Assembly: GCA_021797635.1 (NCBI GenBank)
Contig: JAJZZI010000002.1
Span: 1-37,090, forward strand
Direction: 5' to 3'
Origin: Bacillota bacterium
Lineage (GTDB): Bacteria > Bacillota > Sulfobacillia > Sulfobacillales > Sulfobacillaceae
Length of the DNA: 37,090 bases
A model generated the notes under the pieces. It saw nothing but the letters and a program-made list of their open reading frames with translations. It had not been told where the DNA came from and did not search any database. Made by a program: the position numbers and the translations under genes. Numbering within the stretch: position 1 is the first letter of the stretch; every line of letters begins with the position of its first letter. Shown here in pieces: positions 1 through 37,090 of the stretch.

Positions 1-59
1 GGCCCATCCTTTCTTCCTTATCCTGTTACCTTACCCGCTCACACCTGAACGGAAATACC

Positions 60-1994
60 CTACGTTGGGCCAATAGGCACCAAGTCGGATTGCTTGGGAT
101 GCCGCCCGCCTGCGCGCAGAGTATGAATGGATTGAGCCGACAACGCTCCCGCGTGCCGGGATTTCATCTCTTGGGCCCATAATTCCAGCATAACCACGGC
201 GTATATCTGCCTTGCTATCGTTCCCTTGCCGGGACCCAGTTGACCTAAGAGCGCCGACACCTGATTGGGCACAAGCCAAGCCCGGGTTTCGGCCCGAGCG
301 TCGGTAAGCAGGTCGCGGATCCATTCGGAGGCCTCCCCGTTCATGAAGTCGGTCAAGGGCGTCGGAAATCCCTGTTTAGGTCGCGATACCACCGGCTGAG
401 CGAGATGAGCTTGGGCTACCTGACGGAGGATCCGCTTGTCCTCTTTGGCCGTCCGACGAAAGCCCAAAGGCAGTGTCAAAGCAAACTCCACCACGCGATA
501 GTCGCAGTATGGAACACGGATTTCTAGATGATGATGCATACCGACGCGGTCCGCCTTGTGCAAAACGTCATCCGCCAAAAACCAACGCACGTCAAAGCCC
601 TGCATGGCCTGTAGCTCCGGCAAATCTTCCGCCTCGCCCCAGTAGGCATCGACGGCGCGGGGTCGATCCGAACGCCGATATTCCGGACGGAGCAGGCTCT
701 CTTGCTCGCCTTCAGCAAAGGTATAGCCCACGCCTCGATAGCGTTCCGCCATGGGAATGAAAGAGCGGTCGAAAGCGCCTGCCCCGGGCCATCCCCGCTT
801 CATCCACCATCGGCGAAGGGGCGCCGGCACCCTTTTGAGCAGACGCAGACTGTCCGGCTCGCCATAGCCCGCATAGCCAGCAAAGATCTCGTCTGCGCCC
901 TCGCCCGACAGCATCACCGTTTCTTCAAGACTGGCCGCACGGGCCAAAGCGTCTAAGGGCAGTACCGTGGGATCCGCCATGGGCTCGTCCAACACGTAGG
1001 CCAACTGTCGAAGCCGCTCTGGCGCAAAACTTGACTCCACGTCAATCGTACGCACGGCTAGACCAAACTGTTGAGCCACCTGCTTGGCCCAAGACGACTC
1101 ATCATAGTCCGATGAGCGCGCCGGAAAGTGGGCAACCCAGGCCGTAATCGGACGGGACATCGGTCGGCTGGCTAGTGCGGCCAGGAGGCTTGAGTCTAGT
1201 CCCCCAGACAAAAAGATGCCGAGCGGCACATCCGCATCGAGGTGCGTGGTCACCGTTTCTTGCAAAAGACTATCAAGCTCCCGACTCAACTCCTCTAGCG
1301 AGGCCGTCCGGGAGGGGGCAACAATCTTCGGTTGCCAGAAGAACCACTTTTTTGGTGCCCGATGGCGTTCGACGACCATGGCTTCGCCCGGAGACAGCTT
1401 TTTTACCCCCCGCACCAGCGTATCCGGTGCAGGCACGAAGCGGTGGCCTAAGTAGGCAGGCAAAAACTCGGGATCCCACTCCCCCATAAATCCGGGCAAG
1501 GAATAAAACACTTTGAGCTCGGAAGCAAAGGCCAGAGTGGCGCCCGATTCAAAAATATAAAGCGGCTTCTGGCCCAGGTGATCTCGGGCTAGCAGCAACC
1601 GTTGATGGCTCTTGTCCCAAAGCGCGATGGCAAACATGCCACGCAACTGAGACACAAAATCCACCCCGTCCATCTCATAGAGGTGGACCAACACCTCCCC
1701 GTCCGTGTCACTGCGCAAGCGATGGCCATGAGCCTCAACCCGTTGCTTGAGCTCTGCATAGTTGTATATCTCGCCGTTGAATACGGCAATGACCTGGCCG
1801 TCTTCGGAGCGGTATGGCTGGCGTCCCCCAGCAACATCACGCACCGCGAGACGACGCATGCCTAAGCCCAGATCGCCATCAAAAAAACGACCCTCATCGT
1901 CAGGACCACGGTGTTGCATGCCAGCCAGCATGGCCGCCACCTCATGCTCATGCACCACTCCCTGCCGGCGCCACACTCCAGCTATTCCGCACAT
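60..1994 (-). CDS. asnB: Asparagine synthetase (glutamine-hydrolysing), class II amidotransferase type
   Basis: Cytosolic enzyme that makes asparagine from aspartate, ATP and glutamine ammonia. The protein starts MCGIAG, so Cys2 is exposed as the N-terminal nucleophile of the class II glutaminase domain (about residues 2-210). The synthetase domain follows with the ATP-binding PP-loop GIFLSGGLDSS and the later EGADEIFAGY motif. Its 644 residues fit the longer AsnB/AsnO-type enzymes; the last 30 or so residues form a low-complexity tail. The start is well supported by GGAGGTG about 8 nt upstream of the ATG. It lies 34 bp after the RnfD-like gene on the same strand and may be the last gene of that transcript. 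The family call is firm; which AsnB paralogue it is cannot be told. Confidence 0.95.
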   Translation of the reverse strand: MCGIAGVWRRQGVVHEHEVAAMLAGMQHRGPDDEGRFFDGDLGLGMRRLAVRDVAGGRQPYRSEDGQVIAVFNGEIYNYAELKQRVEAHGHRLRSDTDGEVLVHLYEMDGVDFVSQLRGMFAIALWDKSHQRLLLARDHLGQKPLYIFESGATLAFASELKVFYSLPGFMGEWDPEFLPAYLGHRFVPAPDTLVRGVKKLSPGEAMVVERHRAPKKWFFWQPKIVAPSRTASLEELSRELDSLLQETVTTHLDADVPLGIFLSGGLDSSLLAALASRPMSRPITAWVAHFPARSSDYDESSWAKQVAQQFGLAVRTIDVESSFAPERLRQLAYVLDEPMADPTVLPLDALARAASLEETVMLSGEGADEIFAGYAGYGEPDSLRLLKRVPAPLRRWWMKRGWPGAGAFDRSFIPMAERYRGVGYTFAEGEQESLLRPEYRRSDRPRAVDAYWGEAEDLPELQAMQGFDVRWFLADDVLHKADRVGMHHHLEIRVPYCDYRVVEFALTLPLGFRRTAKEDKRILRQVAQAHLAQPVVSRPKQGFPTPLTDFMNGEASEWIRDLLTDARAETRAWLVPNQVSALLGQLGPGKGTIARQIYAVVMLELWAQEMKSRHAGALSAQSIHTLRAGGRHPKQSDLVPIGPT

Positions 1995-2028
1995 TATGCT
2001 TCACCTCCGATGTCTGATTGGGTCGCCT

Positions 2029-2946
2029 TCACGATGAGCCCACTTGCGGCTGTTCCTGGCTGGGAGAAGCCCCGACCCCCCAAAACCCTGTCCGCATGCC
2101 TTTATTGGCTACTGGCCCGCGACGGGCCCGACTCCACCACGCCGCTCCAGCGCTCCACGCGTTCCCCGTCAAGAGCCCAATTAACATATACGACAGACCG
2201 CCCAGGGCGGCAAACAACACCACGGAGGAAAACGCCACCAGGACTCCGAACTGAATTTGTCCACGCATCGAAGCCGGGCTGGTAGGCGGATCGGTGAGCA
2301 TAAAAAACGCCAAGAACAGCGCCGAATTGACAAAAGGCACACGCAGGGCAGCGGCAGGCGTATTCGACGCGAGTCCAAGATGAAAGAGTGCCATAATTAG
2401 CACCAAAAGAAAATAGGTTCCCAAAAACGCCAGCACTTGCGGATACTTTTTCACACGAATCGCCACGAAGAGGCCCGCCAAAATCAAAACAGGCACGCCC
2501 CACAGAGGCAGCAAAGAAAGCCCCGCCCACCAGCTTTGGGCACTGCCGAAGCCTAAGATGGCCATCAACAGCCCTGCGGCCGCGGGATTAAAAATCGGCT
2601 TTCGCCCACGTTTCAGGAGGTGCTTCGAAGCCAGAGCCACGGTCACGGTCACACTAACTAGATAGAGCGGCGTGAGCCCGCTTAAGACGTCCCCTACAAT
2701 GAGACCGGTAATCGCGCCGCCCGTCGAAAAGCCTAGCCGGCGCCGAAGCCACATCGCGACCCCGGCGTCTACCCCCAACGCCGTCGCCACCGCCACCAGA
2801 ACATGCAGAAGGCCTACCGGACCCTGGCGAAATCCTCCCGCGAAGAGGCTTAAAGGAACCAGTGCACTCAGTATATAGCCTTTGGGCGTTTTCAAAAAAC
2901 GCTTCCAGGCGGGCAGGTGCCGAGGGCCCGTCGATGTTTGCGTCAT
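2029..2946 (-). CDS. NqrB/RnfD-like integral membrane electron-transport protein
   Basis: A 305-residue protein with about eight hydrophobic segments, of the NqrB/RnfD membrane-subunit family. Family hallmarks are a STGGAITGLIVG stretch (residues 74-85), KPIFNPAAAGLL (116-127) and MLTDPPTSPASMRG (216-229), equivalent to the ATDPVTSP...RG segment of RnfD. The covalent FMN motif of NqrB/RnfD (SGAT) is not intact: the aligned region reads ASNTPAA, keeping only Thr196-Pro. The ATG is preceded by AAGGAG and overlaps the apbE stop as ATGA; the open frame extends 87 codons further upstream, but that part is antisense-free read-through into apbE and was not used. Likely role: passing electrons across or along the membrane to the neighbouring FMN-binding protein. 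The role is inferred from family and context. No other Rnf/Nqr subunits are present. Confidence 0.85.
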   Translation of the reverse strand: MTQTSTGPRHLPAWKRFLKTPKGYILSALVPLSLFAGGFRQGPVGLLHVLVAVATALGVDAGVAMWLRRRLGFSTGGAITGLIVGDVLSGLTPLYLVSVTVTVALASKHLLKRGRKPIFNPAAAGLLMAILGFGSAQSWWAGLSLLPLWGVPVLILAGLFVAIRVKKYPQVLAFLGTYFLLVLIMALFHLGLASNTPAAALRVPFVNSALFLAFFMLTDPPTSPASMRGQIQFGVLVAFSSVVLFAALGGLSYMLIGLLTGNAWSAGAAWWSRARRGPVANKGMRTGFWGVGASPSQEQPQVGSS

Positions 2947-3881
2947 CGTAAGAACTCCTTCATGGCGTCGGTCATAACCGTTCGCCCGTCTTGGGTTCGT
3001 CCATAGGCAGCCAGGTGCTGGCCTTGCAGAAACTCGTGGGCTCGGCCTGGACCTAGAAGAAAGGCTGCGGTAGCGCTCACGTCCGCCAGCACGGTCAAGG
3101 GGGCCACGACCGTCATCGTGAGAAACCCTTCGGCCGATTGGCCTTTTACGGCATCGTACAAATGGTTCGCGCCACGGCGACGGTGCCGGTAGTTCCCAGA
3201 GCTGCAAACCGCCTGACCGCTAAGCGCGACCTTAGGCATGGCCAAATAATCTCCGTGGGTCGGGTCTTCTATCACCACCGTCCAGGGCAACCCCCTAGGG
3301 TCGATGCCGTAAACGTAGCAATCGCCTCCCGCATCGATGGCATAACCCTCCCATGACTGAAGTTCCCGGCACGCCAGATCCACGGCCAGTCCTTTGGCCA
3401 CAGCACCAAGATCCAAGGCCATAGGCCGCGCCAAGCGCACTGACGCCGTTTCTTCAAACAGCTGAATGTCGCGATAGCTGATGCCTTGGACATCGGCTGC
3501 AGGCGTTGACACCCTTTCGCCAGTCGCGTAGTGACGGTCAAATCCTTGCCGCTCCAGCGCTCGGCCCACCGTGGGATCAAAGACCCCTTTCGTGAGCTCG
3601 CTGGTTGCCAGGGCAATCCTTAGCGCATAAAATAACGTGGGTGAAACCGAAGTTTTCTCGCCTGGATGGCGGCACAACTGGCTGAGTTCGCTGCCTTCGT
3701 CAAAGCGACTGCAGACATGTTCCACTTGGTACATCACCTGAACCGCACGAGCGATACTCTCGCGCTTTCGCGCTGGCGACCCGCGACCGACGATCCAAAT
3801 CTGAACGATGGTGCCCATGAGCACAAACTGCTCATGGTATATCGGTTTCTTAACCTCTTGCACCGCATCTATCGTCACCAT
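2943..3881 (-). CDS. apbE: FAD:protein FMN transferase (ApbE family)
   Basis: ApbE enzymes attach the FMN half of FAD to a Thr/Ser of target flavoproteins outside the cytoplasm, using Mg2+. The family blocks appear in order: KGVFDPTVGRALERQGF, LDLGAVAKGLAVD, YAIDAGGDCYVYG, SSGNYRHRRR with NHLYDAVKG, and a C-terminal LADVSATAAFLLG with the metal-binding Asp. Length (312 residues) is normal. No clear signal peptide or lipobox is visible at the N-terminus (MVTIDAVQEV), which is unusual for an exported ApbE; the start is set by AAGGTG about 5 nt upstream and lies 2 bp after the stop of the FMN-binding gene. The last base pairs overlap the RnfD-like start (ATGA). Its probable substrate is the adjacent FMN-binding protein. 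Confidence 0.93.
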   Translation of the reverse strand: MVTIDAVQEVKKPIYHEQFVLMGTIVQIWIVGRGSPARKRESIARAVQVMYQVEHVCSRFDEGSELSQLCRHPGEKTSVSPTLFYALRIALATSELTKGVFDPTVGRALERQGFDRHYATGERVSTPAADVQGISYRDIQLFEETASVRLARPMALDLGAVAKGLAVDLACRELQSWEGYAIDAGGDCYVYGIDPRGLPWTVVIEDPTHGDYLAMPKVALSGQAVCSSGNYRHRRRGANHLYDAVKGQSAEGFLTMTVVAPLTVLADVSATAAFLLGPGRAHEFLQGQHLAAYGRTQDGRTVMTDAMKEFLR

Positions 3882-3883
3882 GG

Positions 3884-4321
3884 CTACACCTTGGCTTTCG
3901 CCAAAGCACGGTAGACGGCTTCGGCAAAATTATAACTACTGGCCGTGGCCCCCGTGACGATATACACACGCCATGTTTGCCTCTGCAACACTTGCTTGGG
4001 CATCACGGGATCAATAAACGCCTGTGGATAATGCATCTGATAGCTGGTAATTCTCACGCCGGCAATTTTGCCGCTGGCAATGCGCACTTCGACAGAAAGC
4101 GTTCCGTAAGGATTAGCCCCCGAAGCCGTGTAAATGCCATCGCGATACCTGAGCGGTCGGCTGGCAGTCTGCCCTTTGACAGAACTCGTCGACGAACGGG
4201 CCGATGGCGGATTCAAGCTGTTGGCCTGAGCCGCTGGCTCCGTGTATACATAGCCAGCGGAGTAAATGGCCGCCACAGCCACCGTACATATGCCCAGCAA
4301 CGTCGACCGGGAAAGAGACAT
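3884..4321 (-). CDS. Membrane-anchored FMN-binding domain protein, probable ApbE substrate
   Basis: A 145-residue protein with an N-terminal signal anchor (residues 6-25), a flexible Ser/Pro/Ala linker (about 28-55) and a C-terminal FMN_bind domain. The domain ends in VTGATASSYNF; Thr126 of the T-G-A-T signature is the expected attachment point for FMN, as in NqrC/RnfG. The Asp usually found three residues before the S/T-G-A-T is Tyr120 here. It is the first gene of a tight operon with apbE and the RnfD-like gene. GGAGGTG lies 5 nt before the ATG. Likely an outward-facing flavin electron carrier; covalent FMN loading is inferred from motif and neighbours. Confidence 0.85.
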   Translation of the reverse strand: MSLSRSTLLGICTVAVAAIYSAGYVYTEPAAQANSLNPPSARSSTSSVKGQTASRPLRYRDGIYTASGANPYGTLSVEVRIASGKIAGVRITSYQMHYPQAFIDPVMPKQVLQRQTWRVYIVTGATASSYNFAEAVYRALAKAKV

Positions 4322-4425
4322 CCGCGCACCTCCGGCAAAATCATGCGCTCAGTGTACTACCTATATCTGAATCTAAGCTGACCATCGTAGCACCAAGCGC
4401 CATAGCCCGTTCATGCACCAATCCC

Positions 4426-4453
4426 TTGCCAGAGAGCCATAAAGGGCTACAAT
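4426..4453 (+). promoter_or_regulatory. Sigma-A-type promoter for the nicotinamidase operon
   Basis: TTGCCA (4426-4431), a 16-bp spacer and TACAAT (4448-4453) sit 30 bp upstream of the nicotinamidase ATG, followed by an AGGAGG ribosome site at 4474-4479. It lies in the divergent 162-bp gap between the flavin operon and this operon. Identified by consensus match only. Confidence 0.6.
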
Positions 4454-4483
4454 AAAGGTAATGTCTTCGATGTAGGAGGATAA

Positions 4484-5062
4484 ATGGTGCGCTCAGCCCT
4501 AATCGTGGTGGATGTTCAGGTTGACTTTTGCCCCGGGGGAGCGCTCCAAGTCCAGGACGGCGACGAAGTGGTGCCCGTGTTGAATCGGTGCCTAGCCCAC
4601 TTTGAGCATCAAGGCCTGCCTATCGCCCTCACCCAGGATTTTCATCCTGCGAACCACGCCTCCTTTTCGGCACAGGGAGGACCTTGGCCGCCCCACTGCG
4701 TTCAAGGGACGGTAGGAGTCGACTTTCACCCTGACTTGTTGGTGCCTGCATCCGCCGAAATCTTTCGCAAGGGCACTGACCCCCGGTACGATGCGTATAG
4801 CGGATTCCAAGCCAGGGACGCGCGAGGTCTTTTGCTCGAGCAGTGGCTAAGACAGCACGAGGTAGATCATCTTGTCGTGGGTGGCTTGGCCACCGACTAC
4901 TGCGTTCAAGCGACCGTCCTCGACGGCCTCGGCGCCGGCTTCGCGGTGACGGTGCTGCAAGTAGCCATTCGTGGCGTTAATGTCCACCCTGGCGATTCAG
5001 AGGAAGCCCTCGTTAAGATGGTGGCAAACGGCGCCCAAGTTCTTTCCCAATACCCATTTTAG
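4484..5062 (+). CDS. pncA: Nicotinamidase (PncA)
   Basis: Hydrolyses nicotinamide to nicotinate for NAD salvage in the cytosol. The 192-residue protein has the Asp10-Lys96-Cys140 triad (VVDVQVDF, FRKG, GLATDYCVQ) and the metal ligands Asp52, His54, His58 and His71 (QDFHPANH, WPPHCVQG). The DYCVQATVLDGL segment is typical of nicotinamidase rather than generic isochorismatase. An AGGAGG ribosome site lies 4 nt before the ATG. The DUF58 gene starts 15 bp downstream, so the two are probably cotranscribed, although no functional link is known. Confidence 0.95.
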   Translation: MVRSALIVVDVQVDFCPGGALQVQDGDEVVPVLNRCLAHFEHQGLPIALTQDFHPANHASFSAQGGPWPPHCVQGTVGVDFHPDLLVPASAEIFRKGTDPRYDAYSGFQARDARGLLLEQWLRQHEVDHLVVGGLATDYCVQATVLDGLGAGFAVTVLQVAIRGVNVHPGDSEEALVKMVANGAQVLSQYPF

Positions 5063-5077
5063 CAAGAAGGAGTCCCT

Positions 5078-6355
5078 GTGGCCACTTCCGACATGTCCCA
5101 TGGTCGTCATCCCGACGAACAAGTTTCCATCGAAGTACAGCGCATCGGGAACACCCGTCTCGCCGCCTTTTTAGGCATCCTCGTGCTGTTGATTGGCGCC
5201 GTCAGTCACCACTTTATTGTGGTCTGGGTGGGATTTTTCGTCTTAGCGTTAATGGTGTTTGCCGAACAGATGGCAAGCCTAACCTTTCGCCACTTAAGCC
5301 TCCGGCACCAATTCCACGCGATCACGGCGGAAATCGACCAGCCCATCGAAGCTGAACTCATCGTCGAAAATCCCCTGCCATGGCCCGTGGGCGAGATCCA
5401 TTGGGAACTCGATGTGCCTGAATCGCTTCGATTTGTGAGTCCCGTGGAATCGTCGGACAGCGCGTCAGGATATCGGCGTATCGTGCGGGGCTCGTTAAGC
5501 GTCTTACGTCAAGAACGCCTGCGCGTGCCGTATCAATTAGTCGGCATGCGCCGCGGACGCTTTCAAGTCGGCCCCGGCGTCTTAGTCTTTCAAGATCCGC
5601 TGGATTGGTCTCAATGGGTCCGTCGGACCCATATGAATGATCGGCTGACGATATGGCCCCGCCGCTATAGTCTTCCCCAAGGGTTTTGGAATTCACACCC
5701 TGAACTCGGCAATCGCCACGGACGTCCTTGGGATCCGCCCGATCCCCTGTTGGTTGCCGGCATACGTCCATATCGCATGGGCGATCCGATTCGCCGCATT
5801 CACGCCTACGCCTCTGCCCAAAGCGGTCAGCTCATGGTCAAGGAGGAAGAGCATTTTAATGCGCGCAACGTAGAGGTGCTGCTGCACCCCCAAACTGGGT
5901 TGCATCCCTGGAGCGGCGTGGATCGCGGCGTCCTGGAGGACGCCGTTAGCATCACCGCCACCGTGATCGAACATTCATTAGCAGACGGATTGGAGGTCGG
6001 CCTCAGTATCAGCGCGATTCTGGCTGGCCATCCTCATGGTCTAAGCGAACCGCCAAGCCATGGCCAAGCTACCCGCGCCCGTTTGCTGACCGCCTTGGCC
6101 TGGGTCGAACCCTCGGGCAACATGACGGATAATCTGGCGCGCCACCTTCACCTTTTGAAACGGCGCATCGCGCGAGGCGGCGTGTTGGTGGTAGTTGCGC
6201 CCATCTGGCCAAATGAAGTAGCCCCAGAGTGGGATAGCCTCAGAGAACGCGGTGTCCAAATCGTATGGATCACGCTAGGCAGCCTAACGGACATGCCCCT
6301 GGCCGGGGCCCATATCCGATGGCGCTGGCAGGAAGGCGGATGGAGCCGTGAATGA
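5078..6355 (+). CDS. DUF58 domain protein with two N-terminal membrane segments
   Basis: A 425-residue protein starting with GTG, supported by AAGAAGGAG a few nt upstream. Two adjacent hydrophobic segments (about residues 27-65) are followed by a soluble beta-rich region and a DUF58 domain marked by YRMGDPIRRIHAYASA and GQLMVKEEE (about 230-265), with a von Willebrand A-like fold after it. DUF58 proteins normally work with a MoxR AAA+ ATPase and a transglutaminase-like membrane protein, in envelope-related or chaperone-like roles that remain poorly defined. Here the next gene overlaps by 8 bp and is membrane-bound, but no MoxR gene is in the window. Function is unassigned; the domain call is firm. 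Confidence 0.85.
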   Translation: MATSDMSHGRHPDEQVSIEVQRIGNTRLAAFLGILVLLIGAVSHHFIVVWVGFFVLALMVFAEQMASLTFRHLSLRHQFHAITAEIDQPIEAELIVENPLPWPVGEIHWELDVPESLRFVSPVESSDSASGYRRIVRGSLSVLRQERLRVPYQLVGMRRGRFQVGPGVLVFQDPLDWSQWVRRTHMNDRLTIWPRRYSLPQGFWNSHPELGNRHGRPWDPPDPLLVAGIRPYRMGDPIRRIHAYASAQSGQLMVKEEEHFNARNVEVLLHPQTGLHPWSGVDRGVLEDAVSITATVIEHSLADGLEVGLSISAILAGHPHGLSEPPSHGQATRARLLTALAWVEPSGNMTDNLARHLHLLKRRIARGGVLVVVAPIWPNEVAPEWDSLRERGVQIVWITLGSLTDMPLAGAHIRWRWQEGGWSRE

Positions 6356-7469
6356 TCCCAAAAAATGGTTGATGTTAAGCGAAAGCAGTTGGCTGTTGGC
6401 CTTGGCTTTGGTCCTGGGCATCCCGTGGACGCATGGTCTATGGCCGCTAGCGCTCTATATAGGACTTGGCTATCGCCGTTGGCCACCAGCCTTCATGGTG
6501 GCGTTCCTCGTGGCTGGACTCACGGCGAGCATCGCCTTCTTTCATCTCCCCCTAGTGCTGGTGGCGGCAGTGGCGCTGTGGCGCGGCTTCAGTTTAAGTC
6601 GCAATGATTTTTTGGACATGCGTTTTCCCTTTGCCTTTGGCGTCTTGGCCTCCGTCAGTGAGTTCATCGCACGTCCGAGCTGGGGATGGATTCCCTTGCT
6701 TTTGGTCGCAGCCTTTAGCCTCATGGCCATGGTGCCCTATGGCAAAAGATCGCTGCGAGACCGCTCCGGATTTGCTGGCCAGTTGCTCGTTGCCGGAGTC
6801 CTAAGCGGCTTGGCGGCATCTGCTCTCATTTGGCTTATGCCCTGGGGAAAGGTCCTACATGGCCTGTTTACCGTCGTCGCGACCCCGCTCGTCTGGCTGC
6901 TTCACTTCATCCCCTTTGCCAAGCTTAAGGCCAGACCGCAAAAGGGCGTCTCGGTCAAAGGGCGTCCGAGCGTCCCCAAAATTCCCCATCCGCACTATCA
7001 AGGGCCCCCTCATTGGCTGGCACCGCTGGCTCTCACGGTGGCCGCCGTGGTGGCCCTGGGCCTGGCCTACCTGTTGTGGCGGCATCTACGCCGAAGCACC
7101 GCTCCCGTAGTGGTTCGTCGGGACGATCCCGCTATTATTCATGAACACATTGAACGGCCCGCCGACTGGTTAAGAAATCCCTTTGCTGCCCTTCCTCCCG
7201 TGCGTTCCACGGTTCGACGCATCCTCCATGAGGCCAAAGGCCGGGGCAAAGGCCGTGTCGACAGCGATACCTTGCGTCAGTGGGCTCAGGCTACCCACCC
7301 CCACCAAAACCTTGAAGATTCCCTTAGACTATACGACCAAGTCCGCTATGGAAACTTTCCCGACACACGCGAAGACGCCCAACACCTGCGTCAATCATGG
7401 CCCTCCTGGCCTGAGCCGGACAAACCAACCTTGGCCGCCCGCGCACGGCGGCGCATCCGCCGTCCCTAG
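6348..7469 (+). CDS. Multi-pass membrane protein with DUF4129-like C-terminal tail
   Basis: A 373-residue protein starting GTG within the end of the DUF58 gene (8-bp overlap, translational coupling). It has about six transmembrane segments in residues 10-190, a basic linker (about 195-215), a further membrane segment (about 225-245), and a C-terminal soluble domain whose helical content and motifs (LRNPF, ETLRQWA-like SDTLRQWAQ, YDQVRYG) resemble the DUF4129 tail of TgpA-type proteins. In those proteins a transglutaminase domain lies between the membrane part and the tail; here that domain is absent, so this looks like a shortened, non-enzymatic version. It ends 2 bp before moaE, which converges on it. 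Confidence 0.65.
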   Translation: MNDPKKWLMLSESSWLLALALVLGIPWTHGLWPLALYIGLGYRRWPPAFMVAFLVAGLTASIAFFHLPLVLVAAVALWRGFSLSRNDFLDMRFPFAFGVLASVSEFIARPSWGWIPLLLVAAFSLMAMVPYGKRSLRDRSGFAGQLLVAGVLSGLAASALIWLMPWGKVLHGLFTVVATPLVWLLHFIPFAKLKARPQKGVSVKGRPSVPKIPHPHYQGPPHWLAPLALTVAAVVALGLAYLLWRHLRRSTAPVVVRRDDPAIIHEHIERPADWLRNPFAALPPVRSTVRRILHEAKGRGKGRVDSDTLRQWAQATHPHQNLEDSLRLYDQVRYGNFPDTREDAQHLRQSWPSWPEPDKPTLAARARRRIRRP

Positions 7470-7471
7470 GC

Positions 7472-7897
7472 TTAGCCGGATGCCGGATCGTCGTGCCAGG
7501 CTTCGCTGCCATCGGCCCATAACTCTTTCTTCCAAATCGGTACCGTCTCTTTGAGCCGGTCAATTCCTCGCTGGCAGGCTAAGAACACGGGGCCGCGGTG
7601 GGGACCGGAGACGGCCACCAGGACACTCGCCTCACTCACAGCGAGGCGCCCCACCCGATGTCGCATCACGACGTGGCGCACATCAAATTCCTCTTTGAGC
7701 GCCTCGCCGATGCGTCTCATCTCCTTTTCAGCCATGGCCTGATAGGCTTGATATTCAATCCCCTGCGAAGCACGGCCCTCAAATTCATTGCGCACTACGC
7801 CTAAGAAGGCCACGATGCCTCCGCAAGCAGGGTCAGACACATCCGCCAGTGCCCGTTCGATGTCCAACCCGTCAGTGGTGACTTCATACCGATCCAT
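7472..7897 (-). CDS. moaE: Molybdopterin synthase catalytic (large) subunit
   Basis: With MoaD, converts precursor Z (cPMP) to molybdopterin. The 141-residue sequence carries the MoaE pattern throughout: GGIVAFLGVVRNEFEG, HRVGRLAVSEASVLVAVSG, HRGPVFLACQRGIDRLK and VPIWKKELW, whose Lys residues form the active site. A GGGAG site lies 8 nt before the ATG. Its partner moaD is on the same strand but about 2.7 kb upstream, beyond a decayed gene and an IS607 element. No other molybdenum cofactor gene is nearby. Confidence 0.95.
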   Translation of the reverse strand: MDRYEVTTDGLDIERALADVSDPACGGIVAFLGVVRNEFEGRASQGIEYQAYQAMAEKEMRRIGEALKEEFDVRHVVMRHRVGRLAVSEASVLVAVSGPHRGPVFLACQRGIDRLKETVPIWKKELWADGSEAWHDDPASG

Positions 7898-8133
7898 TGC
7901 GTCTGCTCCCCATCCTCTTCATCGCCGCCGTCGATCGGCGAAAAACTCCTCACGGTATCAAAGCCCTTCCTAGCAAGTCTATCAAAAGTTTAAGCAGACG
8001 CGTTTCCTTCTGACCATTTTCGGCCGCATGCTATCTGGAGCGAACGCAAAACCTGCCAGGAATCCCGTATCCCTCCCATGCTAACCTGACCATAGAAAGC
8101 AGGCCTTACCTTATAAGCAAGGAGGACAGCCAC

Positions 8134-8461
8134 ATGCCATGGCCTTGGCCAGCAAGGCGGCTCTCTCCTACGCGAAAGACGAGTTGGGAGGTGTTCCCTC
8201 ACGCGAAAGGCTCTCAAGGCATTAGATCACCAACGATTCACCATCCAGGCGACGGTGGGTGGCGCGAAGCCACCCTCCGCACGATCCTTCTTCTGGATGT
8301 TCGGCGCGCTCAAGATGGCCTTCTTCTCACCGATCATCTCTGGTTCACCTGTGGCACGACGTTCGACCGTCTTCATCTGCATCCCGGCGACCGCATTCAG
8401 TTCGACGCGCGCGTCGCGCCTTACGAAAAAGGATATCAGGGCCCGCGTGCAGAGGAAACGG
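8134..8461 (+). pseudogene. Conserved hypothetical gene, 5' part, frameshifted and cut by the IS607 element
   Basis: An AAGGAGG site at 8119-8125 precedes two close ATGs (8134, 8139). The coding signal moves through three frames: from 8139 MALASKAALSYAKDELGG...SRERL; from about 8216 KALDHQRFTIQATV; from about 8250 GWREATLRTILLLDV, TDHLWFTCG, LHPGDRIQFDARV and YEKGYQGPRAEET. Each change is a -1 shift, as two single-base losses would give, possibly with a small deletion near 8250. The last frame stops at the left end of the mobile element; the missing C-terminus continues at 10415 in frame. The continuity pattern resembles small conserved hypothetical proteins with a TDHLWF...PGD.I.FDARV core, from memory only. 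No function is assigned. Confidence 0.7.
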
Positions 8462-8520
8462 GAGGCGGTAACAGAACATGATTACGTGGACGAGTATAGA
8501 CATGCGTGGAAAATAGTGCC

Positions 8521-9144
8521 ATGGATAAACACTACAAACCTCACGAATTTGCCCAACTGGTGGCCGTTAGTGTGAAGACCCTACAACGATGGGATACCTT
8601 GGGACGATTAAAGGCACACCGTAGCCCAAGTAATCGGCGCTACTATACGCATCAACAACACCTCACGTATCTTGGTGGGAATGCGCCGTCTGCTGATCGG
8701 TATGCGGTCATTTATGCTCGGGTCTCGAATCGTGCACAAAAAGATGATTTGGCCAATCAAGTGCAATTTCTACGGGAGTTCGCGAATGCGCGAGGTTGGA
8801 TTATCGATCAGGTCATTGAGGATATCGGGAGTGGGTTAAACTATCGTCGAAAGCATTGGAATACTTTGCTCACCGATGCATTGAACGGCAAGGTGTCTCG
8901 CGTGGTCGTCGCGCATAACGATCGCTTTATTCGCTTTGGGTTCGAGTGGTTTGCGGAGTTACTAAAGAATCATGGGGTCGATTTGGTGGTCGTGCATAAT
9001 GAGCACCTATCCCCGCAAGAAGAATTAGTCCAGGATTTAGTCTCCATTATCCATGTTTTTTCGTCCCGGATTGATGGGCTACGCAAGTACAAGGCCACAA
9101 TTAAGGGGGATCTTGATGTTAAAAGCGTATCGGACGGAGATTAA
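8521..9144 (+). CDS. tnpA: IS607-family serine recombinase TnpA
   Basis: Transposase of the element. A MerR-like winged helix comes first (HEFAQLVAVSVKTLQRWDTLG, with NRRYYT wing), then a serine recombinase domain beginning YAVIYARVSNRAQKDDLANQ with Ser69 as nucleophile, and the conserved Arg-rich segment RVVVAHNDRFIRFGFEWF. At 207 residues it has the normal IS607 length. The ATG at 8521 (MDKHYKPHEF) matches the usual family start; an in-frame GTG at 8506 would add five residues. Neither has a strong ribosome site. The 3' end overlaps tnpB by 29 bp. Confidence 0.93.
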   Translation: MDKHYKPHEFAQLVAVSVKTLQRWDTLGRLKAHRSPSNRRYYTHQQHLTYLGGNAPSADRYAVIYARVSNRAQKDDLANQVQFLREFANARGWIIDQVIEDIGSGLNYRRKHWNTLLTDALNGKVSRVVVAHNDRFIRFGFEWFAELLKNHGVDLVVVHNEHLSPQEELVQDLVSIIHVFSSRIDGLRKYKATIKGDLDVKSVSDGD

Positions 9145-10267
9145 ACCCACCCCGGAACAACGACAACAGATCGTTCGAACCTTTGGCGTGTGTCGGTACT
9201 TGTATAACTTGTATGTGGCGACCAACCAAGATCGATACCATCAAGGATTACCTTTTCTATCAGCCTATGCTTTTGATAAGTGGATCAATCGGGAGTATGC
9301 CCGAGCGTATCCGTGGATTAAAGCGGTGTCTTCCAAAGCTCGGAAAAATGCCATCGTCAATGCAGAGGTGGCCTATCGTCGATTCTTCAAAGGGCTTGGA
9401 GAACTGCCGAAATTCAAGAAGAAGCATCGACAATCTGCCAGTTTTTACGCCCCGAAGAATAATGCTGGGGATTGGACGGTTGAACGCCACCGGATGAAGA
9501 TCCCGACGTTAGGCTGGGTACGTTTGAAAGAATTTGGGTATCTTCCGGTGGGATCTCGCGTGACCGGAGGAACTCTGACACAGAAAGCCGATCGTTTCTT
9601 TGTGAGTGTGACGGTGGACACCGAACGGCCCACGATTTCCGAACCTCCTAGCGGGGAGGGAATCGGTGTGGATGTGGGGATCAAGAAATTGGCGACCACG
9701 AGTCCAGGGGAAATGTTCCCCAACCTTAACAAGGCCGCGAAAATTCAACAGCTCGAACGCCGTTTACGACGAGCCCAACGCGCTTGGTCACGCAAATACG
9801 AGGAACGAAAACGCCAGGGGCTTCTGGCCAAAGGGGGTCGGAATCTTGCCAAGAATCTGTTGCGTATTCAAAAGTTGTATTGGCGATTAGCTAATCAACG
9901 AGCAGCCTATCGAGAGACGGTGATTCAAACATTGGTGAAAACCAAGCCCATGTTTATCACCGTGGAACATCTCAATGTTCGAGGGATGCTCAAGAATCGC
10001 CATCTCAGTAAAGCGATTCGGGACCAGGGCTTTTATACATTTAAGCAACGGTTAGTGCACTCCGCAAAAAAGTACGGAATTGAGGTGCGAGAGGTCAGCA
10101 TGTTTTATCCTTCCAGTAAGTTATGTTCCCATTGTGGGTACAAGAAACTTGATTTAACTTTAAAGGATCGCACCTACGATTGTCCCCATTGCGGACTCAA
10201 CATCGACCGGGATGTGAATGCGGCGAAAAACTTGGCCCAAGCGGATCGTTACCAAACCATCAGTTAG
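9116..10267 (+). CDS. tnpB: RNA-guided nuclease TnpB (IS607-associated)
   Basis: TnpB proteins are RuvC-type nucleases guided by an omega RNA that comes from the element's right end; they cleave empty donor sites and favour element retention. The 383-residue protein begins MLKAYRTEIKPTPEQ with AAGGGGG upstream, inside tnpA. The three RuvC acidic residues are present: Asp186 (GIGVDVGIKKLA), Glu284 (ITVEHLNVRGM) and Asp366 (DRDVNAAKN). The zinc ribbon Cys337-Cys340 and Cys356-Cys359 is complete. Nothing suggests decay, so it is probably active. The frame can be read from 9053, but the extra 21 residues lie in tnpA and do not match the family. Confidence 0.93.
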   Translation: MLKAYRTEIKPTPEQRQQIVRTFGVCRYLYNLYVATNQDRYHQGLPFLSAYAFDKWINREYARAYPWIKAVSSKARKNAIVNAEVAYRRFFKGLGELPKFKKKHRQSASFYAPKNNAGDWTVERHRMKIPTLGWVRLKEFGYLPVGSRVTGGTLTQKADRFFVSVTVDTERPTISEPPSGEGIGVDVGIKKLATTSPGEMFPNLNKAAKIQQLERRLRRAQRAWSRKYEERKRQGLLAKGGRNLAKNLLRIQKLYWRLANQRAAYRETVIQTLVKTKPMFITVEHLNVRGMLKNRHLSKAIRDQGFYTFKQRLVHSAKKYGIEVREVSMFYPSSKLCSHCGYKKLDLTLKDRTYDCPHCGLNIDRDVNAAKNLAQADRYQTIS

Positions 10268-10435
10268 TTTGACTACCGAGGGCTTCTCGGAAAGTGACGC
10301 CTGGGGAGTGTCAACCCCCGTAGTACCGAGCTTCATGGGAGGCGGGACACGTCGAACCAGGAAAAATCTAGGACGTGGCAAATGTCCACGTTTTAAGGAG
10401 CAGAAGCCTGGTGGGAAGTCGACTATCGACTAGAA
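10150..10435 (+). ncRNA. Predicted TnpB omega RNA (right-end RNA) with guide
   Basis: TnpB guide RNAs overlap the 3' end of tnpB, run to the right end of the element and carry the guide in the flanking DNA. The 147 bp after the tnpB stop are non-coding and contain GC-rich inverted repeats, including the perfect hairpin at 10373-10391. If the right end is at 10414, the guide would be the roughly 16-20 nt starting GAAGTCGACTATCG, in the broken host gene. The 5' limit is a guess; this is inference from family knowledge. Confidence 0.4.
10373..10391 (+). repeat. Hairpin in the right end of the IS607 element
   Basis: ACGTGG (10373-10378) and CCACGT (10386-10391) pair perfectly around a 7-nt loop and are followed by TTT. 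It may be part of the omega RNA scaffold, a recombinase subterminal site, or a weak terminator for tnpB. Confidence 0.5.
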
Positions 10436-10465
10436 CGCCCAACTAAGGCCATCAAACTCCCGTAA
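10415..10465 (+). pseudogene. 3' fragment of the conserved hypothetical gene split by IS607
   Basis: Reading from 10415 gives EVDYRLERPTKAIKLP followed by TAA at 10463-10465, a plausible C-terminus for the 5' fragment ending YEKGYQGPRAEET at 8461. Joining the two at the shared GG keeps the frame. It has no start of its own. Confidence 0.65.
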
Positions 10466-10592
10466 ATTTCTGCCTCGAAATCACTGCCCAGCTGTTTGAG
10501 GTCGCGGCTTTCCGCGTGCCAGCTCTTGTTTGCACAAGGCGCCGACAGGACTCAGGCGGAAGTCGAGGGATAGCCTCTCTCTGAGCTAGGCA

Positions 10593-10844
10593 TTAGCCTC
10601 CGCTCACCGGCGGAATCACCGCAATCTCATCATGGGGCTGAAGGACTTGATCGAGCGGCGCCCAGACATGATTCACGCTAAACATCCACTGTTCCAGCGG
10701 AGCCTGCAAATGAGGCGCCAGAACTTCGCGATAGAGGGTTTCAATCGTGGTGCCCGGGGCCACTTCCAATTCCCATCGGTCACGGTTCATACGGTCGCGT
10801 GCAAACGAGAAGAATAATAACGTCACCGACGTCAAAGGCGTCAT
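10593..10844 (-). CDS. moaD: Molybdopterin synthase sulfur carrier (small) subunit
   Basis: Ubiquitin-fold protein that carries the thiocarboxylate sulfur for MoaE. It is 83 residues, ends in the required Gly-Gly (PPVSGG), and shows the DEIAVIPPVSGG C-terminus and a FFSFARD start typical of MoaD. The start is uncertain: the ATG at 10844 has AAAGGG directly against it (no spacing), whereas a TTG four codons in would have about 9 nt spacing. It is divergent from the L,D-transpeptidase gene across only 34 bp, so their promoters must be very compact or overlap. Confidence 0.9.
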   Translation of the reverse strand: MTPLTSVTLLFFSFARDRMNRDRWELEVAPGTTIETLYREVLAPHLQAPLEQWMFSVNHVWAPLDQVLQPHDEIAVIPPVSGG

Positions 10845-10878
10845 CCCTTTCTCGATATGACCCTATCCTAGGAGGTGT

Positions 10879-11502
10879 ATGGTTCTGCTGCCCATCTTGC
10901 CTGTCCCCTTAAGCGCGGGCGTAGGCGTCGCCCAGGTTGAGCGCGTGGCCTTGCCCTCGCCGCCCTGGCCTTATGGTCTCGGCCCCCATCTCGACGGCGA
11001 CGAACGCTGGCTTAAGATCGATCTCTCCAACCAGACCCTCACCGCATACCAAGGCAGCACAGCGGTCCGCGAAATGCCCATATCCTCAGGAGTGCGCCCC
11101 CAGTGGACCACGCCCAACGGCACCTTTTGGATCTACCGCAAGATTGCGGACGATCGCATGCGAGGTTACGATCAGCGCAGTGGCGAACGCTGGGACGTGG
11201 CCCACGTGCCCTGGGCTCAATACTTCAAGGACGGCATCGCCATCCATGGGGCCTGGTGGAATCACCGCTTTGGCATCCCCAAAAGCCATGGCTGCATTCA
11301 AGTGCCCACCCGGACGTTCAATCCCCATCCAGGCAATACGCCCGACGATGCCGCCTGGCTGTACCGCTTCACCACCGTCGGCACCATGGTTAGGATTGTG
11401 GGGACCACCCCGGAGCGTTGCTTGAGCCAACCTTTGCCCTATCCGAAGGCGTCAACCGTTCTGCTGATTGGCGCCACGTTCGGCGCATCATCCAACCCGT
11501 GA
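10879..11502 (+). CDS. L,D-transpeptidase (YkuD domain)
   Basis: Cell-wall enzyme of the YkuD family, which forms or modifies peptidoglycan cross-links through a catalytic Cys. The domain (about residues 43-175) has His123 (IAIHGAWWN), and SHGCIQV with His137 and Cys139. The N-terminus (MVLLPILPVPLSAGVGVA) is hydrophobic but has no basic residue, so export is likely but not a textbook signal peptide. AGGAGGTG abuts the ATG almost directly; no other in-frame start lies upstream because of a stop at 10858. The last 37 residues lie beyond the domain and overlap the end of lgt on the other strand by 113 bp. Confidence 0.88.
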   Translation: MVLLPILPVPLSAGVGVAQVERVALPSPPWPYGLGPHLDGDERWLKIDLSNQTLTAYQGSTAVREMPISSGVRPQWTTPNGTFWIYRKIADDRMRGYDQRSGERWDVAHVPWAQYFKDGIAIHGAWWNHRFGIPKSHGCIQVPTRTFNPHPGNTPDDAAWLYRFTTVGTMVRIVGTTPERCLSQPLPYPKASTVLLIGATFGASSNP

Positions 11503-12220
11503 ATACCAAAATGGGGGGAGTAAAAATTTGCATCAGAGTCAAGAATCCGATCCCCCAATGGGGATTGATATAATGCACCAAATACAGCGGATTATCGCGC
11601 GTCGTTTCCCCGATCACACCCCGCAGCAGCGCGTAGTAGAACATGGCCGACCAAAACTGATAGCCGGGAGGCGGCGTCCGGTATCGTTCGATCCAAAAAT
11701 AGCGAATGATCAAGATTACCCCAATCGCCGATCCCCAAAGCTGCTCGGGCCATCGTCCAAAACCGAACGCCGTCATTCTGCCCAGCACCTCATGGTTGAA
11801 GATGTTTCCAATGCGAACCATAAAGATGCCAAGCCCGATGCCCGGAACCATCCAGTCGATGAGGTGGTTAAAGGTCAACGGCGATTGGCGAAGTTGATAC
11901 CAAAGGGCCAGCACACCAGCTCCGACGGCACCATCGTAGGCGAGGCCGCCATCCCAAATCTTCAAGGCTTGAACGGGATCCGTCCAGATCCACGCCGGAT
12001 CGTTGGCCAAAACAAACACCAGGCGCGCCCCCACCACGCCGGCAATCACCGTCCAAAAGGTAATGTTGGCCAATTGGTCGGGGTCTTCTCCCAGTTCGCG
12101 ACCTCGCTCGACCAGATACCAGGCGCCCCCCAAAATAGCTAGCACCATGAAAATTCCATACCAATGGACCCCAATCGGTCCGATGTGAAACGCGAACGGA
12201 TTAAGCCGTGGAATCAGCAT
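11390..12220 (-). CDS. lgt: Phosphatidylglycerol--prolipoprotein diacylglyceryl transferase
   Basis: Integral membrane enzyme that adds diacylglycerol to the lipobox Cys of prolipoproteins. The 276-residue protein has about seven hydrophobic segments, an N-terminal VHWYGIFMVLAI segment, and the Lgt signature as VRIGNIFNHEVLGR (Arg136, Asn139). At the position of E. coli His103 (GG-x3-H-G) the sequence reads GGLAYDG, so Asp96 replaces His. GAGGGGG lies about 6 nt before the ATG, and hemL ends 21 bp upstream, so the two are probably cotranscribed. The C-terminal tail from about residue 245 is hydrophilic and overlaps the L,D-transpeptidase gene. Confidence 0.93.
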   Translation of the reverse strand: MLIPRLNPFAFHIGPIGVHWYGIFMVLAILGGAWYLVERGRELGEDPDQLANITFWTVIAGVVGARLVFVLANDPAWIWTDPVQALKIWDGGLAYDGAVGAGVLALWYQLRQSPLTFNHLIDWMVPGIGLGIFMVRIGNIFNHEVLGRMTAFGFGRWPEQLWGSAIGVILIIRYFWIERYRTPPPGYQFWSAMFYYALLRGVIGETTRDNPLYLVHYINPHWGIGFLTLMQIFTPPILVFTGWMMRRTWRQSAERLTPSDRAKVGSSNAPGWSPQS

Positions 12221-12241
12221 GATTTTCCCCCTCAGAACCTC

Positions 12242-13522
12242 CTAAAGTTCGGAAAACACCTCGTCTGCGGCGTTCAGCGTCTCTTCGATGTTCTGTACCG
12301 TATGCGCCTCGGAGACAAACATCGTTTCATACATGGAGGGCGGCATAAAAATACCACGCCTCAACATGCCATGAAAATACGTGCGATACCGTTTGTCATT
12401 GCCCGATTGCACCTCGGCGAAATTCTTCGGCGGGCGGTCCCTAAAGAAGAGGCTCATCATTCCTCCGACGGTGCTCGTGCTGACTGCAATGCCTCGTCTT
12501 CGAGCCCGCTCTCGAAGACCCTGAGCTAACATCTGCACGCGCTGCTCCAGATCCCGGTAAAAACCGTCGCCTAAAGCAGATATGGTTCGCAACTGCGCCA
12601 AACCCGCGGCCATCGCCAGGGGATTGCCGCTTAAGGTGCCAGCTTGATAAACGGAACCTAGGGGGGCTACCCAGTTCATCAAGGCCTTCGAGCCCCCGTA
12701 GGCGCCAACGGGCATGCCTGCACCGATCACCTTGGCTAACGTGACTAGGTCGGGCTCTACCCCAAAACGCCCGGCTGCCCCCTGCCATCCCACCCGAAAC
12801 CCGCTCATGACCTCATCAAAGATGAGGAGGCTGCCCCACTTCGTGGTCAGCTCGCGCAAGGACTCTAAAAACCCCGGCTCCGGCCCCACGGTGCCCATGT
12901 TGCCTGCGACGGGTTCGACAATGACGGCGGCAATCTCACCCCCCTGACGCTGAAACGTCTCAGCGACTGCCTGGCGGTCGTTAAAATCCATGGTGAGCGT
13001 GAGACCCGTCATTTGACCCGGCACTCCCGCCGAATCCGGCACACCCAAGGTGGCAGCTCCCGACCCAGCTCGGACCAGCAACGAATCGTGATGGCCGTGG
13101 TAGCATCCGCTAAATTTCAGCACCAGAGAACGGCCCGTGGCGGCTCGAGCCACGCGTAGCGCAGACATCGTGGCCTCCGTGCCCGAGTTGACCAGGCGCA
13201 CCATCTGAAGTCCGGGATAGGCGGCAATCAAGCATTCGGCCATTTCAACCTCGAGGCGGGTAGGCGCGCCAAAACTGGTACCATGCACCGCTTGGGTTTG
13301 AATCGCCGAAACCACGGCCGGATGCGCATGACCCAGTATCAAGGGACCATAGCTCATCACATAGTCCAGGTAGGCACGTCCTTCGTCGTCAAACAGCCGA
13401 GGGCCAAGGCCCTTGGCGGCCATAAACGGTGTGCCTCCCACCCCGCGAAAAGATCGAACGGGGCTCGACACCCCTCCCGGCATAGCCGATTGCGAGCGAG
13501 CCCACCACTGATCCTGATCCAT
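12242..13522 (-). CDS. hemL: Glutamate-1-semialdehyde 2,1-aminomutase
   Basis: PLP enzyme that turns glutamate-1-semialdehyde into 5-aminolevulinate for tetrapyrrole synthesis by the C5 route. 426 residues, typical length. It has NSGTEATMSALRVAR for phosphate binding, FDEVMSGFR, and the PLP lysine Lys264 in TLAKVIGAGMPVGAYGG. The ATG at 13522 is preferred because GGGGGAG lies 4 nt upstream; the open frame also contains a TTG at 13534 that would overlap this ribosome site. hemA and other heme genes are not in the window. It lies 22 bp after ychF and 21 bp before lgt, on the same strand. Confidence 0.95.
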   Translation of the reverse strand: MDQDQWWARSQSAMPGGVSSPVRSFRGVGGTPFMAAKGLGPRLFDDEGRAYLDYVMSYGPLILGHAHPAVVSAIQTQAVHGTSFGAPTRLEVEMAECLIAAYPGLQMVRLVNSGTEATMSALRVARAATGRSLVLKFSGCYHGHHDSLLVRAGSGAATLGVPDSAGVPGQMTGLTLTMDFNDRQAVAETFQRQGGEIAAVIVEPVAGNMGTVGPEPGFLESLRELTTKWGSLLIFDEVMSGFRVGWQGAAGRFGVEPDLVTLAKVIGAGMPVGAYGGSKALMNWVAPLGSVYQAGTLSGNPLAMAAGLAQLRTISALGDGFYRDLEQRVQMLAQGLRERARRRGIAVSTSTVGGMMSLFFRDRPPKNFAEVQSGNDKRYRTYFHGMLRRGIFMPPSMYETMFVSEAHTVQNIEETLNAADEVFSEL

Positions 13523-13544
13523 AGACTCCCCCAATTTCGTGAAT

Positions 13545-14609
13545 TCAGACGTTAAAGCGAAAGTTGACGACGTCGCCGTCTTGCATCACGTACTCCTTAC
13601 CCTCCAGGCGCACCAGCCCAGCCTCCCTCGCCTTGGCCATGCTCCCCGAGGCCATCAAATCGTTAAAGGTCACGATTTCAGCCCGGATAAAGCCCCGTTC
13701 GATATCCGAATGAATCTTGCCCGCCGCCTCTTTGGCCCGAGTGCCGCGGGTAATCGTCCACGCCCGCACTTCGTCTTCGCCCGCCGTAAGAAACGAAATG
13801 CAGCCGAGCTTTTCATACACGGCCTCGGCCACTCGGGCCGACCCCACTTCCTTAATGCCCAGGTCTTGCATGAAGACTTGACGGTCCTCTTCGGACAGAC
13901 CCTTAATCTCCTCTTCCATCTGACCGGCCATGGGCACAACCAGTGTGGCCTTTTGCTCCGCCCAGGCCATGATCGCTTCCTGGTCGGGATAGCTTTGACT
14001 TTGAAACGTGGTGTCATCCAGATTGAGCACGCAGATCATCGGCTTTAAGGTTAAGAACTGGTAACCACTCAGCCAGCGTTCTTCTTCCGGACTCAAATCC
14101 ACTTGGGCGAGCCGCTTGCCGTCTTCCATGGCCGCCAACAGGCGCTTGACCAACGCGAGTTCCGCCTGACCCTCTTTGGTGGGCTTTTTGGCCTGAGCGA
14201 TACGTTCGGCGCGCTTCTCCAGCAGATCCATATCCGACAACGTCAGCTCGAGCTCCATGTCGTCGATGTCTTGACTGGGGTGGGCCAAACCATCCACCTC
14301 GGAAGAAAACCCTCTAACCACGTGAACTAGCGCATCCACCGCTCGCACGTCGTGCAAAAACCGGTTGGCGCCGCCGCTTTCGCGTTGGCTCAATCCGGGT
14401 ACGTCGACCACATTGAGCCACGCCGCCGTGAGCTTCTTCGGTTGATACAGGTTGGCCAGGGCCGTTAAGCGCGCATCGGGGATTGGCATCAATGCGCTAT
14501 GCGAAAGCTTCTCTCCGCCGTAGGGATTCGTCGATATGCCAGCGGAGGTCAATAAATTGAAGACGGTCGTTTTCCCCGACCGTGGCAATCCGATTAACCC
14601 AACATCCAT
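13545..14609 (-). CDS. ychF: Redox-regulated ATPase/GTPase YchF (OLA1 family)
   Basis: TRAFAC-class P-loop NTPase that binds ribosomes and prefers ATP; linked to stress responses. The P-loop is GLPRSGKTT (residues 7-15), switch II is VVDVPGLSQRESGGANRFL, the base-recognition motif is NLDD instead of NKxD (normal for this family), a coiled-coil helix pair follows at about 115-190, and a C-terminal TGS domain ends DGDVVNFRFNV. The ATG at 14609 gives MDVGLIGLP, which matches the family start; a TTG three codons upstream is possible. The length of 354 residues is usual. Confidence 0.95.
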   Translation of the reverse strand: MDVGLIGLPRSGKTTVFNLLTSAGISTNPYGGEKLSHSALMPIPDARLTALANLYQPKKLTAAWLNVVDVPGLSQRESGGANRFLHDVRAVDALVHVVRGFSSEVDGLAHPSQDIDDMELELTLSDMDLLEKRAERIAQAKKPTKEGQAELALVKRLLAAMEDGKRLAQVDLSPEEERWLSGYQFLTLKPMICVLNLDDTTFQSQSYPDQEAIMAWAEQKATLVVPMAGQMEEEIKGLSEEDRQVFMQDLGIKEVGSARVAEAVYEKLGCISFLTAGEDEVRAWTITRGTRAKEAAGKIHSDIERGFIRAEIVTFNDLMASGSMAKAREAGLVRLEGKEYVMQDGDVVNFRFNV

Positions 14610-14662
14610 GGCCTGCAATCCTCATCCTTCGTAACGTTTGGTTTCCCGTCCATAGTAGCATT

Positions 14663-14687
14663 AAGCGGGCGAAAGCGCCGCCCGCTT
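14663..14687 (-). terminator. Hairpin between the small protein gene and ychF
   Basis: AAGCGGGCG (14663-14671) and CGCCCGCTT (14679-14687) form a perfect 9-bp stem with a 7-nt loop, 8 bp after the stop of the small minus-strand gene. There is no long T tract, so termination may be partial. Confidence 0.5.
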
Positions 14688-14694
14688 TAATCAC

Positions 14695-14856
14695 CTAGTC
14701 TTGGTCCGCGTTTTCCACCGGATCCTTAGAATCGTGCTTAGATTGGCCCGGCCCCACCCCGGGCACGCGGTCGGCTTGGCTGAGATCGATCCCCAATTCC
14801 CGAGCCACTTCTTCCTCGAATCGTTCGCGGCTAAGTTGTCGTAAATTTTTCGCCAT
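14695..14856 (-). CDS. Small hydrophilic protein, possibly spore-protein-like
   Basis: A 53-residue, highly charged protein beginning MAKNLRQLSRERFEEEVARELGIDL. The helix RERFEEEVARELGI recalls the first helix of small acid-soluble spore proteins, but the second helix and DNA-binding motif of that family are missing, so the relation is only suggestive. The ATG at 14856 has GGGGGCGG 4 nt upstream, which is why this start is preferred over one 13 codons earlier. It is followed by a hairpin at 14663-14687. Confidence 0.55.
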   Translation of the reverse strand: MAKNLRQLSRERFEEEVARELGIDLSQADRVPGVGPGQSKHDSKDPVENADQD

Positions 14857-14967
14857 GGTTCCGCCCCCTTTCGCATCTTTGCACGAAAGTAGCATCCCCG
14901 CTGGCCTAAGCCGGATACCCCGCAGTTCTTAGCAGCCAAGGAAGGACGCCTAGCCAGCGCCTAAGCG

Positions 14968-15399
14968 CTAAAATTCTTCCAACAACTGATCGTTTAAGAA
15001 GACTTGGACGCTTAGGTTGACGGTCGCACGCAGCATCTCGGAGACACTACAGTATTTCTCCACACTAAGATGGACCGCGCGTTTGGCTTGGGCTTCGCTC
15101 AAGTCGGGCGAATGAAGGCGATACTGTAGCATAATGTGCTCGTACACCTTAGGCTCGCGCTCACGGCGGGTGCCGTCTAAATGGATGGAAAAGTCATCCA
15201 ACTGCACCCGCATCTTCTGCAGCATCAAGGCGATGTCCACACCGCTGCAGCTTCCTAGGGCCAGCAAAACCAGCTCCATCGGTCGAGGTCCCTGATTTTT
15301 TCCTCCCGATTGCAGTGGGCCGTCGATGACCACCGTATGCCCGCTCTCGGTGGAGGCCTCAAAGCAAATTCCATCTTGGTATTTCAACACGGCCTGCAT
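14968..15399 (-). CDS. OsmC/Ohr family protein (YhfA-like)
   Basis: OsmC-fold proteins reduce organic hydroperoxides with two cysteines. Here Cys51 (ALGSCSGVDI) and Cys117 (EKYCSVSEML) occupy the two conserved positions, in 143 residues. The RPMELVLLALGSC block and the modest similarity point to the YhfA-like subgroup, whose physiological substrate is unclear, rather than classic Ohr. AGAGGGG lies upstream of the ATG. It lies 51 bp downstream of the nuclease gene on the same strand. Confidence 0.88.
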   Translation of the reverse strand: MQAVLKYQDGICFEASTESGHTVVIDGPLQSGGKNQGPRPMELVLLALGSCSGVDIALMLQKMRVQLDDFSIHLDGTRREREPKVYEHIMLQYRLHSPDLSEAQAKRAVHLSVEKYCSVSEMLRATVNLSVQVFLNDQLLEEF

Positions 15400-15450
15400 G
15401 GTTCGTCCCCTCTTCCTTCGATGGCTAGTGCCTTGTTGATGTGATGGTGC

Positions 15451-16134
15451 TTACCGCGAAACCGCCGCTGGCATGCTCATAAACGCCGGATTGGGCTCAA
15501 ACAGCGGGTGGTCTGCAATCATTTGGTCGCGTTGTTCTTCAGTGGTAAAGCAGCGTTGCCAGCGATCGCACCAACGACACCCCAGGCTAATTTCCCGTTC
15601 CGGCAGTCGTCTCGCCAGAGCGGATGCCGTGGCCGCCGCGATGCGTTGGCGCAGCCAATGGCCAAAATCGGCGTCGGGGCGAAAATAGTATTCCCGGCGC
15701 TCATCGGTTTCTCGGTTTTCAACGATCAAGCATCCTAGGCGGTAGCCGGTGAGCTCTAAATAGAGCGCCAATTGGGCCACGTGAGCGAAGAGTGGCCCCA
15801 TCTGGCCTATCTGTGCAAAGCGCTCGCCGTTTACCGTTTTGAATTCGATCGCCTGCAATTCCCCCTCAACCCGCACTACCGCATCAATGCGACCGGAAAC
15901 CCGGAGTTCTTCATGGCGAATGCTTTGTTCAATGGCCACGTATGGCTGCTGTTGCATCAATTCTTGTTGAAACTGGCGGTGACGACGCGAGCCTTCGTGC
16001 ATGGCTTGAAGACTAACGGGATCTAAAGAACGGCCAAAACGCAGCATGTCCATCACGGCGTAGCGAAGACACATCCCCGCAAGCGATGGTGAAAACCATC
16101 GGCTAGGCTGCTTGTGGCCCGTCTTAGAGCTCAT
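15451..16134 (-). CDS. Cas4-like PD-(D/E)XK nuclease with Fe-S cysteines
   Basis: A 227-residue RecB/Cas4-type nuclease. It has His46 (AMHEGSRRH), the catalytic Asp84 (GRIDAVV) and Glu97-x-Lys99 (AIEFKTVN), and a Q-x3-Y motif (Gln121, Tyr125). Four cysteines, Cys22 near the N-terminus and Cys186, Cys189 and Cys195 at the C-terminus (CRWCDRWQRC), are spaced as in Cas4/AddB-type 4Fe-4S nucleases. The ATG overlaps the previous stop as ATGA; a TTG three codons upstream also exists. No CRISPR array or other cas gene is in the window, so a DNA repair or processing role is more likely. The metallo-hydrolase gene is translationally coupled upstream. Confidence 0.82.
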   Translation of the reverse strand: MSSKTGHKQPSRWFSPSLAGMCLRYAVMDMLRFGRSLDPVSLQAMHEGSRRHRQFQQELMQQQPYVAIEQSIRHEELRVSGRIDAVVRVEGELQAIEFKTVNGERFAQIGQMGPLFAHVAQLALYLELTGYRLGCLIVENRETDERREYYFRPDADFGHWLRQRIAAATASALARRLPEREISLGCRWCDRWQRCFTTEEQRDQMIADHPLFEPNPAFMSMPAAVSR

Positions 16135-16838
16135 TTTGGCCAACTTTCACCCGGCTCCAAGACCACCAGTTGGATATCCGTCCCCGATAACAGATCGCCA
16201 AGCTCGCTAGGGGTCCCACTTAAGCTAGGAAAGGTGCCATAATGCATGCCGATCACCGTATCTGCCTTGAGCAAGCGGGCGGCATAGGCAGCCTCTTTGG
16301 GAGCCATGGTAAAGTGCCCCCCGATAGGCAGAAGCGCCAACTCGGGCTGATAGAGATCGTGAATCACGCTCATATCCGCGAACACATTGGTGTCGCCCGC
16401 ATGATAAAAGGTAAACCCGTTTTCCAAGGTAACCACGAACCCAGCCGCCTCGCCCCCGTACACAAGACCCTTTTCGGTGGTAATTCCCGAGGAGTGGTCG
16501 GCATGCACCATCGTAACATGTATCCCCTTGAACTCGAGCGTTCCTCCCTTGTTCATGCCCACGGTGTTCTCCACCCCTTGTTCGTTGAGATAGGTGGCGA
16601 TCTCAAAATTGGCCACCACCATAGCACCACTTTGCTTGGCCAACTTGGCCGCGCTGCCCATGTGGTCGAAATGGCCATGGCTAATTAAGATGAGATCGGC
16701 AGCGGACAAATTTTGATACGCAGGCGGAATTTTAGGATTGCCTTCCAACCAAGGATCCATAACGATTTGCTGTCCCGTCGGCGTCTTGATTAAAAAGGTC
16801 GCATGACCCAACCACGTAAACGTCATATTCTGACTCAT
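16131..16838 (-). CDS. UPF0173-type metallo-beta-lactamase-fold hydrolase
   Basis: Metal-dependent hydrolase of the UPF0173 (YtkL-like) group, probably cytosolic, substrate unknown. The 235-residue protein starts MSQNMTFTWLGHATFLI and has the metal site HGHFDH (His54, His56, Asp58, His59), a further ligand in HADHSSG, Asp in FYHAGDTNVF and a terminal His in IGMHYGTF. The start at 16838 is preferred over 16874 because GGGAGGAACGAG lies just upstream and the family starts there. It overlaps the nuclease gene by 4 bp. Confidence 0.9.
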   Translation of the reverse strand: MSQNMTFTWLGHATFLIKTPTGQQIVMDPWLEGNPKIPPAYQNLSAADLILISHGHFDHMGSAAKLAKQSGAMVVANFEIATYLNEQGVENTVGMNKGGTLEFKGIHVTMVHADHSSGITTEKGLVYGGEAAGFVVTLENGFTFYHAGDTNVFADMSVIHDLYQPELALLPIGGHFTMAPKEAAYAARLLKADTVIGMHYGTFPSLSGTPSELGDLLSGTDIQLVVLEPGESWPK

Positions 16839-16875
16839 TTCTCGTTCCTCCCTGATATCGAAAAATCCCCTCACT

Positions 16876-17538
16876 TCAGACCTGCTCCGTTAACCATTGG
16901 CCCACTTCTCCCCAGCCCCGGGCCACTCGCTGGGCGCCAGCCGCGCGCAGCACCTCCGCGCTAAAGGTATTGTGCAGCATACCCCATGCACTCGTCCCTG
17001 CTGCCCGCCCTGAGCGCATGTCATAGGGGCTATCCCCAATGTAGAGAGCGCGAGCGGGCTCCGTGGCAAGGCGGGCTAGACCCAATTCTACCGGCTCCGG
17101 TCCCGGCTTATGGCTCTCAGTGTCTTCCCGGGCAACGACCGTCTCGAAATATCGGCTGAGTCCGAACAGTTCCAAGCCGTGCAGAGACATGTTGCGCCGC
17201 TTCGAAGTCACAATCGCCAGTTTCACCCGGTGGGCCAACAGCCAGTCCAGCACCAGGACCACACCCGGGACGAGTCGCACCAAGCGATCGTGCTCGCGCT
17301 GATTGTGGTCGAGATATTGCTGACAAAGCTCTGCAAATCGCGCTTCATCCAAATCTGGGGCTAGTGCTCTAAGGCTGTCTTCCAAGGGCCTGCCAAAGTT
17401 TCTTAGCAGAACTTGGTCCTCGGGAACGGATCCGAGCACCCTTTGAGTGGCATGGCGCAGGCTTGCCAAGATCAGCGGAGTCGTGTCTAAGATAGTCCCG
17501 TCAAGGTCACATAACACGGCATCAAACGGAAAGTTCAT
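16876..17538 (-). CDS. HAD-superfamily phosphatase (Gph/PpaX-like)
   Basis: A 220-residue HAD hydrolase with all four motifs: DLDGTILDT (Asp11 nucleophile, Asp13), TSK, a Lys in ESHKPGPEPV, and GDSPYDMRSG. The helical cap at about residues 18-90 is of the phosphoglycolate phosphatase/pyrophosphatase PpaX type, which suggests a small phosphate ester or pyrophosphate as substrate. The ATG at 17538 overlaps the upstream TGA as ATGA, so it is preferred to the GTG at 17550. The gene is 37 bp before the UPF0173 gene. Confidence 0.88.
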   Translation of the reverse strand: MNFPFDAVLCDLDGTILDTTPLILASLRHATQRVLGSVPEDQVLLRNFGRPLEDSLRALAPDLDEARFAELCQQYLDHNQREHDRLVRLVPGVVLVLDWLLAHRVKLAIVTSKRRNMSLHGLELFGLSRYFETVVAREDTESHKPGPEPVELGLARLATEPARALYIGDSPYDMRSGRAAGTSAWGMLHNTFSAEVLRAAGAQRVARGWGEVGQWLTEQV

Positions 17539-18404
17539 CGGTCCCACCACATAAGATAGCTCGACTCGTCCAAATCGCCCGTTCCGCCATCGTAATGATC
17601 TTTAAGGACCACCGCGGCTCGCTCCCCTAGAGGTATCTTTTGTTGCACTTGGCGGGCCAAGGCCACGGCTAAATTCAAGTCTTTAAGGCGGTTTTCCACG
17701 GAAAATCCTGGGGAAAAGTCTTGTCTGCGGTTGCGATCCAAGATCTTTTGCAACTCAAACGACTGGGCCGTACCGTTGGGCAGAACGTCTTCGATGGCCG
17801 CCAGCGTCAATCCTGCCCGAAGCCCCAGGCGAAGTCCTTCGGCTCCCGCCATCAGGTTCAGACAACCGACCAAATTGGAAACCAGCTTCATGGTCTGGCC
17901 TTGGCCCACCTCGCCTACGTGAACCACGCGTTGGGCCATTCTTTGCAAAAGGGGCGTAATCTGCTCAAGCGTCAACGCCTCAGCACCTACCATAATCGTC
18001 AGCGTCGCGTTCCTTGCCCCCACATCACCGCCGGTAACCGGTGCATCACACCACTGGACCCCCCGCTCTCGCGCCGAGGACCAAAGCCTACGGGTTAACT
18101 CGGGAGACACGGTCGAATGATCCACCACCACCCCGCCCTCGGCCATCCCGGCCAGGACGCCGTCTTCCCCTAACGCCACCGCCTCTAGGGCCTGATCATT
18201 GCTAACCATGAGAAAACAAATCTGGCTTCCTTGAGCCGCCTCGCGGGGCACCTTGGCCACTTTAGCTCCCATTGCCGCCAAGGGCTCGGTACGACCGAGG
18301 CTGCGGTTGTACACCACGAAGCGCTCATCACCACGCATTACGTTCTTAGCCATGGCCTGGCCCATGATGCCAAGACCCACGAACCCTACCTGTTCGATCA
18401 GCAA
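17535..18404 (-). CDS. NAD(P)-binding beta-hydroxyacid dehydrogenase (3-hydroxyisobutyrate dehydrogenase-like)
   Basis: A 289-residue oxidoreductase. The Rossmann motif GFVGLGIMGQAMAKN opens the sequence; DHSTVSP and DAPVTGGDVGA are the substrate-binding blocks; Lys173 in GQGQTMKLVSN is the catalytic Lys and Asn177 follows. The substrate may be 3-hydroxyisobutyrate, tartronate semialdehyde or gamma-hydroxybutyrate; sequence alone does not decide. The start is TTG, supported by AGGAGG 5 nt upstream and by no better alternative. It heads the coupled run HAD - UPF0173 - nuclease. Confidence 0.9.
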   Translation of the reverse strand: MLIEQVGFVGLGIMGQAMAKNVMRGDERFVVYNRSLGRTEPLAAMGAKVAKVPREAAQGSQICFLMVSNDQALEAVALGEDGVLAGMAEGGVVVDHSTVSPELTRRLWSSARERGVQWCDAPVTGGDVGARNATLTIMVGAEALTLEQITPLLQRMAQRVVHVGEVGQGQTMKLVSNLVGCLNLMAGAEGLRLGLRAGLTLAAIEDVLPNGTAQSFELQKILDRNRRQDFSPGFSVENRLKDLNLAVALARQVQQKIPLGERAAVVLKDHYDGGTGDLDESSYLMWWDR

Positions 18405-18577
18405 TCTCGCCTCCTGAGATTATCTTACCAGTTTTGTGGAAGCCTCAAGCTACCAAATCGCCACGTCTCTCGGCCAAGGAGCTAAAGATGAAAACAGGGT
18501 GAGCGCTTTCGGTCTTGGTGCCTCCGTCAAGCATTTCCTTTCTGAGGGGTGCCCTACTCGATCCCCATGCTCTATCC

Positions 18578-18601
18578 CATCTTCGCATCTTCGCATCTTC
18601 C
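18578..18601. repeat. Short tandem repeat, three 8-bp units
   Basis: CATCTTCG occurs twice in tandem (18578-18593), followed by a third copy with one change (CATCTTCC). It lies in the 270-bp gap between the dehydrogenase and the DUF1540 gene, otherwise without visible features. Confidence 0.6.
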
Positions 18602-18674
18602 ATCAAGGATAGAGGTCGCTGCTCTGGGTCAAACTAGCCTCGCACCCGCAGCTTGGCGAAGGGAGAAATGCGTC

Positions 18675-18887
18675 ATGCCATCCGAACTAGAGGTCCGTTG
18701 CACCGTGAGCAATTGCTATTTTTGGCAGCTGGAAAACTTTTGTGGTGCGGATCAAATCTTGATCACCTCCGACCATGAGGTGTCCCAGGCGACTCAAAAT
18801 ATGCAAAGTTCCGGGATAAGCGCCATGGTCGAAACCCCGGTGGCTGCCAGTCGCGTCACGTGCTGTCAGACCTTTCAACCGGCATAA
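18675..18887 (+). CDS. DUF1540 protein
   Basis: A 70-residue cysteine-rich protein of unknown function common in spore-forming Firmicutes. The pattern Cys9-x4-Cys14-x8-Cys23 (VRCTVSNC, NFCGADQI) and the terminal TCCQTF (Cys63, Cys64) match DUF1540; the cysteines may bind metal. GGGAG lies about 9 nt upstream of the chosen ATG, while the frame extends 42 codons further upstream with non-conserved sequence. It ends a few bases before the shared terminator at 18886-18912. Confidence 0.8.
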   Translation: MPSELEVRCTVSNCYFWQLENFCGADQILITSDHEVSQATQNMQSSGISAMVETPVAASRVTCCQTFQPA

Positions 18888-18912
18888 AAAGGGGACCGGT
18901 GACCCGGTCCCC
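18886..18912 (-). terminator. Rho-independent terminator of the arginine operon
   Basis: GGGGACCGG (18891-18899) and CCGGTCCCC (18904-18912) form a perfect 9-bp stem with loop TGAC. On the minus strand it is followed by TTTTT (18886-18890), 11 bp after the argH stop. It may also limit transcription from the DUF1540 side. Confidence 0.9.
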
Positions 18913-18923
18913 CTTCCCCAGGC

Positions 18924-20315
18924 TCAGCGGTGCGCTATAGCCGCCAGTCTCTGTTTGGCCAGGGCTATTTGACGTTTGACCGAATCGGGGGCCGTGCCTA
19001 ACGACTGCCTTCGAGCTTCCACTAAATAGGGCGGCGACAGGGTCTCAATCTCGCCTCGGCTGACCCCGGGCAAATGGCTTTTTAGCTCCTCGTCGCTAAT
19101 CTCAGCAAAACTGCGTCCACTGCCTTCCAGCTTGCCCACCACCAGGCCCACATGATGATACGCCTCGCGAAACGGCATTCCCCGTTTGACCAGCAAGTCG
19201 GCAATGTCCGTCGCTCCCGTGTAGTCACGCCCTAAGCGGTGCGAAATGCGCTCCCGGTCGATTACCAGCGTCTCCAGCATGCCTCTTGCCACCGGCAACA
19301 GGGCGGATAGAGTGTCTACGGTATCGAACACCGCCTCTTTGTCCTCTTGCATATCCGAATGGTAGGCCAAGGGCAAGCCCTTCATGACCGTCAAGAGCGC
19401 CATGAGATTTCCCGTGAGCCGACCGCTCTTGCCGCGCATGAGTTCCGCGACATCAGGATTCTTTTTCTGGGGCATCATCGAGGAACCGGTCGCATAGGCG
19501 TCGTCCATATGAATATACCCAAACTCCTGGCTAGACCAAAGAATCAATTCTTCGCCTAAGCGACTGAGATGGGTAGCCAGGATGGCCGTGAGCGCCAAGA
19601 ACTCGAGCAAGAAGTCGCGATCCGACACGGCATCGAGCGAATTGCGATAGACCGTGTGAAAGCCGAGCAACTCCGCCGTATACTCAGGATCGGTGGGATA
19701 GGGCGTCCCCGCCAACGCTCCGGCACCGAGCGGCGATGCATCCAAACGGCCAAGCCAGTCGTCAAGCCTTCCCAAATCTCGTTCTAACATCGCTTCATAG
19801 GCCATCCAGTGATGGGCCAATAGCACGGGTTGAGCCGCCTGCAAATGGGTATATCCCGGAATGATGACATCCCCATCCGACTCGGCCCGACCAATGAGAG
19901 CCCCTCCCAGGGCGAGAAGATCGTGCTGTAGGCTGGCGCCGACATCGCGCATATACAGGTGGATATCGAGCGCCACCTGATCATTTCGGCTGCGCGCAGT
20001 ATGCAACTTGCCCGCCACCGCTCCAATGATTTGGTAGAGATGGCCTTCCACATTCATGTGTACATCTTCCCAATCCAGGCGTGGCTCAAGCGTGCCTTGC
20101 TTCCATGCCTCGAGCACTTGGTCAAGACCGCTTTCGATGAGTAGTCCCTCTTCGCCAGACAAAATTCCCTGGCGGACCAGCATCGCCAAATGAGCTTTGG
20201 AGCCTTGTATATCATAGGGCAAAAGCCGCCAGTCAAATCCGATCGACGCCGTAAAGCGCTTGGAGGCCTCGGTCTGTCCCTTCTGAAAGCGCGGATTGCG
20301 AGCTTGGCTAGCCAC
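18924..20315 (-). CDS. argH: Argininosuccinate lyase
   Basis: Last step of arginine synthesis: splits argininosuccinate into arginine and fumarate. 463 residues, normal length. The fumarase/ASL signature is GSSMMPQKKNPD, which carries the catalytic Ser of the flexible loop; TARSRNDQVALD and the GYTHLQ block with catalytic His are also present. The start is GTG, overlapping argG by 8 bp. It ends the operon, with a terminator 11 bp beyond. Confidence 0.97.
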   Translation of the reverse strand: MASQARNPRFQKGQTEASKRFTASIGFDWRLLPYDIQGSKAHLAMLVRQGILSGEEGLLIESGLDQVLEAWKQGTLEPRLDWEDVHMNVEGHLYQIIGAVAGKLHTARSRNDQVALDIHLYMRDVGASLQHDLLALGGALIGRAESDGDVIIPGYTHLQAAQPVLLAHHWMAYEAMLERDLGRLDDWLGRLDASPLGAGALAGTPYPTDPEYTAELLGFHTVYRNSLDAVSDRDFLLEFLALTAILATHLSRLGEELILWSSQEFGYIHMDDAYATGSSMMPQKKNPDVAELMRGKSGRLTGNLMALLTVMKGLPLAYHSDMQEDKEAVFDTVDTLSALLPVARGMLETLVIDRERISHRLGRDYTGATDIADLLVKRGMPFREAYHHVGLVVGKLEGSGRSFAEISDEELKSHLPGVSRGEIETLSPPYLVEARRQSLGTAPDSVKRQIALAKQRLAAIAHR

Positions 20316-21537
20316 GAGAGCTCAACCCCTCTGCCTGCAAACGATGGCGAACAGCCAAAGGCAAGCCGAACAAGCGAATGAATCCAGCGGCATCCTTATG
20401 GTCATAATCGCCCCCATCAAAACTGGCGAGATCCTGAGAATACAAAGAATAGGGTGAACTTAGGGCGTGGACCTGAACATTTCCCTTGTAGAGTGTTAGC
20501 TCGACGGCGCCACTGGCCGTCCGGTTGGTTTCCTCAAAAAATCCCATCAGCGCCTCTCTAAGGGCGGAAAACCAGAGGCCATCGTAGATCAGGCGGGCGA
20601 GTCTTAAACCGGCCACCTCTTTAAATGCCTTGGTCTCACGATCCAGAACGATGCTGTCGAGAGCCGCGCGCGCCGCGTACAGAATAGTCCCCCCAGGAGT
20701 CTCGTACACCCCTCGCGATTTCATGCCCACCAGACGATTTTCCACCATCGTTACGCGTCCTATGCCATGGGCGGCGCCACGCCGATTGACGGCCTCCATC
20801 AAGGCCACGGCGGGCATCGCCTCCCCATTTAAGCCCACCGGTCGTCCCTGAACAAAGTCGATCCGAAGGGTCTCGGGCTCATCGGGTGCCACTTGGGGAT
20901 CAACCGTCCACGTATAAACGTCCTTAGGCGTCGCCAGCGCGGGGTCCTCGAGCACGCCGCCTTCATGGCTGACGTGCCAAAGATTTTGGTCGCGCGAATA
21001 AGGTGAAGCCTTGGTGGCCGTCACGGCGATGCCATGATGGGCGGCATATTCCATGGCCTCCACTCTCCCGGTAATGTCCCATTCCCGCCAGGGGGCAATG
21101 ACCTTTAAGTCCGGTGCCAGGGCCATCACCCCGAGTTCAAAACGCACCTGGTCATTGCCTTTGCCCGTGGCGCCATGGCTCACCGCACTAGCGCCGCGCT
21201 CACGGGCCACCTCCACCAAGTGTTTGGCAATGAGTGGCCGGGCAATCGACGTGCCTAAGAGATAGACTCCCTCATACACGGCACCAGCGGCCAGCATAGG
21301 AAAGGCAAAATCGCTCAAAAACTCTTCACGCAAATCGCGAATCACCACATCCGAAGCGCCCGATTGGAGCGCCTTGTGGTGAACCTGGCTTAGATCTTCA
21401 CCTTGGCCCAAGTCGGCGCAAAAGGCCACCACCTGCACCCCATAGGTTTCCTTTAGCCACGGAATGATGATCGACGTATCCAGTCCCCCTGAATAGGCTA
21501 GGACCACCTGATCACCCGCATGTACCCCGTTGGTCAC
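20308..21537 (-). CDS. argG: Argininosuccinate synthase
   Basis: Joins citrulline and aspartate with ATP to form argininosuccinate. 409 residues. The ATP PP-loop-like motif VVLAYSGGLDTSIIIPW is at the N-terminus, followed by HGATGKGNDQVRFELG and the substrate-binding GRVTMVENRLVGMKSRGVYETPGG region. The start is GTG with GGGGAGGG 4-5 nt upstream. It lies 47 bp after argD. Confidence 0.97.
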   Translation of the reverse strand: MTNGVHAGDQVVLAYSGGLDTSIIIPWLKETYGVQVVAFCADLGQGEDLSQVHHKALQSGASDVVIRDLREEFLSDFAFPMLAAGAVYEGVYLLGTSIARPLIAKHLVEVARERGASAVSHGATGKGNDQVRFELGVMALAPDLKVIAPWREWDITGRVEAMEYAAHHGIAVTATKASPYSRDQNLWHVSHEGGVLEDPALATPKDVYTWTVDPQVAPDEPETLRIDFVQGRPVGLNGEAMPAVALMEAVNRRGAAHGIGRVTMVENRLVGMKSRGVYETPGGTILYAARAALDSIVLDRETKAFKEVAGLRLARLIYDGLWFSALREALMGFFEETNRTASGAVELTLYKGNVQVHALSSPYSLYSQDLASFDGGDYDHKDAAGFIRLFGLPLAVRHRLQAEGLSSRG

Positions 21538-21584
21538 GTTACCCTCCCCTTTCTTCCCTTGGTCCTTGATTTTACGTACAGCGC

Positions 21585-22757
21585 TCAGCCTTCGCCTTCG
21601 ACCTCGGCCAGGGACTGCTCCAAGACGGCCATCGCGGCGATAATGTCCTCTTGCTCAACCACCAAAGGCGGCAGCAGGCGCAGCACATTGCCGCCGGCCG
21701 CATTAACCAAAAGACCGCGATCCAAGCATCGTTGCACCACGCGGGTATTGGCGAGGTTCAAAACCATGCCCCACATGAGTCCTCGTCCGCGTACTTCCCC
21801 GACACTTTCAGGATGACGCGATTTTATGGCTTCCAGCTGATCCTCCAGCACCTTGCCGACCCGTTTGACATGATCAAGTCCCCCTTGTTCGAGCCACGCT
21901 ACCACCACCATCGCCACGGACGTCGCCAAAGGATTGCCGCCAAACGTCGTGCCGTGTTCACCGGGACGAAGCGCATCGGCCACCGTGGGGCGCGCCAACA
22001 CGGCGCCCACCGGGACGCCGGCGGCCAGGCCTTTAGCCAGGGTAATGACGTCGGGGCTAACCCCGGATTCATGCTCAAAGCCAAACCAGGTGCCCGTCCT
22101 GCCCATTCCCGTTTGCACGGCGTCCACCATGAACAGGGCATCATAGGCATGACACAGTTCAGACACCTGACGGAGGTATCCTGGCTTAGCCATCACCACC
22201 CCAGATTCCCCCTGGATCGGCTCCAGTACCACCCCGGCCGCCTGAGTCTTTTGTAATTCGCTTTCAAGAGCCGCCAGATCATTATAGGCGACAGCAGAAA
22301 ATCCGTCGGGCAGCGGTCGAAACGGGTCGCGGTATTGGGGGGTGGGAGTCAAGGCCATGGCCCCCATGGTTCGCCCGTGAAATCCTCCCAACATCGAAAT
22401 CACATGAAATCGCCCCCGTTCAGATCCAAACCGACGCAAGAGCTTTAGACCCGCTTCGTTGGCTTCGGTCCCGGAATTGCAGAAAAAGACCTCCATGCCC
22501 TCGGCTATCCGCGATAGTTTCTCGGCAAGAGACATGGCCGGTCGATTCCAATACCAATTGGAAGTATGCAGCAGGGACATGCTCTCCTCAATGGCGGTGC
22601 GCACTCGGGGGTGGTTATGTCCCAACGAGCTGACCCCAATGCCAGCAAGAAAGTCGAAGTAGGAACGTCCCTCCTCATCGTAGACGGTCACCCCTTCGCC
22701 GCGCGCCAACACGACCGGATATCGACGATAAAATTTCATCATGGCGTCTGACCACAT
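21585..22757 (-). CDS. argD: Acetylornithine aminotransferase
   Basis: Class III PLP aminotransferase that makes N-acetylornithine from the semialdehyde. 390 residues with the phosphate-binding NSGTEANEAGLKLLRR, FMVDAVQTGMGRTG and PLP lysine in ITLAKGLAAGVPVGA. Its place between argB and argG fixes the assignment among class III aminotransferases. GAAAGGACG lies upstream of the ATG. Confidence 0.95.
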   Translation of the reverse strand: MWSDAMMKFYRRYPVVLARGEGVTVYDEEGRSYFDFLAGIGVSSLGHNHPRVRTAIEESMSLLHTSNWYWNRPAMSLAEKLSRIAEGMEVFFCNSGTEANEAGLKLLRRFGSERGRFHVISMLGGFHGRTMGAMALTPTPQYRDPFRPLPDGFSAVAYNDLAALESELQKTQAAGVVLEPIQGESGVVMAKPGYLRQVSELCHAYDALFMVDAVQTGMGRTGTWFGFEHESGVSPDVITLAKGLAAGVPVGAVLARPTVADALRPGEHGTTFGGNPLATSVAMVVVAWLEQGGLDHVKRVGKVLEDQLEAIKSRHPESVGEVRGRGLMWGMVLNLANTRVVQRCLDRGLLVNAAGGNVLRLLPPLVVEQEDIIAAMAVLEQSLAEVEGEG

Positions 22758-22808
22758 TGCCGTTCGTCCTTTCTTGAACAGAGCGCTGGCCCCATTCTCT
22801 AAATCTTT

Positions 22809-23558
22809 TTAGGCGAGGAGATCCGTACCCTGACCAGGAGCATACCCGCCTATCACCACGCGTTTAACCCCCGCATCCAGGGCGGAAAATCCCGCCTTAA
22901 GCTTAGGGATCATCCCTTTCGATACCGTCCCGTCGGAAATCCATGATAGCGCCTGTTGGCGGCTCACTCCCGAGCGAAGGCTGGCGGGATCCGAGGCCAC
23001 CTCACGCACGCCCCCGCTATCGGTGTAAAACACCAAATAATCAGCCCCAATAGCTCCAGCCAACGCCCCTGCTGCCACGTCCCCATTGAGGTTTAAGATA
23101 CCGCCCGCGCCATCGCCGGCTAAAGGCGCGACCACGGGCAAAGCCTTCATTTGCCAAATCCCTTCAATTAGGCGCGGATCGACGGCAGTAACCTGGCCTA
23201 CCCGTCCCAGCCGGGGCGACACCGTTTCGGAGGTCAAGAGGCCTAAATCGATTCCGGATACCCCTACGGCCGGAATGTCATGGGTCGCCAGGAAGGCTAC
23301 CAACCGGCCATTGACTTGTCCCTTTAACACGGCCAGTACGACTGCCAGTGCTTGATCCGAGGTGACTCGCTGACCCTCGACAAACTCCACCGGCTCTCCC
23401 CGGCGATCCAACTCGTCGCTAATTAGACTACCGCCGCCGTGGACCACCAAGACTTGGTCGTTTGCCTCTAGCCGCTGTTGTAATTCCTGCACCCAGACGG
23501 GTAAAGGGCTCTGCCCCACCACACTGCCGCCGATTTTTAACACTCCGCGCACTGCCAT
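22809..23558 (-). CDS. argB: Acetylglutamate kinase
   Basis: Phosphorylates N-acetylglutamate; usually the arginine feedback point where argJ recycles acetate. The 249-residue protein starts MAVRGVLKIGGSVV with the Lys-Gly-Gly nucleotide loop, and has VLVVHGGGSLISDEL, NGRLVAFLATHDI and LNLNGDVAAGALAGAIGA. ATG at 23558 is preceded by GGGAG and lies 7 bp after argJ; the open frame extends 13 codons into argJ without family similarity. The N-terminal helix found in arginine-inhibited hexameric kinases is absent, which suggests a dimeric, possibly arginine-insensitive form. Confidence 0.94.
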   Translation of the reverse strand: MAVRGVLKIGGSVVGQSPLPVWVQELQQRLEANDQVLVVHGGGSLISDELDRRGEPVEFVEGQRVTSDQALAVVLAVLKGQVNGRLVAFLATHDIPAVGVSGIDLGLLTSETVSPRLGRVGQVTAVDPRLIEGIWQMKALPVVAPLAGDGAGGILNLNGDVAAGALAGAIGADYLVFYTDSGGVREVASDPASLRSGVSRQQALSWISDGTVSKGMIPKLKAGFSALDAGVKRVVIGGYAPGQGTDLLA

Positions 23559-23565
23559 CGTCTCC

Positions 23566-24804
23566 CTAAGTGCGGTAATGGGCATTAATCTCCACATAGC
23601 CGTCGGTCAAGTCACACCCATAGGCATAGGCCACCTCACGCCCCTGGGCCAAATCTAAGCGAAATTCAATTTCCGGACGATCCATCGAAGCACTCCAAAG
23701 GGCGTCTTGTCCCACCACGGGTTCGCCATGGAGGTACAGGGGAAACTCATTCATAAACAACGACACCCGCTCGGGGACAAAGGCCACTCCCACCGTGCCC
23801 GCCGCGGCTAGGACCCGCCCCCAATTAGGGTCGCCTCCATAGACGGCCGTTTTCACTAGGGCGGAACGAACGATGGCGCGCGCCTTTTGGGCCGCATCGG
23901 CTTCGCTGGAAGCCCCGCTTACGCACACACTTAAGAGGTGGTTCGCTCCTTCACCATCGGCCGCGATCAAGCGCGCGCCGTGAACGGCCAACTCGGTTAG
24001 GCCCCGGGCAAATAAGGCCATGTCGTCGGCAGTCTCAACGGCTACACAAGAGGCCCCGTTGGCCCACATCAGCGCCATGTCATTGGTGGACTGGTCGCCG
24101 TCTACAGAGACCCGATGAAACGACCGCTCTACTGCAGTATGCAGGCAAGCGTCCAAAGCGCCTTTCGCGATGACGGCATCTGTGGTGAAAAAGGCCAGCA
24201 TCGTCGCCATTTGGGGATGAATCATGCCCGATCCTTTGGCCATCATTCCAATGGTTACGGCCCCCCCGCTCAAAGCCACCGTGCATGCGGCCGTTTTGGT
24301 AGCGGTGTCCGTCGTCAAAATAGCCTGGGCCGCCGCCCCGCCATCTCCGGCGTCACCTTCCCGAAAGCGTGCCGCCAACTGAAAAATTCCCGCTCGCACG
24401 CGATCCATAGGGAGCGGCCAGCCGATGACTCCGGTCGAGGCCACGGCCACGTCGCCCACATCCAACCCCAGTTCACGGGCTACTTGCGCCTGCATGGCCT
24501 GGGCATCTTGAGTTCCCAAAGCCCCGGTCAGGGCGTTGGCATTTTTGGAATTGATGATGACAGCTCGGCAGAGACCTTGTTGATGCACGGCCCGACTAAG
24601 TTCCACGGGGGCTGCCCGCACGGCATTGGTGGTAAACATTCCAGAAAAGGTGGCGGATTCTTGGGAAACCAACAGGGCCATGTCTAAACTCTGATCACGA
24701 AGTCCTGCATTCAAGCCATCCGCCCAAAAACCTTTAGGGGCAATCACGTCGCCTGGATGAAATTCAATACGGGGCGAGGAAGGGGGTAACGACACGGGCA
24801 CCAT
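23566..24804 (-). CDS. argJ: Bifunctional ornithine acetyltransferase / N-acetylglutamate synthase
   Basis: Transfers acetyl from acetylornithine to glutamate and may also use acetyl-CoA. 412 residues. The precursor cleaves itself between Ala200 and Thr201 in HPQMATMLAFFTTDA, and Thr201 becomes the nucleophile; STGVIG (Thr124, Gly125) forms the oxyanion site; FHRVSVDGDQSTND follows. The ATG at 24804 has GGAGG 6 nt upstream and fits the family; the ORF begins 28 codons earlier, inside argC. argC ends 13 bp upstream. Confidence 0.95.
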   Translation of the reverse strand: MVPVSLPPSSPRIEFHPGDVIAPKGFWADGLNAGLRDQSLDMALLVSQESATFSGMFTTNAVRAAPVELSRAVHQQGLCRAVIINSKNANALTGALGTQDAQAMQAQVARELGLDVGDVAVASTGVIGWPLPMDRVRAGIFQLAARFREGDAGDGGAAAQAILTTDTATKTAACTVALSGGAVTIGMMAKGSGMIHPQMATMLAFFTTDAVIAKGALDACLHTAVERSFHRVSVDGDQSTNDMALMWANGASCVAVETADDMALFARGLTELAVHGARLIAADGEGANHLLSVCVSGASSEADAAQKARAIVRSALVKTAVYGGDPNWGRVLAAAGTVGVAFVPERVSLFMNEFPLYLHGEPVVGQDALWSASMDRPEIEFRLDLAQGREVAYAYGCDLTDGYVEINAHYRT

Positions 24805-24817
24805 GGTGGTCCTCCAC

Positions 24818-25819
24818 TTAGAGTAATCCGCTGGCCGGGTCGAGTCCAACCCATCGGTTAGCATGTTGGATGGCTTGACCGCCAGCACCTTTGACTAGAT
24901 TATCAATCGCACTGTAGATGACGATGGTCTGGCTCCGCCTATCTTCGGAAACCGCCAGCTCAACCAGATTGCTGTCGCGCACGGACTGCGTTCGCGGTTT
25001 CCTTGAACCCTCATGTACGACAATGAAGGGATTTTCCGCGTACGCTTCCTGCCAGATGGACCGAATCTTAGCCGCATCGATCTGGGCTTGGGTGAGATAG
25101 ATGGTCAGAAAAATTCCTTGGCGCATGGGCATCAAATGGGGCTGGAAAACCACCACCCCTCCGCTCACCTGCTCCATTTCCGGCGTGTGCCGGTGTTCTC
25201 CAGGGTGATTATAGGCCTCAACATTTTCAGCCATCTCACCCATCATAAGATGGGCCCTCGGCGATCGACCAGCCCCCGAGACACCCGACTTGCCATCGAC
25301 AAGGAGATAGGCAAGCGGCCCCAGTCGATTGACCAAGGGCTGGATGGCCACGGCAAAGGCCGTGGGATAGCATCCGGGATTGCCCAAAATAGCGCCCCGG
25401 CCAGGTTCCGGGTACATCATCCGGGCGTCGTCAGCGTAGCCTGTGAAGCTCTGCGCGTGGAGCCGGGGATGCGGGTGCACCCCATAAAATTGCTCATACC
25501 CAGATAGATCCTTAAATCGAAAACTCGCGGCCAAATCGATGATGCGCACATTAGCCTCGAGCAGACGCTCCATCCGCTCTAGACCTTGGCCAACCGCCAA
25601 GGCGGAAAAGACGATGTCTGGCGGCTCCTCTTGATCGAAGGCGTCGGGGGCGATCAGAATTTTCGGCAGCCGGGGATGCGGTCCAAGGAAGTCTGCCAGG
25701 GACGCCCCAGCGGCGTGCTCGGAAACGGCATGGCACACCTGAAACTCCGGATGTCGCGCTAGAAGACGTAACAACATCAAGCCGGCATAGCCCGTGGCCC
25801 CTAGTACGGCAACACGCAC
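24818..25819 (-). CDS. argC: N-acetyl-gamma-glutamyl-phosphate reductase
   Basis: Reduces acetylglutamyl phosphate to the semialdehyde with NADPH. 333 residues with the Rossmann start MRVAVLGATGYAG, catalytic Cys150 in LGNPGCYPTAFA, and SGVSGAGRSPR. It starts at GTG with AAGGGGGCG upstream. First gene of argCJBDGH, behind the promoter at 25840-25868. Confidence 0.97.
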   Translation of the reverse strand: MRVAVLGATGYAGLMLLRLLARHPEFQVCHAVSEHAAGASLADFLGPHPRLPKILIAPDAFDQEEPPDIVFSALAVGQGLERMERLLEANVRIIDLAASFRFKDLSGYEQFYGVHPHPRLHAQSFTGYADDARMMYPEPGRGAILGNPGCYPTAFAVAIQPLVNRLGPLAYLLVDGKSGVSGAGRSPRAHLMMGEMAENVEAYNHPGEHRHTPEMEQVSGGVVVFQPHLMPMRQGIFLTIYLTQAQIDAAKIRSIWQEAYAENPFIVVHEGSRKPRTQSVRDSNLVELAVSEDRRSQTIVIYSAIDNLVKGAGGQAIQHANRWVGLDPASGLL

Positions 25820-25839
25820 GCCATCGCCCCCTTTGCATT

Positions 25840-25868
25840 ATTATACCGACATCGGTATGTTAATTCAA
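25840..25868 (-). promoter_or_regulatory. Promoter of the arginine operon
   Basis: On the minus strand TTGAAT (25863-25868), a 17-bp spacer and TATAAT (25840-25845) lie in the 51-bp gap between glnA and argC, about 20 bp before the argC start. A perfect -10, near-perfect -35 and optimal spacing make it the best promoter in the window. The -35 begins 3 bp from the glnA stop. Confidence 0.8.
25843..25858. promoter_or_regulatory. Inverted-repeat operator candidate in the arg promoter
   Basis: ATACCGA and TCGGTAT form 7-bp perfect arms around a CA centre, covering most of the -10 hexamer and the spacer. A repressor bound here would block the arg promoter. It does not look like the Bacillus ArgR/AhrC ARG box, so the binding protein is unknown. 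Confidence 0.55.
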
Positions 25869-25870
25869 CC

Positions 25871-27202
25871 TTAGTACACGGTGAGATACTGGTCAATTTC
25901 CCATTCGTGAACTTGCTGGCGATACACATCCCATTCGATGCGCTTGGCTTCGATATAGCGTTCAGCGATATGGGGACCTAAGGCATCCATCATCACGGAA
26001 TCTTCTTCCAGGCGATCCAAGGCCGTGCCCAGACTTTCGGGAAGATTTTTCACTCCAAGCGCCAGGCGCTCATCGGCACTCATGCGATAGATGTTTCGTG
26101 TCACCGCCGGCGGCGCCTCCATCTTCTTCTGAATCCCGTCTAATCCGGCTTTAATCGTCAGCGCCAGAGCGAGATAGGGGTTGCACGACGGATCGGGTGA
26201 GCGTAGCTCAATGCGCGTCGCAGGACCTCGTGCAGAAGGCACTCGAACCATGGGACTGCGAATTCCTGCCGACCACGCCACATAAACGGGAGCCTCATAG
26301 CCGGGCACCAACCGTTTATAACTATTGACTAAGGGGTTGGTGACGGCCGTATACGCCTCGGCATGGTGCATGAGTCCAGCGATGTAGCGCAAGGCGGTTT
26401 TACTCAGCCCTTTGACCCCCTTGGCGTCGTCAAACACGTTGACCCCTTGGCGATAAAGGCTTTGATGCAAATGCAGTCCCGAGCCGTTGACCCCATACAG
26501 CGGCTTGGGCATAAACGTTGCGTGAAATTTATACATGCGCGCTACGGTGCGCACCACGAAGCGAAAGGTGGCAATGTTGTCTGCGGTCTTTAGCGCATCG
26601 TCATAATGCAGATCGATTTCGTGCTGACCGGGGGCAACTTCGTGATGCGTCGAATCAATCTGAAGTCCCATGCGTTCCAGTTGAACCACCATCTCTTGCC
26701 GTGCCTCTTCGCTAAGGTCGACCGCAGATAAATCAAAATATCCTGCCTGGTCGGTGGTCCGCGTCGTGGCCATGCCCTTGTCATCTTGGTCAAACAAAAA
26801 GAATTCCGGCTCAGGTCCGACCATCACTTGATAGCCGAGCCGCTCGGCCTCGGCCAAAATACGTTTCAAGGCGCTCCTAGGACATCCAGGATATGGGCTG
26901 CCGTCGGGGTTGGCAATGTCGCACATCAAACGCGCCGTAGCGCCATCGCTACGCGACTGCCAGGGGAACACCTGAAAGGTGTCTGGATCAGGCACCAAAT
27001 AGACATCGGATTCCTCTACCCGAACAAACCCTTCAATGGACGACCCGTCGAACATAATCTGACCCGTGAGTGCGCGTTCCAAAGCCTCCACGGGTATGGC
27101 CACGTTTTTCACCACACCTAAAATATCGGTGAACTGCAGACGAACAAATTTGACATTTTCTGCCTGTGCCCGCTCCAGCACGGCGTCCCTGCTCCGTTCC
27201 AT
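25871..27202 (-). CDS. glnA: Glutamine synthetase, type I alpha
   Basis: Makes glutamine from glutamate, ammonia and ATP; dodecameric and cytosolic. 443 residues, the length of the Bacillus-type GSI-alpha, which lacks the adenylylation insert. Motifs: IMFDGSSIEGFVRVEESD (with the feedback-related Arg), MVGPEPEFFLF, HHEVAPGQHEIDL, HATFMPKPLYGVNGSGLH, and the SPDPSCNPYLALA segment. AAGGGGAC lies 5 nt upstream of ATG. No glnR is adjacent. The arg operon follows on the same strand but has its own promoter. Confidence 0.97.
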   Translation of the reverse strand: MERSRDAVLERAQAENVKFVRLQFTDILGVVKNVAIPVEALERALTGQIMFDGSSIEGFVRVEESDVYLVPDPDTFQVFPWQSRSDGATARLMCDIANPDGSPYPGCPRSALKRILAEAERLGYQVMVGPEPEFFLFDQDDKGMATTRTTDQAGYFDLSAVDLSEEARQEMVVQLERMGLQIDSTHHEVAPGQHEIDLHYDDALKTADNIATFRFVVRTVARMYKFHATFMPKPLYGVNGSGLHLHQSLYRQGVNVFDDAKGVKGLSKTALRYIAGLMHHAEAYTAVTNPLVNSYKRLVPGYEAPVYVAWSAGIRSPMVRVPSARGPATRIELRSPDPSCNPYLALALTIKAGLDGIQKKMEAPPAVTRNIYRMSADERLALGVKNLPESLGTALDRLEEDSVMMDALGPHIAERYIEAKRIEWDVYRQQVHEWEIDQYLTVY

Positions 27203-27318
27203 GGCGTCCCCTTCATCATGCCGTCATTGGCCCTATCATACCATGAGGCTGGGTCAAGGCTGTATAGCTTTTGGGCCATAGGGAACGGTAGGATTAGCGC
27301 TTTTGGGGGGGAGTCCAG

Positions 27319-27885
27319 TTGTCCGAACTACTCACATTAATCTACCGGACCGCCATCTTGTATTTAGTCGCATTGGTGGTCTTCCGGCTCATGGGCAAAC
27401 GCACCTTAGCCAAAATGGGCCCGTTTGATTTTGCCGTGGTCATCATGATTGGAGAAGCCGTAGCCATCGGCATGGAAGACACCAAGACCCCGCTGATTAA
27501 TGCCATCGGCATCACGGTGGCCTTGGGGCTTCTGCAATACGTGTTGACTTGGTTCAATGTGCGCTGGCGGCCCTTGGAAAAGCTCACCCAAGGAACTCCA
27601 ACCCGCATCATTTACCGCGGCCGCACGGTTGGCAAGCAACTTTTGCGTGAACGTATCAGTCACGCCGACCTCATGATGGAACTTCGCCAGAAAAGCGTGG
27701 ATAGCCTCAACCAAGTCGAAGAGGCTTTCTTGGAACCCACAGGGGAAATTTCCGTCAAAAAGGCCTCGTCAAGTTCCGGGTCCTCAAGCCCCGATTCTGG
27801 CCAAGGGCAGGCGAGCGCATCAAAGCCCACTCACGCCAAATTTTCCGCCAAACGCTCGCCGAAGTCTCCCAAAAAGCTCTCCTAA
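27319..27885 (+). CDS. DUF421 membrane protein (YetF-like)
   Basis: A 188-residue protein with three N-terminal membrane segments (about 7-24, 34-53, 60-80), the family motif MGKRTLAKMGPFDFAVVIMIGEAVA, and a cytoplasmic domain with LMMELRQKSV. DUF421 proteins occur in many spore formers; YetF-type proteins are linked to spore envelope or germination but the mechanism is unclear. The C-terminus (about 148-188) is a Ser/Pro/Lys-rich tail. The start is TTG with GGGGGAG upstream and no better alternative. The TAA overlaps the stop of the converging reductase gene. Confidence 0.85.
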   Translation: MSELLTLIYRTAILYLVALVVFRLMGKRTLAKMGPFDFAVVIMIGEAVAIGMEDTKTPLINAIGITVALGLLQYVLTWFNVRWRPLEKLTQGTPTRIIYRGRTVGKQLLRERISHADLMMELRQKSVDSLNQVEEAFLEPTGEISVKKASSSSGSSSPDSGQGQASASKPTHAKFSAKRSPKSPKKLS

Positions 27886-28964
27886 GGGGAGGACTTCGCC
27901 GCCAGCTGGCGTATGGTCTCCACCTCGCGGTCGTCGATAGCCCGCTCAAATCGCCGAAACCCGGCCAGCTGAAAGCCGTGGCGCGTCCCCAATTGGTGTA
28001 TCTCCCCCACCTTCTCAGGGGCAATCTCGGGTCCTAAGGTAAAGGGCTCCAATCGTCCCTCCAAGGCGAGAATCATGGTCTCCGCCATGCATGCCTCAAC
28101 CATTTTGGGCGGAAAGCCAAAGTCCATTCCCATGTCCGCCGACTCCCCCGGCACCTGAATCACTCCACCATCGATAACAAGCACGTCGGGACGTTCTCGT
28201 TGCACGACTCCAGAGAGCGTTCGCGGCCGAGCTACATCACAAAACACGGAGCCCGGCCGCAAATGCTTGGGTTCCACAATGGCTTCTTGAGCTGCCGCCA
28301 CGGCTATCACGATCTCGGCCTCAGCCACGGCCTCGGCCACCGAACCTGTAACCATCACCTCCGCTTGTCCCAGGCTGCGAACCTTTTCTGCCAGATCGCT
28401 GAGCGCCTCTTGGCGGCGGGCACAAAGAATCAAACGGCCGACCTGGCCAGCTAGTCGCATCGTCGCCGCCCGACCAATGGAACCGGTGGCCCCGATCACC
28501 GTCACCGTGGCTTGGGCGAGGTCGATGCCGAGACGGTCCGCCGCACGGAGTGCGCCTTCGACCGCCGTTGCAGTGGTATAGGAGTTGCCTGTAGTCACGG
28601 GGATATGAAGACGATTGGCGAGGCTGAGACCGCGATCGCCGACAATCTTGGTAAATGCCCCCAGGCCCAATATCTCGGCCCCTAGCGATTCGGCGAGCTT
28701 GCCCGCCTTTTCTAACTTGTTTAAGACAAAGGGGTAGGGGGAGTCCAACAAGACCCGCGGGGTCATGGGCAAGGCTATCAGCCAGCCCTCCAATTCCTCA
28801 TCCGTAGCCGTCGAACGCACTCCGCTTACATGTGCGGCAATCAGAGGATTCACGTGCTTAAAGGCATTTTCTACCCACAACTTCGGAAGATAGCGGGTAA
28901 ACTTGTATTTTCTAGCAAAGTCGTCATATCGAATCGGATGAATGACAAACGCGAACCGCCGCAT
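27882..28964 (-). CDS. Long-chain acyl-ACP reductase-like protein
   Basis: A 360-residue Rossmann protein resembling cyanobacterial acyl-ACP reductase (Aar), which makes fatty aldehydes with NADPH. It has the nucleotide-binding VIGATGSIGRA (157-166), LGLGAFTKIVG and VTTGNSYTTATAVE blocks, DGGVIQVPG, and Cys292 in EACMAETMILALEGR, matching the active-site Cys region ACFAEA of Aar. The ATG at 28964 has GGAGGTG upstream and is preferred over a start 13 codons earlier. No aldehyde decarbonylase gene is in the window. The substrate is unknown; shikimate dehydrogenase-like annotation is a common alternative. Confidence 0.75.
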   Translation of the reverse strand: MRRFAFVIHPIRYDDFARKYKFTRYLPKLWVENAFKHVNPLIAAHVSGVRSTATDEELEGWLIALPMTPRVLLDSPYPFVLNKLEKAGKLAESLGAEILGLGAFTKIVGDRGLSLANRLHIPVTTGNSYTTATAVEGALRAADRLGIDLAQATVTVIGATGSIGRAATMRLAGQVGRLILCARRQEALSDLAEKVRSLGQAEVMVTGSVAEAVAEAEIVIAVAAAQEAIVEPKHLRPGSVFCDVARPRTLSGVVQRERPDVLVIDGGVIQVPGESADMGMDFGFPPKMVEACMAETMILALEGRLEPFTLGPEIAPEKVGEIHQLGTRHGFQLAGFRRFERAIDDREVETIRQLAAKSSP

Positions 28965-29261
28965 CGGGCACCTCCACGCACCAAATCGTGCCCAGTGTAC
29001 CATATGCCGAACGACCTAAACCAAAAATCTCAGTCCATCCTGATAAGGCTTATCTAGAGCAGGCTCCGACGCGCGTCGCGAACGGTGTTCACTCAGGTTG
29101 AACTTTGGCGAATAGCGATCAGCCAACCCCGACTCGGTCCGAAAATGGACATCGCCGCTCCACGAATATTTGCCCACATCACAGCAGGAATTGGCGGCTC
29201 AAGGTTGAAATACTAGCGTGTTTGCTCTCTAGCAGTGATATTCCGTGAGGAGGATTATAAA

Positions 29262-29942
29262 GTGCGATTTTGGTTCAAAAAAAGTACCATGGTCATCGCT
29301 TCTTGTGTCGCTTTAGGAGGTCTGGGGGCCACCGCCTTGGCGGCGACGGCTGGTGCGGCCCAGCCTATTACGGTTTCGGTCACACTGCCTGCTGCCACCG
29401 GGGTGACGGTCAATCCCTCCACCACCGCGCTCCTTTTAATCGATTATCTGCCATTTGTCGCTAATCAAGTCAACAATGCGTATCTGAAGCCGTCACAGCA
29501 GTTGCTACAGGAAGCTCGTAACGCGCACATGCTCATCATTCACACCACCGTGCCTGGCATCAGCGGGTGGATCCCTGGCTTCGCGCCCAAGCCCGGAGAA
29601 CCCATCGTCTCGAGCTATGCCGACAAATATCACGCGCTCAACAATATTGATCAACCGACCACGCTATTGCCCATCTTGAGGCAACACGGGATTAAGACCT
29701 TAATCGTGGCGGGGGCTACCACCAGTGGGGGAGTGTACTTTACGACCTACGAGTCGCTGCAGCAGGGTCTCACCGTCGTCGTTCCCGAAGATGCGGTCGC
29801 GGATGTCTCTTCCACCCAAAGTACGTTGTCACTGTATGAACTCTTGAACAACGAAATCTATAACAACCACGCCAATAGCGCCAACGTCACCGACCGGGTG
29901 ATCGTCAGCACGGTGGGAGATTTGACGTTTAAGGAAAAATAG
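29262..29942 (+). CDS. Secreted isochorismatase-fold protein lacking the catalytic Cys
   Basis: A 226-residue protein with a signal peptide (KK near the start, hydrophobic 9-30, predicted cleavage after the Ala-rich AGAA, about residue 33). The mature part is a cysteine-hydrolase (isochorismatase) fold: TTALLLIDYLPF with Asp61, ADKYHA with Lys122, and LIVAGATTSGGVYFTT. In active members the residue before that Val is the nucleophilic Cys; here it is Gly157. It starts at GTG with AGGAGG 8 nt upstream; an ATG nine codons earlier would overlap the ribosome site. A strong terminator follows, so it is monocistronic. Perhaps a binding rather than catalytic protein. Confidence 0.8.
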   Translation: MRFWFKKSTMVIASCVALGGLGATALAATAGAAQPITVSVTLPAATGVTVNPSTTALLLIDYLPFVANQVNNAYLKPSQQLLQEARNAHMLIIHTTVPGISGWIPGFAPKPGEPIVSSYADKYHALNNIDQPTTLLPILRQHGIKTLIVAGATTSGGVYFTTYESLQQGLTVVVPEDAVADVSSTQSTLSLYELLNNEIYNNHANSANVTDRVIVSTVGDLTFKEK

Positions 29943-29970
29943 CCACAGCCGCGGAATCTTCCCTGGAAAG

Positions 29971-30012
29971 CCCAAGGCCTCTGCGATTCACGAAGCGAGG
30001 CCTTGGGTTTTT
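29971..30012 (+). terminator. Rho-independent terminator of the secreted isochorismatase-like gene
   Basis: CCCAAGGCCTC (29971-29981) pairs with GAGGCCTTGGG (29997-30007) in a perfect 11-bp stem with a 15-nt loop, followed by TTTTT. It begins 28 bp after the stop. Confidence 0.93.
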
Positions 30013-30371
30013 GTAGACTATGCTTGGGTGCGGCACCCGGCAGTGATAGCCGACTTGGATCGAGATATAGCTTAGTTCCCCCGCCGGGCTGGGCCACTTC
30101 CGCGGTGATCCCGGACGCGTTCTTGCTCGCATGGGGCCCGGAGCCCTCCATATTTTGCTGCGGGACCTGCCTGTCGCCGTCGCTATCGATGCGGCACAAG
30201 CATGCTGCAAGCACGCGACCGAGATAGCGTTTCTAGGACCGCTTTGTGTGGGAATTCGCGGTTGAGCAAATCTCCGTTATCGGGCACAACTCTGGCGGCC
30301 TCTCTGTTCGCTTGGGTTGAGAGTTGGTTTGGCCTGGGCTATATTTGGAAATCATGGAAAGGAGATCAAAC
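30013..30371. other. Intergenic stretch of 359 bp
   Basis: Short open frames occur on both strands but none has a ribosome site or recognisable sequence. The only clear element is the AAGGAGAT ribosome site for the next gene. No promoter consensus was found with confidence. Confidence 0.5.
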
Positions 30372-31472
30372 ATGGCCAGTATTATCGACGTCATGCCCAC
30401 CGCCTTATCCCGATTCGCCGACCCATCCTCAGAGTTCCGTCTTCTCCCCAGTCAGGCTCCCCCTGGAGGCATCGATCATCTGGTGGTCTGGCTCGTCGAT
30501 GGCCTGGGCTACGATCAGGTCACCCAGGCTTTAGCGATGGGCTTGATGCCCCATCTACGAGAACGGTTACAGCGGGCGCCTGCCCACATCGAACCGCTCC
30601 AAACGGTAAATCCCTCCATGACTCCGGTAGCCTTGGCCAGCCTACTTACGGGATCGGATCCTGCCGCGCACGGTGTACTAGGCCAAGTTTTATATTATGA
30701 GGGCATGGCGGTAAACGTCTTTCACGATGAAATTCCCGACGCTTTTGAACTCGCCACGCCAACCATCGCCGAGATGGCCGAGGGCTTGGGTATCCATTAT
30801 CAGGCGGTGCTGGAGCACCGTATCCTAAATGGCCCCTTAACTCGCCTCCTGCACCGCCACACCTCAAACATCTCGACCTACATTCGAGATTCCGGGCTCG
30901 CTACCGTCTTAAACACAGAGCTCGCCCACAGTCCGCCCGGCATCATCTACCTCTATTCCTCTGGCATCGACGCCGTCAACCATCGCCGGGGTGCCTACCA
31001 TGCCGAGTGGCAGGCAGAGATTCAGGCCATCGACCGCCACCTTGGAGACTTGTCCGGACCGCCCGGTCAAGCAAGCTGGCTCTGGATCACGGCAGACCAT
31101 GGCCACGTTCCCGTGATCGATCAACTGGCTTACCAAGCGTTGTTGCAGCAAATATCCTGGTTGCCCCTTCGCCCTGCCGAGGTGGGCGGAGCGATCTCAG
31201 TTAACGTAGAGGACATGAAGGAACTCGAGCATGCCTTAGATCAAATCAAGGTTCCTGTGGAGGTGGTGCCGCTTAGTCGATATATCGAATCGGGCTATTT
31301 TGGCCAAGGCGACCTGGCCCCATTTGTCGCGCGACTGGGTAGCCACCTGCTCGTCCCTTCGCCCGGATACTCCTGGTCAACCAAAGACGCCACGCAATCT
31401 TTATGCTGGACCCATGGCGGCAGCCAGCCTATAGAGATGACCGTACCCTGGATTGAGCTGCGCCTATCCTAA
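30372..31472 (+). CDS. Alkaline-phosphatase-superfamily phosphodiesterase/nucleotide pyrophosphatase
   Basis: A 366-residue cytosolic-looking enzyme with two-zinc chemistry: Asp43 (WLVDGLGYD), nucleophile Thr84 (NPSMTPVAL), Asp200 and His204 (GIDAVNH), Asp242-His243 (TADHGH), and His348 (CWTHGG). This is the type I phosphodiesterase/nucleotide pyrophosphatase pattern; the substrate is unknown. No signal peptide is present. AAGGAGA lies 7 nt before the chosen ATG; the frame opens 16 codons upstream. A bidirectional hairpin follows. Confidence 0.87.
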   Translation: MASIIDVMPTALSRFADPSSEFRLLPSQAPPGGIDHLVVWLVDGLGYDQVTQALAMGLMPHLRERLQRAPAHIEPLQTVNPSMTPVALASLLTGSDPAAHGVLGQVLYYEGMAVNVFHDEIPDAFELATPTIAEMAEGLGIHYQAVLEHRILNGPLTRLLHRHTSNISTYIRDSGLATVLNTELAHSPPGIIYLYSSGIDAVNHRRGAYHAEWQAEIQAIDRHLGDLSGPPGQASWLWITADHGHVPVIDQLAYQALLQQISWLPLRPAEVGGAISVNVEDMKELEHALDQIKVPVEVVPLSRYIESGYFGQGDLAPFVARLGSHLLVPSPGYSWSTKDATQSLCWTHGGSQPIEMTVPWIELRLS

Positions 31473-31477
31473 AAGGC

Positions 31478-31510
31478 AAAGACGCGCGAGCCCATTTTTC
31501 GCACGTCTTT
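31478..31510. terminator. Bidirectional hairpin terminator between convergent genes
   Basis: AAAGACG (31478-31484) pairs with CGTCTTT (31504-31510), and after one mismatch GCG pairs with CGC. It is A-rich on one side and T-rich on the other, sits 5 bp after the phosphodiesterase stop and 28 bp before the reductase stop, and can serve both strands. Confidence 0.75.
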
Positions 31511-31537
31511 CCTCCCCTTATGTAGCGCCGCGCCCAT

Positions 31538-32455
31538 TTACGGCAGCACGTTCCCTGCGGCGCGATAGATTTCATACCATTCCTCACGCTTCAAATGAAT
31601 CTCACTCGCCTTGCAGGAATCCTTCAAGCGACCGAGGTTCATCGTTCCGATGATGGGCTGCATGCGGGCTGGGTGACGCAGCAGCCAGGCAATGGCTATG
31701 GTGGTATTGGAGACGCCATAGTGGTGCGCGATTTCGTTGATCTTCTGGTTCAGCGTGGCAAACTTCGGGTTGTCTAAGAAAGCCCCTTCGAAAAACCCGT
31801 ATTGGAAGGGCGACCACGGCTGAATGGTGATGTCGTGCAATCGGCAGTAATCCAACACGCTGCCGTCGCGATCCACCGCCGCATCATTCTCCATATTCAC
31901 GTTGACCCCGTTGGAAATCATGGTGGCGTTGGTGATGCTCAACTGCAGTTGGTTGGCCACTAGAGGCTCTTGCACATACTTCTTGAGCAACTCGATTTGC
32001 ATCGGTTTTTGGTTGGACACGCCAAAGTGCCGTACTTTGCCCGACCTTCGCAGTTGCGAAAATGCATCGGCCACCTCTTCGGGCTCGACCAGTGCGTCAG
32101 GCCGGTGAAGCAGCAACACGTCCAAATAGTCCGTCTTCAATCGCTTTAGGCTGCCTTCAACGGCGTCCAAGATGTGTTCCTTGGAAAAATCAAAGGAACC
32201 GTGACGAATCCCGCATTTGGACTGCAAAATCACCCGCTCGCGAACATCGGCATTCATGTTTAGAGCGTCGCTGAAAATTTCCTCGCACTTCCCTCCACCG
32301 TAGATGTCAGCGTGGTCAAAGAAGTTTGCGCCCTCCTCCAGCGCGGTTTGAAGAAAGCGCTCTGCGGCAGGTTTGTCAAGCGAGTTAATGCGCATACAAC
32401 CTACAGCGACGACGGGCACCTCCAAGGTGCTGGTTCCTAGTCTTATGCTTCTCAT
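31538..32455 (-). CDS. Aldo/keto reductase (YdhF-like)
   Basis: NADPH-dependent reductase of 305 residues with the tetrad Asp47, Tyr52, Lys80 and His117 (FFDHADIYGGG, QSKCGIR, LLLHRPD). The order and sequence are of the YdhF/oxidoreductase subgroup: SKEHILDAVEGSLKRLKTDYLD, FGVSNQKP, IQPWSPFQYGFFEG. The substrate cannot be predicted. AGGAGG lies about 10 nt before the ATG. Confidence 0.92.
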   Translation of the reverse strand: MRSIRLGTSTLEVPVVAVGCMRINSLDKPAAERFLQTALEEGANFFDHADIYGGGKCEEIFSDALNMNADVRERVILQSKCGIRHGSFDFSKEHILDAVEGSLKRLKTDYLDVLLLHRPDALVEPEEVADAFSQLRRSGKVRHFGVSNQKPMQIELLKKYVQEPLVANQLQLSITNATMISNGVNVNMENDAAVDRDGSVLDYCRLHDITIQPWSPFQYGFFEGAFLDNPKFATLNQKINEIAHHYGVSNTTIAIAWLLRHPARMQPIIGTMNLGRLKDSCKASEIHLKREEWYEIYRAAGNVLP

Positions 32456-32740
32456 GAGTGAGCTCCTCCTCGATAGCTAAACAGCCAGCGGTCCCCATGG
32501 GGCGTCGAACCTTCCGCTGGTCTGATTGTGACATAAAGTCTCCACTCTGCTCAAGCAGCGCACGTTGGTCCCTCCCGTCCTCATCTGGCACGAGACAAGG
32601 GTGCCACCGGTTTTGGCATGACCTGCAGAATAGGACGAAGACAGCGGCTAACACATGAAAACCTAAGACGCTCGTGATTTTACCTCGAAGCTCTGCGAAG
32701 AAGGGGCGCGCCAACAGCGAGCGAATGAAGTACCATAGAT

Positions 32741-33358
32741 ATGGAACGAGACTTCGTGGAATGGATGGTGCCCATGACGATGGATAAGTGGACCGTGCTC
32801 TCGCGCGAAGTCGTCGTAGATAATCGGCCATACACCTTGCTACGGCTTGATCGCTGCCGACTGCCCGCAGGCCAGGAAATTGATTATTACGTCAACGTCT
32901 ATGGGGATTGGGTAAATGCCCTAGTGCTGACGCAAAATCACCAGGTGGTGTTGCTACAACAGTATCGGCACGGGGCGGAACAGATCTTGCGAGAAATTCC
33001 TGGTGGCATGGTGGATCCCGGTGAAGATCCAGTCGACGCCGTTCGTCGCGAAGTGCGGGAAGAAACGGGCTACGCCTCAGATGCTCCCCCCATCTTGCTG
33101 GGGAAATTTTATCCCAATCCCGCTACCTCCACCAACATGGTGCATTGCTTTCTCATACAAGAAGCTAAACACGTGGGTGAGCAGCAATTGGACGCGACCG
33201 AAGACATTTCGGTGGCGGAATTCCCTTTTGAGCAGGTAGCCTCGATGATTCGCCAGGGCGAGCTGCCCCATTTATTTACGACCGCCACCTACTTCTTGGC
33301 AAAAGACTGGATCAACCAGCATAGTGGCCCGGATAGGCGAACGTCGTTCATCGAGTGA
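32741..33358 (+). CDS. NUDIX hydrolase (ADP-ribose pyrophosphatase-like)
   Basis: Hydrolyses a nucleoside diphosphate derivative, probably ADP-ribose. 205 residues with a full Nudix box GMVDPGEDPVDAVRREVR then EETGY. The preceding VVLLQQYRHGAEQILREIPGG is typical of ADP-ribose pyrophosphatases, as is the FYPNPATSTNMVHCFL element after it. The start is uncertain: ATG codons at 32741, 32765, 32774 and 32780 are in frame and none has a strong ribosome site; 32774 has GGATGGTG just upstream and may be the true one. Confidence 0.88.
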   Translation: MERDFVEWMVPMTMDKWTVLSREVVVDNRPYTLLRLDRCRLPAGQEIDYYVNVYGDWVNALVLTQNHQVVLLQQYRHGAEQILREIPGGMVDPGEDPVDAVRREVREETGYASDAPPILLGKFYPNPATSTNMVHCFLIQEAKHVGEQQLDATEDISVAEFPFEQVASMIRQGELPHLFTTATYFLAKDWINQHSGPDRRTSFIE

Positions 33359-33622
33359 ATCCTTGATACTAAAGGATAGGTGGTTCCGTAGATCGCGTCT
33401 TCGTCGGTTCATGGCAGTTTCCGGAGCTGTCCCCGGACGAGCCGCAACTCGCCATGGTGAAGCCACCCAGCCTAGGCCCGCGCTAGGGTACTGCTCATTT
33501 TTTGTGTCCGTCGGACCCTATCCCAGTCTGGCACCGACGCTGCCAAGCTTTCGCAGCCGAGCACTTCATCAACTCGTGATTTTTAGAACGGTCGGCATAA
33601 AAAGCGCGAGCCATAGCCGACC

Positions 33623-34294
33623 TCACGTTCCTGCCTGCGTCTTTTCGGACAGGCGCGAGGCGGGCACTTCATGCCTACTCGTCACGTACTTGACCCGCAA
33701 ACCGCGGATGCTTTTTTCGGGGATATACCAACGCTCTTCACCGGGACGTTTATCGTCTTCTACGCCCCCAATCACCGTCACCATAACTAACACTAAACTG
33801 CCTGCATCCACATCGTCGAGTCCGAAGTCAATCACCCGCCCGGTGACGGCTTTGCCTTCATCCATCTCGATCCAAACCCACGGAGTGGCCTCCGTGGTCA
33901 AAGGGGTTGCCCCAAATAGGTTGTACCAAATCGGATAGGGACGTAATCGACGCCCATGGGTAACTACCCGCTCCACCAGCCAACTCCATCTTCCGATGAG
34001 GGCGCTCACCCCCAAGAGGATAGCTAGCGAGACCAGGGCATTGTAGCCAATGGAAGGCGGCGTACGATTCATTTGCGAAATAATGTACAGCGGCGACAGC
34101 GGGTGCATCCAAGGAATCGTCGTGACCAGCGTCCACAAAACTAGAAGGAACGTGCTCAGTAATACCGACTGAAAAAGCAACTCAAAATCTCTCGTAGAAC
34201 GAAGGTAAATTCGCCGGCCAATCATGACCCGGATCACATACCCAGGCAAGACAAAGCCCAGAACAATCACGAGGGCCGTAAACGAGCCAATCAT
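33623..34294 (-). CDS. Membrane protein with DUF6338-like organisation
   Basis: A 223-residue protein: an N-terminal membrane segment with LPGYVIRVMIGRR, an STRDFELLFQSVLLSTFLLVLW segment, a third segment (about 85-103), and a soluble C-terminal beta-rich domain (about 140-215) with VTGRVIDFG and YIPEKSIRGLRV. This resembles DUF6338 proteins, by memory of pattern. The start overlaps the previous stop as ATGA. Role unknown. Confidence 0.6.
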   Translation of the reverse strand: MIGSFTALVIVLGFVLPGYVIRVMIGRRIYLRSTRDFELLFQSVLLSTFLLVLWTLVTTIPWMHPLSPLYIISQMNRTPPSIGYNALVSLAILLGVSALIGRWSWLVERVVTHGRRLRPYPIWYNLFGATPLTTEATPWVWIEMDEGKAVTGRVIDFGLDDVDAGSLVLVMVTVIGGVEDDKRPGEERWYIPEKSIRGLRVKYVTSRHEVPASRLSEKTQAGT

Positions 34295-34479
34295 GGACGC
34301 CCAGACGGGGTATTAGCCGAATCCTCCGTCTTGGTCGTCATGGGCTTCATGCGCGGAGCACTGGACCGTTCAAGCAGAAAGGGATTATCCTCCGGCATTT
34401 CCCCCGGCGTCAACGGAATATGGGTAAAAGATTTCTTAAGAATAGCCTCGGCCACCCTCTGAGGCAAAGCTTTGGCCAT
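34291..34479 (-). CDS. Small hypothetical protein coupled to the membrane protein
   Basis: A 62-residue hydrophilic protein, MAKALPQRVAEAILKKSFTH then a Pro/Met-rich region and a Thr/Lys/Ser-rich tail. No family is recognised. GGGAGGT lies about 6 nt before the ATG, and its TGA overlaps the next ATG, so both are probably real and cotranscribed. The open frame extends 37 codons upstream without a ribosome site. Confidence 0.6.
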   Translation of the reverse strand: MAKALPQRVAEAILKKSFTHIPLTPGEMPEDNPFLLERSSAPRMKPMTTKTEDSANTPSGRP

Positions 34480-34677
34480 GCCGCTACCTCCCTTCCCTTT
34501 GGCATTATAAGCAGGAGCGGCTGCAAGTGTCCCTATGGAGCAATTCTTGGCACTATCGATGATTCGTGCTAACCATACCCCCAGGAGCAAACTCCGAGCC
34601 CGCCGAAATCGTTTGCGTAGGTCATCCCCAACCCAGTCTAATCTTCACAGTCCTGTCGGCGCTGCGTATAACGTGCC

Positions 34678-34704
34678 ACGGCGATAGGGGTCCCCTATCG
34701 CCGT
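34678..34704. repeat. Perfect 13-bp inverted repeat
   Basis: ACGGCGATAGGGG (34678-34690) and CCCCTATCGCCGT (34692-34704) are exact inverse complements around one T. It lies 38 bp after the protease stop and could terminate its transcript, but no T tract follows on either strand; a protein-binding palindrome is the alternative. Confidence 0.75.
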
Positions 34705-34742
34705 CACAGCGTTTCGAAATCACTTATTCTATTAGCCCACGC

Positions 34743-36635
34743 CTACCCGCGATGGTAGGCCGCTAAGCTCTGGGCCAACTGGTACACATTAGGGGTCCCC
34801 AGGCCCGTCACCGGGTTCCATCCCGCTTGTGCCTGATAGTACCAGTTGTTGCCTTGGGTGATCGAGTGAAATCCACCCTGGTTGGCTACGGCGTAGAGGC
34901 TAGGATTGATCAGCCCTTGCGGTCCACCCAAAAATTGGTCGAGTAACGCCGCAATACCAGCCCACTGGGGAGCGGCAAACGACGTACCCCCCCAGCCATT
35001 GGTCCAGCCATTCGTGGGCGTGGTATACACCGAGTTCGTATCATAGATGGCATATCCGGTAAAAGGATCCGCATTCAAGGCAACATCGGGCACTCCGCGG
35101 GCGGCGCCGCTGCCCGCTGCCGTTTGCCACCAACGATAGAGCCCGTTGCCAACCGGGGAGGTCGAGGTCCATAAGGCGCTATAGCCTCCCGTGGACCCCA
35201 CCGGATAAAGATCCCGGTACCATTGAGCCTGGCTTCGCACGCCAAAGTTGGCGTAATAGGGAAGAAGGTATTGCCACCCCCAGCCTTGTTCACCTGTCAT
35301 CGCAATTTGACCGCCAGGAATGGGAATTACGCCCGTTTGACTCGATCCCGGAGCGATCGGATTCGCGTTGGGCGCCGACGAAATCATGGGCAAAGTCGTG
35401 CCCCCCGCGGCCAAAATGTCTGGGCTCGACGCGGGTGTGTCCACGGCCAGATTTCTATCCGTCGGATATCCGTCGTAGGCTCCGCTGTCTCCTGAGGCAG
35501 CGACCATCGTCATGCCCTCCGCTGCCCCCTCCATGAAGGCTTGGTTGAGAAGGTAGGCGTAGGAGAAGGGCACGAAAAATTCTGCTTCGCCCCAACTCGT
35601 CGTCATGACCTGAACCTTATCTTGAGAGGCCACCGCATCATACAAATCGATAAAACCAGGATTCGTGTTTGGCGCCTCATAGACCACAATATTCGCTCCG
35701 GGGGCCATCGCCCCCGATCGCTCCACGTCGAGGCTCGTCTCAGAACCCCCGAGGCCTTTACCGGACGCCGTCGTACTTTGGCCGTCCACTCCCACCTCGG
35801 ATAAGGATCCGGTACGCTTTATCCCATAATACTTCCAAAAGTACGCCGCATCGCTGGGCACAAATGGCGCCAAGGTGGCCACGGCGATGGTAATGCCCTG
35901 CCCCGTCACGTGCTTTTGCCACAGCGGTGACACCTGATAGGCCGTGGCCATTTGCTGAGGGGAATAGCCAACCGGTCCGCCTTGACTATCCAGACCAGAC
36001 ACGTTTTGCTGCTGCTGCATATGTGCGCTTAGTGCATTGTAGGTGGTCATGCCCGCCACCCCAGATACGAGGGCCTGCAGGTTATAGTGGACTCCGGCAT
36101 ATGGGTAGGAGGTGGGTAGCGATGGATTCTGGTCATTGGCGATGAAGGACTTGCCACCTGAGGTGTAATTGTTGATCGAGACGTTGAAGGCCTTTTCGAC
36201 ATTGCCCACGCTGCCGGTCACATTCACTCCCAAGGGATATTGCACGCGCTGGCCGTTTGCGGTCACCGGCACGATGCGATACTGTGCTAGATAATTCAAC
36301 AAGGCATCCACCTGGCTCGCCGGCGGCGCATAGGTCGATTGAAAGTCCGAGGCGGTAAGAAACTTATGAAAGTACCCGTTGCCCGGGGTTTGCGTGTCCT
36401 GGATATAGCTGGACAAGGTTGGCATATGGTTCGGCACTCTAAAATTAAATCCGACAAATAGGGTAATGGCTGCTGCAGTGTTGGCCGCTCCGTGCTTAGC
36501 GGAACGAGCCAACAACGCATGGGCGACGTTGCCGTGAAGCTGCCCGTATGGGCTGGCCGCCGCGGAACCCGACGCCAACAGCATGGGAGCCACTAATAGC
36601 GCTGCGGTACTTGCAAGAGCCACTGCTCGCTTCAT
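34743..36635 (-). CDS. Secreted S53 family (sedolisin/kumamolisin-like) serine-carboxyl protease
   Basis: Acid protease of 630 residues. A signal peptide (1 to about 27) is followed by a pro-domain of the pro-kumamolisin type (about 50-200, with YFHKFLTASDFQSTYAP) and the catalytic domain. The catalytic residues are Glu299 and Asp303 (SETSLDVE), oxyanion Asp383 (ASGDSG) and Ser552 (GGTSFAAPQWAG). The C-terminal calcium loop is GWNPVTGLGTPN, where the usual Asp is Asn607. The pro-domain is cleaved at low pH in known members, which fits an acidic habitat. GGAGGT lies 8 nt before the ATG. The gene stands alone. Confidence 0.94.
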   Translation of the reverse strand: MKRAVALASTAALLVAPMLLASGSAAASPYGQLHGNVAHALLARSAKHGAANTAAAITLFVGFNFRVPNHMPTLSSYIQDTQTPGNGYFHKFLTASDFQSTYAPPASQVDALLNYLAQYRIVPVTANGQRVQYPLGVNVTGSVGNVEKAFNVSINNYTSGGKSFIANDQNPSLPTSYPYAGVHYNLQALVSGVAGMTTYNALSAHMQQQQNVSGLDSQGGPVGYSPQQMATAYQVSPLWQKHVTGQGITIAVATLAPFVPSDAAYFWKYYGIKRTGSLSEVGVDGQSTTASGKGLGGSETSLDVERSGAMAPGANIVVYEAPNTNPGFIDLYDAVASQDKVQVMTTSWGEAEFFVPFSYAYLLNQAFMEGAAEGMTMVAASGDSGAYDGYPTDRNLAVDTPASSPDILAAGGTTLPMISSAPNANPIAPGSSQTGVIPIPGGQIAMTGEQGWGWQYLLPYYANFGVRSQAQWYRDLYPVGSTGGYSALWTSTSPVGNGLYRWWQTAAGSGAARGVPDVALNADPFTGYAIYDTNSVYTTPTNGWTNGWGGTSFAAPQWAGIAALLDQFLGGPQGLINPSLYAVANQGGFHSITQGNNWYYQAQAGWNPVTGLGTPNVYQLAQSLAAYHRG

Positions 36636-37090
36636 CTTACCGACCTCCTATCTCCTGATCACCCTGCCTTTGGCCACCAATTCAGTCATTCGCGACTTCG
36701 AAGGCAACTCCTGCTTCACCGCGCCTGAGTTCATGTTGGAACGACACTGGCAAGAACTGCTGGGCCAAGGAGTTCGCTCCCCGCTTTAGGTTTGCATGGA
36801 GCTGCAGCGCCCATTTTCATCTGATTTCATACGCGGCCCAAATACCACTTGACTAGGCATCGACTTAGCTCATCCGGTGATATCGGACGGAGCACACGCC
36901 AGCGCCTCGGAAATATTGCCAAAACCTCGTTTCAGAGCATTCGACGCCCGTTTTGTATCCAGTATTTAGCCGAACTTGGCGTTGTTTCGCATCCTCCGGG
37001 TCGATCACAAACCCCTCAATAAGCGTCTCAGAATAGTTCCATCGCTCCGCTAAAGTAGTTGCATCGTCATAGTGACTCGCCGGCACCGCG
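36636..37090. other. Region upstream of the protease, to the window edge
   Basis: 455 bp with no confidently coding gene. A minus-strand frame 36865-37086 (73 residues, GTG start at the edge, ending VCSVRYHRMS) could be the 3' part of a gene cut by the window end, but no family is recognised and no ribosome site is visible. The protease ribosome site is the only firm element; its promoter was not found. Confidence 0.4.

What the first reader, a model, noticed from the sequence alone, without database searches (positions are those of the whole stretch)
8461..10465. IS607 element inside a conserved hypothetical gene, with the pre-insertion joint readable
The gene fragment ending YEKGYQGPRAEET meets the left end of the element, and EVDYRLERPTKAIKLP-stop starts at the right end in the same frame. 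Of the possible GG pairs, only 8460-8461 with 10414-10415 restores the frame, so the insertion site is resolved to the base without a database. This also defines the ends of the element, normally hard to see in IS607, which lacks terminal repeats.
Basis: partly seen in the sequence, partly recalled or inferred. Interest (0 to 1): 0.55.

Follow-up and report, generated by a model that had tools for sequence, protein, structure and literature searches.

The report
IS607 transposon; insertion joint corrected

Summary
An apparently intact IS607 element (serine TnpA, TnpB, RAGATH-18 guide RNA) interrupts a conserved hypothetical gene in a Sulfobacillus-family genome. The proposed joint (GG 8460-8461 with GG 10414-10415) is wrong. 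A homologue runs RAEETGEAWSALDYRLERP across the site. Eleven of 11 aligned right ends finish AGNAGCAG, then diverge. An 80%-identical copy has an exact empty site in a sister genome that fits an AG crossover. The element is 8465-10403 (1,939 bp), target GGGAG, predicted guide from 10404. Frame could not settle the joint: 5 of 20 nearby GG/GG pairs keep it. The host gene also looks frameshifted upstream. Beyond the finding: the target motif of such elements is a Shine-Dalgarno sequence. In 30 of 58 copies, and 22 of 41 recognised ends (56 examined) of a second set, an ATG opening an ORF lies 4-13 nt after the right end (controls 6.4% and 5.7%; AGGAG sites in general 16.8%). The window's own insertion is an intragenic exception.

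The parts
8204..8236 (+). Possible 5' segment of the host gene, in a different frame from the rest
   Evidence: Weak match to the L003 protein, 16.5 bits
8257..8464 (+). Host gene (conserved hypothetical), part upstream of the element
   Evidence: Part of the 90-column match to the L003 protein (62 of 90 identical);
8460..8464 (+). Target / predicted TAM GGGAG; AG at 8463-8464 is the shared crossover dinucleotide
   Evidence: Position follows from the joint; RGGAG also flanks related copies
8465..10403 (+). IS607 element, 1,939 bp (equivalently 8463-10401 or 8464-10402)
   Evidence: Homologue alignment across the joint, conserved right ends, empty site of a related copy
8521..9144 (+). tnpA, serine transposase, 207 aa
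   Evidence: Pfam Resolvase and MerR; NCBIfam IS607 transposase 214.8 bits, cut-off 110 (searched from the second codon)
9116..10267 (+). tnpB, RNA-guided nuclease, 383 aa, overlaps tnpA
   Evidence: Pfam OrfB_IS605 and Cas12f1-like TNB; best PDB match 8iaz, 341 bits
10300..10363 (+). RAGATH-18 RNA (RF03064), core of the reRNA
   Evidence: 43.3 bits, E 2.3e-6, just under the gathering score 44.9
10391..10403 (+). Right terminus TTTTAAGGAGCAG; contains the SD-like AAGGAG
   Evidence: Alignment of 11 right ends
10404..10423 (+). Predicted guide, 20 nt of host sequence
   Evidence: Inferred from the right end; 20-nt guide as in PMC11061315 (passages)
10404..10465 (+). Host gene, part downstream of the element, to its stop
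   Evidence: Continuous with the homologues

Best explanation
An IS607-family element with TnpB and a RAGATH-18 reRNA inserted by TnpA serine recombination at the AG of a GGGAG motif inside a conserved hypothetical gene. It occupies 8465-10403 and appears to have left no duplication. Inferred from the family, not shown: TnpA excises it as a circle through the same AG; TnpB, loaded with a reRNA whose guide starts at 10404, recognises the restored site (GGGAG plus guide) and cuts it, which favours retention of the element. The host gene is interrupted and was probably damaged by an upstream frameshift as well.
For: Homologue aligns gaplessly through the AG joint, 125 against 110 bits for the GG joint. 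The overlap of the two junctions in that register is exactly 2 bp, as expected for serine recombination (sequence). 11 of 11 right ends aligned end AGNAGCAG then diverge, nine independent sites. The panD copy in G006, joined at AG, reproduces the element-free site of G014, same genus. RGGAG lies at the left border of all ten AG-type copies, within one nucleotide. TnpA, TnpB and RAGATH-18 identities. Published TAM of RAGATH-18 TnpBs: AGGAG in 18 of 22 strains, GAGGG in 4 (PMC11061315, passages).
Against: No element-free copy of this very locus in the same species was found; the nearest homologues are about 70% identical proteins. The RAGATH-18 match in the window is under its gathering score. 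The window's target is GGGAG, one base from the AGGAG TAM, and TnpB activity on it is untested. Published IS607 work reports GG termini and targets (PMC6188088, passages).
Confidence: 0.93

Rival explanations
1. One reading: GG core, left 8460-8461, right 10414-10415, about 1,954 bp removed.
For: It keeps the frame and GG is the core reported for IS607 and ISC1926 (PMC6188088, passages).
Against: It leaves a five-residue gap against the homologue; it puts eleven non-conserved bases into the element beyond the end shared by 11 of 11 copies.
Confidence: 0.02
2. A joint one register over: GGAG shared by 8461-8464 and 10397-10400, element ending at 10400.
For: A longer overlap (4 bp), also in frame.
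Against: It adds one residue against the homologue; the CAG after GGAG is present in 11 of 11 right ends with different flanks; the G014 empty site lacks CAG.
Confidence: 0.04
3. On the wider pattern: copies lie before start codons only because the target motif resembles a Shine-Dalgarno sequence and insertions inside genes are lost; the right end has no role in translation.
For: 148 of 879 AGGAG and 137 of 662 GGAGG sites already have an ATG opening an ORF at +4..13. Many right ends (AGTAGCAG, GTAACGG) have no clear SD. In the orthologous pair L050/L051 the last 100 nt of the element are only 79% identical, no better than the 80-92% of the flanks.
Against: Some right ends carry AAGGAG or GAAGGAGG. 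In the decayed darA element of G006 and G014 one 100-nt window over the last ~57 nt and the gene start is 99% identical, against 84-91% over 5001-5700 of the element.
Confidence: 0.5

Closest known systems
ISFba1 and other RAGATH-18 IS607 TnpB systems (PMC11061315; passages read)
   Same: IS607 element, TnpB related to 8iaz (341 bits), RAGATH-18 reRNA, purine-rich target like AGGAG
   Different: Target here is GGGAG; activity untested; the passages I saw do not name the AG crossover or the Shine-Dalgarno setting
IS607, IS1535, ISC1926 (PMC6188088; passages read)
   Same: Inverted-order serine TnpA (PDB matches 3lhk, 3lhf, 3ilx, 6dgc, 6dgb); no target duplication
   Different: Termini and targets there are GG; here AG
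ISXfa1 (PMC10711439; passages read)
   Same: IS607 TnpB with a guide RNA running past the right end; dinucleotide crossover
   Different: GG core and GGG TAM there
Group B IStrons (PMC4227781; passages read)
   Same: IS607-type element with G-rich, GG-ending targets
   Different: Carry a group I intron; none found in 7900-11000

Membership tests
IS607 family | TnpA with N-terminal MerR-like HTH and C-terminal serine recombinase domain | tested here: met
   Pfam order MerR 8-41, Resolvase 61-183; NF033518 214.8 bits over cut-off 110
IS607 family | Insertion by exchange of a matching dinucleotide, no target duplication | tested here: met
   G006 panD copy against the empty site in G014; inferred for the window from homologues
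IS607 family | GG termini and GG target (reported for most members, not all) | tested here: not met
   AG in this group; other RAGATH-18 copies end in GG
IS607 family | No terminal inverted repeats | not tested
   No repeat search of the ends was run
RAGATH-18 TnpB systems | RAGATH-18 RNA downstream of tnpB | tested here: met
   43.3 bits, E 2.3e-6, under the gathering score 44.9; the related G006 copy scores 48.1, over it
RAGATH-18 TnpB systems | AGGAG or GAGGG TAM | tested here: inconclusive
   Border motif GGGAG in the window, AGGAG in the G006 copy; cleavage not tested
RAGATH-18 TnpB systems | RNA-guided DNA cleavage | not testable with these tools
   Needs a biochemical assay
Group B IStron | Group I intron in the element | tested here: not met
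   Only RAGATH-18 found in 7900-11000 at E up to 1

The most novel reading that the evidence does not exclude
A widespread group of IS607 transposons homes to ribosome-binding sites: the TnpA target and TnpB TAM (AGGAG or GGAGG) is the Shine-Dalgarno sequence itself, so copies sit between the SD and the start codon of often essential genes, and some lineages, this one included (right end AAGGAGCAG), bring a replacement SD that keeps the gene translated, so that the insertion is tolerated and can be kept as a leader.
Probability: 0.38. Interest if true: 0.7.

Novelty: new variant of a known kind. Interest (0 to 1): 0.42.

Why it matters
Correct ends are needed to name the guide and TAM of an IS607 TnpB; an error of 12 bp gives a wrong guide. 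The AG crossover shows that the GG rule cannot be used to place IS607 borders in this group. If the Shine-Dalgarno association reflects targeting together with a right end that supports translation, it is a simple way for a transposon to enter essential genes without killing the host, and a reporter assay can test it.

Tried and rejected
Rejected: the GG joint, the GGAG-register joint, and frame restoration as proof. RNAalifold on the right-end alignment A1 gave one weak five-pair helix (-2.06 kcal/mol), so no covariation claim is made. RF03064 searches around G488 (2 of 7 genomes) and G515 (1 of 59) gave no new copies. The intact homologue L003 matched no Pfam or NCBIfam family and L005 only DUF4131 at E 0.19, so the host function stays unknown.

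Limits of the start-codon counts. First set: right-end motifs were chosen after reading these sequences, so 30 of 58 is exploratory. The 58 are 43 of 52 found by regex, 5 more set by hand and 10 from the window's family. L143-L146 had no recognisable terminus and were dropped; L014, L046 and L052 were not counted; L050 and L051 share a site. With ATG, GTG or TTG the count is 37 of 58, against 1014 of 6595 (15.4%). Second set: the regex was fixed before its sequences were seen; 41 of 56 ends matched, and 15 with other termini were dropped. The 56 come from 73 matches in 25 genomes new; 17 were not fetched (16 under the gathering score, one at a contig edge). These genomes belong to the same family as four genomes of the first set, so the sets are not fully independent. 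The AG and GG tallies printed follow from the regex and are not evidence. Baselines come from 20 stretches of 20 kb in six genomes, not from whole genomes. Left ends were recovered for 15 of 108 sequences, seven of which were the queries themselves.

Full report
What is there. The window is contig C185 of a 3.06 Mb draft genome. Between a moaE-like gene (7472-7897, minus) and a moaD-like gene (10593-10844, minus; below the moaD cut-off) lies a plus-strand conserved hypothetical gene interrupted by an IS607 element. TnpA (8521-9144) has a MerR-type HTH followed by a resolvase domain and scores 214.8 bits against the NCBIfam IS607 transposase model, cut-off 110. TnpB (9116-10267) is closest in the PDB to 8iaz, 341 bits, the ISFba1 TnpB-reRNA structure. 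A RAGATH-18 RNA follows at 10300-10363, just under its gathering score; the copy in G006 is over it. Both genes are open over their full length.

The joint. Matches to the upstream protein were found in 4 of 61 genomes, the window's own included, and with the intact L003 protein in 5 of 154 genomes of the class, again with its own. L003 reads RAEETGEAWSALDYRLERPTQAVKI across the site. The joins differ by 15 bp, so both keep the frame. With left positions 8446-8483 and right positions 10384-10423, 34 of 111 identical dinucleotide pairs and 5 of 20 GG/GG pairs keep the frame, so a unique frame-restoring pair does not exist.

Independent support for the ends. The copy in G006 (L006, 80% identical) matches the window over 8461-10404 and no further. 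Right ends of the window and ten BLAST-matched copies all finish AGNAGCAG and then diverge: 11 of 11, nine independent sites because two pairs share a site. The G006 copy lies before panD. Its flanks joined at AG give TAAAGGAGAGCGCGTATGCAGTATCGG, and the same locus in G014 (same genus, no element there) reads exactly that. Only the 2-bp AG is shared by both junctions, so nothing was duplicated or lost. IS607 and ISC1926 use GG (PMC6188088, passages). By the same reading the element in the window is 8465-10403.

The host gene. Its function is unknown. A conserved-looking 5' segment lies in another frame from the rest, and about nine residues of the homologues are missing there (the 5' match is only 16.5 bits). 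The gene was probably damaged twice; the order is unknown and an assembly error is possible. An intact homologue exists in G024; the G033 copy has two stops in the aligned frame.

Mechanism. Shown by sequence: identity of the parts, the ends, the AG crossover in a related copy, RGGAG at left borders. Inferred: TnpA inserts and excises through AG; the reRNA ends at the right end and takes its guide from 10404; TnpB recognises RGGAG plus guide at the restored site. The published TAM of RAGATH-18 TnpBs is AGGAG in 18 of 22 strains and GAGGG in 4 (PMC11061315, passages).

A pattern outside the finding. AGGAG is the core of the Shine-Dalgarno sequence. The G006 copy lies between the SD and the start of panD. 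A decayed element in G006 and G014 lies between GGGGAG and the start of a darA-like gene, where relatives such as G012 and G003 have an uninterrupted GGGAGG. RF03064 was searched in 154 genomes of the class (11 with a match) and 398 of the phylum (17). Among 58 right ends, 30 have an ATG opening an ORF of at least 60 aa at +4 to +13, 16 of them at +8, against 420 of 6595 shifted positions. A second set gave 22 of 41 recognised ends (56 examined), against 270 of 4715. The motif alone explains part of this: 148 of 879 AGGAG and 137 of 662 GGAGG sites have such an ATG, against 624 of 12000 random positions. By eye the downstream ORFs look like mutS, dinB, gapA, flgK, pcrA, def and pyruvate kinase, among others (translations; names recalled, not searched). 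Left borders carry the motif: of 15 copies the ten AG-type have RGGAG within one nucleotide, and the five GG-type have GGAGG (3), GAAGG or GGGGG.

The right end. The window's element and some others end in AAGGAGCAG and so carry an SD of their own; many others end in AGTAGCAG or GTAACGG and do not. In the decayed darA element one 100-nt window over the last ~57 nt and the gene start is 99% identical between G006 and G014, against 84-91% over positions 5001-5700 of the element; but its left part (92-95%) and the flanks (91-98%) are also similar, and the other orthologous pair, L050/L051, shows no such peak: 79% over the last 100 nt, 80-92% in the flanks. So use as a leader is a hint from one locus.

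Against the wider idea: the window's own insertion is intragenic; about half of the copies do not lie before an ATG by this test; loss of intragenic insertions could produce the excess over the motif baseline; translation was not tested. After checking I lowered the probability of the novel reading from 0.40 to 0.38 because of L050/L051.

Literature. All ten searches: RAGATH-18 with TnpB (7 papers); IS607, TnpB, serine, excision (7); IS607, TnpB, target site, GGAG (25 with three of four terms, 15 listed); IS607 with Shine-Dalgarno (1; its passages are unrelated); TnpB, Shine-Dalgarno, TAM (3); IS607 with ribosome binding site (2); a TnpB, IS605, ribosome-binding-site mix (16); insertion-sequence terms with AGGAG (1); IStron and SD terms (61, 12 listed); IS607 with AGGAG (1). 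Passages were read of PMC11061315, PMC6188088, PMC10711439, PMC4227781 and PMC13418256; the rest I saw as listings only. A word search of the main text of PMC11061315 found no 'ribosom' and no 'start codon'. I saw no report of IS607 insertion at ribosome-binding sites in these, but subscription papers are not covered.

Noticed in passing
L006 (G006:C182), L045 (G014:C100), L046 (G006:C97), L095-L146, L267-L322: RAGATH-18 IS607 elements frequently lie between a Shine-Dalgarno sequence and the start codon of the next gene, start most often at +8 after the right end.
   Followed up: partly
window 8204-8257: The host gene looks frameshifted upstream of the element, with about nine residues of its homologues missing.
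   Followed up: partly
L045 4314-5757 and L046: A decayed IS607 element before a darA-like gene is shared by two genomes of one genus; its last ~57 nt and the gene start are 99% identical in one 100-nt window.
   Followed up: partly
L267-L284, L306 (G672; 26 RF03064 matches): One genome holds both right-end types, AAGGAGCAG and AAGTAGCAG, in several copies: a natural comparison of ends with and without an SD.
   Followed up: no
L267, L285, L298-L300, L302 and others of the 15 unmatched ends: Further right-end types such as CGTAGCGG and TGTAGCAG exist and were not counted.
   Followed up: no
L036-L044: TnpA relatives at 43-55% identity are paired with far more distant TnpBs (about 24-41% identity in the matched segments), as if tnpA and tnpB were exchanged between elements.
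   Followed up: no
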